DNA of 64,000 nt from Cinnamomum chago (Eukaryota > Streptophyta > Magnoliopsida > Laurales > Lauraceae), in NCBI GenBank assembly GCA_038049695.1, contig CP142458.1, forward strand, positions 64,637,501-64,701,500. Direction: 5' to 3'. Under the pieces are notes generated by a model that was not told the DNA's origin, did no database searches, and worked only from the letters and a program-made list of their open reading frames with translations. Shown one piece after another: positions 1 to 64,000 of this stretch; position 1 is the first letter of the stretch; each line of letters opens with the position of its first letter. The position numbers and the translations under genes were made by a program.

Positions 1-1160
1 CTATTTGATCCACATCTGGTGAATGCAGAGTTCAATGACTCAGCCGGCACTAGTTAAGAACAAGGCACATACACTACTTTGCAACTTATAAAACTAAATT
101 AACATGTTTACACTCACTCTCATCATAGATTAGTAGTCCAATTTACCATGGGAAGATGCAGTAGGTTTATACCATTAAAATTATGCAATATTCGAGGACA
201 CAACTAAAGATACACAGGGTATAGAACATATTTCATATACTTCTGGCATGTTTCTACACAACAATCTTCTGCAGAATCTTAGTTATTTACACAAGGCTAG
301 TTCGTGACTTTGTGTAAAGCTGAGACTCTGGACCTCCGTGGAAAAACAGGCAATATACAAACCCACCAAGCAACAAAATTTGAACCGCGTGGAAACACGT
401 ACCGTTTTCTGTGCTATCATGAAATCTCTGGCATTACACAAGCCACCAGTTACCACAATCATTTCATTTTTTACAGTTTCAGCTCCATTGTTTTGGTGCA
501 GCAAATACGTTTTCTGCAGTGAAACTGTTTCTGGAAACTAAAAACTCCATTTTCTACAATCACTCAAAATTGAAACGTGGTCATTAATGCATAGATCTAA
601 TTGCACTTCGATCCTATGGTTTGCTTCGGTATGTATTTCTTATAGGTATCAAAAGTAAATGACATGAAGTATGTTTTACCCAACTTCTGTTTCATGAAAT
701 GCTGGAAAAGGATGAAAAAATAAGACGGGAAAATATTATAGAACCACTTTAGATTGCCTGCAAATAGACAGTTAAAAATTAAAGCTAGCAGTCAACTATT
801 AAGAGAAATGTCTGGTAAACTTATATGCCACGCAGCTGGGGAAGATATCCGGTGCATAACCTACCCCAATCGGACCAACAAATGAATGGTGCAGATCATC
901 AAAAGAGGCCAAATGACCTATTTTGCTCGACAAATTTTTTTATATTTCCTCTTTAGATTATTATAGGAAGTAGAGCCCAGACAGATGGGCTAAGGTTCCA
1001 GCGATGATTATAATGACAATCATGAAGGGTCTTGAAATATTATCATGAAGCTTGAGGAAAAACATTATCGAATTGAGCTCTGAGCATTATGGAATCTGAT
1101 CAACAATAGAAAATACTACATTGCACTAGAAAAAATGTAATAAAGCCTGGAGTAAGTCAC
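1..1160. other. Intronic or 3' part of the nucleotidase gene, no exon recognised
   Basis: This stretch follows the last recognised exon of the minus-strand 5'-nucleotidase gene. I looked on the minus strand for the next conserved block of the family (the segment after the GGMRFMLE-type motif) and did not find it. The stretch is therefore most likely intron, with the remaining 3' exons beyond position 1. Short open frames near 283-541 have no recognisable features. Confidence 0.5.
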
Positions 1161-4100
1161 CTCCAGCATAAAACGCATCCCTCCATCGACAAAATAATAT
1201 GGAGAATTAGTTAGAAGGAAAAGTTTCTTCCCATTCTCCCTAAGCATCCTCAGAAAGCGAAGCACTTGGCCCTGGAATATTAACCCGTCCATATTAAGTT
1301 AAGAGTACAAAGAGGCAATGGTAATAGAATTTTCAATGAATGAATAAATAGTCACAGCAACATTGAGAATCTTGGGACCATAGGACCCATATTTTCAAGA
1401 TTAAAGAGGTGTAGGATTCTAGTGCTTACATTTTTCATAAGGTATCTTGGAGGATCAGAAAGAATTCCCCTGTGAACCAAACCACTCCGGTGAACATGCT
1501 GGATTGCATGATTTACATCTTGATACACATAGGATGCATCAAAATCCAGCTTGGCATCCACAAAATGTTGTACGACATCTGCAATAAGGCATGCCTACAA
1601 AGTAAAAGTTAATCACAGCCTTGTAAGATGAATAAAATAAAAATAGCATGCAATACACAAAACTAAGCTTTCAGGGGAATAATATGCCAAAATAATTAAA
1701 TATCATCAGCTTGAAAGATACAGACAAGATGAACAAACAAAATGAAGTGCACAGAAGAAAGTTCCTAGAGGATATTTTCCATCAAGTCTACAACTAACAG
1801 AAACATAAGATGCTCCTAATCATCATAATATGTTCCAGAGAAAAGGCAATAAAAAAAATGAGGAGCATGTAGTTCAGTTGGGAGGTGCACATCATCACAA
1901 CGAGGTTGCAGGATCAAGTCATGCAACCAATAGAGGAAACAAAAGAGAGAGAAAAAGGTTGCAAAATATCTGAAAACTTATTCTAGCATTTACATTATAA
2001 CAATAAAGGCGGCACAATATCGGGGTTATGTACTTCATCACTCCACAATCTAGCATCTCACTTCAGAATACTTCACTACAAGTGGCTTTGGTCAACCTCA
2101 TATGCATCCCCCGGTGCTCTTTTTCCTAGCCCATTGCAAATGCACTACCAATACTTCATTTATTCATACAAGAACAGTTTTCAATCTTCAATTCACATGT
2201 CCAGGCCATCCCAAATGGTATTTATTAGTTTTCTCTTCTATTGAAGTGACCCACAATTTCCAATTATGCACCCACACCTTTTTTTTTTTTTTTTTGTTTT
2301 TGGTCAGTAACACTAACAAAAATGATTATATAAAAGATATGAAAAAAGTAAAAATAAAAAGCACAATATAGCTCCCCGAAAACAAACAAAACAATGGGGT
2401 GTGAGAGCGTTGTACCCACAAACAACAATTACATAACAGGGGCCAACCATGGAGAAATTCTATATAGCCCTTGTTTGGCTGGAACAACTGCCATTGAATT
2501 GGCAGACATAAGTCCTATGATGCACAGATACTTTAAAATGGGCAATGTATCGTGTCGTATCGTATTCGATACTTCACTTTTTATGTGTAAAATCCGTGTC
2601 CCGCCATGTCTATGGCGTGTCCTTGTCGTATCCATGCCGTATCTGTGCATCATAGGGCATAACCTCATTACAAATAACCACATCTAAATGGGAAGACAAC
2701 TCCTTGATCTCATTGAAATGAAATTGAACCCACCCCTAATTATATCAAATTAACAGTATCGAAAAGCATATTGTTCGGACCTGAAAATCGAAACATGTCA
2801 GCTTAAGAAACTAGGTTATCTGTCGTACTAATTAGTGGTTATGTGAATTTCTTTCCCAATAAATCTAAAAATATCAAAAAAAAAAAATATGGATTACTGT
2901 ATGACATTAAACGATGGGTTAAAATATATGGTGGTCACCAAATCTATTTATGTAGGCCTTGATCGTCGTTTGTACCTAAACAATGGTTTAAAATATCGGC
3001 CAATACATATCGTGTAACAACACTAAACACTTTGATAACCTTGGGTGCAATTGTTATCAGCCCATATCCACAGTTTTGACCAATATTATTGGCTACGACC
3101 AATATTATCAGTCGGTATGACCACTTTTTTTTCTTAGTTAACTTAAGACCTTTTTTTATAGGCATTTAATTTTGAATTTTTAGGATTTCTAAACAATGCC
3201 CTTCCATCAAAGGGGCTAAATGCGAAGCATTAAAGGTGAATGCACAAGGTGTCATCAAAAGATCTCCTTTTTAATTCAAAATGATTGCCTAACCACAGGG
3301 GCGGGCCCATGTGACCGCACCCACATGATCCAAGAAATCCCTTAGATAATATCTCATAAGATTCAATTTTATTATTTAATGTTATCAGTTGACCATATAC
3401 GACACCACACAAACAAAAATCCTGGGTCCGCCATCGCCTAACCATCACCCAAGTAAAGGTACCATCCAGGTCTACATTGTAGGACATTTGCTCATGACCT
3501 ATTTAACGTGCAAACGAGAACCTTCACGTGTGCCTATGTGCTGATGTCAGCCCCCAGCATGGGTTGTCGTCGTCGTCGTCATCATCAAAACCTTGTCCCA
3601 ACTATGTTGGGTTGGCTGCATGAATTCTATTTCTCCATTCCAATCTATCTTGACCCAAATCCTTAGATCTAGAATGTTGGTATCTCAAAATTCATATTAG
3701 GGTTGTGACAAAATTTTACGCTGGCTGTCAACGTACCTAACGCAACCCTCTAAATGTTAACTAGGCCCAAAGCCCATCTGAAAAGCCCATCTGAAAAGAG
3801 CCCATTGTTATAACTCACGTGGGATTGAATGGGAGACAGAAGGACTCTTCTTTACTTAGAATACTATGGCTGTAATTATCTGTAATTAGTTTCCTTCTTA
3901 ACTTAGAATCCTGATTGATGTAAATTAGAGAGTTTTCCTTTCTTAGAGCCTAGATTAAAGGTATGTAAAGATATATATATGTATGTATAATCTTAAGAAA
4001 AAGACAGAAGAATATAGTTTCAAGAGTATTCAAAACTCTTTTCAATCGTGAGTTTGTCATGGTATCAGAGCAAGGTTCTGATCTTCAGCATTAAAATTCG

Positions 4101-7100
4101 TTCAAGGAATCAATCAAAGAGAAATCTCTCTCTTGAAGAAAATAAACAGATAAAGGATCTGTTTTCAAGAGATCGGCATCCATTCTGTTCTTGCGATAGG
4201 CTCAGATCAACTGTGGCCCACCTGCGATCATCACAGCATCATCAAGGATCCTTCTAGTCAAGATCGCCCAAGTCTTCTCAGTATTTTGGTGATTTTTTCA
4301 GAATTTTTTCGACACTGTAAGGTACTTTTTTGATCGTTCTCATGATTTCTCAAAACTGGTACAAGTTTTGATCAAGACCGTACAGATTTTTGGATCTTCA
4401 GCAGATTGAGTTCAAACCTCTTCCAATCTGAGCGAATATTGTGTGTCTACACAGATCAAGTCCTTGATCAGTGTCTAGGATCATCTGTGGGTCCCACGTA
4501 CAGTTTTTTTTAGCAAAAATCAAGGACGTCAGGGCTTGTTTTTTTTCCTGTTTTTTGTTCTCTGCTTGGCCTGAGTTTTTTTTGTGTTTGGATCTGTCCA
4601 GTACCTTCTCCAGCACTCACACAACTAAAGTTCAGATACTTTGCTGAGTTTATCACTTGTTGTTTCACTGTTTCATACTTTACAGTTGAGATGGAAAAAT
4701 CTGAGATCACTTTGATCAAATTTGCTGGAAAGAATTATCCTGCCAGGTCTTTCCAATTTCAAACATATCTCGAAGCAAAGGAATTATGGGGCTTTGTTTC
4801 TGGCACGGACCCGAAACCCACTGAGGATGAGAAAAAAAATCTCCTCTTGGTATACTAAAGATGCCAAAATCAAATCCTGGATTCTGGGATCCGTTGAGCC
4901 TCATCTGATAATGAATCTCAAGCCTTACCCCACTTCGAAAGCCATGTGGGGGTATTTGAAGAAAATATACCATCAAGATAACTCTGCCAGACAATTCCAT
5001 CTTGAATGTGCAATTGCTGAATATACACAAGGGAATTTGTCTGTACAAGACTACTATTCCGGTTTCCGTACACTTTGGTCGGAATACGATAGTATTAAGT
5101 ATGCGGATGTGGCTGACAATGTGTTGACCGTTATTCAAGACCTTCAGGCCTCTAGTCAGCGCGATCAGTTTTTGATGAAACTGCGGAATGAATTTGAAAG
5201 TGTCCGGTCTGCTCTGATGAATCGGACGCCACTACCTTCATTGGATGTCTGCTTGAATGAGCTCTTACGCGAAGAACAGCGTCTTATGACCTCGGCTCAT
5301 ATTGCTCAACAGAAGACTGATACCTATTCAGTCGCGTTCTCGGCCAATAAAACTTCTCAGCCTCCGCCTCGAGACTTGAGCAAAACCCAATGCTACAGTT
5401 GTCAGAAATTTGGGCACCTTGCCTCTCAGTGTAAACAGAAAGTCTGCAGTTACTGTAAAAAGTCGGGACATATCATCTCTGAATGTCGCCGCCGTCCACC
5501 ACGTCCGTCAACACAGTATCAGACTCCACAATATCCGGCTCAGCAGTATCAGATTTCACAGTCTCCGCCTACACACGCATATGTGGCTTCCTCAGTTATG
5601 CCTGCTCCTTCACCTGCCTCACAGTCTGGGCCCTCATCATCTCTCACTCCTGAATTAGTTCAACAAATGATTATTAATGCCCTCTCTGCCTTTGGTCTCT
5701 CAGGTAAGTCCCCTTCATCTTCTACTTGGTTCATTGATTCTGGGGCATCTAACCATATGACAAATTCCCCCACCCCCTTCTCCACTATGACAAGTTACAA
5801 TGGCCATCTTCAAATTCAAACTGCTGCCGGTGAACATGTTCCTATTACTGCTGTCGGTGATATCCCTGGTCCCATCCCATTGAGAAATGTTTATCTTTGC
5901 CCTAATTTAACTTCCAACTTATTGTCCGTAGGACAACTTGTTGAAAATAATTGTAATATCTCTTTCTCTTCTTCTGGTTGTGTTGTGCAGGACCAGATGT
6001 CCGGGAAGGAGATAGCGAGGGGGCCTAAGTGTGGACGATTGTTTCCGCTGGATCTTTCTCAAATTTCTAGGAATAAATTTGACAATAATGTGTTTTGCTT
6101 TTCTCTTAGAGATAATTGCCGATTGTGGCATAATCGTCTCGGACATCCAAATTCAAAGGCTCTGTCCCTTATGTTAAATTCTGGTTTATTAAATAAATCT
6201 CTTGGTTTCTCTTCTTGTGTGCCTTTTGACTGTGCTACTTGTAAAATGGGGAAGAGCAAAACTCTTCCGTTTCCTCATTCAACTTCACACACTTCTAAGT
6301 GTTTTGATTTAGTTCATAGTGATGTATGGGGAATTGCTCCAGCTCTTTCCCACGCCCACTACAAATATTTTGTGACTTTTATTGATGACTTCAGTCGGTT
6401 TACATGGGTCTACTTTCTACATTCAAAATCTGATGTTTTCATTGTTTTTAAAAAAAAATTGGCTTATGTTGAAAATCAATTTTCCACTTGCATTAAAATC
6501 TTGCGCTCTGATTCTGGCGGGGAATACATGTCCTCTGATTTTCAACGGTTTTTGCAACAAAAAGGCATTATCTCTCAAAAATCTTGTCCTTATACTCCCC
6601 AGCAGAATGGAATCGCTGAAAGGAAAAATCGACATCTCCTGGATGTCACGCGTTCCCTTCTTCTAGAATCATCCGTTCCTACTCGTTTTTGGGTTGAGGC
6701 ACTGGCTACAGCCGCTCATCTTATCAATCGTATGCCATCACCCTCTATTGAGAGTCAAAACCCATATTTCCGTTTGTACAAAACCGCTCCATCCTATGCG
6801 GATCTTCATGTTTTTGGCTCCACTTGTTTTGTGCACTTGCCTCCCTCTGAGAGGACGAAACTCACGGCACAATCAGCTCGGTGTGTGTTTTTAGGTTATG
6901 CACCCTTCCAGAAAGGGTTCCTTTGTTATGATCCTCAAATTCGTCGTGTCCGTACCTCTAGGAATGTCGTTTTCTTTGAACATCAGTATTTTTTTCAAAA
7001 ACACATTGATCCTCCTGACTCCTCTTTTGTGTCCTTACCTGGTTTTTCTGATGACCCGTCAATTGTTCGTTTTCATCCCAACTTTGTGTATCACAGACGG

Positions 7101-10100
7101 AACAGCACAGCGCCTACCAGGGATCCCCCTCCTGCTCTTCCTCCGACATCTGATCCGACACCGGCAGTTGCTCCATCCGGCCATCCTTCATTGCGTCGCT
7201 CCACTCGGATTTCCGTACCACCATCCCGTTATGGGTTCTCCCATACTTCCTTAATGGCCACTTTATCTTCCTCTTCCATTCCCCAATCCTATTCTCAGGC
7301 TGTGCAGGACCCATGTTGGAACAAGGCTATGCAAGAGGAATTGGAGGCGTTAGCGCAAAATCATACGTGGGATATTGTCCCATCTCCTGTGGGTGTCAAC
7401 CCTATTGGTTGTAAGTGGGTATTTTCTCTCAAGTTAAAATCTGATGGATCTTTAGATCGATATAAGGCGCGTCTTGTCGCTCTTGGAAATCGGCAGGAAT
7501 ATGGCATTGATTATGATGAGACTTTTGCTCCCGTTGCCAAGATGACCACCGTCCGCACTATTCTTGCTATTGCTGCCTCTCAGTCCTGGCCTCTCTATCA
7601 AATGGATGTCAAAAATGCGTTTCTCCATGGTGATCTCAAAGAAGACGTTTATATGCGACTACCTCCGGGCTGCTCATCCGGGACTGGTATGGTTGCCAAA
7701 CTTCGTCGCTCCCTCTATGGCCTGAAACAAGCTCCCCGCGCATGGTTTGAGAAATTTCAGGCTGCTCTTCTCCGCTTGGATTTTCATCCAAGCCCATATG
7801 ATCCTTCTATGTTTTTACATCGTGCTCCATCTGGGATCACTGTACTCCTTGTCTATGTGGATGACATCCTCATTACTGGTCCAAATGCAACCATGATTCA
7901 GACGATCCAAGCATCTCTTCGTGAAACATTTCACATGAAGGATCTCGGCCCCCTACATTATTTCCTTGGTCTGGAAGTTCATCAATCACCTAAAGGAATA
8001 GTTCTCAATCAGCACAAATACACTATTGATCTCATTGCCTTGGCAGGCCTTACTGCTTCTGCTCCTGTGGATACGCCGGTTGAACTGAATGTCAAACTTA
8101 GTCGCGAGGAAGGTGATCTTCTCTCCGATCCTACTACTTATCGCCAGTTAGTTGGCAGCTTGATCTACCTCACGATCACTCGCCCTGATATATCTTATGC
8201 GGTCAATCTGATGAGTCAATTCATGACTGCTCCTCGTCACCTTCATCTCGCTGCTGTTCGCCGCATCATTCGGTACCTTATTGGTACACCGACTCGTGGG
8301 TTGTTTTTTCCATCCACCAATCCTCTATCTCTCAGCTTATTCGGATGCTGATTGGGCGGGTTGTCCAGATACTCGCAGATCGACGACTGGCTGGTGCATG
8401 TTTTTAGGTGATAGTCTCATTTCTTGGAAATGCAAGAAACATGACAAAGTTTCAAAATCCTCTACCGAGGCAGAGTACCGCGCCATGTCTGCTGCATGCT
8501 CCGAAATTCTTTGGCTCCGTGGTTTGCTTTCTGACATTGGTTTTCCCGCCATAGGAGCTATTCCACTCCATGCAGATAATACCAGTGCAATTCAGATTAC
8601 TGAAAATCCAATTTTTCATGAACGCACTAAACATATCGAGGTTGATTGTCACTTCATACGGGATGAGCTTAAACGTAATGTCATCAGTCTCCCACATGTC
8701 TCCACTGAACTCCAAATTGCTGATATTCTCACCAAAGGGCTTCCTCGACCACGTCATCAGTTCTTGGTTGCCAAATTGATGCTTGTTGATTCTCCCGCAT
8801 CAATTTGAGGGGGAGTGTTAACTAGGCCCAAAGCCCATCTGAAAAGCCCATCTGAAAAGAGCCCATTGTTATAACTCACGTGGGATTGAATGGGAGACAG
8901 AAGGACTCTTCTTTACTTAGAATACTATGGCTGTAATTATCTGTAATTAGTTTCCTTCTTAACTTAGAATCCTGATTGATGTAAATTAGAGAGTTTTCCT
9001 TTCTTAGAGCCTAGATTAAAGGTATGTAAAGATATATATATGTATGTATAATCTTAAGAAAAAGACAAAAGAATATAGTTTCAAGAGTATTCAAAACTCT
9101 TTTCAATCGTGAGTTTGTCACTAAAAACCCAAAATCTTGAAGGAAAACTGTTTTCTACTGCTTCTTGATGAATGTCCTTATGCTACGAAGGCTTTCATAC
9201 CAGGTTGTAGATTCCAAATTGAAGAAAAATTAGGTTTAAGTGCAAATATTAGGATAAGAAGAAAATGCGAAAGAGATAAGAACTCCAGTTTAGAAAGAGA
9301 TATAGAGGGATTTCAAAAAGAAAAGGCCATTGGTCGTTCTACTAGGGTTAGACGACCAGTGCTTTGCATTTCTAATTATTAAATTATTTGTATTTACAAA
9401 ACCACCCTCCATCGAGTTTTATGTATTTAAAAAAAGTTCTTAAAATTACAAAAAAAATCCATGACTGCTTCTCAAGAACTTCTACAATCTGCACGTTCTC
9501 CCCTCGGATTTCTTTCCAGATGAACACTTATTGAAACCCATTGTTTTGGTTTACTACTGTCAATTCAACTAATGTCCTAAGTAAGTTTGTTGAGACATGA
9601 GTAGTTAAAGCTATCCACAAAGAAAAACATAGGTGCATAAATCAACCAAAGATAGTTGATCATGATATAGTATCACTTGGCCTCAAATAATTCATTTTTA
9701 CCAAATGAAAATAATTGAAAAAGCATCAAATATATATATATAGAGAGAGAGAGAAGTAAAAATAACAACTAAACTTAACATATTTAATACTCCTGTCAAT
9801 AAATCATCAAAATATGGCAAGGACAAGTAAAGATCACAACTGCAGCATAAAAACCCATCTCACTAACGCAAAATGAGAGAATGGAAGATGCCAACTAAAC
9901 TAAACATATTTAATGCCATTGCTAATAAACCATAAGAAATATCGCATGGTCAAAGTGAACCTCACAACTATCACATAAAACCCTACCTCACTAAAGCAAA
10001 AGAAATCCATAAGACCAACAAGACCGCGTGCTTGATCTCGGCCAATATGTCGTGTGCCATACATCTCTCTAATTTCTGCCCTGCTAAGCTATTTGACAAC

Positions 10101-13100
10101 CAATCAAAAGAACAATATAAGAACAAGATAAGAACTTAATCTCTCCAATCATTATTAAATTACAATCGAGATTCATAACACTACAATTATAATGTTGTTG
10201 CTATAAAATTTCTTCATTTTTTTGTTGATTAACATTTTAATGGGTTTTAATTTCAATGACGTGGTTACATTCCTACAATATTTAACAGCTTTGTTCAGTT
10301 AAAATCATACAATGACATAGGACTTATATAACATTTAAGGGCCCAACACATACATATAGATATTAGTTGATGATGCAAATCAAACATCAAAATTAACATT
10401 TTCTAATATTCTGAATTTTGTTCTCTTTTTTTTTAGCCAAAAAAACCAAAGCTCCACTAGCATATCTTTGATAACCTTTATCTATTGCCCGATACAATAT
10501 ATATGATTTTCCAGACCAGCCAAAATATTGATATTTTGAACATTGGTTAAGATTGTCAACACTTGCAGTCCCTCATTGATTAATAGAAGATGTATATTTC
10601 CCTGCTGGTTACCGATGCTGAGAGATGTCCAAAATTGCGTTGACCTGGTGCTAGGATCTAGCCTACTGGATGAGTCCAAAAACGGATGACAAACTTAAGA
10701 CGCAAGTTTCGATGTTGATTGAATTGGAGCTACATAAGCAAGAGAATGAGCCAGTATCTTACTTGAACCAAAGAAAAATGGTATGTGGCACATTGCACAA
10801 TCAATAAAATTACAATGAAGCACCATTTTCTTATACCACATCCGGAAGATGTTGATATATTGGCCAATGGTGATGTCATCCAAAAATCATATGTTGCTTC
10901 TTGGTGGGCCAATCAAAAGTAATATATGCACAAAATGGATGTAACAGAGATGAGAATGTTGAAGACTTGAAGTGGATGTGTGTTAATTCTAAGAAGGATA
11001 AAATTAGAAATGAGTACTTTCGAGAGCATTTAGGAGCCGCATCAATAGGAGATAAAAGTAGATAAACCCGTTTGAGATAGTTTGGGCATATCCAACACAG
11101 ACCGGCAACAACACCGATAAGGAAAAGTTTGGCTATACAAGTTGACGGCCCTCAAGGGGAAGGGATATGCAGAAGAGTTCCTGCAGTTAATATGAGACAA
11201 TGGACTAAGCAAAGCTAGAAATACAACAAAATTGCAGTTATTCTGATGAGTTCCTGCAGATAATTGATGCCCGGTGGAATGATCCTCTGCAGCATCCATT
11301 GCATGCTGCAATAATTTTTTTAACTATTTATCTATATATAGATGAAACTCTCACTTTTAATTTATAATGCATATTCGTCATTTTAATTGTAGGTTATTTC
11401 TTGATCCCTTAATTCTACTATGCCAATGAAGAACAACATACAAATACAATTGAGACTGAGTTGTGAGTATGATTGATGGAGGTGTTGAAGAAAGCAACAA
11501 AGGATGAAAATGATCAAGTTCATGCTTTAAATAAAGTGAATGACATAACGTTATTGCATAAGATGTTGAATGACATAACATTTGGTTGGCGAGGAATAAT
11601 CGTGTTTTCAAGAAAAAGAGTAACTCGGTGGAGGATGTTATTGCATCTATTATCTGGTCTGTTTCAGAGTGGGTGTTTTCAAGAAAAGAGTTAAAGGGGT
11701 GTGTTTGGAGGATTTAAGTAGATCATGGGCAGCTCACTTTCAAAGTGGATGGGTCTCTAAATCTTTAAACAGTGTTTCATGGGAATGTCCTCCTGCAGGT
11801 TTTCTCAAATTAAACTTTGGTGGAAGTTATTTTCAAGCCATTGGAAGAGGTGGTATTGGAGGTGTCATTAGAGACTGGAATGGCATTAATGTAAGGAATT
11901 TCTCTGGGCTGGTGGATTCTTTAGATGCTAATGAATCTGAAATGAATGCTCTTTTGGTTGGTTGCCGCGAGTTGCGTAAGTTGGAAGGTTCTAAAGTTAT
12001 CATTAAAGGAGATTCCTTTTTTGCCATTCAGTGGAGTTTAGGCAATTGTTCTTATCCTTGGAGGTTGACTGATGTGGTGGAGGAAGTGCAAGATATCTTG
12101 AGTTAATTTGATGTCGTCCTTCATCATGTGTTACGTGAGGACAATGTTTCGGCGAATAACCTCGCCAAGGAAGGGGTGCTTCGTGCCTTCGTTCTTCTTT
12201 ATCCTTTGATGTATAGTTTGTATTGAGTTCTCTCCTGTTTTTTGTTCTTTTGGGTTTTCCCCTCTTATTAATAAATTTTATTGTTATAAAAATAATAATA
12301 ATAATTTATTTTCTATTTTACACATTGTAGATTTATATATACACAGTGAGGCACATGAGTTTTTCAAACCCACTAGCGATAAGAGAAATAGACAAGTGTT
12401 ATCCCGGTACGAATAGTTGACTACAATTTTAACTTAGTCACATACCACTCTAAAGTTCTATGTATGTTATATGGTGCAAGTCGCTAATTTTATTTATTTA
12501 TATTCAATTTCAACTGATTGGTGGATAAGTTTTGGAGAAAGTGCTCCAAATATGAGGATTGCTATTTTCACATCTTTAGTCAGACAACATCGTCATCCAA
12601 TTGTGAAAGAAGTTGGAGCACATTTTCCTTGATCCACACGAAGTCAAGAAATCAGCTGACCATGCAGAAGCTCAAAAAGATGGTATATTGTCATTACAAT
12701 CTTTAGTTGAGTAGGAAATAGACAAATGAAAAGCAAAGTGATGATCCAAATTATTGTCCTATAAATCTGGATAATATCTTCTAGGAGGATGATCCCTCAC
12801 TTTAATGGTTAGTCGATGTGGAGGATCCATTGCTAGATGCGTATCCAGAGCTTTGGTGGGAAATTAATGAATTGATTGTTGAAGAGGTTGGAGAAGAAGA
12901 AAGTGGACAATCTACGTAGACACTTGGAAGAAGAAAAGGCAAGGAACCTGAAGTGTCTCAGGCAGTGTCTTTCGTGAATTCTGACAGTTTGACTTCGAGC
13001 AGTCACTCTCCATCTAGAGGTGGTAGTGGGGTTGGGGCTAGTTGGAGTTACCATGATGATGAAGGAGATGGTGCTCCCATCGAGAATGTAGAGGACTTTC

Positions 13101-15906
13101 CGCCTCCATCTCATATGAGGCCGGGTCATGTTTATGTACGGCGTAGACCCTCGCCTTCCAGTGGCCCTAATGAACAAGGAAATGAGACAAGGAGTGGGAG
13201 TGTTGGAGAGCAGCAAACAGCAACGTGGAACCCAGTTTTTCATGAACCATATTCAGGGTACCGGCCACATGGGCCACCAGACTACCAATATGGTCAAGCG
13301 GAACCAGAACAACAATATTCGGAATCAGAGTCGTACTCTCAATATGCCAATCCAAATCCAAGTTCATACAATTTCTTCGCATTCTAGGGTCCTCATGGCC
13401 ACCAATATGAATATGATCAATATCAATATGGATGCAATATGTTGGTACCAATGGCAGTGGTACCTATGATAACAATGATGGGGATGGGGACAACGATGTC
13501 ATATATCCCGGCAGACATTCCCTTTGGGGACAACGATGTCATATATCCCGGCAGACATTCCCTTTGGTATTAAAGGTATTCCTTTCTCAACTCTATAAGT
13601 CTCAACTATTAACTATTAATTACATTGTTTTTTATGAAGTTGTTAATTATTATGTCATTTGTTGTGTTGATTGTTGAATTCTTAACTCTTGACTCTTGAG
13701 CACATTGTTTATTTTGAATTTTTGATGATATCTTCATTACATAGCTTTTTTTATAAGCATTTTGTTACTTTCTAAGGATAAGTAATCAACATGAATGCAT
13801 GTAAAAACTAGATCAGTACTATTATTTTCTAATCATACAACAATACAGGACCTCATGTAATGAAGGGATTGCTGCCCGCCCCCCTCCCCTATCGTAGTTA
13901 TTTTTTGCATAAAAAACGTATATTCTAACATTTTCTAATTTTTTCAGATTTTTTTTTACAATTTTTCCGATTCATACCAATAGGCCACTACGTAGCGTTT
14001 CGGCGGCCAGCCTTTATGCCCACCGCTACCACTATTTTGATCCTTGCATCAGACATTCAGACCATGATAATAAATTTGTCTGTCACTTTTGGCAAACTTG
14101 TGGAGGGTAGTGGATGAAATCTTTGTTTTAGTAGAGCCCACCACTCACACACGTATGGTTAAATCAAAGTGGTGACCAAAGTCTAGGCCATATACTGAAG
14201 AGTTCAATACACAACAAGCCACAACAGGGGACTTGGCATTTCCACATGAGAGTTTGCACTTAACAGGTCAATGAACTAAACCACCTAGAGGAATCCATTC
14301 GAAATTGTGAAAAGATCTAACCAAGGAGTTCAATTGGATTCTTGTACCAAACTCAAGGCCAGTTACTGATAATGTATATGAGTTTGATTGGCAATATCAA
14401 GAAGACCCATGCGGACACCCACTCAAAGTAGTCTACCACCATAGCTGGGCTTCTTTTTTTTCCAAATTCTGTCAATTGTCCGAACCCATAAAAAAATAAA
14501 AATAAAATAAAATAAAACAGGGCCACTGCTTGAGTATAGCTTAATCAAAATAAAGGGGTGCAGGTGTCTTGATCAATAGTTCAACCTTATGAATTGTAGG
14601 CTGAGCATAATAGCTTTGCTCAACAATAACTTAAAAAGGGAAGATTTTTTATGGTATAATGGTAAGGTGAGCTGTATTAGTTGTGTGCTTAAAGTATTTA
14701 TATAATCAGTCCTTGAGAAACTCATCTTTAGACACAGAAACAACCAGACATGAAGTTGCTTATGATACAGTACCTTGCGACGCCCAAAGAAGCATCCTTC
14801 TGGCTCAATTGACCCAAAGAAATCCAATTTTAGAAGACATCCTTTAAGTCTGTCGTAATATAAACCTCTGATGGGAAACGTATGGTCATATTCAAATTGC
14901 AAGCAACTCTCCGGATACCGAAGCTGGCACAATAGCATCAACAACAAAAGAAAAATTGGCTAGATATTCCAAACCACTTCAAAACAATGAAAACAAATAA
15001 CATTAATACTGCAGAATTTCGCAGGCTTCCATTTCGAATTTTGATACTGCTCTATTTGTGGGTCTGTCAGCAATACTGAAATTTAAGGATGATTTCTATC
15101 TGATATAATAATTACATATTACTACTTCTACAGAAGTCGAAACTACATCCTGAAACATATCCGCATTCAGGCTTGGACAACCACAAATATGACAACACTA
15201 AAAAATTACTATATTTGAAATCCTAAACAAACAACTACAGAGAATTAGCCCCAATTCAAATTCCAAAGTGATATTTCCTAGTAAAAGTGATATTTTCACT
15301 GTCTAATATTGTAATAATAAACCTAGAGAATAAATCAATGCATAGCAAATTGGAATTAAACAACATCTATTCTATACCTCATTAACCATATGCTCTTTTG
15401 CAAGATCATAAATCAAACTCTGCAAGTTGGCAGAGTAATGAGCCAACGTATAGTCGTAATCGAATCCATAAACCTGTATATTGTCCAATCTCAAATTCTT
15501 ATTGACATATATACCTAGATTCACAGCATCAAAAAATGAAAAGACCCCAAAGTCAGATTCCAAAAAAAAAAAAAACATCAATCAATACAAAACCAAATGC
15601 TAGATGAACAAACAAACCTTCGGGATTCATCTTGGGCATTTCCTTGAGCGCTGCAGGGATATTGAGAAAACTCCGCTTCGCTTCATCGAACTCGCACCTG
15701 ATCTTTTCAATCTCGTCTTCGATGCTCCCATCAGTTTCATAAGATTCAGCTCGAAGACCTTCGTCGTGGTAGCTCGAGAAACTTTCCTGGGAAGAAGCTA
15801 CAATCGACGACGCGAAGCTCCTTTGTGTTGCTGCTAGTACACGCCCTGTGTTCGATGAAATGCTTGTGAGAACTAATCATATATTCTAAACAGATCTTAT
15901 AATAGT

Positions 15907-15942
<36 letters not shown>

Positions 15943-15985
15943 AAAGAGCTGTAGAGAGAGGAAGAAGCCTTCGTAACAAGGCCAT
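1161..15985 (-). CDS. HAD-superfamily 5'-nucleotidase domain protein (NT5DC family), 5' part, 7 exons
   Basis: Exons on the minus strand, in order: 15985-15940, 15845-15618, 15514-15378, 14923-14774, 10088-9987, 1594-1430, 1271-1161. They total 939 nt (313 codons), keep one frame and have GT-AG borders. The N-terminus MALLRRLLPLSTALSGR followed by a Ser/Ala/Arg-rich stretch resembles an organellar (probably mitochondrial) targeting peptide. HAD motif I is FDYDYT (Asp110 and Asp112). Motif II is LLTNSPYY (Thr297). YGTRHIGRDQARGLVGLMDF and HVHRSGLVHRGILSDP are family-typical blocks. Known family role: Mg-dependent hydrolase related to cytosolic IMP/GMP 5'-nucleotidases; the substrate of plant members is not evident here. 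The C-terminal third (remaining HAD motifs) lies beyond the left edge. Introns 4 (4.7 kb) and 5 (8.4 kb) are inflated by transposons. Confidence 0.9.
2514..2656. repeat. 143-bp MITE-like element with perfect 18-bp terminal inverted repeats
   Basis: CCTATGATGCACAGATAC at 2514-2531 is the exact reverse complement of 2639-2656. The interior is rich in TATCGTATCG-like steps. It sits inside intron 5 of the nucleotidase gene. No convincing target duplication was found (only CATAA is shared by the flanks), so the superfamily is undetermined. Confidence 0.6.
3565..3672 (-). mobile_element. 3' end of an RTE-type LINE (fragment)
   Basis: Read on the minus strand, the segment gives a broken tail of the RTE reverse-transcriptase ORF (EWRNRIHAANPT, stop, LGQGFDDDD). 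It ends in a short trinucleotide repeat (GTCGTC on the plus strand, 3569-3580), as RTE LINEs do. It lies in intron 5 of the nucleotidase gene. The fragment is too short for a target duplication to be assigned. Confidence 0.45.
3755..4059 (+). repeat. 5' LTR of the copia element
   Basis: 305 bp, TG...CA ends. It contains a TATATATATG promoter-like stretch near 3971-3980. It matches 8816-9120 except for one G/A difference in the AAGACAGAAG segment. Confidence 0.97.
4060..4071 (+). promoter_or_regulatory. Primer binding site (tRNA-iMet)
   Basis: TGGTATCAGAGC directly abuts the 5' LTR and is the classic complement to the 3' end of plant initiator tRNA-Met used by copia elements. Confidence 0.95.
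4691..8808 (+). pseudogene. Copia gag-pol polyprotein gene with two frameshifts
   Basis: The start ATG at 4691 (MEKSEITLIKFAGKNYPA) opens gag. The frame breaks in the 8-A run at 4832-4839, and the body continues in the frame that includes 4722-8351. Residue numbers here count from 4722. There are two CCHC knuckles (C224 and C242 start them), a protease DSGA (Asp339), and integrase HNRLGHP zinc region plus catalytic D534, D597, E633 (DD35E). The reverse transcriptase has MDVKNAFLHGDL and YVDD (1045-1048). A second break, a 2-nt loss in a CT-rich run near 8320-8335, separates the reverse transcriptase from the RNase H (SDADWAG, STEAEYRAM, ADNTSA), which ends at 8808. The domains are otherwise intact, so the lesions look recent or may be assembly errors in simple runs. 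As read, the element cannot make a full polyprotein. Confidence 0.93.
8807..8815 (+). promoter_or_regulatory. Polypurine tract
   Basis: GAGGGGGAG immediately precedes the 3' LTR and overlaps the gag-pol stop codon. This is the standard plus-strand priming site. Confidence 0.9.
8816..9120 (+). repeat. 3' LTR of the copia element
   Basis: 305 bp, nearly identical to 3755-4059. It is followed by the CTAAA target duplication. Confidence 0.97.
9126..9986. other. Remainder of nucleotidase intron 5, no gene seen
   Basis: AT-rich intron sequence with a short (TA)n(GA)n microsatellite near 9731-9753. An open frame at 9137-9382 has no recognisable domain and is treated as chance. Confidence 0.6.
10890..11260 (+). 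mobile_element. RTE-like LINE ORF2 fragment
   Basis: Plus-strand reading with stops and frameshifts gives VTEMRMLK, KWMCVNSKKDKIRNEYFREH, GAASIGDK and FGHIQHRPATTPIRK. This is the C-terminal signature of plant RTE reverse transcriptases (a MRMLRWM / RIRNE / LRWFGHV type series). It is decayed and 5'-truncated, inside intron 4 of the nucleotidase gene. Confidence 0.7.
11560..12300 (+). mobile_element. L1-type LINE 3' fragment with RNase H domain
   Basis: Pieces read NNRVFKKKSNSVEDVIASII and then, after a frame change, an RNase H domain at 11669-12106 (CPPAGFLKLNFGGSY, GGIGGVIRDWNG, ESEMNALLVGCREL, IKGDSFFAIQW). After a stop it continues as LHHVLREDNVSANNLAKEGV. The first catalytic Asp expected in the KLNFDG-type motif is Gly here. 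The fragment ends in an A-rich (ATA)n tail near 12280-12310, as LINE 3' ends do. It is a dead 5'-truncated copy. Confidence 0.8.
12500..13390 (+). pseudogene. hAT transposase C-terminal remnant
   Basis: 12518-12706 encodes SQTTSSSNCERSWSTFSLIH and TKSRNQLTMQKLKKMVYCHY, the conserved hAT dimerisation region. After stops it continues as VEDPLLDAYPELWWEINELI and a low-complexity Ser/Pro/Tyr tail (12953-13387, DDEGDGAPIENVEDFPPPSH). No N-terminal zinc finger or DDE part is present nearby, and no terminal repeats were identified. Confidence 0.8.
13486..13565 (+). repeat. Tandem duplication, 2 x 40 bp
   Basis: GGGGACAACGATGTCATATA starts both copies (13486 and 13526), and the copies appear identical. 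The repeat lies just downstream of the hAT remnant. Confidence 0.85.
15911..15938. repeat. (GA)n microsatellite against a splice donor
   Basis: The GA run on the plus strand reads as a CT run starting immediately after the GT donor of nucleotidase exon 1 (15939-15938). Length variation here could influence splicing. Confidence 0.9.
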
Positions 15986-16000
15986 TTGCTCTCTGGTTTT

Positions 16001-16116
16001 CTGTTTTTCTGTTTTCTGTTTGGGGAAAGGAGAATCTTAGGTGGGGAAAAGTAAAGTCTGTTTTTCTGTTTTCTGTTTGGTGGGGAAGGAGAATATCTAG
16101 GTGAGGAAAAGTCTCG
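16001..16116. repeat. 57-bp-period duplication in the nucleotidase leader
   Basis: CTGTTTTTCTGTTTTCTG begins at 16001 and again at 16058. It is followed in both by a GGGGAA.GGAGAAT..TAGGTG-like segment. It lies just upstream of the nucleotidase ATG (15985, minus strand), in its probable 5' UTR or promoter. Confidence 0.75.
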
Positions 16117-16464
16117 AAGAGGTGGGACGCATTTCAAGGAAATGGGAGATTGAAAAGGAAAGGAGGCGGGAGAAATTTATAGGCCGGTGGTGTTATCTGA
16201 TGCTGGTTTTCCTCGTTTTTCGTGTAATTTCTTTTCAGTACTCTGGTGTTTTGATCGGGGGAATGGGGGGAATCAGAACGCAATGCCAAAATATGGTACT
16301 GGTTCTTTCTGAGGCTTTGATTGCAACAGGCAGAAAAGTATTTGTAAAGGGATGGCAAAGTGGGAATTGTTTGATGGAAGCCAACAGAACTTGGACATAA
16401 GGTCTGTGGGCTGCTAGGCCAAGATCCTTGTGGGTCCCAAAGGAGGAAGACAATGACTCGGAGA

Positions 16465-16797
16465 TAGGAATGTAAATGGTCCCCAATTCTCCGATTACCC
16501 GAAGGTTTCGACCCGTTAAAAACCGGGTCTGGGTCCTTATTTAGGTCCTGACAAGTAAATAGGTCCAGGTCGATTCCACTTTGGTTCGGACCCGAGACCC
16601 GACATATTATCTCAATTTTTGAAAATTTCTCATAAAAGCCATATTTTTTAATATCTTTCTCTACATAGACCCCGACCTAGATCCAGACCCGTCCCATATA
16701 TGGTTTTGGTTCCGGTTCTAAAACGATTTCGAGTCCGGATCCGGTTCCACCTTCTCCTTAACGTTTTCGGACTGGAACCGACCCGTTTACAACCCTA
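16465..16797. mobile_element. hAT-type MITE 1 (333 bp)
   Basis: The left end TAGGAATGTAAATGGT pairs imperfectly with the right end ACCCGTTTACAACCCTA. The flanks CTCGGAGA (16457-16464) and CTTAGAGA (16798-16805) are an 8-bp target duplication with 6 of 8 matching. The interior is rich in GGGTC/GACCC and GGTTCCG-like motifs, like the other two MITEs here. There is no coding capacity. Confidence 0.7.
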
Positions 16798-16945
16798 CTT
16801 AGAGATTTAGTGGTATAGACTCTCATTAACAACAATCCACCCTTTTTTTTAATGAAGCCTTACATCTAAATGACACCAGATTGAAATTTCCATGGCTCCA
16901 CACTAACAAGTAGCTAGAATTTATAGAAATTATAAAGATCTGGAC

Positions 16946-17458
16946 TAGAGTTGTGCAAAAAATATAGTATCACCACTAAACCAAATCGAACTGAACCGAA
17001 CCGAACCAGCTAAACCGGGCGACTCGGATCGGTTTTATAGTAGATCGGTTCGGTTTACGGTTTGAAAATTGTCGAAACTGCTTAAATTGGTCGGTTATCA
17101 GTTGGAACCATCGGTTCACCGCCTAAACCGAACCGACCGATATATTATATAATTTGAGTATTTGACTATTTAAATTTTAGGGTTTTATTTGGTTGGATTT
17201 TTATTTTTTCCCAAAACATTGGACTAAATGCAAATGATGGGAGTGACATTATTTTGAAATTTTCAATTTTTATTTTTTAAAAATAAAAAATAAAACAAAA
17301 ATTTTAACTGCTTAACCAACCAAACGAAATACTTTGGTTCAATTTGGTTTGGTTTAAGCTCTCTCCATCGGTCGGATCGTATTGGTTAATTATAAAACTA
17401 ATAGGTTTAGTTTGGTGGTTAGTTTTAGTGCTATCCACACCGTCCATATGCAGCCCTA
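16946..17458. mobile_element. hAT-type MITE 2 (513 bp)
   Basis: The ends TAGAGTTGTGCA... and ...TGCAGCCCTA are imperfect inverted repeats. The flanks ATCTGGAC (16938-16945) and ATTTGGAC (17459-17466) match at 7 of 8 positions. The interior contains AACCGAACCGAACC and GGTTCGGTTT runs. Confidence 0.72.
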
Positions 17459-17921
17459 ATTTGGACTCACAATCTCTCACTTTTTATAGCTTTTAAAAGT
17501 CAACTTTAGCCATCAAACCTGCATAAATTAGTTATAGACGGAAGGAGACCTCAGCCACATTGAAGATGAAAGATTCAATTCATTCCACAACTGCTATAAG
17601 AAAATATACACCATATCATCACATATTGTCTTATATATATGCCCACAAAAAATAAAAATTCTAATGATTTGAAACTAACAATATAAAAACTTATGAAGAC
17701 TATGATTTTTTTATTCTAAAAGTGTTTTGACTTAGTGGAGTTGGCCTTCGATTAATCAAATTTATTTTATTTTTTTATATTTTATATTTTTATTATTTTT
17801 CTCTCTTCTATCTATTCTATTTAGTGTTTTGCAAGAGCGTAATCTAATGATGGCCTTAGCAAGAATTGAAATTAAACTTCACGGGAAAGATCTTTCGTAG
17901 ACATTGCTTAAATTGGTTACA

Positions 17922-18081
17922 TAGTTTAAATTTTAAGCATGTGTTAAAAATGATAAACATCTATTTTTAATTTTATTAGATGTATTTTTTTATTTCTGAC
18001 GTAGTTTAAATTTTCAGCATATGTTAAAAATGATAAATATCTATTTTTTATCTTATTAGATGTATTTTTTTTATTTTTTCT
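17922..18081. repeat. Tandem duplication, 2 x 80 bp
   Basis: TAGTTTAAATTTT starts at 17922 and 18002. Both copies continue with AGCAT.TGTTAAAAATGATA-like sequence and a TTATTAGATGTATTTTT end. AT-rich, no coding role. Confidence 0.75.
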
Positions 18082-19882
18082 TCTATATATATTTGGAAAT
18101 CTATCATTACTTGGAGCTGCTAAAAAAAATCCACTTTTCAATTTAGTACCTCTTTTTAAATGTCTAAATAGTACATTTTTTACACCTCATTGAGCTACCA
18201 CTTATCCAAACATCCGACCTAACAGGAGCGAGGGTGGACGTTGACCTCAACATTTTTCCTTACATTTTAATCACTTTATATGTTCTATTATATTTTGAAA
18301 AACTTGAACTCCAATAATATACTGCTAATGTTTCTAAACTCCTTAAATCAAGGGTTAAGGTATGTGTTTGAGGAGATCAGCTATAATTTATGAACTAACC
18401 CTGTTAATTATCATGCATAGTGGTGGGTCCCACAAGACCATGTGCATAATTCATATTCCAAACTGTTGATGGGAAAGTCCTTCCCTCATCTTCAAGTGGG
18501 CCATCATTTCAACTCAGGACTAGTTGAGGGTGGACTAAAGTGCAATATGAATTGTAAATCCCATACTCTATGAGAAGACAGTCTGTGAGCAAATTGATTG
18601 ATTAAAACTGAGCGTCAAGTATGAAAATTCAATGGACAACACACTCGTGGTTGAATAGTATTGGCACCTCAGTGTTACACACGTGCCCAAACTTTGGATA
18701 TTCAGTTTACTGATAAAGAATTTCAATATATACACATATTGTTTGAGAGAGAGAGAGAGAGACAGAGAGGAGAAAAGGGTTTCCAAAGCTCAAACCCGAA
18801 ATACTATGTGGGTCTCAAATTCAATAAGAAGAAAAAGGGTTGTTTCTATCCTAAAATTTCTGATAAGAATTCCACATGTTGGGGTATTTTTTTGACATGA
18901 TGACCTTTGGCATTTGTAAATTCCATATTTCTTTATAAGTATTTCAAAATTTCACCCACACGAAAGGTTTCAAAATGACCTATGAGAATTCAAAAGGCCC
19001 TCCCTCTTTGCTTTTCGGTGGAATTTCTAGATGCTCGAGTTCAAGGGAGCATCCAGGAATTGCATTGTGTATGGGAATTCCAAAATTTACCAGACATTAA
19101 TTCCTTGAATTCTAACAAAGAGACAGGTTAGGGCCTGTTACTTGAATTTCTAATACGAATTTGCCATGTGGGGATTTTTAGACATGATGTTACTTCTTAT
19201 CCTCTTGTCTTTGAAAATGCCAGCAGTTGAAATTATCATGTTTCTTTACCGGCATTTCAAAATTCTAGTTACCTTGTAGGATTTTTTGATGCTCAAGTAC
19301 AAGGAAACATTCAAAAATTCCACTTTCTTTGAGAATTTCAAAATTCTTCAAACGAGAATTTCAAAATTCTTCAAACAAGAATTCCATAAATTTTAGTAAA
19401 GAAACAAGCCTTTAAAGCTCCATCCGAACACGAGCAAGACCAAGTCAAATTTGACCCTTTGGTGTGTTAGAGCCGTGTGGGTATATGGGTTTGACCAAAC
19501 CCAAGTTCCAAACCTACAATGAGGAACAAGGATGATGGCAATGGGTAAGCTGGCTCTAGGTAGAATGCAGCAATATCCAAACCCCAAAAAGTATAAATGC
19601 CAGCTTGAAATGACAACGATCAGGTTAAGCAGATAATACTCAGACCAGAGCTATCAGAGGCAGGTGGCTTTGAAGGATCCAAGTTCAAGAAGGATAATAA
19701 TACATAGATTCTTACTTGACATGGTTTAAGTTGATCAAATCTATTTTCTATTCTGCCTCATGCTCATGACTATTCCATATTTTGACAATCTTAACATGCG
19801 ACTTTCAAGTGGATGTAATGTGCAAGTTTCATGCTTTCTCCATCCCCATCTGGTATGCAATAGCAAAATCATATGTTTTACT

Positions 19883-19970
19883 GTCTCCTATAAAATAGGA
19901 ACAATATAAAGAAGATTAGCATATCCTTACGCAAGGATGACAAGCACAAATCTGGAAACAGTCAAAGTTT
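19883..19970 (+). pseudogene. U6 snRNA pseudogene
   Basis: The body shows ATAGGAACAATATAAAGAAG, GATTAGCAT, ACGCAAGGATGACAAGCACA and AATCTGG, the order of conserved U6 elements. The invariant ACAGAGA box reads ATAAAGA, the 5' stem-loop is eroded, and no upstream plant USE/TATA pair or clean poly-T stop is seen. It is therefore probably a retro-copied or decayed U6. Confidence 0.8.
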
Positions 19971-20079
19971 CATTTGATAAAAAAAATCTTAAAACACAAA
20001 AAGAAGACTCATACGAAGAGGACCCTCCTCTTACCTGTCACCGGTGGATTTTATTTGAAGGACAATGTTCTTCTACGAG

Positions 20080-20575
20080 TAGGGTTGCAAACGGGATGGT
20101 TCCGGAACAAAATCATAGTGGATCCAGATCCATTTTTAAATAACGGTTCCGGTTTTGGTACGGTTTTGACTCGGAACCTATTTTGTTGGTTCAGACCTGG
20201 TTCCAATCGGAAAACTCGGAACCGGGTCCACATAGAGAATTAGAATCTAGTTCCAAAATTAATTCTAATTTCTTTTTATTTTCATTTTTCCTTAAAATAA
20301 GCATATTGTTCAACTTATAACAGTGCATCAAGTCTATTACTTCCAATATAAAATGTCAAAAAAAGTTTATTTTGAGGTACAAATTTGCATATTAAAGACT
20401 CATATGCCAGGTCTCGGGTCCACGGGTCAAAACCTATATGGACCCCGAACCGGACCAGTTTATCAATCGGAACCTAAATTGGATTCTGGACTCATTTTTT
20501 AATCGGAATCTAAAATAGGTTTGCAGTTCGGAACTTTTAGGTAATCAGAGAATCGGATACCCGTTTGCAACCCTA
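20080..20575. mobile_element. hAT-type MITE 3 (496 bp)
   Basis: Perfect 16-bp inverted ends TAGGGTTGCAAACGGG and CCCGTTTGCAACCCTA. The flanks TCTACGAG (20072-20079) and TCTACAAG (20576-20583) match at 7 of 8, an 8-bp target duplication. The interior is GGTTCCGG/CGGAACC rich. Confidence 0.85.
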
Positions 20576-21532
20576 TCTACAAGCCTCATGCATCTTGTTT
20601 ATAAGCATCTAGCTTGTGGAGTTTATTTAGATGCTTTAAAAGCAACATCCTTTTTCCACTAAAAACTAAAAAAACCTTCACTTTTCTATATAAAAAAGTA
20701 AAAAATACTTCATACCAAACAACTAAAAACAAAATATCAATATCATAATCCTATTATATTTTATTTTCTCTTAATTTGATGTTTTACTACACTTTATTTT
20801 ACATGTAAAATTACCAAACGAGCCCTACTAAGTGTGTTTGAATCAAAACAAACCAATTACTTTGGGGAGTCCCGATTCTCTATTGTCCCCCTTATGCTTC
20901 CTATGAGTGGGAGAAGCTGAAGTCTAAAGTATGACCCATCTATTGAAAATATGAACCGCCCAAAATGTATGACTTTCTTTTTGGGATGCCAAAATTTTTA
21001 TAAGGAATTGGGCCTCACTGGATAGAGAAAACATTTAGTACCTGGAAGTTGTGGGTCCCGTAGGGATTAGTCCGGTCCAAAAGATTGAGAATCCTCTGAT
21101 AACCAAAAAGAATAAAAAAGTAGAGAAAAAATTCAACACGTGAGTTTTTCTTTTTTTTGAAAATAACTAACTTTTTAAATATATTATCAACCATATGATA
21201 TGCTCAATTTTAAAATACCCAACATTTACAAAATTAAAGTCTGACAAAATACAATATAAGAGGAGCGGGTATATTTCGAGTGGTTCGGATTTGTTTATAA
21301 GTGATGTTATGTGGATCCGAACTAAGGTAATTGTGATGCGCGGCGGGTGGGCCACGCAGAAGATCACCAGGTAATCACAACCATCCATTTACCCCTTGGT
21401 GGACGACATTGGCGACGAAGAATTTTTAACATCCTCCATACGCAACGAACTATCATTGGCCTCCCCAAACGACCTGTCATTGTCTGCCTTTACTCCTCCC
21501 CACATGTGGCGCGCTTTTTCCATACAAAATTG

Positions 21533-21541
21533 TATATATAA
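21533..21541 (+). promoter_or_regulatory. TATA box of the kinase gene (candidate)
   Basis: TATATATAA lies about 330 bp before the kinase ATG at 21871. It is followed by a pyrimidine-rich leader typical of plant 5' UTRs. Confidence 0.5.
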
Positions 21542-21870
21542 ACTTTCTTCCACCGGCGTTGCAAAAATCCCGGGATTCTCATCCCTTCTCCCCAAACCCA
21601 ATCCAAAATCCAAAATCCAAACTTCTTTTCCATGTTTCTACGCAACAAACAAAAGCAAAAACCCTTCCCTTCCTTTTCTCTCTTTTTCATCAATCGAAAC
21701 AAATTTGGTAAAACCGTGTAAACTGAAATCTCAGATCAATCTCATGTAGGATTCTCCTTTTCCTTGTTTCTGCGGCTGAGATTTTTCCATGATTTTTTTG
21801 AGATTTCAGGGAATGGCAATGAAGAAATCGTGTAATGCAAAGCCATCTTGAATCTCCGAGCTAATCCAAG

Positions 21871-24800
21871 ATGAAGAGGTTGAATTCCGAGAAAAATCTT
21901 GGGGAATGCGCGGAGAAGAAGAAGTATCCGATCAGCGCGCAGGGTTACGAGCTGATTGAGGAGATCGGGCAGGGCGTTAGCGCCTCTGTGCACCGCGCGC
22001 TCTGCATTCCATTCAATGAGGTTGTCGCGATCAAGATCCTCGATTTCGAGCGGAATAACAGTGACCTGGTAAAATCAAATGATCTCTCTTTATCTGTCTT
22101 TATAGCTTTCTATCTTTAATCTTTGGCGATCTGCGAGAAAGACTGATCTTTTAGCTTCATGTGAATGCGAATGCTTTTGGGAAGAGAATTTTACAGAGAT
22201 TTGAATGTTTCAATGGATTGTGATCCATTTGTTGTTGAGACATGTTTTTGTGTAATGTGATCATGTGATGAGATTGTTATAAATGTTCTTGTGCAAGTTT
22301 AAGAGTTTCTGGAGGCATAAGATTATAAAAAATTGAATTGGATTTGGTTAATGATTGTAAGGTTGTTAAGGATATCACCATAGACATTGATTTCAGTATT
22401 TGAATTCAAATCCTTATTAAGGAAGTAAGATTCTGGTTCTGGAGTCTGGATTTGAATTTAAATCCTAAGATCAATGGCTATGATGAACCTCTTAACATGG
22501 ATGATGATGATCCTTAACAGCTTCTAGCAATATTTTTTTATAAGCCTGTGATCTAGTTTCAATAATATTGGCCCCCCATAACACACATTTGACATTATGA
22601 AACATTGGCTTCCAGTATAAGAAAATATGCAGGGAACATGTGGGAAATGGATGACCAATCTCACCACCTGTGTCCATTAATTCTTTCCAATTCATGTCAT
22701 CAAAACAGTCTACCTTGACGAGAGGTTTCAATTTCGAGTAGATGCATGGGATATTCCATGTAGATGACCTACATATGACCACTCTGTTCGAATTTCGAGA
22801 AAGGAGATGCCCAAAACTTGTATTGGGCATATCATGATTGAAATTGTCATATTAGCAGTAAACCATGTTGTTAATAAACATTAGATCTGCAAGGCCGGCA
22901 CAAATGCTTGAGTATTACAGAAGGGAGATGCACCATATAGGCAGTTGGCCATCCCAATCTTCAACATGATAGATTATTGAGTTATAGGGATTACTGATTT
23001 AGACATGGTTGAGTGGTAGTAGCACTTGGAAAGTCACCTTAGGTAAGGCTGTGATGATGGTGTTAGTAGGTATGTCTTCATACTGTTCTATTTCTAATGT
23101 TATCACAGGCGTCTCTCACTTATTCATTGTAACACCGAGTAAAGTTTTGTACTAAAAGGGATGCTGTACAAATATATTCCTCTTATAATCTGAAAAATAG
23201 ATATCTACAAAACTTTCAAGTATGATTTAGGCATCTGGTTACTCATCTTCTTCACTAAGTGTATGTGCCATATATGAGAACTTGTTTTTGGGCGATGTCT
23301 AATTGTACAGTCTTTTTGTTTGACTAATGATAAAAATTGCATAAGGCTTTCCTGTTTTGTCTTATTAACGTGCCTTCACAAATCTAATTGTTTGGGATTT
23401 AATAGTTACATTTGCTTTTGCACAGAGTAATATATGCCGTGAGGCACAGACTATGATCTTGGTTGATCATCCTAATGTTCTTAAGGCACACTGTTCCTTT
23501 GTAAATGATCATAGTCTGTGGGTTGTCATGCCTTACATGGCTGGTGGATCTTGTCTTCACATATTGAAAGCAGCCTTTCCTGATGGCTTTGAAGAGGTAA
23601 TCATTGCAACTGTGTTACGTGAAGTGCTCAGAGGCTTGGAGTACCTTCATCACCATGGGCACATACATCGGGATGTCAAGGTGAGCAATTACTAGTTTGT
23701 GTACCTTAAGTATATGCATCTATGTGCGCGTGCGAGTGGGTGCATTTGTGGGAGACAAACAGAACACGCGAGACTTATTGCTTATCAAGAAGAATGATAT
23801 ATGCCATTTCAAGAAGGTTTCATTATAATTTCCTACTTTCTTTTACTTTATTCTCCATGTTCTATTTTTGTCAATGCGAGATTAAAATGGTGAGCTCAAC
23901 TGATAATAAAATGGAAGGTTTCTACAGTTGATTTGCCAATACAGATCAATTCTTGAGATTTTGTATCCAAGTTGTGTGATTTTTTTTTTTTTTTTTTGAG
24001 AAATGTGGATCAATTGTTAATGGTCGTGAATGAGTGAGAGCTGTAAATTACATCCATTAGATCTAAAGATAGATGTGATGGTTGGGGACATGATGTGAGG
24101 CTCTTCAAGTGTCTATCAATGGGCAGGATTTAACATGCAGCCTAATCTAGTAGGCCACTTGGTCACCCTTTGGAACACTTTCCATGAGAAAAATGTGATG
24201 TTAGCCATTACACCTTAAAAAACACGTGTTAACGTGTTGTATAAATTGGTGTGTAGTGAGAACGCACACAACACTCCCATCACCCCATCACCTCTCTTTA
24301 GCGCTCAACTCTTGTTGCTTTCCATCAAGCGAAAAGTACAATGGGGAACCATAGCCTGATCAAGCGTAAAGGTAGATTTTATAATATATAATGTCTTGTA
24401 AAACAATTTATCATATCATATCAAGATAATAATAGCGACAATGTTGATTTAAGATCAGGATGTGTTAATCCCTCCATTTACTAAGTGCTTACTGCTTACC
24501 GTTTCACGTAGGCTGGGAATATTCTAGTTGATTCACGGGGTGCAATTAAGCTTGGGGATTTCGGAGTTTCGGCTTGCCTATTTGATTCAGGTGATAGACA
24601 ACGCTCAAGAAATACATTTGTGGGGACGCCTTGCTGGTACATATTTCTATATAAGGAGAGCATCTTCACATATAAGTTGCCAATGTTGCAACTTGGAAAT
24701 ATTTTCTAGTGGATGTTATTTAATGATACAAGCCTTCTTTTTTATCTGTTTTCGTAGGATGGCACCTGAGGTTATGGAACAATTGCATGGTTATGACTTC

Positions 24801-27800
24801 AAGTTGGTTCACTACTTTTAGGTTCCTAGTTTTCTTTGTAAGCACTAAAATATAGATACTTATTTTGGCGTATAATTGTCCTGTAGGGCGGATATCTGGT
24901 CTTTTGGAATAACAGCCTTGGAGCTAGCTCATGGTCATGCCCCTTTCTCAAAATATCCTCCAATGAAGGTATACTATCCACCATTCTACATTGACCATTG
25001 ATCACTTTAGACTAGTGCGAAATCTAAAAGATAAAACTATTTTGGTAGGTTCTTCTTATGACATTGCAGAATGCACCCCCAGGTCTTGACTACGAAAGGG
25101 ACAAGAAATTCTCAAAGGTATTTGCTTGACACCTTGGTTAAGTTTCATTCTTGTATATTCATGCTTTTGTTAGCTGCCAATTTCTTTCTTTATTAGTTGG
25201 TTTTCCCCCCTCACAAATGGTTTTGGTGTTTCTATCTTAGTCCTTTAAGCAAATGATTGCTATGTGCTTGGTAAAAGATCCCTCAAAGCGCCCTTCTGCA
25301 CAAAAGCTGTTAAAGCATACCTTCTTTAAGCAAGCCAGATCCAGTGATTATATTACTCGAAAGATTTTAGAGGGGTTACCCACTCTTGGTGACCGACTTA
25401 AAGCATTGAAGGTAGGAAGGTTACTCTATGGTTTGAGTTCTAGCAGTAACTTATGGATTTTGTTTTCACATTGTCAAGTTGGTCTCAACTTTACTACAGC
25501 TCAAGGAAGCAGACATGCTTGCTCAAAAGAAAATGCCAGATGGGGAGAAGGAGGAGATATCCCAGGTTTAGTTTTCATCTTCTTCTTTTTTTGTTTTTTT
25601 TTTTTTTTTTTTCTCTTTTTGAATCTTAAGATTGACTAAATTTTGAAGCTTCTTTCTTTGATTAGCTTAGCATGCTGTAAGGTTAAAGAAAATTGTTGCT
25701 TCTCATTATTTGCCCTTTCTCTTTTAGATTGCATAATGCTGCAGGTCATAGGCCTGTCTGAGTAAGGAAAGGGTTGCTCATATCCACTCAACTAGGGTCA
25801 AATTTGTGGCACATAATAAAATAGAATTTTAGGACCCTGTTTTCTTGTCTTTTATATACATGTTTCATGGATAAAATAATGTTCGATTGATGCAAAATTA
25901 GGTACATTTCATAGGGTATTCGATTATCAATCTAACTAGCCTAAGATTGCTCAATTTTGATGAATATTAGATAAGTTTTGGCCCATTTCTCACTGGGGTA
26001 CGCTAGATTTCCAAATTTGAGTCTTTGTTAAGAGAATCCTAGTTTGGACTGATAAGTTACTGGTATGGGGTGGATGACAAGTTTCTTTTTATCAATCTCA
26101 TGGAGTCTTTAGGTCATACACCTTACATCAATTAATTAAGATTTCTCTTTCCGGTGTTGGTTGTGTGAATGGATCGGTGGTGAAGAATCCTCAATTGTAA
26201 TTATGCTTATGCTATTTATTCACTAATTTCATACGCATCATATTAGATCACATCAATTCTCTGCCCTCTCTTCTGTCTCCTGTCCCCTATCACGTAGGAA
26301 CCATTGATTGAACCAAGATCAATTTGCGCTTAATGAAATTAGTTTTATATCCCTATTTATATGATGCGTAACTATTTAGTTGTTTAAACTTCCGAAATAA
26401 AAAAAATGCGGCCTCATAGCAGTGAATGATGTCTATGGAAACTCTCATATATAGCACACAGATGTTTGATAGGAAGGAGCTGCAAGGACATTGGACAACA
26501 ACTAATTTAGGAAATGTTCGTGCAGTTTATCAATGTATTTCTATTATTACTGATAAATTTATTCCTGCGGATGAACTAATAAAATAAAAAGTTTCTCAAT
26601 GTTGATGAAGTTGATATATTTTGTCATTACTAAACATTGCCAAATAGGGATAGAACCCAGTTGGGTTTGGCATGGTTCAGGTAAAACCAATACCTGTCCT
26701 TTCTCACACATGTCCCTTCTCGTACCTGCTATTCACTCTTGTGAAAAGATCAGGTCTGATATGTGATACCGATCGTGCCTCACTCTAAGATGTGTCCAGG
26801 TTGGTTTGATATGGGTTCTCCCATTATTATACTCCTTTTGATTTAAAATAACTATTGCACTTCATCAAACAAAAAAACTCATAAAAATCTAAAATCTCAT
26901 TAATAAATATGTGAATAGGTAATAAACAGGGTAGTGGGTTGGTGTAGCCAAAACCTGAACCTGCGTTGAGCCAATCAGGTCATAATCTATATACCTGTAG
27001 CTGCACTGGACCTGTCAAAACCATGATTAGGGGCTAGTTGGGGTGGTCACACATTCAACCTAACCCATCGTTGTCCCTGCTGCATATCTTCTCTCTTCTC
27101 ATGATATTGACGAGCCAAAGAAACAAACACATTGAGTGATTTGAGTATAATCAACTCCAGGCAGTTTCACTCTTTTGTGATACATCTTCAATCAATACAT
27201 GTCACATAGTTTCTGCACTTTTGGAATATAAAACAATAGGACTTTGTTATTTTTTTCATTTAACAGAAATATAAAATTGTATTTGATGTTGGTATTCTAT
27301 GCTTATTGTTTATTTTGTACCATTACCTATAGTATTGACTGTCGTGGCATAGAAGACCTTGTGGAGTTCTTCTATTTTTTGAATTTTCTTATCATTTTCT
27401 GAAAATTATAAAATAATTGCTATGTATTCTGATTTAACTTGGGTTGACTTTTCTTTGTTTCGTTATTTTCATATTGACAAGATGTGCTTTTTGATACTAT
27501 CTGCATTGAGTGACTTCATTATGGTTTCTGTATAGAATGAATACAAACGGGGAATAAGTGGATGGAATTTCAACATTGAAGACGTGAAGGCCCAAGCCTC
27601 ATTGGTATGGGCATGAGAAAATTTTTGGATCCTTCTCAAGCCATTCTGAAACACATTTGCGTTTTATAAGATTTTGGACAGTTCAAGATTATATGACTAA
27701 TGTTTTTCCAGATTCAAGACATTGATGATGCCGAAAAGGATCAAGGATGTTGCTCAAATTCATTCCTTAGGATGGACAGTATGCAGGAGAGGCAGTCACA

Positions 27801-30800
27801 ATGGGTGCCATCTAATATGACCAACTCATTAAGGGAGAAAGTAAGTATCAATTATTAGAATTTGGAACTTTTCTGCATGGTGTCAATTTGGGACTGCCAA
27901 AATCGAAATGAGATTTGGTTTGACAGGAAGATGATGATGTGATGAAGAATAAAGCAAGCCCTCTCCCATTATCTGAACGATCTCTAAACCATACCAAGTA
28001 CGTTTCCTAACACCCCTAGGAGAATCATTTGGTGCATTGTCATAATAATAATATAACAACAACAACAATAATATGGTTCTCATGTCCTAGTTGTAAAATA
28101 GCTTGTAAAATGAAGGATGACAGTGTATGTATGAGCTGCCTAAAAATCCCAATTATCTTCCACCATTATTTAGCAACATGTGATTTAGTTTAGTCATATG
28201 TTCGGCACTCCTGAATAATAATCATGAGTTACATCACCTGTAGCTTGATGCTGTTCTTATAATTGAATTGTCACTTACTTCCCATTTTGTATTGGTAAAT
28301 GCAGTGGAAGTGAAGATGAGCATAGTGCCGAAGGCTCAACTTGTGAACAAGAAATCTTGCAGAATGGTTTTCTGTCTCATGACAATGTCACTAAGATTGA
28401 TTTGAATGAAAGTGGTGGGCCTGGGACCTATGAGAAGCATCTAGATTGTACGACCACACGTTCTTTTCACGAGAGTGAAGTTTCCATGGGACCTGATGCA
28501 ACGGACAATTGTGTATCCCCTTTGAAAGGAGAGAGGTTTGATATCAATCTATGATGCATGTTCTGATTAAAGAATATCCATTGATGTATGATGTGAATCA
28601 GTTTACCCGCACTATCTTGCTATTAACTGTTCCTATAACAAAATCTGTTTTGTTAACATGTGTTTCTTAAATGTCCTTGCAATCCATTTTCACTTTTGTT
28701 TTATGGGCTTGAGTCGTGCTTCCATTTCTGCATGAGTAGTACTTTTGAATTTTGATTCTATAGATGTAATTAATATTGTGCACAAGTGCCGAATAATATG
28801 GTTCTTGTTATGCAACTAGTGTGTTTGGAAAGATTTAATTTTAATTAATTTTCTATCCATGTGATAAATAGTGCAGAAGATGTCTGACAACATACTTACC
28901 TTAACAATCATAAGGCGCGCAATGAATCATTTTCTTGAAACTTGGCTTACCCTGTCAATTCAAGGAAAGAAATGTTAACCTAAGTTATTTTTTTATTTTT
29001 TTGATAGGCAACGAAGAAAATATATGTTAACCTAAGTTATCAATAAACATAAAGATATGTCTATCCTCTTATTGTGGCAAATCAGTCTTGTTCTTGAAAT
29101 GATATTGATGGTGTCATTATCAGTAATTTTTTAAAATTTTAGATTAAAATGTGAACTATAAAAGATATTTCGGGTAAATCTCGTGGAAGTTCTAGGATAA
29201 TCTTTCTTTTTTGACACTTCAAATTTATATTACAATTTTTGTGATATTTTTTTAGGAGAAGGTAAAAATGTCACAATATTTTCCATCTTTATGATTTTAT
29301 CTTAAAATTGTAAACCACTGAACAATTTGGTATAGGGGCAGGAATCATCAAGATCTAGTTCTTTCTTTCTTTCTTTCTAGTGGGCACCTCAAGGATTGAT
29401 TGTATGACTGATGTTAAATGCTTGTATGGCCACCTGTTGTAGAAGTGGGAGAAAATGGTTTGAGAGCTCCCTATTAATGTGGCATTTTGCTTTTCCCCTA
29501 GCAGTGGGATTAAAGTCCCATCTCAGATCTTGGAGCTCCATTAAGTTCTGTTCTTTATCCATTAACTTCCCATATTATAGGACTTGGTGCATCAAAGCCA
29601 TATAGGCAATTGTCGCTTCTTCTCACATTAATTTGCAAGGTCTTTGACAGAATGTCAAAACATAATGTGTTCTTTCTATTTTATCATTTGCAACATGCCA
29701 TTGTTTTAACTCTATTATACCATCTCAGAAAAAGAAATTAAAAAACCCATTTATTGTAGTACCCTATTGCAACATTTTACAGATTTGCTCAATTTTCAGA
29801 ATTATCTTTAGCATCTATGTTAAAATACATAGATATAACTGTCCTATTTAAAGCTGCTAGGTTTTTATTTTTTATTTTTCCCAATTTTCTGATGGCAATA
29901 GTCAGTAAGGTCATAAACAACACCTCATATTGTTCTTAAATTTAATTTGAGAAGTAGAAAACACCTCTGAGATTAGTTTTTGAGACATGGGTCAAAATCT
30001 GAATTCCCTCTCATGATGTCTTTTAGTATTTCTTATCACCATCGTTATCATCACCACGTCATTAGAAATAATCATCTTTTCCCCTAGAGGTGTTCAATGC
30101 TAGATTGCTATCACCATCATATATTTCTACTTATTGTGTTTGTATATGTTGGTATGCACCAAGCAACCTAGAAATAAGCTACTTAATATGCACACAACTT
30201 AAAACTCACAAGCGCACAAGATCACTATGTAGTGTAGTGAATTGGAAGTACAAGGTCGATCCCACGAAGACTTGTGATAAAACAATGTAAAAAACAACTA
30301 AAAATCAGAATATTAAAAGAAACAATTGAATGATGGAAAGTTGAATTAAACTACTAAAAAAAGTAATTTAAACTATCAAAAGCTAAATGGAAAATAATCT
30401 AAAACACAACTAGTATTAGAATTGAAAAACAGTAATAATGAATGAACTAGGGTTTCATCTACTCCCCTAACCGATCCTATGCATGTCCCTTATTATCCTT
30501 TAATAAAAACTAAATATTTATTAGTGACATCTATCAACCTAGACCATGGCATATGTATCTAGATTACTATTCCCCTAACCCTAATTGATGAGTGACATAC
30601 TACATGAATTGTTCATTATGATGCAAAAACTAAGCTTGGCATCTGTCCTAGTCAAAACAAACATAATGCATAAAAACAATGGGAATGATAAATGCATGAG
30701 TCTAAGCATGGCATATACTTAGATTATTCATAGTTCTAAACCCTAGATGCTTAACATCAAGATCAATCAAAAGTTAGGTACTCTTAAATTTAATTGAACA

Positions 30801-33800
30801 TGGCATGGGCATATACACAACTCATCAATTAAAAACATGGTTTAGAAACTCAACCAACAAAACCGAAATCTGAATTAAAATATGCCAAAAGAGACTACAT
30901 AGAACTAGGCTAGGGTTTCAATTACACCCTAGCCGTAAAAAGTTTAGCTACTCATGTTTGGAATTGAAAATAACATAGAAAATAAGGTCATAAGAAAGAA
31001 AACTAGAAGATGATAGTGAAGTAGTGGGCGGCCAGCAGCTTGATTGCTTTTTCCTCACTCCAAGAAGCTCTCCAAGATGCTCCAAAGGTGGCTGTACTGC
31101 AGCTAGGGTTTATGGGATGACGATGGTTGGTTTGTGGCTGGTTTGTGTGATGAAAAAGGTCTTGGACGTCCACGACCTTGTATGCCTATTTATAATTCTT
31201 GCAACAGCCCTATTAGTATATAGTTCCCTTGTAGATTAAGATCTCCAACTTTCTTTACAATTAGGTTTCCTAATTAGAATGAATTAGGAGTCTTCTTTCT
31301 TGTTTATAAAAACTTTTTAAATCTGGTCCCACTTGTATCTTCTAGAAACTTCTTCACATGGACCCACAAATTTGAGAATTAATTGCAAGAGATTAAATCT
31401 GAAGCTTTGGACATAAAAGTGGGCCCATATGGTGCTTGCACAATGAGTGTGGGACCCCCTTTTTAGACTTCTTATTTGGCTTGGACTCTTCCTTTAAACT
31501 ATCCTTCTTTTTCTCCTTTTTCTTCTCTATTATTGGGCTCCACTTTAACTTGAATAGAACTTTCTAAATTCTGAAATTCCACTTTTGCAATGGCTGTGGG
31601 CCCCCTTTGGGCGTGTAACATATAGTTGGGCTTCTTCTTTTTTCTTCTTTCTTTCACTTTCCTTCTTTGATTAAGCTTCGTTTCTCCAATTCTTTCCTTC
31701 TTTGATTTGAATTGTAAGTTGTCCAAAGAATTAGAAAATAGTCTTTGAAATCTGAAACAGCTTGGATGGGACCCACCATGATCCTTCTTGGTGATTCACG
31801 CCCATCATTCTTTTCATTATTTTTTCTCTTTTTGCTCCTTTTTACCTTTGCATAAAAATTAACAAAGACTATGTGAAAACAAATAAAATAAACATGACCA
31901 GCACAAGATAAACCAAATATTAGGGCTCAAATTGTAAACAATTAAGAACTTATCATATGTTCATGGTGAAATGATTATTGTGTTGTTAATTTTATAACCA
32001 TTACTAATGAATTATCATTATTATGTTATTTTTCTTTGACTCTTGTCTTGATATCTTGTATATTTCTCAGTGAGAAGCACCAAAATCAGCTTCAGAATAT
32101 CGGGAATTGCAGTGTTCCAGTGGTTTCCCTTGTAGTAGATGATACATCTTCAGAAAATCTTCCTAAAGTATCTAAGTTGGCAGGCCTGTGTAGAATCTTT
32201 TTTTTTCCCACTTTGTGTTCAAGCTATTTCCACATTTCTTTTATCTGTTTTAGGTTGATTTGGTTCCAAATCAAGCTCTTGTAGTGTGTTATCATATTCA
32301 CTGTTTGCCTCCCATATCTGAAGTGTGTTATTGCAGCATCAAATGGTGATGAATCTGATGAGAAAGGAAAGGTTCCAGTTGTTCAGCAAAAAGGGCGTTT
32401 CAAGGTGACATCTGAGAGTGTTGGCCTAGAAAAGGTGGAATTTCTATTCTGATTCTAGCTTGATGTTTTATCTTTCAATTCAAATTTAATTTAATCATCC
32501 TCGTCGTTTTCTTTCAGAGTCTTCCAACTCCTTTGCTACAAAAGAGTCACAGTATGCAGGTTAGTGGATTTAAGGAGATTTAGGCACATGATTGTGACTG
32601 CTGCTTTTTGCCTAATATAATGTTTATCTAAGCATAGGAATCATAATGCTTTTGATAATTAATACTATGGCTAGGCCAGCCTAGGTCCTACCAACATTTG
32701 GTTGGGCTTTGTTTTTGGCTCACAGAGTAGGCCCTGGCCAGATTTTGTCCAGCCGCTCTGCACCCAACTTTTCCGCCCATGGGTTGGACGTGGGACTCAA
32801 TAATAGGCGTACCTATCTGATCCATGCCCCCACCTTTGTAATAATGTCTTCCGTATTCATTTATTATCTAATATTGGGCTCTATCGGTATCAAACCTCCA
32901 TCATCATTACATTTGACCTCTGGACTAGAAACAATTGTGTTATACGTGTGTGATATATGCACCTAATATGGCTATGCATCTATAATCAGTAAGGAATTAT
33001 TTTGGAATCAACTTTTGCAGACATTGGTGCTCTATCATCAAAACAAATGCATTCTAGGGATGCCAATGCCAAAAATAAAAGGTTGAGTTTGTGTATGCAA
33101 TTTTTTAATGCGTTATAAGCATTTAGAAATTGTTTCGAGAAAAGTGAATCTAGATGTGTTTTATGGCACGTGTTTTCGGTCGTTATATCATTATACGCAT
33201 TATAAACTGGATTTTGGTGTTTCAAGCCCATGGGCTATGCTCTGGCTTGAGAGCGATTAGGGATGGGCTTGGATCCATTTATTATGCTAAAGGCCCAACT
33301 TAGTTGACATTTTTACACATGCACATCAACTTTTGCAAATGAGCTGGGCATGGGCCCAAATTTCAGGCCCATGGGTTGGATCCCAACCTAAATTTTAGTC
33401 CTATAACCTTTCGAGCATATGATAGGGACATATCATAATGATATCAGGGATATGAATTGCCCACATAAGATTTGAAGCATTTGATTACGATACTTTACAA
33501 ATAAGTTACGTATTTTGAAGTATCTGACTATAATTGCTAATAACTAAAATACTAGGTTGGACAAACTTCATTTAGATCACATTGACACATTCCCAGAATC
33601 AATTAATACCCAACCACCTTTGTTTCTATTAAAAAAAGAAGAAGAAATGACAACATTAACCTTTTGCATTAACTTAGCAAGACACTACAAGGGACTGATG
33701 AATCTGCCACACATAGACCTAAAGACAAAGCCTCAGCACTAACCTACCCCAAGGGAAACAAAAATAATAGCTTACAATAGGTGACAACTAAAGCTCCTTC

Positions 33801-36800
33801 CTCTTTAATTGCAATAGGTCAATCTCCAACCAAAATAAAAAATAAAAGATAAGTCAATCATAATGGATCAACTATGGAGATATTTTAACTAATCCTTCCC
33901 TTTCCCTTTATTTCTTTTTTTAATCTTACCCATCTCGTCCCTTATCCAAGAACCCCTTTACAAAAGAACTCCTATCATCAGTGCTTTTACCAAAAGTAAC
34001 CTCTAATGCATTGTCAAAAATCTCTTTCCTTTTGATGACCCTAACATAGTTGGCACAAGGCTTTAATGATGATGCGAAGTAAAAATGAATGGATGTTGGA
34101 AGCTTCCATAGTATGGATACAGGCCATGGATGAATAAATCTCTGAAAAAATATTATGTTATTAGATGAGGTTGTGGGGTTTCAATTCATGTTACCGGCCA
34201 TGGGGGTCAAGCCTTGTTACCGAGAGAGTACAATGATTGTATTATACTAGCATAAAATTCGAGGATTGATGCAATGTATGAATAACTGACAGTGTCTAGA
34301 AAGTTGTCTGGCTATGCCTTCCTCTTAGTCACAATCATTTCTTTCGGTAAGAAATAAAGACAAGAACTTCATGGCTAATGTTGCATATAGAACAGTGACT
34401 AGGGCCTAGGGTCATTTTAAAGTTCTAGTAGCAGAATACTTGTTGCTTAATCTTGTCAATTTAAAGTAAAGCAATAGGCTTGTACTTTACCTTAGTTGCA
34501 TGAAGGGATGAGGGTGAGGCTCCAAAGAGAGATTAGAAGCAGGAATGACACTTCGGGTGGAATGTTGATAGAAGTAAGACATAAATCCGAGGAATTATAT
34601 GGTTTTTGCCATGCTGCAAACTATCGTTGATGTGATTAAAGCCTAGAGTGGATGGAAGATAAACATCAACTCCTTACATGAACAATGCTGGCTATTGTTT
34701 TGCTCATAATTGTCCTTTGTATATCGAAAGGCGTGGATCAAATGATCTTTGAGATTTTCTAGATATCTTCTATAAAAAAACTGGACCCATAAAATGAGGA
34801 CATAAAGGTCCCTGAAGAAAAAAGAATTGCTAAAATCCATGAGATTCAAAATTTAATCTAACTAGAGCAGTGCTGTTAGCTAAGACGGTTAATATTTGCA
34901 AAATGCATGTGAAAGCACTGTTTTTCCCTTGTTACATATTTAAACTCATTCACATGTGTGACTCTCTCTCTCTCTCTCTGCGCGCGCGTGAGAGAGAGTT
35001 ATAGTTGTTCCTGATATGTAAAGTCTAGAGGTTGAACAATCTTCTTTACTAGAAGAAAATCACACTTAATAAGATCTTCCAGCGTGTTATTGTGTGGGTC
35101 TATTACAGAGTCTTCAAACACTATTACAGCCGGAAAGAGAGCAAAGCTGTACAATGGTTGTTTTTTTTTTTTTTCCAAATCATAATGAGGAAAAGCCAAA
35201 ATTAATTTATCGGGATGATGTTTTTGAGAGAACCAACGAAGATGACACATCACACAGAAGTACAAAGATGGTATAATTTGAAGAAATGGAGAACAGGATG
35301 CTTTCATATGAAGGATTATGAAAATAACAACCTCAGTTAATAGCAACAATGTCCTGTTGGTCGAGGGACAAAATTATTATTGAACCTCATGGACCATTTT
35401 AGGAATAAGTTTTTGAAGCTTTTCTAAACTTTTCGTAAAGGGATAAAGGCTTAAATTTTTTTCCTAAAACCAACTATATGAATCTCCACAACATGGAACT
35501 ATATGAATGGAGTAGGATAGGGAAACAAATTCTACATTTGTCGTATTTCTTGTTTAGATGGTCCTTATCCAGAATCCTCTCATCATTTTTTTGCCTCTTT
35601 TTCAGGGTGTGTGGGTGTGTGTGGGTGGGTGTGCGTGCGTGTGTGAAGAAATGGATTTGAGATTATCATTTAGCTCTTATTACATTGAATTTCTTATGTA
35701 AAACCTATGGATTATGTAGGTGATTATTCAACATCCTTCAATTTCTCTACCGTCATCGCCCGGTGATGCTACGATGAATCAAGGCTCTTCACTTTTTTCG
35801 CAGTTACATTATATTCTACAGACAAATATCATTCAGAGGGTATGTATTGTGTTGAAGAGAGATATAATAGCTGAAAAAAATACTTCCCCATAAAATGAGA
35901 TCATTAGTTTTTTTCTATGACATTCTTAATAAAACCCTAAGTTAACACATGAGGTGAGGGCTAACAAGAAGTAACTTTGTAATACTAGACTACTGCACTC
36001 CTGTCATACTATTGAGCTATCCCAAACATGCACATGAGAATTTCTCTCCTTATCAAATTTCAATATCTTTGATCTTTCATTCTAATTTGTTTAGGATTTA
36101 TTTGTTTTCTTTATTTTTAATAGGATAACATCCTAAACTTAATGAAGCAACTGAGTACTGGTGATATATCAGGTGCTTACCATTTCATTCCTCACATCTC
36201 AATGTACATTTTCTATACTCCTATTTCTTTTATTGGTTAGATGACTAAACTAGATATGTGGTTTATATTCTCCAGCTAATTATACATCAAATGGAGGATG
36301 CATTCAAATACCTGCTACCCTAACTGAGAAGTCTCTGGTGAGTATTGATTGGCCCGACTTTAGAAACACAGGCCTATGTCCAGCCCAAGCCCAACATGGC
36401 CCATAAATGTTAGGGCCAAGCCTGTCCATTTAGTCAATCAGGCCGAGCCAAACTGGGCTTTCAATTAGTTGTAGGGCTTTCTAGCAATTGTTTGGACAAA
36501 ATATCACTAAATTACAAGCACTTTTCATTAGGGCTGGGCTGGGCTTTGCGCTTTCTATGCACAGCCAAAATATTATATCCAGGCCCGGCCCGAAGCAGGC
36601 TGAGCGAGCCCGGTCTGGCCCGGCCCAATGAGCACAACTATGCACAAATGTACCATAAGCATGTCAAATTTAGCTGACTTAAACCGGGTAGAACACCTGG
36701 CTCAAATTATGCTGGTCTCTCCATCATTTGGCCGCACATACGATGAATGCAGATAACCTTTTTTTTTTTTAACTAGACAGTGCATCTTATAAAAGAACCT

Positions 36801-37273
36801 GATTGATTGTTAATGTAAATGTATAACCCGTCTAATGCATCATATATGCATGTGTATATTAATAAATGAGTATTGAAGAAGTTATATGCCCCTGTTTGGA
36901 GAACATTCCAGAACTGTCTTCTATATTTCAGTCCAGATTTTTCTTAGGTTGGTGTAATACAGTAATAGTTAGTAGTTACCATAATTTCATTTCTTTGCAG
37001 CTAGAGGCAGCACATGAGAGAGAGAAGGAGCTAATACAGGATATCAATGATCTGCAATTGAGGTAATCATTATAATATAATTGGAATGAAGGTCTTGGAG
37101 ATTAAACTGTCGACATATGAAATGTTTGGTTCCTGTTGCAGGCTCTTATGTGCCCAAGAAGAGCTGCAGAGACTTAAGACCAAAAATGCTCAGGTTGGTT
37201 TCACATTCTGCATATATAACGTACATGAGCACCGTAGATTGACTGTTTCTCATACATGTTGAACCAGGTGTGA
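21871..37273 (+). CDS. STE20/OSR1-like serine/threonine kinase (BLUS1-like family), 21 exons
   Basis: Exons: 21871-22068, 23426-23680, 24512-24636, 24758-24802, 24887-24968, 25049-25117, 25241-25411, 25500-25565, 27536-27604, 27712-27840, 27927-27997, 28305-28535, 32071-32183, 32337-32434, 32518-32559, 35720-35839, 36124-36172, 36276-36337, 37001-37062, 37142-37193, 37268-37273. They encode about 704 residues in one frame. Kinase domain: Gly loop GQGVSASV (34-40), Lys55, Glu72, HRDVKAGN (Asp149), DFG 167-169, GTPCW/MAPE. It ends with HTFFKQA and is followed by [12 protein letters not shown]. The long tail contains GRFKVTSE and a C-terminal coiled coil ([26 protein letters not shown]). The family includes the guard-cell blue-light kinase BLUS1 and animal OSR1/SPAK; which member this is cannot be told. 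The exon 13 donor appears to be GC rather than GT. Confidence 0.93.
30151..31954. mobile_element. Candidate 1.8-kb non-autonomous element in a kinase intron
   Basis: Direct repeats ATATGTT flank the segment at 30144-30150 and 31955-31961. The left part carries AAGGTCGATCCCACGAAGAC, a phrase I associate with dispersed plant repeats. The segment has no coding domain and is richer in clustered A tracts than the adjacent intron. The superfamily is unknown, and the 7-bp duplication could be coincidence. Confidence 0.35.
34962..34999. repeat. (CT)n-GCGCGC-(GA)n quasi-palindrome
   Basis: A CT run, a GCGCGCG core and a GAGAGAGAG run together form a self-complementary microsatellite in a kinase intron. 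Confidence 0.85.
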
Positions 37274-38227
37274 AGTTCCATTCAGCATTGGTTTAGGCAC
37301 TATCTCAACTCCATCCTCAATTGAAGATGAAACAGTATGTGAGGTCAAAGATGCTATTATTGTGGCATCAATTTGTTAGTCATCGTTAACAGAGGTCAAG
37401 ATCTGAGTGCCTTCTAGATGCATGGTCTGATATTGAGTTTTGCATGTTGTTAAGACAAGATTTTTTTTTTAGGCCTATCTACATTTGTGGCTTGTTGTTA
37501 TGTATATATTGGTAAAAAGTTTATTTGTTATACACGGAAATCAAATTGTGTTTTTTATTTTATTTTGTGTTTTGGGATTATCTGGAATCTACACATAAAG
37601 ACCACAACAATCGCGCTGCAGTATCAAGGGAAGGATGCTCATTTAAGCTTGAATGGAAGTATTAGGGCTTGTATGGAAACTCTAATTTGTTTTAAATAGA
37701 GCTGATTCAATTCTATTTGAAATACGGCTGTTTCAATACTTATCATATAGTAGTAGCAGTACATGCAAACTTGTCATATGGTGAAATTTATATGGGAAAA
37801 CTTGTTTAAAAAATAAAGTTGTCTTTGTCTGACTGAAATGGAGTTAGATAGTGTTCGGCAAGCCTATTCATAGGCTTTGTTGGACTTAAAACTAATTCAA
37901 TTAGAATATTTAGTGCCTTTAGACTGTTTGGTAACCTGAAAAAAAAAAAAGTCTATTTCAATTGGTTTTAAGATGTTTTGCCTCGAATTCAAAAATCTAT
38001 GAAAAGGGCAAGAATTGAATAAGCTAAACTAGAAAGACAATATTCGTTTTTTTGACAAGTTTGCCCTTAGGGCATGTTTGTATAATATTTTTCCGCGAAA
38101 AAGTGGACGGTTTTCCGCAGAAAACCCATTTTTCTGGCGTTTGGTGCGGAATAATTCCACGGAAATGTTTTCCTGCCTCGTCAGTATTTTCCTTGATAAT
38201 TGTGGAAATGAGTTTTCCATGAGGTGA

Positions 38228-38249
38228 GGGGGGGGGGGGGGGGGGGGGG
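38228..38249 (+). repeat. 22-base G homopolymer
   Basis: An uninterrupted G run on the plus strand, able to form G-quadruplexes. It lies inside a segment rich in TTTTCC/GGAAAA words (38.09-38.6 kb) that looks like a degenerate MITE. Confidence 0.9.
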
Positions 38250-39185
38250 TATGGGAAATGGATTTCCTCGGAAAACTTCTTCTTTTCCTCACTCTTGTCC
38301 ATTTCAACCCAAAAACCCTATAACTCTTTCATTATTTATTTATTTATATAAATTATTATTTAATGTTAAATAAATAATATACATGTTATGTTATTTTTCT
38401 TCAAAAAATTATATCACCGAATAAGAAATTTTGATTTCCTATAAGGAATCCATAGCCGCACCAAACAACATCGGCATCAATTCAATGAGGAAACTCTTTT
38501 TGCACCAAACATGAATTTCTAAATTCTACGAAAATCCTTTTCCGAGGTTTTCAATTCTATGGAATTTGCTGACATGACAATTTTCTCTTTCCGCATAAAG
38601 GGTGCGTACACAGACGTGCCCTTCAAGTTTGCTCATATAAAATTCCTGCACTTTCCCATATCACTTTCCTCTTCCTCTTCCTGAGAAAACCTAACACAGC
38701 CTGTCCTATCAAATCTGTTACAAACCTCCGCAATCTCTTCAATGTTAGATCCAGTTGTTTTTTCAGGTATGTTGATGATGATCCTTGCATTTCCCCCTAT
38801 CTTTTCTCACTTTTCCATTATCTTATATTTAAGCATCTCTTTGTAGAATGCATGCAGATCTCGAGTTTTTATGTTGAGACTTTTAGATCCTGCACATTCA
38901 CTTTTTTTTTTTGCTAGAGTAACTAACCAAATCTTTAGGTCTCTTTTTATTTCTTTATGAAAAATGTTTTATCTCATCAATTTACAATCATGAAAAATGC
39001 ATTGCGTGAGAAAGACCATGAAACTTATTGTATTACCATGATTTTTATACACGATTCCAAAACATAGTAGTCAGGTAAAAAGCAATACAAATCTGTTGTT
39101 CTATTTAGTAAAAACTGCATCTTCAAAATGTTTAGAAAATTAAGGATTGCAAATCTTCAGTTTTTATTGATCTTAGTATATGTCA

Positions 39186-39331
39186 GGGTGTGCTTAGATG
39201 TAATATAGAATGTAAAACTAAGGAAGTAAAAAGTGGGATTTAAACAGATTTGGTTGTGTTTGGATGTAACTAAAGCCTTGGAATATAAAATCAAGGTAGT
39301 AAAAAGTGGGGTTTAAACAGATTTAGGCTTT
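39186..39331. repeat. Tandem duplication, 2 x 73 bp
   Basis: GTAAAAAGTGGG.TTTAAACAG recurs at 39226 and 39299, with matching upstream sequence (GGATGTAA/AGATGTAA). Confidence 0.65.
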
Positions 39332-40650
39332 GAAATGTATCAACTGAAGAATTGATGAATACCTAGAAATTTGACATACATTATGTCTAAATGGCCCGAC
39401 TGGGGAGACCGACTAGCAGGACTGACTGACATGCATAAGGACTTTGCATGCAAGGGCACTATTGTAGGCTGCTTCAGGAGTGGGCCTTTCATTTGAACAG
39501 ATGAATACCTAAAAATTAGTTGCCCCTGATAGGTTATCAAGCCTACTGCTTGTTACAACATGACAAAGAAACAGAGCATTAGAAGCCATTTTCCACCTCA
39601 CAGTTCCAGACAGGGCTTCAAGAGCCATCACATGCAGGTACCTAAGTTACTAACCATAAATCAAAACTTCCATCAGAAATGCTCAGAGTTTCCACCTGCA
39701 ACAAGGTGCTTAAGTGGAGTATCTTGAGTTACTTACAGGGCTGCCAGTGCCCACCCCTGTAAATAGGGGTGAGCTCCCTCTCATTTGCAACTCAATCTGC
39801 TAGGAATTCCTCAAGGGACTTTGAGAACAGGAAGATTCTTTTGAAGATATATGAAGACTGCGTACACCGCTGACATCAGTTGCTTTGGTTTACTACTAGT
39901 GCTATTTTTCTCTTGTTGTAAAAGGAGCATCAATGATTACTCATGGCTGTAGTTCTACTGAAAGTTCAAAGCCATATGCCCATGAGAAAAAAAGAAGTAT
40001 TCAATAAAATTCTTTATCATTTGCTCAACAGTTTGTTGAAACTAGATTGGATTGGGGATCATTTGCTGCGAGCAGTGAAAAACACTGTAGCTGCTACTCC
40101 CTCTCTCTTTTATCACTTCCGCTTTTATCCTTGTTTCTTTTGATTAAAAACAACCGTAGTTGCATTGTGAAAATGATATTTCATCTTGGAAATTACAAAA
40201 AAAATAACCTCTTCTTCATGCCACAGATCCACTGATTTCTTAACTATTCCACAGAAGCATTGAAACCCTAGCCAAAGAATCTAGCCAAAACAGGGGCAAG
40301 CAAACATTTAATGGTTGGGCTTATATACATCTACAGTGATGTGTATGATCTAATACCAAGGAGAACTACAACAGCCCTTGAGTTCGGATAAAAGGAAGAA
40401 AAGCAATGTTTATGAAACCAAAATGTAAAGAAGAAAAAGGATCCATGAGGGCGAAAAGAGATGGGAAGAGAAGAAGAGAACTGAAGTGGGGAGAAAACCA
40501 ACTTAGGGATTTCTATGGAATAATGCTTATATATATAATATTAGATGAAGAAATTACAATCAAGCCTTGAATTGTAAAAATTACATTCATATAACTTAAA
40601 TCCTCGAAAAAAGTACCATTATGGTACAATGTATCCATGTTTCATGAAGA

Positions 40651-43172
40651 CTACAATATAAATCTGTCATGAGTACAAAATAAGCTATTATCATCTTCAC
40701 TATGTTCATGTAAAACAATCTGAGCATCTGTGGATACTTTTGGCAAGAGCAGAAGTTGTTCATGGAGTAGAGCCACATTTGGTTTTGCTTGAGATAAGGA
40801 TTTGTCGCTTCGATATGCCTCGATGCCTTCCTTAGGAGTGACCAAAACCATGGTCTCCAATAAAACAGCTTTATTGAGGAGAAATTTCACCACCATCATT
40901 TGCCACCCACTCCCATAAAATCCATTCAGCGTTATTGTCTTAAGACGATGAAAAACACACCCTGATGACTCTTCTGTCCAGTCCATCCATGTACAAAAGG
41001 GAGGAATCCATTCGAGCTGTCAAATCTAATTGTATTAGATTTCAATAGAGTAATGATTATTAATTGTGATCAATACAATTGTAGAAATGGCTTAGGTTCA
41101 AGTAGACCAACCACGAGCTTTTCCAGGCAAGGGAAATTCCAATATCTGAAGAAGGCGATCAGGCCACCAGGATACTGGTCGCAAACTCCCAATTGCAGCT
41201 CTATCAGATTGGGGAGCGTAATAGGGAAACTCACAGGTGCAATTTCAAGTTCTAGCACATAAAAGTCCTACGATACATAAAAAAAATTATATAAAACTAT
41301 CACCAAGCTAAAAAGCCAAATTATCCAAAAGATGTTTAAAAGGACCCATTTGTTATATCGGGTATTGAATTCTTAGGAATTCTAAGCAATAACTTTCTAT
41401 CAAAGGTGCTAAAATTGAACGAGTAAAGGTAAAGATCAACAAAAGGGTGAAAAGGCTATCAGAAAGTCTCCCCTTTGGTAGGAGATGATCACCCAGCTGT
41501 CACCCTAAATCTCTGGCTTAACTCCTTCACTCTGTATTATAACTTCATCAGCCACCACTTTACTCAGAACTCATGTCAGGGCTGTGACAAAAGTCTTAAG
41601 CTGGCTGTCAACCTTCCTTCTTTACCCAGGCTTGAGACTGATGGATTACTAAGAATTGCTAGAAACTCAATACAATGAATTCAAATGGGGCAGCAAGAAA
41701 AGAAAAGCAGGGATAAAAATAAATAAAAAAAAGAAAAACACAAACTACTTCAAACTGGCAATGACAAGTGTTGAGTGTTTGACAACTTGAAGATGAGAAA
41801 GTTTGGACACAAAACAATCCTACTCAGTAAAGTGAAAAGATCAACAAAAGGCTATCAACAAGTCTCCACTTTGGTTAGGAGATGATTCCCCCACTTTACT
41901 CAAAATTCATGTTGGGGTTGTGACAAAAGTTTCAAGCAGGCTGTCCATCTATCAAATGCAAACCTCTTCCTTTATCCGGGCCAGCGACAAGGCTGTTCTG
42001 GTTAGGCTGACCACCTATCAAATGCAACCCTCTTCCTGTATCCGGGCCAGCGACAGGGCTGTTTTGGTTAGACTGTCCACCTATCAAATGCAACCCTCTT
42101 CCTTTATCCGGGCTTGCGACAGGGCTGTTTTGGTTAGGGTCACTAGACTTTGCTAAGAATCACTAGAAACTCAATACAAACCAATCAAACAGGCACAATA
42201 AAGAAGGCAGGGATGAAAAGAAATTACTGGCAAAAGACACGTTCTGAGAATCTGAAGATGAGCAAGTCTGGACACAAACACTCCTACTTTCTTCGCGTCA
42301 TGACAGTCCATCAGCGTAAAGCTTTTGATCTTCAAATCAGTAGCAGAAAACATAAACGAGCAAGAACCACAGCAGTCCACAAGAGAGAACTCCTCAAGCA
42401 TCGGGCACTTTAGGAGCATTTCATCGAGCACTTGGTGGGCGATTCGAACCCTAGTAAGATGCATAGCCCTGAGAGAGCCGAAACCCCTAAAACCCCTAGG
42501 AAGCTCGAAACAGTACCCACCCAATCTCAAGACCGCCATCGAATCACAAGAAACGAGACAAGGGGGCAGTTCGTATCTTGATGGAACTACATCAAAGAAC
42601 AGTTCGAACGTTTCGAGAGTGAAATCGAGATCAAGCTCTTTAACCCCATTTTGTACTGCGAATTCGATCCAATGATTGATGTTGGGGAGGAACTGCACCT
42701 GGGGATCGAAATGGAGCCGAAAGATGTTTATGGTTTTGTTGTTGCCTGTTTGGAGAAGCTGTAGAAATCGGTTGATTGTGTGTGAGAGTAGATAAAAGGG
42801 TTTATCGCCTGCGAAATCTGCACCAAAGTCTAGAGTAGTGGTGTTAGCCCACATGGGTTTCCAGAGGTCCTTCCAAGCGTTTGAGAGAATGCTTGTTCTC
42901 ACAGCGGATTTCAATGGCATCAAGGAAAGTATGTGATGAAGGATATGATTGGGGAGTTGGGTGATTCGATCTTCTTCTTCTTCTTCGTAATGGGATATCT
43001 TGTTCTTCTTGTGCTTCTTGATTGTGGGCATCACTGCAATCTCTAGCTCGTGGGTGATTCGATCTTCTTCTTCTTCTTCTTCTTCGTAATGGGATATCTT
43101 GTTATTGTGCTTCTTGATGATGGGCATCACTGCAATCTCTAGCTCGTGAGTTGTCTTCTTCTCCATGGTCAT
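40651..43172 (-). CDS. F-box/LRR/FBD-type protein, 3 exons
   Basis: Exons on the minus strand: 43172-42288, 41267-about 41112, 41016-40651, giving about 468 residues. Start choice: ATG at 43172 or 43166 (MTMEKKTTHELE). The open frame extends upstream to 43304 but that part runs into the adjacent MULE. The F-box reads DRITQLPNHILHHILSLMPL / KSAVRTSILSNAWKDLW. LRR-like blocks follow (LDFGADFAGD, VKELDLDFTL, LPPCLVSCDSMAVLRL, LKCPMLEEFSLVDC). The second exon ends near FPCLEKL, and the third (HRLKTITLNGFYG, MMVVKFLLNKAVLLETMVL) is an FBD domain. Known family role: substrate receptor of SCF ubiquitin ligases; the substrate is unknown. The exon 2 donor is uncertain. The region before the F-box is a tandem duplication. 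Confidence 0.85.
41949..42146. repeat. Tandem repeat, 3 x 66 bp, in F-box intron 1
   Basis: CTATCAAATGCAA starts at 41949, 42015 and 42081. Each copy continues with CTCTTCCT.TATCCGGGC and GGCTGTT.TGGTTAG. Related words occur at 41580-41640 and 3700-3745, so the unit belongs to a dispersed family. Confidence 0.9.
42966..43155 (-). repeat. In-frame tandem duplication in the F-box gene
   Basis: The coding sequence repeats HELEIAVMP.IKKH, KISHYEEEEE and DRIT twice in a row, one copy ending directly in the F-box. The Glu run is encoded by a variable TTC microsatellite on the plus strand. Confidence 0.9.
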
Positions 43173-43231
43173 TTGGCAGCAGGCTCCCCTCTCAAGTCTC
43201 TCAATATGAGTTGTCTGATTCATATATGAAA

Positions 43232-43267
43232 GGGAAATTCTATTCACACCCACTGGAAGTGATGAAT
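43232..43267 (+). repeat. Outer MULE left TIR, first part
   Basis: Interrupted by the inner element at the GTGATGAAT target; the repeat resumes at 50312 with ACACCCAC. Confidence 0.88.
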
Positions 43268-43302
43268 GAGAGCAGCTATATACACACTGCGTTTTGCTCT
43301 CC
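43268..43302 (+). repeat. Inner MULE left TIR
   Basis: 35 bp, pairs with 50268-50302 at about 29 of 35 positions. Confidence 0.9.
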
Positions 43303-43825
43303 ACCCTCTACATCTCTTTACACAGTGGTCTTCAGTGCGGGATTTGCTCTCCACACTCTGTATTTTCCCTAAAACACCCATTGCTGGACTTGATGAAACT
43401 ACTCCCTACACTCTGCATTCTTCCCTCCCATTTCACGTTCTGAAAACCTCCCATTTCACGTTCGAAAGACCTCATCAGCAACTACTTCTTTCGCTGCACC
43501 TCCACATCGAAGATGATCTCGACGATATAGCTAATTACGCCGAGCAATACAAAACCGTCTTTCGCTGCACCGTCTTCAGTGTGAGACCTCGTGTTCAGCC
43601 ATCTCTCTCTTCTTACCTTCTTCATCAAACTGCATTACTGTGAATCGTCGACTTTCCAACCTCCGTGAGTGATTTCGATTTGTTTTAATTGATTAGAAAT
43701 GTCTGCAGTTTTGTTTTAAGATCAAAGATTTGGTTTTTTCAAAGTTTTTTACCTCCCTCATTCACCTTTGCATCCCCCATTACTCCATCCATCGTCATCG
43801 TTTTAGTGTGAGTAAGAAGAACCGG

Positions 43826-44056
43826 TTCGGCACTATGGGTCCGAAAACAGAGATTACTTTTGGCCTCGATGATCCGCATATATGGAGTTATCTCGGTAGT
43901 ATGGGGCCGAGAGGAAAAACTTTTCTCGGCGTCAATGAACCGAATAGAGTGTCATCTCTCGGCACTGTGTGTCCGATCAAAACCTAATTTCACGGCTCTG
44001 TAACGCCGAAACTATATTTTCCACACGGATAGTCAGGGCCGAATGGTCTGACTCAG
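43826..44056 (+). repeat. Inner MULE dyad array 1 (7 units, 33-bp pitch)
   Basis: Units start at 43826, 43859, 43892, 43925, 43958, 43991 and 44024, exactly 33 bp apart. Each carries a half-site like CTCGGC or TTCGGC and, about 8 bases later, a complementary GCCGAG/CCGAA-like half-site. The last two units have CACGG. The array lies in a probable 5' UTR intron of the PMD gene (donor CC/GTGAGT at 43665, acceptor TTTTTTCCAG ending 44090). Confidence 0.9.
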
Positions 44057-44094
44057 TGCTGCACTATGTACTGATATTGTTTTTTTCCAGATAT

Positions 44095-46116
44095 ATGGAT
44101 GTGCCGGGTACATCTAGGACTCGACCCACAGCGTCGAACAGGAGACTCCGTCAGAGGTTTGTTGCTGATGAGGTCGATGATGACGAAGAAGTAGTTGAAG
44201 AACAACCCGAAGCCCAAGTGGAGACCGAAGTTTCCGAACCGGCAGAAGAAGTACGTCAACAAACTTCTTCTGCTGCTCATTATAGGACTGGAGATATTCC
44301 CGGGGGGCCTACAAGTTTGAGCCTGCTACCTAGTTTCAGGACGCATATTGCTGCAAGTATTTGGCAGCAGCAGGTTTGTGTTTAATCTTGGTTAACATGT
44401 TTTAATCTGTGATGAAAATATTATTATCTTCACTAATTTGTTATTTATTTCGTTTTGCAGGAGAGACCGCCACTGAAATGCATAAGCCATGGCCAAAAAA
44501 TCACTGAATGGGCATGGAATTCAGAGGGAAGGCAGAATACGGTTTTTAGTCGTCTCATTGGCCGTTCGGGGTTGGCTCCATTGGTGGCGACATCTTATCG
44601 TTCCATCAACAAGAACATGATGTCAGCATTTGTGGAAAGATGGCAGCCTGAGACAAACACATTCCACATGCCTTTTGGTGAAATGACGATTACCCTTAAT
44701 GACGTGGGCACCATTCTTGGGATCCCGGTCACTGGAAAATCTGTATCATTTGAGCAACTGTCATTTGAGCGATCAAAGACACTTGTAGAGCATGGTCTTG
44801 GGGTCACATCCCAACAGGCACACGAAGAGTTAGTAGGTGTGCGGGGCTCGTCGGTTAGACTGGAGTGGCTGAAGGACCTATACGGAGATGTGACTGATGC
44901 GGATCCAGAAGAGCACATTAGGCATGCCGCAAGAGCATATCTATTGTATCTCTTGGGATGTACACTCTTCGCAGACAAGACCGGCACGAGGGTTCCAGTG
45001 GTCTATCTAAGGCTGTTAATGAACTTCGATGAGGCACGCACCTATGCTTGGGGAGCTGGTGCGCTTGCTCACCTATACCGACAGTTGGGGTTTGCTACTT
45101 GGAGTGGTGTCAAGCAGATTGCAGGATACCTTACTCTACTAGAGGCATGGATTTACGAGCATTTCCCCAAGTGTAGGCCTCACCAAAACCGCACATACAC
45201 AGAAAATTTACCGCGGGTGCATCGCTGGGTGCCACGAAGAGAGTCTGGGGACCAAATGTCCAACTTGCAGTCATTACGAGAGGCACTTGACGATCTTGGT
45301 GCCCATGAGGTAAGTTCTTATAAGTTATAAATTCCAAAAATCTTTAAATGAGTATCGTATAATTTAACGTATGCATTTGTCGATTAATGTTGCAGGTGGT
45401 GTGGGACCCCTACCGAGAGCATAGGGCAGAACACCCCTTTCACGAGGTTGCTTATTATACTGGCTGTATTAAGTGCATGGACATCGTAGAACCATATCAT
45501 CCTGATCGGGTGCTTAGGCAGTTTGGTAGGGTCCAACGCATTCCCCCCACTCCACTAGCTCCACAGCGCGCCAGTAGGGGTGCCACCGCAAATCAATATC
45601 GGATTGCTTACAATTACTTGGATCAAATATGGGAGAGGTGGCATAATCACGTCCTGTCTCCGATGGAGCGTGGTGTGCCTGCGTTGCACCCATGGGACTG
45701 TGCACCCAATTATATGGAATGGTTCCTCCGAGTGTCGCATCCAATCATTTAGAACCCTGCACATCGCTCCACGTTTAATCCGCGTGTTCAAGATTCTATG
45801 GGCAGCTCTTCTATTGACCCACGTTTGGTACGATCCTTGACGAGCATATCTATCATTTTAAGTATAACCAACTATACAAACATTCTAATTTGTTCATTAT
45901 GTGATTAATTAACAGCGCATCGTGAATGCCCAAAGTATTATTCAGCCTATTCTGAGGAGAGGCCATACTCTGAGTGTCCAAAATCCTGATGCCTTGTACA
46001 CGGCCCTTGAGGACGTCAACAGGGTCCTAGATGGAGTCGATCCAGAAGATCTTGTTCATAGACCGACACGGAGCGAGGCACGCACTTACAGCCGCAGGGC
46101 TAGACGTGGGGTCTAG
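44095..46116 (+). pseudogene. PMD (plant mobile domain, MAIN-like) gene of inner MULE, nonsense codon near 3' end
   Basis: Exons 44095-44373, 44461-45309, 45396-45827, 45916-46116, phase 0 throughout with GT-AG borders. ATG at 44095 gives MDVPGTSRTRPTASNRR and then an acidic linker. The PMD hallmark reads FVERWQPETNTFHMPFGEMT and ITLNDVGTILGIPVTG. LLYLLGCTLFADK, YAWGAGALAHLYRQLG and VVWDPYREHR follow. An in-frame TAG at 45750-45752 interrupts exon 3 where the outer copy has Gln. As read, the protein would be about 494 rather than about 586 residues, losing only the C-terminal tail (which resumes NPAHRSTFNP and ends RRARRGV). Known: Arabidopsis MAIN/MAIL1 PMD proteins act in transposon silencing and development, and PMDs are often carried by transposons. 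The role inside this MULE is unknown. The conserved core is intact, so some function may remain. Confidence 0.88.
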
Positions 46117-46361
46117 GATGTGATATGTATTTGTTATGGTTGTAAACTGAATTTCAGCAATTTTTTTGGGTAACAGAGATGTACCACATGTAAAACTTTA
46201 TGGATTTAAATTTTTATGTAAAAATTTCTTATCACCTTTTGGCCACTTTATGGATATCTTTTTTTGTGCTTCATTTTGTATTGATGTTTCTTTCTATGTA
46301 CACAGCATTTATTTGAAATAGATAATTGTAAACTAGTTGTTTCAGGTTTGAAATAATGTAG

Positions 46362-46592
46362 CTCGGCGTCTCAGGCCCGAGAATATGTATTTTCCTCGGC
46401 GTCTCAGGGCCGACCGAATTCGGTCTACTCGGTGTCTCAGAGCCGACCGAATTCTATATACTCGGCGTCTCAGGGCCGATAAAATGTTATCTGCTTGGCG
46501 TCTCAGTGCCGATTAGATTTGGTATACTCGGCCTCTCAGGGCCGACATTATAGTTTTAACTCAGCTTCTCAGAGCCGAGCAAAATATTATAA
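46362..46592 (+). repeat. Inner MULE dyad array 2 (7 units, 33-bp pitch)
   Basis: Units start at 46362, 46395, 46428, 46461, 46494, 46527 and 46560, exactly 33 bp apart. Consensus dyad: CTCGGCGTCTCAGGGCCGA, i.e. half-sites TCGGC and GCCGA around an 8-base centre. It lies between the convergent 3' ends of the PMD and transposase genes and is the most homogeneous of the six arrays. Confidence 0.97.
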
Positions 46593-46997
46593 CTCATATC
46601 AGGACCACTCAGTTGAAATTGTCGTAAGCTATATGCAATTAAGAGATATAGACTGTTCTTTTATAAAACAAAGTGAAAATGTTCTCATCTGAATTTACAA
46701 AATGCTCAATTGCATTAAGCTCTTAAAATACATTGGATCCGCATTGACATCCTTATAAAATATAACAATCATTCTAGATCGATGGTTTCGCATGTGGCAA
46801 CTGATGGACTTATAATCTCTCTGAAAAATTGGATCCGAGATTGATAAGCTGTATCCCAACCATCTGCAGAAGGGTGATGGTGACGAATCCAGTTAGTAGC
46901 AATAGGAGGAATTGGATGACCCTGTACGAGGAAAACCTACATATAAGAAGGAGTTCAAGTGAGTCACGGCATTTCAAGTAAAATAAAATTTGGGAAT

Positions 46998-49913
46998 CTA
47001 TGCATCTACTATTATCACCTGAACAAAGTGGTTTTGATTGACAAAACCGATTGCGATCTCCCGTCTAGCAACAGTAGGAATAGGGACTGATCGAAGAGGA
47101 AGAAAAGTCAAGCATTGCTGATTTGACAAATGGTATAGGACAACGTTATGGTGCGAGGCAATTAGATGTCCCATGTCCGGCATCGTCATCCATCGATCAT
47201 ATGGAGGGCAATCCCCTTGGTACGATATAATATTGAGAAGTTCATCAACCCTTTGGTGTGATCCATATAGTTGTCTGTAGTGTTCTGCATGAGTCACCAA
47301 CTCTCTAGAGAGATCTTTCCGTACCTGTTGCCACGAATCCTCACCAAGTCCCATCAACCCTGCAATGGCTCTAAAGCCACAATTGCCATCCGCATTGACA
47401 TCTTTTACATGATGAATATAAGACCTTAAGCAATCTGGGAGTGTGTTAATATAAGTGGTTGGCTTCAAATTTCGGGTGCGGATGACCTTTTGCTTAGGAA
47501 TCAGCTTCTTCACGGGCACCAAAGAGGCTCCACTGCTGACAATAGTCTCTTCCATCTTTAAGATAGGAGAGTAACTATCCTGAGCTGATTCGGCATATTC
47601 AAAGGAAGAGGGTTCACGTTTAGTAGAGTTGTGCAATTTCAATTTGGGGCGCCCCCGACATTTAGTTTTCGAATCTGGCTCGATCAGTGAGGTCGTCTCA
47701 GGTTTTGCAAGCTCCCTAAGTTTATCCAAGATCTGTAACTTCTTTCTCGAATCATAGCCCCTGAACTGTTCGACAATTAAATCTATCTCTGGCATGCAAT
47801 CCAAATTGACACTGGAGTCCTGGTCATAAGCGGTATGTAGTAAGTCAAGCTTGCGCCAATGCATATGCGTGCAATCTAAAGGAATAGGGCGACCAGCACT
47901 TACGTATTCTGCAATCTCATGAGCACAAGGTAGGCCATGTGTCTGTCGAAGTACACAGCCACAAGCATCTCTATCAATACCGACGGATGATGCTCGTTTC
48001 GTCTCGGCCAAGATTTTCTCTAATGCACATATAGAAACATTCCCACGAAGTTCTTTGAATTCAGAAGGCTTGAAATTGTGTTGGACAACCGTCTTACTTT
48101 TTTCAAATGATGCTTTTATATCTGTATGTTGCAGCAACAATAGGTTGTGTATCTTCATCCATGAGTCTTCAAAAGTGCCCTGACTTGATCCAAGCTGCCG
48201 CTTCAGCTGTGCATGTGAACTCTCCACCCTGTTTGTAGTAGTGTTCCCAAGATGCATGACCTTGTCCGTCCAGGCAACCACAAATCTATCCTTGTACGCA
48301 TCTAACCAAGACACTCTAACATACTGAAGTGCTGCAGGATAGTTAATGAACTCCTTTAGAAATAAGTTGAATTGCAGATTGTAATGTTCCTCTGTGGATG
48401 AAGAGACCAACATGTTCCAGCTCATTATAAACCGGTCCCACTTTTCCTTCGTCTCAAACAACTTCTTGCATTTAGCCAAGATATTTCTGTTGATATGCCA
48501 TCTACATAAAAGATGTTTGGCGCCGGGGAAAACAATAGATATGGCGTTCATTAAAGCCATCTCTCTGTCAGTGACGATAATGCTAGGAAGAACACCCTCG
48601 CCAATAACTTTGCGCAAAATACCCAATGCCCATGAGTAGCAATCTTCACGTTCATTCTGGAGATATACAATGCATACCGAAAAAGTCTTCTCTGTGGATG
48701 TAACCCCAACAATCTCCAATAAGGGCATTCGATACCGATTGGTCTTGTAGGTGCAGTCCATTATCAACACATGAGGAAATGCACGCAAGAGGTCTACGCT
48801 GGTAGGGTGTGTGAAGAACAAGTCAATGACAGTATCTGTTGTAGGACATTTCCTATGCCACTCAATGTAACCATGCTCCGCCAATAATTTCAACAGTTGC
48901 TGCATCTGATTCCGTCCAGCCCTCTCCGCAACTTTATGCCTTTGACGTGCATTGTAAATGGTCTTCATTGTGCTTACATTTAACTCATTTCTATGTTTCA
49001 GTGTCACCAAGATATCCTTTGGCCGAACCATATTCTTGGACATGTCCACCAGCACTGAAGTTTCATCCTTTGTTAATCTCCCTGCAAATGAGTGCCCTTC
49101 CAGAAAGTCTGCAGCAGGATGATTATGCACACCACACACTACATGCAACATCCATTCCTCATTTGAGCCAACCACTTTACCTTGTAACGTGAATGGGCAT
49201 CCGCATTTTTTCGAACCAGTCTGCTTCAATTTCTTCCCACCAGTCCCGTCTTTAGTAATCCTCGTGTTTCTATAAGACCCACTCCTCTCACACCCAAGGG
49301 TCAGCCTTGGTTTTTTATTTCTCCTGTTGGGCGCTGCTGATGTCTTAATCACAACAATGAAACCATTTCTCCTCCCAACATCACGAGCCCAATTAATTAG
49401 GGATTCTCGACTAGTGAATATCTGCGCATAACAAAAAAAAATCATATTGAACAAAGTGACTACATCAATTTAACTATCGAATGATTCATCTCGATTAATT
49501 ACCTCTTCGGTGATAAACTCATTACTATAGTCGACCACACATTCCGAGCCAACCTTGCTGCATTCAGTAGGCGCATGAAACTGCTATAGAACCAATTTTG
49601 TTAGAATAAGTAAATGACACAACTGCACGGCTCTGAATATCCGGTCAAAATTCAATTGTTCGGCCCTGCATGTCCGCATATTTTTCTTATTCTCGGCACT
49701 ATTGTGCCGCGAAAAGTACCTATGTTCGGTCTTTCAGGGCCGTGAAAAATACCTCTGGTCGGCCCTGAAAGGCCGCGTAGAGGACATTCGGTCGGACATA
49801 CAGGGCCGAGCAATTCGTCTCTTCCGATTTGCAAAGTTTGCGATGAATATGCTTACCTCGACGCTCCTAGAATGATCGGGAGACATCTTCTGCTTGTCCT
49901 TTTGCTCTTCCAT
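46998..49913 (-). CDS. MULE transposase with C-terminal OTU domain, inner element, intact
   Basis: Exons on the minus strand: 49913-49857 (MEEQKDKQKMSPDHSRSVE), 49580-49503, 49421-46998; 852 residues without interruption. Order: FAR1/WRKY-GCM-like DNA-binding region (about 45-150; CGCPF ... VVCGVHNH), MULE catalytic domain with Asp267 (LIMDCTYKTNRY), Asp330 (IVTDREMAL) and Glu445 (NRVESSHAQLK), and a SWIM zinc finger CGCVLRQTHGLPCAH (532-546). Then comes an AT-hook-like RGRP (634-637) and an OTU cysteine-protease domain with DVNADGNCGFRAIAGL (Cys726) and a C-terminal NHFVQV (His843). Known: MULE transposases cut and paste DNA at TIRs; OTU proteases remove ubiquitin. The catalytic residues of both enzymes appear present. 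Intron 1 holds dyad array 3. This is the only fully open transposase in the pair and so the best candidate for activity. Confidence 0.95.
49626..49823 (+). repeat. Inner MULE dyad array 3 (6 units, 33-bp pitch)
   Basis: Units start at 49626, 49659, 49692, 49725, 49758 and 49791, exactly 33 bp apart. Half-sites are TTCGGC/CTCGGC/GTCGGC and complements; the first unit has TGCACGG. Sequence phrases (GGCCCTGAAAGGCC) suggest the array is inverted relative to array 2. It lies wholly within intron 1 of the transposase gene. Confidence 0.92.
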
Positions 49914-50267
49914 TGATTAAGAATGCTAGCAAATTGAGTTTCAACTTTGAATGAAATCAAGATTAATGAGGTGCAGTCAATTGAGAATGAAGTGAGGATT
50001 CAAACCGAGAGAGAAGATGAAAGAGGGAGGAAGTAAAGATCAGTAAAATGCGGGAAGAAGTAGAACTTCATTTCATGATGCAGAGGAGTGAATGGACGGA
50101 AGTGGAGAGGAGGAGTGAAACCCTTAACGCTGCACGTTCAGACGTCTCAAGTGGAGGGAAAATATGCAGTGTGCAGATAGCATTTCAAGTAGTGTGGGAG
50201 GGCTGAAGTTCATACATTTTGGTAAATTTACAAGTGGGCATTTTAGTCACAATCTATTGCAGTGTGA

Positions 50268-50302
50268 GGAGAGCAAAATGCAGTGTGTTGGTAGCAGCAC
50301 TC
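50268..50302 (-). repeat. Inner MULE right TIR
   Basis: Reverse complement begins GAGTGCTGCTACC and ends TTTTGCTCTCC, pairing with 43268-43302. Confidence 0.9.
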
Positions 50303-50657
50303 GTGATGAATACACCCACAACTTAAATATTTTTTAATTACTAAAATGCCCTCGGGTGAAAGGATGAAATTGCCCTTACCAGCAACATCTGTCTTCCTCC
50401 TTTGGTTCACCAGCAGCAGTCTCCAGCAAACTCCCTCATTCATTCTTCTTCTTCTTCTTCTCCTCCTCCTATCCCTTTATCCATTCCCTTCTCACTGCAC
50501 CTCTGCACTCCTTCTTCCTCATTGATTTTCATCTCCTTCATCATCATTTCTTCTAACTCTTTTTAATATATCGTCAAGTCTCCTCCATTTATTGAACGAA
50601 CTTGGAAGTACAATTATCCCTACACCACATTGTGTATTTAAAGTAGGCATTTGCAAT

Positions 50658-53568
50658 ATGGACAAGCAGTTGACGATCTCCGAAAATGAGGTATATACAT
50701 TTTGACTTCATTTCGTTCGTTTTTTTTTTGTTTTCTCCCGTCCTGCACGACATTCTATAAGACGTGCAAAATTATATTGCACGGCCTATATATACCGTGC
50801 AAAATTGTTCTGCAAAGCCTATATATACAGTGCAAAATTATTCTGCACGGCATATATATACCGTGCAATATAATTTTGCACCGCCTATATAAACCGTGCA
50901 GAATAATTTTGCACCGCCTATATAAACCGTGCAAAATTAATAAATAGCTAATCTAAAAATTTGTGATAAGCAGGAGGTTGAATCAACCGGTGCCAGTGAG
51001 TGTCTTTTGGATTTTACAAATGTCTTCACCACTGACATGATATTCAGAAGTCGAGAGGGCCTAATCCAATGGACAAGGGATGTTGGAAAGAAACATGGCT
51101 TGGTAATTGTAATCAAGACTTCGGATGCTGGTGGAGATGGACGGAAGCCGAGAGTCGTTTTATCTTGTGAGAGAAGTGGTAGTTACAGGAGTCCATCGAA
51201 GGTATTCGAGAAGAGAAATCCTAAGAGGGCAACGGGAACGAAGAAGTGTAGTTGCCCTTTTGCTTTGAGGGGTCGAAAGTTGGCAACTGATGACGATTGG
51301 ATGTTAACAGTGGTTTGTGGGGTGCACAATCATCCAAACGCACAGCATCTAGAGGGGCACTCGTTTGCTGGGAGGCTTTCTATGGAAGAAATCAACGTTT
51401 TGATTGATATGTCTAAGAGTTTGGTGAAACCGAGGAACATCCTTCGAACATTGCAGGAAAGGGATGTGCACAACACCACTACAATTAAGAGTATCTACAA
51501 TGCTCGCCAGAAGTTTAGGGTGACAGAGATGGCCGGTCGATCATAAATACAGCAACTCATGAGGCATTTGGAAGAGAACAACTACATTGAGTATCATACT
51601 AGCAACGATGCTACAGATGTTATCATGAACCTATTCTGGGCACATCCATCATCTATTCAGTTATTACGTGCATTTCCAGAAGTCTTGATAATGGATTCCA
51701 CATACAAGACTAATAGATATCGACTTCCCTTGCTTGAGATTGTTGGTGTCACATCTACACAATTGACGTTCTCTGTTGCTTTTGTGTACATTGAATCAGA
51801 GAGGGAGGCCAATTATAGATGGGCTTTGGAGAGGCTTAAGGAATTAAGGGATGGATGCATCACGACCCGTGTGATTGTCACAGACAAAGAGTTAGCGCTG
51901 ATGAATGTAATAAATGTTATTTTTCCGAATGCAGCAAACTTATTATGCAGGTGGCATATTTCTAGGAACATCTTGGCAAATTGTAAGAAGTGTTTTGAGA
52001 CCAACGACAGATGGGTTGCATTTATCTCTTATTGGAACACATTGGTTGTCTCTCCAACTGAAAGCGACTACACGCAAATGCTAAGTGCTTTGGAACGGAA
52101 TTACTGCGGGTATCCACATGCTGTTGATTATGTGAAGACCTCATGGTTGAATAAGCATAAGGAGCAATTTGTGGCTGCATGGACGGATCGGCATATGCAC
52201 TTTGGGAACGTCACTACTAACAGAGCTGAGAGTGCACATGCAAAATTAAAGAGACACCTAGGCACATCGAGCTGTAGCTTTGATTCGTCCTGGCAGGTTA
52301 TACATGCCTTGCTAGAGTTGCTTTTTACAGAAATAAAGGCTTCTTTTGAAAAGAGTTTGAACACCGTGCAACATAAGTTCAAACCGGCACTGTTTTGTGA
52401 ATTGAGAGGATTTCTATCAAGGAATGCTTTGGATATAGTGTTAAATGAGTCGTTAAGGGCTAGTGATATTGGTCCAGATTCTACATCATGTGGGTGCGTA
52501 ATCCGACGGACTCATGGTTTGCCATGTGCACATGAAATTGCCGAGTACATAAGGGAAGGTTCTCATATACCACTGAGTAGTGTCCACCACTATTGGCGGA
52601 AGCTCAATTTAGAAGCCACTATGGTGAACGAAGCCCTTGAGTTGACCACAACTTCAGAGTTCGAGTTGATCAGTAAGAGATTTCAAAGTAGTGATCAGAA
52701 GGATAAAATTCAGATTTTAAGAAAACTTAGAGAACTCGGTTGTCCTTCATCTACTTCTCTTATCGAACCAGGCGTAAAATTGAATACCCGCGGTCGGTCA
52801 TCATCGAAAAGAAAGAAGTTGGATAGATCTACGCGTCGGGAACCATCTAATTTTGAATACGCACTGTCGATAAAAGATAGCGTTCCAGCTAGATTAAACA
52901 ATACAGTTGCAACGAAGAATAAGGAGAAAATGACTGTCCGTCGCACTCGGTCATGTACGTTTATGCATTTGCTTCCTCAGTCTTTGGGCCCCTATATCCA
53001 CACTATTAAGGATGTTGCAGCTGATGGTAACTGTGGATTCAGAGCGATAGCTGGTCTCCTAGGCCTGGGCGAGGATAAATGGATGCAGGTTAGACTGGAT
53101 TTGAGCAATGAATTGCAGAGGTATCAAAATTATTATGCACAGGTCTATGGAGGAGAGGATAGGGTTGGGGAGTTGTATTACGCATTGTGTTACTTTGAAA
53201 GCAATCCTTCATTTGATCGATGGATGACAATGCCGGACATGGGTCACTTAATATCTTCATATTATAACGTTGTGTTGGTCCTTCTTTCACTGCAGCAGTG
53301 CCTTACTTTCCTGCCTTTGAGATCATCCCCGATTCCATCAAGTTCTCACAAAGTGCTCGCGGTTGGTTTCGTCAATGGAAACCATTTTGTTCAAGTCTTC
53401 ATGAAGCCCGAATCACCCATGCCTCCCATTGCTACAAATTGGCATAGACACCACCATCCTGAAGCAGACGGATGGCAGCTCCTATATGCAAAGAGCATCG
53501 AACAATTCAGAGAATTGATTGGAAACAGTGTCGCAACGCAGGAGTCGGTCAATCTTGACAGCGATTGA
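50658..53568 (+). pseudogene. MULE-OTU transposase of outer element, one nonsense codon
   Basis: Exon 1 50658-50690 (MDKQLTISENE), exon 2 50974-53568, phase 0, about 875 codons. Domain order matches the inner copy: FAR1-like region (CSCPFALRGR, VVCGVHNH), MULE Asp in LIMDSTYKTNRY, Asp in VIVTDKELAL, Glu in NRAESAHAKLK, SWIM CGCVIRRTHGLPCAH, OTU ADGNCGFRAIAGL and GNHFVQV. A TAA at 51544-51546 interrupts the frame where the inner copy has Gln, consistent with a C-to-T change. The AT-hook-like motif reads RGRS here, so it may be lost. The C-terminus has a tail absent from the inner copy (HRHHHPEADGWQLLYAKS). Intron 1 (50691-50973) carries dyad array A. Confidence 0.92.
50744..50942 (+). repeat. 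Outer MULE dyad array A (6 units, 33-bp pitch)
   Basis: Units start at 50744, 50778, 50811, 50844, 50877 and 50910 (one step of 34, the rest 33). The dyad is TGCACGG (or TGCACCG) and CCGTGCA around about 10 bases, separated by AT-rich linkers. It lies inside intron 1 of the outer transposase gene. Confidence 0.95.
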
Positions 53569-53713
53569 TTATGTGTACTATCCATTTGATGTAAACAAAC
53601 ATATTACATATTTTGTATTGAAATGCCAATGGATTCGATGAGGTCTTTATGTGTTTATGTTGTGTATAAATTCATTAATAATATTCCACAGAAGGTATTA
53701 CTTCATTAACAAC

Positions 53714-53878
53714 TGCTCGGTTAAATATGGCTGGGCAAATTTGTTCTGCACGGCAACCATATTCCGTGCAAATATATAATGCACGGCAAAAAGTTGCCGT
53801 GCATAAACTATTTGCACCTTAATAGAGTGCCGTGCACACACTATTTGCTCGGAACATGGTGGCCGTGCAGTGTATTTT
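53714..53878 (+). repeat. Outer MULE dyad array B (5 units, 33-bp pitch)
   Basis: Units start at 53714, 53747, 53780, 53813 and 53846, exactly 33 bp apart. Inner units are TGCACGG ... CCGTGCA; the first and last begin TGCTCGG. It lies between the convergent 3' ends of the transposase and PMD genes, the position of array 2 in the inner element. Confidence 0.95.
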
Positions 53879-54145
53879 ATCAATTATTCGGACAGATGCA
53901 CATAACATACATATCCATATAAAACATACAAGTTCAAACATAAGAAAGTGTTTCCTCAAAACATCCATTAAAAAAATGGATACATCTGTGCAGTGATCCA
54001 TCCATCCATACATATCCAAAAAATTCCTTACATCGAAAAAATGGATAAACCCATCCATACATCCTCTAAAGTATATGCTTTAAATTCCCATCCATACAGA
54101 CTTAACAAAAGAATAAGACAAAAAAACAAAAAAACCCTCATGCCA

Positions 54146-56490
54146 TCATGGATCTGTACGTCGTCGGTACGTCACTGGCAAGCCCTCCAGGATCTCGAGG
54201 GTGGTTTGGAGTGCCCGGTAATAGAAATCTGCAGGCTGTTCCGTTCGTGCAATCGTAGCGCGGAGATGGTCCCTCGCCCGAGTGATCTGTAAGAAACAAA
54301 TAACTGTGTCAATACTTAAGATAAGTATAACAAATGGATGCATAATGTTTCGATAAAGTACAAACACTCACCACTCTTGGAGTCGGGTCATCTACACCCT
54401 CATTAGGGTGATAGTGGGAATGACGTTGGGGGTTCTGTACTCGAGGGTGTGAAATCCTAAAAAACCACACTAGGTAGTCGGGTGAGCACTCCCATGCATG
54501 TTGCGCTCGATGGCCGCGGTGCGCTAAGGACAATACATGATCCTCCCAAGTAACCCAATACTGGTCTAGAAACGCGTAAGAGACCCTGTATTGTCCAGCA
54601 GTAGATCCCCGAGACGCACGAATGGGGGCGAGCGGTGCAGGTGGGATGGTCTGTACATATCCAAACTGTCGGAGAACCCTATGTGGATGGTAGGGTTCAA
54701 TGACATCTAGCGCTCTCAAGCAACCACAGAAGAAAGATATCTGATGGAATGGATGATGAGCCCTGACACCAGTATACGGATCCCACTGGACCTGTGGCAA
54801 GTAAATGAAAGAACTCATTATTATAATAAAAATTTGTCCATTGAAAAATAAGTGCAACATGATACCAAGGACCCCATATGGGTGCTCACCTGACTCGGAT
54901 GTAGGTCATCCAGCCTCTCACGCAACAGTTTTATGTTCTCCCTCGCAATCCCAGAATCCTGTCCAGGATTCCAGCGGCTCGCTTGAGGCATACCAGCGGT
55001 ATATCCCCACTGCGCATGAGGACGGGTAAATGGGAAGTGCTCGTACACCCAAGACTGCAAAAGATACCAATTATTAATTATACAATTTAAAGGATCAATT
55101 ACGATGGAACATGTATATGTATATGTATTACCGTGAGCAGTGTCAGATATCCAACAATCTGTCGCACGTCTGCCCTCGTGGCGGTCCCCAATTGGCGATA
55201 AAGATATGCAAGTGCAGCAGCCCCCCATGCATAACGACGGACCCGTGGCAAGTCCATCAGTAAATGTAGGTAGGCAATGGGGACTCGAGTGGCTGACTTA
55301 TCGGCGAAGAGTGTGCAGCCTAACAAATACAGAAGATAGCCTCTAGCTGCACACTCTACCTGCTCAACAGACGATGCATGACTCACCTCGCCGCACACCC
55401 GTTTGATCCAAGCCATCCTCACTACCCCACCACGAGCTACTCTCAACTCAGCTGACGCAGATGCCCTATCCTCGCCCAATCCACGCTCAAGTAAATCTAC
55501 TTGATCAGTAAATCCCATACTAGTCGATGCGTGGACAGGCAATCCCGTTACTGGGATGCCGAGGAGAGTACCCACATCATCTAAGGTGATCGTCATCTCA
55601 CCAAATGGCATGTGGAAGGTATTTGTCTCGGGCTGCCACCTCTCTACAAAGCTGGATACCAGAGGGCTGGAGATATATCGATAAGATAAACGCTTCAAAT
55701 CTGCCAATCCAGACTCTTCTATAATAGCATGAAACCGAGGAACATGGATATCGGCCCCATCCCCGGGCTGAGGTATGTACCAATCCTTCAGCCCTCGCCA
55801 ATGATTGATACATTTCAGTGCCTCACGTTCCTGCACATTACAAGTATAAATCTTCATTAATATATGTTATTATAGACTTCAACACATCTTATTTGAAAAA
55901 CGATTAATTAAAACATTAAAAAAGGCAATTGTACCTCCCCGTCCCATATGGACAAGGCTACGTGTGTCCTAAAACTCATAAGGACAGATAGGTCGGCCGG
56001 ACCGCCGGGGATAGGACCCTCCCTTGTCGCCGCAGCAGGAGGACTGGATGGCTGTCCCTCCTCGAAATGGGAATCATCCTCCCCTGGTTCCCCTGCAGGG
56101 AGACTGGACGGCTGTGCCTCCTCCTCAGAGGAATCATCCTCTGAAGAACTGTCACCATGCTCTTCTCCTGGTGCCGATGCACGGGGACTGGACGGCTGTG
56201 CCTCCTCCTCTGAGGAATCATCCTCTGATGAACTGTCAAGATGCTCCTCAACCTGCTCCGGGAGTGGATCCTGTTGCACTTTTCGTCTTCGTTCAGACGC
56301 CGTTGGCCGTTGACGGCCGGCGGTCGAAGAACTCGCATGCACACCTCGGGAACGCGCACCTCGGGAACGCGGTCTTGAGACACCAATCTTCGTCCGAACT
56401 CTCGATGGCTCGCGAGAAGAACTGGCCCGTCCCCCGTCCCCCTGTCATCTGTGAGCTGGCACCAATACGGCGAGCTGGTTTTCTCGGCAT
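54146..56490 (-). pseudogene. PMD gene of outer MULE, probable N-terminal frameshift
   Basis: Exons on the minus strand: 56490-55935, 55830-55132, 55054-54890, 54791-54372, 54286-54146; phase 0 downstream. The core reads FVERWQPETNTFHMPFGEMT and ITLDDVGTLLGIPVTG, then LLYLLGCTLFADK, YAWGAAALAYLYRQLG and VQWDPYTGVRAHHPFHQ, ending TYRRRTDP. There is one more intron than in the inner copy (after GYLTLLT). The N-terminal linker contains the acidic repeat SSSEDDSSEEEAQPSS twice. The only sensible ATG (56490, MPRKPARRIGASSQ) is in a different frame from the core. The switch lies in the G/C homopolymers around 56427-56445, so there is a 1-nt frameshift there or a base-call error. About 610 residues would follow if counted from 56342. 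Confidence 0.85.
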
Positions 56491-56548
56491 TTCATCCAAT
56501 CTGTTAAAAATGAAAACCAATAAAAGAGATTATCATATTTTGTTGTAC

Positions 56549-56779
56549 TGCTCGGTTTAAATAGACAGTGCAACATTGTTCTGCACGGCGAAATGGTACC
56601 GTGCAAATTCTTTTTGCACGGCGAAATGGTACCGTGCAAATTCTTTTTTCACGGCGAAATGGTAACGTGCAAAATCTGTTTGCACTGTAATATGAACCCG
56701 TGCATATGTATTCTGCACGGTTTACACTTACCGTGCATAAAATCCCTGCACGTTTCTGGACTGCCGAGCAGATCGCGAA
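56549..56779 (+). repeat. Outer MULE dyad array C (7 units, 33-bp pitch)
   Basis: Units start at 56549, 56582, 56615, 56648, 56681, 56714 and 56747, exactly 33 bp apart. Core dyad TGCACGG ... CCGTGCA; the edge units carry TGCTCGG or CCGAGCA. It lies in a probable 5' UTR intron of the outer PMD gene (minus strand: donor CAG/GTGAGA at 56964-56963, acceptor AACAG ending 56501). Confidence 0.95.
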
Positions 56780-57219
56780 CAACTATCCATGTTTTCAAAA
56801 ATGGAAAACATTGGAGTTCGAAACTATTCATGTTTTCATTACGGACTTCTTCCCTATTTGTTGCAGAGGTCTCACAACTATACTCTCTAATGCATAAATT
56901 ACAACCTAAACAAATTTGTGAAAATGATAAACCTATGAAGAAGAAGAAGAAGAAGGGCTCTCACCTGTTTGAGTGTCCCTGCTGATGAAGAAGACGAAGA
57001 AGAAGGAACGCAGCTCACCAACCGTCCACGAGGGTGTGAGAGATCTGAAGTGGAGAAGGTCGACGACTCCGAAATGGCCAGAAATTTGAAAACTCTGAAC
57101 GAGGGAATGTATTCAGGCAATGGAACGAATGGTGAGCTTGGATGGGCAGTTTGGGGATTATGGTGGGTGAGCTCAGTAAAATCAAGCCAAAATTAGAATG
57201 GTTGTGGTGAGTTCAGCAA

Positions 57220-57263
57220 GTGGGTGTATTCAGGAGTCTTAGTGGGTGCATATAGAATTTCTC
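57220..57263 (-). repeat. Outer MULE right TIR
   Basis: 44 bp. The reverse complement starts GAGAAATTCTATATGCACCC and ends TGAATACACCCAC. It is followed by the target duplication TATATGAAA. Confidence 0.9.
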
Positions 57264-60200
57264 TATATGAAAACATTTTTACAAGGGGCCACTATAGTCA
57301 CCTGCACAGTGTTGTAGTAACTTGTAAAAAGGATTTCAAACAAAAAGGGTCATCTTCTTCTTCTTCTTTTTTTATATAGGGAATTAATATCAACACCCCG
57401 TACTATGCGCGGACCACAGAACCACTCAATGCACAGACTAACATGTATTATTTTTATTAAATAATTTATTTAATAAACCGTTTAGTCATTTCTTTGTTGT
57501 TAATTTGATTTTTATGAGTTTTTTCAAATATTTTATTATTTACGTGAGGTATAAATGGAGCTTGTTGAAGCTTGGACAGGTGTAAAAAAATTAAATGAAA
57601 GACACTCCTATGTATATACGCTAATTACCAATTTGTTATCGGTCCACAAATAATCGTTATTATGATTATTCAACCATTATTTGGTCAATGATAATTACCA
57701 ATATAATGATATATGATGATTTATAAAATGATCATTCTGTAAATTATTAATTATGACGGGCAAAATGATTGTAATTGATTATAGAAATAATTGGCTTATT
57801 TCTTTTCATAGTGATTATTTGACTTTTTTTGTCTGTTTGAGTTTCCATAATGACATTTATCCCAAAATGATCATTCAACAAAATGATTTGACGTCGTAAC
57901 AGTTCATCCATTTATTTTGCTACAAAATAAGATGATCATTTATCAAGTCCGTAAATCATTTCTAACTAATCATCTTAATTAGTTGATTTAGTCAGTTAGG
58001 GGGGGAATAATATCCCTCCTTAAGATGATTGACCCCACGAAAGATCAATCATCAGTTAATATATGACCCTGATGGTCATATAATATAGGATGATCAATCG
58101 AATATTACTCTCATCCTAATAACTTAGGATGATCCCTATTATCAACTGATTGATCCGAATAGGATTGTGACTAATCACTGTTTCCTGCTATCTCCGTGCT
58201 TTTGATTGGCCAGGGTAAATCAGTTAGGCCCTCCTCATTTTTCTCCAACCAAACACTAATCATTTACCCTGGGTCAAAAGTGACCCAGTTTCACAATCCA
58301 ATTTGGTGTATCGTTATAGTCAGTTATAACAACCAGTGACCCGGTTGCTTGTGATCCAACCACTTGATTAATTTCTTTTCACAAAAGAAAGAAAGACTCT
58401 TTCATAACTTGTGCAGAGCAATTGACATTTTCTCACCGATTTATATCAATTGTAACTATATGTAGAGATGTCATTTATTTAATAAATCACAAATTAAATA
58501 ATGTTGATGTAATCAACATTTTTTCTCATTTGATATCATTTGTCTGTAAATTATTAATTATGACGGACAAAATGATCGTAAATGATTATAGAAATAATTC
58601 ACTTATTTCTTTTCATAGTGATTATTTGACTTTTTTTGTCTGTTTGGGTTTCTAGAATAACATTATTTCTCATTTGATATCATTTGTTTCATTTGTATAT
58701 TGCAAATTAAATACAAAATAAATATATAAAAAAGGATAATAGAGAGAGAAAACCCTCATCCATCATCCATGCATACCATTTCTCAACGGATGGTAGAGGC
58801 GCTGTTGCTACAACGAAGATGGAGTTCCAGGCTGAACCCTACGAGCGACGATGCTGCTGGAGTGACTTATACCGTTGTTTTGTATCCTCAGAAATCAGAG
58901 TCATTGCTCTCTTCTTCTTCCTTTCTTTTTATCCTCTATTTCTTCTTCTCTTTCTCTTCCTACATGACCTAATTTTTTTGCGGAAGATTTTGTTGAGGAG
59001 GTTTTGTTGAGGAAGTTATGTGTAAGTTAGTGGAGGGACAAGTGACTTGATGAAGTAGGACATGTGTCTTCATGTGAAGGAGGACAGGTTTCAGCATACT
59101 AAGGGAGACTACATTCCTTTAGTATAATAGATTTAGGTGGGAACTGTTCTCACCTTATATGTGAGAACTCTCTTAACAGTTATTGGATCGTTAAAGTGGA
59201 TCCAACGACTGCCACATTTTATATATAATGTTCGCTTTTCACATTGGGCGCCTAAACTTTTCATTTCCCCCCTTTCGAAGATTCAAGCCAAAATCCAGAG
59301 CCCCTTTCGTCTTCCCCTTTCAGCCATTCCATTCGATCAGAGCGGTTTCCTCTCTTCTCCAGGTTCTAAGGCTGAAGACTCTCCGCTCCATCTCCATCTC
59401 CTCATCTTCCTCTATATCGCAGATAAGAGATCGAGTTTCTCCTCGGACCAAGAGACATCCAACGATTTCAGATCTGGGCCCTGTCGCTTGCCAGAAGTTG
59501 TCCTCTCCTCTCCTCCAGAATGACGAAACTTGTCTCTCGCCGAAGATATGGGGCAGGCGCAGTGCTAGAGTTTATTCCTCTTCCCCCTTTCATTTTTTCT
59601 AATCGAACCCATTTGCTTCCATCCTGCCCTCTATCTCGATTGAGGAACCGAAGATATACAGGAGCTGAGCCCATTCTTTTGTCGAAGGGAAGCAAAGAGG
59701 ACTCACAGATCATCACCATAGAAGTCTGCATCTCTCTCAGCCGACCCAGCGAGGAATTAGGAAGGTCAGATTTCTCTTTTTTCTCTTTTTTTTTTATTTT
59801 GTAAAAGAGCCCCTATCACGATCTTTGGAATCCATACATTTGATTTTTGAGCCGGATAAAAGATGAGACTGCAGTGCTATATTTGTCAACTTTGTGCCCT
59901 TGATTGATCATCACAGGCTTTGATGAAAACATATTAAGAGTTGTAAAACTAGCTCAGAATGTTGAGAAATGCTGATAAAAGCCTCAGAGATCTAGAATCC
60001 AAAATATGAAAATGCAGTCTACCGAGAGACATCAATCTCAAACTCATGTACTGTGATACTACGAGAACAGCCCCTGAAACAGCAGAACCCCAACCCACAC
60101 AGGCATCCAAAAGCTACATCAGCCAATGGGTTGTGAGTGGATAACATATTCATCTGTAAAAGATACCATTAAAAAAAATAATGCATCTGTAAAGATGGTT

Positions 60201-60900
60201 ATTAAATTAAAAACATTGACTCATACAAACCAATCCACAACTTTGAACAATCATCAAAATGAGCATAGATTTCTGGGACACTTGCAATCCACATCAGCAT
60301 GTTCACTTGATCCAAAGAAACTCTCAACTATAATACTTGTAGAGAGAACATTGATATGCATGTAACAAATCTTTTATTGCAAGCAAATAGTTGCAAACCT
60401 GACAGAACTTATGAGGACTCAAAGTTTGCTCCTCCCTCATTTATGTGTTTCATTTTGTTTCATTTTTAAAAATGTAGCAATCTTCCAAATATGAACCATT
60501 AACAGGACTCGCTGCAAGTGTTGAATATGAGAAACTTAGTTATTAATTACAATCTTCCAAATATGCCTCTGATGTCATTTCTCATTTAATATTTGATAAT
60601 GCTTTCATTTTTGCGAGAAAACAAAGTGGGTTCTGATCTGTTAAGAGATAGTCCTTAATGGATGACACATGTCCATCTCATGATCCTGATCTCGATTTGC
60701 AACTTTGGCTTCCGATCCATTCACAGTCTCCAATAGCATTAGAATTCGCTGGCAGCCAAATAAGTTACCATCTCTGTTTCTCTATTTCTCTCCTATCTCC
60801 ATCCACAGAAAAATAATATTATGATAAAACTTGCGATTAATTACTTTTCCTTTTTTTATTCTATTTTGCATGTATTATCATGGTGTGCTTAAAACATACA
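57264..60900. other. Intergenic region right of the MULE
   Basis: The first part is the displaced upstream region of the F-box gene. The rest is AT-rich and includes a dispersed 120-bp direct repeat. A CT-rich stretch at 59220-59800 looks like a plant 5' leader and might have served the FRS pseudogene downstream. Open frames at 58769 and 59137-59804 have no recognisable domain. Confidence 0.5.
57736..58664. repeat. Pair of about 120-bp direct repeats
   Basis: Copies at 57736-57857 and 58543-58664 share TCTGTAAATTATTAATTATG, TTCTTTTCATAGTGATTATT and TTGACTTTTTTTGTCTGTTT. About 685 bp of AT-rich sequence separates them. This might be two ends of an old element, but no hallmark was found. Confidence 0.8.
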
Positions 60901-60904
60901 AAAG

Positions 60905-63030
60905 ATTGACGATGTAGCATCTTTACCAATTAAAACATTTGTGCCACAAGTTGATGAGGAGAAATTTCCAAAAGTAGGCCAAGGTTTTGAAAATATTGAG
61001 GATGCTTACGATGCTTACAACACTTATGCGAAAGTGGCGGGTTTTAGCATTAGACGAAGCTCGGAGAAGAGGGTCAATAACCAAGTAGTGAGAAAAAAAT
61101 TTGTGTGCTCTAAAGAGGGTTGTAAGAAAAAAGACTTGGTGGTGAAAGACGAACCTCAGATACACGGGAGAATTGTGGTGCATGTCTTCAGTTAAAAAAA
61201 ATGAAAGGGGGGCATTGAATTGTATTTAAAACTGTTGTGGAACATTCTCACCTATTAAGTACCCCTAGAAAGACCCACATGCTACGGTCACACCATCGGA
61301 TTGACGCCAAAAAAAAAATGATAGATACTTATGGGGCTGCTAATATTAGACCAAATAAACAAATGAAGATTTTAGTGTTGCAGTCAGGTGGAAGAGATAA
61401 AGTTGGTTTCACAGAAACAGACTTTCGAAATCATATTAGAGACAAAAATGAGGAAACAAAGGACAATGATGGTGATATGTTTTACGAACACTTTAGACAA
61501 TGGAAGGAGAGAGATCCAATGAATGCTTTTTCTATTGAGAAAGATGATGAGGACCACATCAAACATGTGTTTTGGGCTGATTATTATTTTCAGAAGTCAA
61601 ATGAGGAGTTCGGTGATGTTGTCTCATTTGATACAACTTACAACACAAACAGATATGGTCTCATTTTTGGCGCATTCACTGGAATTAATCATCATGATCA
61701 GTTCATACTATTTGGATGCTGCCTAATCTCAAATGAGACTTTTGATACATTTGTTTGGGTTTTCAATAAATGACTTGACGTAATGCCAGGAGACCCACCA
61801 AAGTCCATCTTGACAGATCAGGACCCCACAATGACAAAAGCCATTGGGTTTGTTCTTCCAAATACGAACCACCGTTACTGTTTGTGGCACATCATGGAAA
61901 ATTTACAAAAGAATTTAGGTGGAGTTGCAATACATAAGAATGACTTGATCCCAACTATTAAAAAAATCGCATTCAACTCTTTGACAACCGAGGAGTTTTA
62001 TTCGGGTTGGAAGAATATGTTGACAAAAGAGGACGTTGCAAACAACGATTGGCTAAATGGGATGTACGATATCCGTCATATGTGGGTGCCTATATATATG
62101 AGACACATTTTTTTTTGTAGGGATGTCTACAACTGGAAGGAGTGAAAGTATCAATGCCTATTTAAAGCAATATGTGACACAAAAGAATGGTCTGTGTGGT
62201 TTTATATTTCGATTTAAGCAAGGGATTGCAACTCAAAAATACCATCAATTGAAGGCAATTCATAACACTTCTAATAGAAGGCCAAAATTGATGACAGACT
62301 TGCCAATGGAGAGGTAAATGCCACAAATATACACAAAGAAGATATTTTATAAGTTCCAGGATCAGTTCATGTACATAACATCCGGCATTGCTGAGATTGT
62401 AAACGATGATATGGGACAAAGAATTTATAATGTTTCATCATTCAACGGTAACAATGAAATCGAAAGGGTTGTCATTTTAAAAAAGAATGAAAAAGAAGCA
62501 AAATGTTCTTGTCAACTATTTGAATTCAAAGGCATTCCATGTGGACACATCATTTGCGTTTTGAAACAAGAGAAAATATATACACTGCTTGAACAATACA
62601 TTTTGAAAAGATGGATAAGGTATGCGAGGGTAGACGATGATTCTGACAAAAAGTACATGCTCTGTATTTGATGGGTCATTGCTAGCACGACATGGAGTTT
62701 ATCATATGATGCTGCAAATATCATTGATGAAGCGTTATTCTGTAAGGAAGCATATCACCATGCAAAATCAGTTCTACAAGACCTTAAAAAAAGCATTCGC
62801 GAGATTAATGAAAAGGCAATGATGGCAGAAGATGAACCTAAGAGAAAAAATAAAAGTGCAAAGCCTGCAGAGAGATATCTTCCACCGAAGCATGCAATTA
62901 CAAAGGGTGGTCCAAAGAGGTTGAAGTCCTCTAAGGAAAAAGCAAAGAAAAAAGATCGACTTTGCCGCGGATGTGGCAAGCGTGGGGTTGCACATGACAG
63001 ACGCAATTGCCCTAGGCTTGACAAGAGGCA
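60905..63030 (+). pseudogene. FAR1-related (FRS) transcription-factor-like pseudogene
   Basis: FAR1 DNA-binding region at 60941-61190 (ENIEDAYDAYNTYAKVAGFS, KKFVCSKEGC). After a frameshift near 61190-61230 it continues with HLLSTPRKTHMLRSHHRID and the MULE-like core VVSFDTTYNTNRYG, PKSILTDQDPTM and RYCLWHIMENLQKNLGG. Then come TTGRSESINAYLKQYVTQK and a SWIM finger CSCQLFEFKGIPCGH. At least four lesions are visible: the first frameshift, TGA at 61771-61773 (NK stop LDVMPG), a frameshift in a T run near 62110-62120, and TAA at 62315-62317. A further frame change occurs near 62660. The end carries a CCHC-like CRGCGKRGVAHDRRNC. The family derives from domesticated MULE transposases. Whether this copy was a host FRS gene or a transposon gene cannot be told. 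Confidence 0.88.
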
Positions 63031-64000
63031 ATATTCGATTGAATTTTTCCTACCAATGCATTTTCTTAATTTAATATACATTGACAAGCTTTTTTTTATC
63101 TGTTTTGCATGTACTTATTTTAGCAGTGTAGAGAACAACAATGAGCCATTCAATGAAAATGAGGCATCTTCTGAGGACGCGGCATTAACACAATTAGTAG
63201 GTATACATTTTTCCTTTCTTAGTAAGAAGTCTATTTTTTTTTAAATTTTATTATCATAGTAATGGTTTCTTTACATTACTATTATCAGAGTAATCAGTCC
63301 ATGTTTGGTGGCAGGATGTATTGATGCTCATGTTAGATCAGCTGATACTTGAAGGTGTTTTGGGATGATATATTTTTTATGATTTTGGTTCTTCGTAGTT
63401 GTACGGTTTTTATAAGAATAGAGGGGTGAACGAAAAATATTATTATGTTTGTATTGACGATTTTGTGAAGAAGTCAGGTGAAATGAAATGCTCATGTTGG
63501 ATCATCTGATACTTGTTGGTGTTTTGGGATGATATATTTTTGGTGCTATTTGAACTTTGGGTTCTTAAATACTTGTTTGTGGTTTTTCTTTGTGTTGGGC
63601 ATTGGAATTCATGGTAGTGAGGTTGTGTGAATGTAACTTGTAAAGTTGAAATTATGTGTAGCATGCTTGAGATCATGGTCTGGATGGGCTTATCATTGTG
63701 TGAATAATTGGTAAATTTTCTCAATTCTATTCAAGAACTTTTGTATACTAGAAGTCCTTCCATTGGTTTTGTCTCAAAGATTTAGAGCTTAGGAGAGATA
63801 TGCCAAAGAGATCTACCATTTATCTTTTAAGTTCACAATTGTGTTTGAGATGCTTAGTTGGAAAGAGTGGAAAGTAAAGTCATTTGTTTAATGCTGGGGG
63901 TGGGGTAATATAGTATTGATGCTATGAAATGGTTTTAGGGGGTATCAATGGATAAGCGCAGTGACATAGGGAGGTTTTTTAAAGCTGTGTTGGTGCTTTT
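63031..64000. other. Region downstream of the FRS pseudogene
   Basis: It may hold a last pseudogene exon at about 63122-63215 (VENNNEPFNENEASSEDAAL). The rest is AT-rich and has no recognisable gene. Confidence 0.4.
63324..63541. repeat. Imperfect 54-bp direct repeat
   Basis: 63324-63377 and 63488-63541 share ATGCTCATGTT.GATCA.CTG, ATACTTG and GGTGTTTTGGGATGATATAT. Confidence 0.85.

Follow-up and report, generated by a model that had tools for sequence, protein, structure and literature searches.

Dyad arrays at a 33-bp pitch in two nested Mutator-like elements, candidate platforms for self-recognition

Two nested elements and their encoded proteins

The window, the whole 64-kb stretch of DNA that was analysed, contains two Mutator-like elements (MULEs), one inserted in the other, and the nesting proposed in a sequence-only reading of this DNA was borne out. 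The outer MULE (element 2, 43232..57263) is flanked by a perfect 9-bp duplication, TATATGAAA (43223-43231 and 57264-57272), and its left terminal inverted repeat is interrupted by element 1; after leaving element 1 out of the comparison, the terminal repeat GAAATTCTAT...CACCCACT...TGAATACACCCAC matches. The inner MULE (element 1, 43268..50302; 7,035 bp) has terminal repeats aligned over 34 bp and its own perfect 9-bp duplication, GTGATGAAT, read from the sequence at 43259-43267 and 50303-50311. Near-identical full-length copies of element 1 exist elsewhere in the genome (for example L024, 99.7%). Both elements carry the features by which MULEs are recognised, namely a DDE transposase, terminal inverted repeats and 9-bp target-site duplications.

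The transposase of element 1 (46998..49454, minus strand; 818 amino acids for the open reading frame as listed mechanically) combines a FAR1 zinc finger (Pfam FAR1, 28.5 bits, cut-off 28.1; AFT, 16.4 bits, below the cut-off of 21.6) with a MULE DDE domain and a weakly otubain-like C-terminal stretch (Peptidase_C65, E 0.22 only). In element 2, the N-terminal part of the transposase, with an AFT/FAR1-type DNA-binding domain, lies at 51007..51546 (plus strand) and ends at an in-frame stop, and the catalytic part is found at 51559..53568 on the same strand. This N-terminal part matches Pfam AFT at 3.4e-7 (30.9 bits, cut-off 21.6) and FAR1 at 5.2e-5 (24.3 bits, below the cut-off of 28.1), and its sole PDB match is a weak one to yeast AFT2 (4lmg, E 0.28). 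The MULE/Mutator DDE profiles were matched by elements 1 and 2 at 2.7e-27 and 4e-24 (PF10551) and at 2.7e-8 and 1.5e-6 (PF00872), respectively, and 53-55% of transposase residues are common to the elements compared. In a two-sequence alignment, C54, C81, C83, H107 and H109 are invariant between the DNA-binding domains of both elements, and C54, C83, H107 and H109 each align with AFT2; we take these conserved Cys and His residues to bind zinc. A joint profile of both domains gave no PDB match.

The second gene of each element encodes a plant mobile domain (PMD) protein. In element 1, the main part lies at 44455..45330 (Pfam PMD 4e-58; weak DUF1985 match, E 0.031) and the C-terminal part at 45387..45752 (PMD 1.8e-12), both on the plus strand; in element 2, the main part (55099..55857; PMD 3.5e-44, weak DUF1985 match, E 0.0037) and the C-terminal part (54309..54860; PMD 6.9e-10) are on the minus strand. 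The VANC proteins of Arabidopsis VANDAL elements are annotated with two domains, and one of them is DUF1985 (PMC5735166). The PMD main parts of all four elements searched touch this profile over the same stretch at E 0.0008-0.042 (14.3-19.8 bits, short of the 35.1-bit cut-off in every case), and the other five PMD pieces searched alongside do not match it.

Six arrays with one pitch and one dyad core

The six reported arrays of 7, 7, 6, 6, 5 and 7 units, 38 across the two MULEs, were all confirmed at the reported coordinates. In element 1, array E1-A (7 dyads, 43826..44056) lies in the putative leader intron of the PMD gene (43665-44090), array E1-B (7 dyads, 46362..46592) in the space separating the genes' convergent 3' ends, and array E1-C (6 dyads, 49626..49823) in the putative first intron of the transposase gene (49581-49856, minus strand). 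In element 2, array E2-A (6 dyads, 50744..50942) lies in the putative first transposase intron (50691-50973), array E2-B (5 dyads, 53714..53878) between the convergent 3' ends, and array E2-C (7 dyads, 56549..56779) in the putative PMD leader intron (56501-56964, minus strand). Three noncoding gaps per element, the two predicted introns and the 3'-3' space, hold a single array apiece, and this layout is common to both window elements and two full fetched elements of a third family.

The step between units is exactly 33 bp in 31 of 32 cases, and the sole 34-bp step, read by eye, reflects a single additional base at the centre of the degenerate dyad that opens E2-A. All six arrays follow one plan, a dyad with the core CGG-N10-CCG, and this core is the same in both dyad kinds, with half-site consensus TTTGCTCGGC in the inner and TTTGCACGGT in the outer element; the base at -10 is loose in element 1 (C in 21 of 40). 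Lags of 18-60 were scanned over the whole 64 kb at thresholds of 50% and, more laxly, 43% identity. At 50%, the lag-33 blocks were six, exactly the six arrays, and other lags gave eight blocks; at 43%, seven weak lag-33 places appeared outside the elements, the best at 0.46. The lag-33 value of each element was reached by none of 300 shuffles, so that the predicted peak stands above background in both. Of the 26 CGG-N10-CCG matches in the window, 25 fall inside the arrays; 100 shuffles yield 1.36 on average and never more than 6, and all other CGG/CCG spacings from 4 to 24 occur 1-6 times each.

Two further claims of the sequence-only reading needed adjustment. Its description of the spacer as poorly conserved holds for arrays E1-A and E2-B, where centre and gap identity over all pairs is 0.24-0.36 (random 0.25), and fails for E1-B and E2-A, where dyad centres are 0.85 and 0.88 identical and have been homogenised within the array. 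Its idea that the units face one side of the helix holds only loosely: with 10.5 bp to the turn, 33 bp makes 3.14 turns and rotates each unit by about 50 degrees relative to the last.

Recurrence and divergence of the arrays in the same genome

The genome was searched in the same assembly (1.06 Gb), with dyads counted on one strand and compared with a reversed control. The lattice was present in all 20 element-1 relatives fetched (313 of 316 steps equal to 33), and the array in the intron was seen in all 12 fetched copies of a sister subfamily (33 bp in 59 of 60 steps). Among 20 related AFT-domain loci, six carried the lattice and revealed a third half-site, TGTTCGG; at the other 14, no CGG array was found in about 2 kb upstream, and ten of these have a common, distinct DNA-binding domain and one is element-2-like. 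Genome-wide, TGTTCGGN10CCGAACA occurs 1,463 times versus 2 in the reversed control, dropping to 7 versus 0 at spacing 9 and 41 versus 5 at spacing 11, and TGCACGGN10CCGTGCA occurs 637 times versus 1; for TGTACGG dyads, the count equals that of the control (5 versus 5). By family, the bases before CGG and the base after it are CA, then T/C, or TT, then A, and the looser half-site of the element-1 family has mostly CT or TT before CGG, then C. Arrays thus exist in other family members, including arrays with the same pitch and different half-sites, and pitch and dyad are kept while much of the spacer varies across copies, subfamilies and families of this genome.

Between element 1 and the sister subfamily, identity is 0.646 in the array, 0.711 and 0.895 in the intron flanks and 0.933 in the DNA-binding exon, yet gapped bases average 0.1 in 199; between subfamilies, the arrays change faster than their surroundings and keep pitch and core. 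Within the set of 20 element-1 relatives, divergence is faster in the arrays than in coding DNA. Mismatch at CGG in these relatives is 0.038, against 0.054-0.092 in the rest of the array and 0.050 in non-array intron, and CGG is not better kept than intergenic DNA (0.035). In array E1-C, gap variation (0.034) is no higher than that of the half-sites (0.041).

A candidate self-recognition system

We read the arrays as docking platforms to which the element's own protein, a sequence-specific dimer, would bind, with anti-silencing or self-activation as the likely output, and give this reading, drawn from sequence, a probability of about 0.6. A half-site would span about 10 bp (TTTG, two family-variable bases, CGG and one more), and half-sites would face each other as CGG-N10-CCG in dyads every 33 bp, with one array per main noncoding gap. 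Because the half-site bases around CGG differ between families, each family may mark its own copies. Bound arrays would most likely shield introns, promoters and gene borders from silencing and in this way help to drive both genes of the element, in the manner of VANC in VANDAL elements. The candidate binder is the FAR1/AFT zinc-finger domain of the transposase or the PMD protein.

That the units are inverted repeats, with several arrays in putative introns, would also suit hairpins or cruciforms in RNA or DNA acting as splicing, small-RNA or termination signals, the least probable of the alternatives. The half-site letters themselves are conserved, and mirrored positions match no more often than with right halves randomised within arrays (121 of 200 versus a mean of 121.6 in element 1; 122 of 180 versus 125.1 in element 2); at core positions, one-sided deviations number 35 and 33 and two-sided ones 4 and 6, still symmetric in 3 and 1. 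As mirrored changes do not compensate, hairpins are unlikely and a protein dimer fits better, which upholds the multimeric-protein idea of the sequence-only reading in that respect, with binding itself a prediction. It is also very improbable that the arrays are tandem-duplication debris, slippage-born satellites palindromic by accident. Such an origin would account for the homogenised centres of E1-B and E2-A and for copy-to-copy divergence that is quicker in the arrays than in most of the element, but pitch and CGG-N10-CCG persist in arrays whose centre and gap identity is close to random, between subfamilies and at 53-55% transposase identity, and units of the two elements agree best in the dyad register (0.436, versus 0.307 in the next).

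Ac and En/Spm carry subterminal repeats as transposase sites, and the arrays could similarly be internal transposase sites that assemble the transpososome or join the ends, with no role in gene control. Spm belongs to another superfamily, and its sites are subterminal and not in every noncoding gap, unlike the arrays here. A transposase with a FAR1/AFT zinc-finger domain would suit this role, as would the outer seven half-site bases TTTGCTC, which recur in the terminal zones of element 1 (twice left, once right), and the two YRCACCC copies at matching offsets at each end of element 2. We nevertheless consider it unlikely. In each element the sites are not confined to the two ends, since one of the three arrays occupies the middle, some 3 kb away from the closer end, and no full half-site turns up in the terminal inverted repeats: with each element's own matrix scored on its own ends, 0.37-0.91 of random stretches do at least as well. 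Less probable again is that a host factor, such as an FHY3/FAR1-type protein, rather than an element protein uses the arrays as transcriptional enhancers or intronic activators: four of the six arrays lie in putative leader or first introns, and the FHY3/FAR1 site contains CACG (excerpts of PMC6000157), but one array lies between 3' ends and half-sites differ between related families of one genome, changes that one host factor could hardly follow. The full half-site is also missing at ends where the transposase must bind too, which weighs against docking platforms. Also counting against them are the 14 AFT-domain loci with no upstream CGG array, the rapid array divergence among element-1 relatives, CGG conservation that does not exceed that of intergenic DNA, an E1-C gap that varies no more than its half-sites, the loose base at -10 in element 1 and the lack of a PDB match for the joint domain profile.

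The statement that no named feature type exists went too far, since the VANC target arrays of Arabidopsis VANDAL elements are a published precedent for arrayed motifs in the noncoding DNA of MULE-type elements (PMC5735166). VANDAL21 and VANDAL6 with VANC (parts of PMC5735166 and PMC10398659) are likewise MULE-type with a second, non-transposase gene, and have arrays of short motifs in intronic, intergenic and terminal noncoding DNA that turn over fast and differ between related elements. VANC21 motifs, however, are nine bases long and all in one orientation (PMC5735166), unlike the dyads here with fixed N10 and a rigid 33-bp pitch, and words for palindrome, inverted repeat, period and spacing are absent from the text of PMC5735166. 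The second protein here is a PMD protein with a sub-threshold match to DUF1985, a VANC domain, and the transposase has a FAR1/AFT domain, unlike VANDAL/VANC; anti-silencing here is a proposal. MULEs with PMD genes, MUDR-type and neighbouring groups, often antisense, share the antisense transposase and PMD genes and the 9-bp duplications (passages of PMC6446971 and PMC5418596). In the passages of PMC6446971, whose table gives VANDAL 'PMD and/or DUF in half the members', no dyad array was found; the words 'subterminal' and 'tandem repeat' do not appear in that paper, and 'palindrome' appears twice in its text, outside those passages. Excerpts of PMC5418596 describe PMD-C fused to MULE transposases, unlike the separate PMD gene here, state that PMD function 'remains to be determined', and include the speculation of Ikeda et al. 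that a MULE-captured PMD is used for anti-silencing. TnpA-linked demethylation in En/Spm and MURA-linked hypomethylation, as cited in part of PMC10398659, are cases of element proteins countering methylation of their own element, as proposed here.

More tentatively, these observations could amount to a self-recognition code, in which a constant dimer lattice with two or three swapped half-site bases gives distinct family addresses, read by the FAR1/AFT domain or by the PMD protein as a distant VANC relative, and keeps own copies active with the rest of the genome untouched; such a MULE code was not found described in the literature searched. Self-limited anti-silencing by transposons and its change of specificity between families have been studied in Arabidopsis VANDAL elements, and the candidate target here is far more regular, with constant geometry and few changing bases. 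As two families together contribute more than 2,000 perfect dyads to one genome, and a candidate DNA-binding domain lies alongside, co-evolution of protein and site becomes testable with few binding assays. The arrays also offer a concrete hypothesis for the PMD's role in MULEs. Should a few bases suffice to set the address, the system would in addition supply dimeric DNA-binding modules of exchangeable specificity.

The WRKY-GCM1 zinc fingers of FHY3/FAR1 and Aft1/Aft2 belong to the same Pfam families as the transposase N-terminus; their sites, CACGCGC for FHY3/FAR1 (excerpts of PMC6000157) and TGCACCC/ACACCC for Aft1/Aft2, with Aft1 associated with TGCACCC (excerpts of PMC6250833), contain GCAC or CACG and are quoted there as single sites, unlike the dimer lattice here. 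Both TGCACCC and CACGCGC resemble TGCACGG, and both transposases carry a FAR1/AFT-type domain.

Array geometry and host elements

The six arrays proposed in the sequence-only reading were recovered with 7, 7, 6, 6, 5 and 7 units (starting at 43826, 46362, 49626, 50744, 53714 and 56549), and its claim of a 33-bp pitch with one 34-bp step held, as 31 of the 32 steps measure 33 bp and one measures 34 bp. Autocorrelation at lag 33, which it expected to exceed shuffled background, gave a value reached by none of 300 dinucleotide-preserving shuffles in each element. A scan of lags 18-60 over the entire 64 kb, with matches required at 50% or more of positions, found no lag-33 block besides the six arrays; eight blocks lie at other lags. 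Lowering the threshold to 43% added seven weak lag-33 places outside the elements in this window, the best at 0.46. The window contains 26 copies of the core CGG-N10-CCG, 25 of them within arrays, compared to a mean of 1.36 and a maximum of 6 in 100 shuffles. CGG and CCG at other spacings of 4-24 occur 1-6 times each in the whole window; inside the array regions, N10 accounts for 25 occurrences compared to 0-3 at the other spacings of 5-24.

The arrays lie in two nested MULEs, as had been read from the sequence, with the left terminal repeat of the outer element (element 2, 43232-57263, 9-bp duplication TATATGAAA) interrupted by the inner one (element 1, 43268-50302, perfect 9-bp duplication GTGATGAAT). 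In both, one strand encodes a transposase that combines a MULE DDE domain with a zinc-finger domain of FAR1 or AFT type, and the opposite strand encodes a plant-mobile-domain (PMD) protein. The element-1 transposase reading frame is open across 818 amino acids; that of element 2 is interrupted by an in-frame stop. Four arrays appear to reside in leader introns or first introns (43665-44090, 49581-49856, 50691-50973 and 56501-56964), predicted solely from reading frame, GT...AG borders and correspondence between the two elements, and two (from 46362 and 53714) between convergent gene ends, so that all three main noncoding gaps of both elements would hold one array each.

The 5' end of an F-box/LRR gene (ORF 42171-43304, minus strand) was the insertion site of the outer MULE, and the first codons of this ORF fall within the element (window 43221-43304). 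Beside this gene are three 66-bp tandem copies with 91% matches (41938-42138), and the element-2 PMD region contains an 84-bp tandem duplication in its N-terminal portion (56083-56246).

One unit plan is common to both elements, whose half-site, spanning -14 to -5 relative to the dyad axis, reads TTTGCTCGGC in element 1 (n = 40 half-sites) and TTTGCACGGT in element 2 (n = 36). Element 1 is loose at -11 (G in 14/40) and -10 (C in 21/40), and has T at -9 in 31/40. Across all 33 registers, units of the two elements agree best in the dyad register (identity 0.436), compared to 0.307 for the next register and a mean of 0.25. CpG observed/expected ratios are 0.99-1.63 in the arrays, compared to 0.57 for the window as a whole and 0.48-1.02 for the 200 bp on either side of each array, and the half-site cores contain most of the CpGs of each array.

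Relatives and other array-bearing families

Regions fetched from the 1.06-Gb assembly that holds the window were scanned with a finder requiring at least 5/6 core matches per unit, allowing steps of 32-34 and able to bridge one weak unit; owing to these loose rules, some listed units are degenerate (fetched regions L043, L049 and the first array of L045). Arrays recur in other family members, as the sequence-only reading had anticipated, being present in 20/20 element-1 relatives selected by a perfect array-B motif (array B lies between the convergent gene ends), a selection that builds in at least one array but neither the other arrays nor the pitch. Eighteen relatives have three arrays, one has four and one has two, and 313/316 steps are 33 bp. 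The finder recovered 376 units at pitch 33 compared to 0-6 at pitches 25-31 and 35-44; the 367 and 366 units at pitches 32 and 34 reflect its tolerance of one base either way.

A six-unit array was also found in the same intron in 12/12 copies of a sister subfamily, selected by transposase similarity from those at 90-91%. Identity between element 1 and this subfamily is 0.646 in the array, 0.711 and 0.895 in the flanking intron sides and 0.933 in the DNA-binding exon, with a mean of 0.1 gapped base in 199. As judged from these alignments, array sequence is fast-changing and the lattice constant. Among the 20 relatives, arrays are more divergent than coding DNA, and divergence within them is lowest at CGG (0.038), followed by the centre between half-sites (0.054), the rest of the half-site (0.076) and the gap between dyads (0.092), compared to 0.050 in non-array intron and 0.035 in intergenic DNA. 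CGG is thus best kept within arrays, but intergenic DNA is lower still, so these recent copies alone do not prove purifying selection on the core. At CpG positions only, the values are 0.030 (array cores), 0.040 (coding), 0.024 (intergenic) and 0.054 (intron). Of 90 deviant cores in the fetched element-1 relatives, 61 are TGG or CAG, the changes expected from methylated-CpG decay, and 19 are CGA.

Matches to an AFT profile fell at 92 places among the best candidates in the same genome and at none in 14 control genomes. Twenty of the 92, a non-random sample selected for a match length unlike the element-2 type, yielded a CGG array in 6/20 loci compared to 0/400 shuffles. Three of these six carry a third half-site, TGTTCGG, bearing out the expectation of sister MULEs with the same pitch and different half-sites. 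The 14 loci with no CGG array by the finder comprise ten with a common, distinct DNA-binding domain, one element-2-like locus and three without a readable domain. A short palindrome of another kind, built around GAATATATTC, recurs upstream in this array-less lineage (L055 at about 1465-1560 in the sense direction, at a pitch of about 18 bp; also L042 and L044) and may be the lineage's equivalent of the platform.

Two whole TGTTCGG-family elements repeat the three-array layout, with a MULE transposase bearing a FAR1 domain and a PMD protein on the opposite strand. Their half-site consensus is TTTGTTCGGA (n = 52 half-sites) and 20/20 steps are 33 bp, leaving out of both counts a chain at 4926 in L061 that appears to be due to chance. 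On one strand of the whole genome, perfect TGTTCGG dyads number 1,463 at N10, compared to 2 of the reversed pattern, 7 at N9 (control 0) and 41 at N11 (control 5). Most of the 41 have nearly one centre sequence, of TCTCTGAGTGA type, which would represent either a single insertion passed on by descent or a family that uses N11 spacing. The same one-strand count gave 637 perfect TGCACGG dyads compared to 1 reversed, and 5 TGTACGG dyads compared to 5 in the control; TGTACGG is the consensus of no array seen, and single TGTACGG halves are present in the TGTTCGG family. TGCACGG dyads with other centres lie outside the element-2 layout at C1:45674878-45674996 and C1:45691275-45691331, with a spacing of 95 bp in one pair and 33 bp in the other, and are perhaps further families. 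Neither relatives in viral or prokaryote contigs nor array patterns in viral contigs were found.

Candidate binder and output

A hairpin reading of the dyads was rejected because mirrored positions do not covary; likeness between mirrored half-site positions is no greater than with right halves randomly dealt within arrays. A simple satellite was rejected since the pitch is retained where spacer identity is near random. Two half-sites at a fixed spacing, varying independently and with family-specific letters, instead suggest that the arrays are read by a dimeric DNA-binding protein. We infer this binding as well as the binder and the output. An element-encoded dimer would sit on the dyads, and the FAR1/AFT domain of the transposase is the best-placed candidate because, in the passages cited, its relatives Aft1 and FHY3/FAR1 bind TGCACCC (PMC6250833) and CACGCGC (PMC6000157), respectively. 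Against this domain, matrix scoring compared to random stretches found no full half-site in the terminal repeats of element 1 or 2. A PDB search with a two-sequence profile of the DNA-binding domains gave no match. The PMD protein would be the alternative binder, in that 4/4 PMD main parts tested touched DUF1985 over the same profile stretch, in each case below the cut-off. Two domains are marked in VANC proteins, the anti-silencing proteins of Arabidopsis VANDAL elements, and DUF1985 is one of them (PMC5735166); a passage in Ikeda et al. speculates that PMD captured by MULEs serves anti-silencing (PMC5418596).

The most likely output by analogy would be sequence-specific self-recognition with anti-silencing of own-family copies, as the arrays resemble VANC targets in where they lie, in their family specificity and in how fast they change. 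According to the passages cited, VANC21 binds short motifs that, within its own family, are concentrated in introns and in intergenic and terminal noncoding regions, its expression removes methylation at these motif regions, and VANC motifs differ between related families and sit in fast-changing tandem repeats (PMC5735166; PMC10398659). MULE-type elements with motif arrays in their noncoding parts (VANDAL) are known, as are PMD-bearing MULEs. Within a literature library covering a minority of subscription papers, titles, abstract starts and some passages showed no dimer lattice that keeps its geometry while half-site letters are swapped between families, and titles and abstract starts showed no 33-bp dyad arrays in MULEs; an earlier description may exist.

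When the outer seven bases of the half-sites are scored in the ends, the element-1 matrix is equalled by 3-5.5% of random stretches in the element-1 ends; for the element-2 matrix the share is 6.5-24% in its own ends and 9-12.5% in those of element 1. TTTGCTC, the outer seven bases of the element-1 consensus, occurs in the terminal zones of the inner element at 43293-43299 and 43343-43349 (left) and 50271-50277 (right). The outer element has two CACCCAC copies per end at identical offsets of 15 and 37 (43247-43253, 50313-50319, 57220-57226 and 57242-57248), each preceded so that YRCACCC, the Aft consensus, fits; the element-2 transposase domain is AFT-type. Both the sharing of TTTGCTC and the pairs of YRCACCC were noticed post hoc and serve as leads only.
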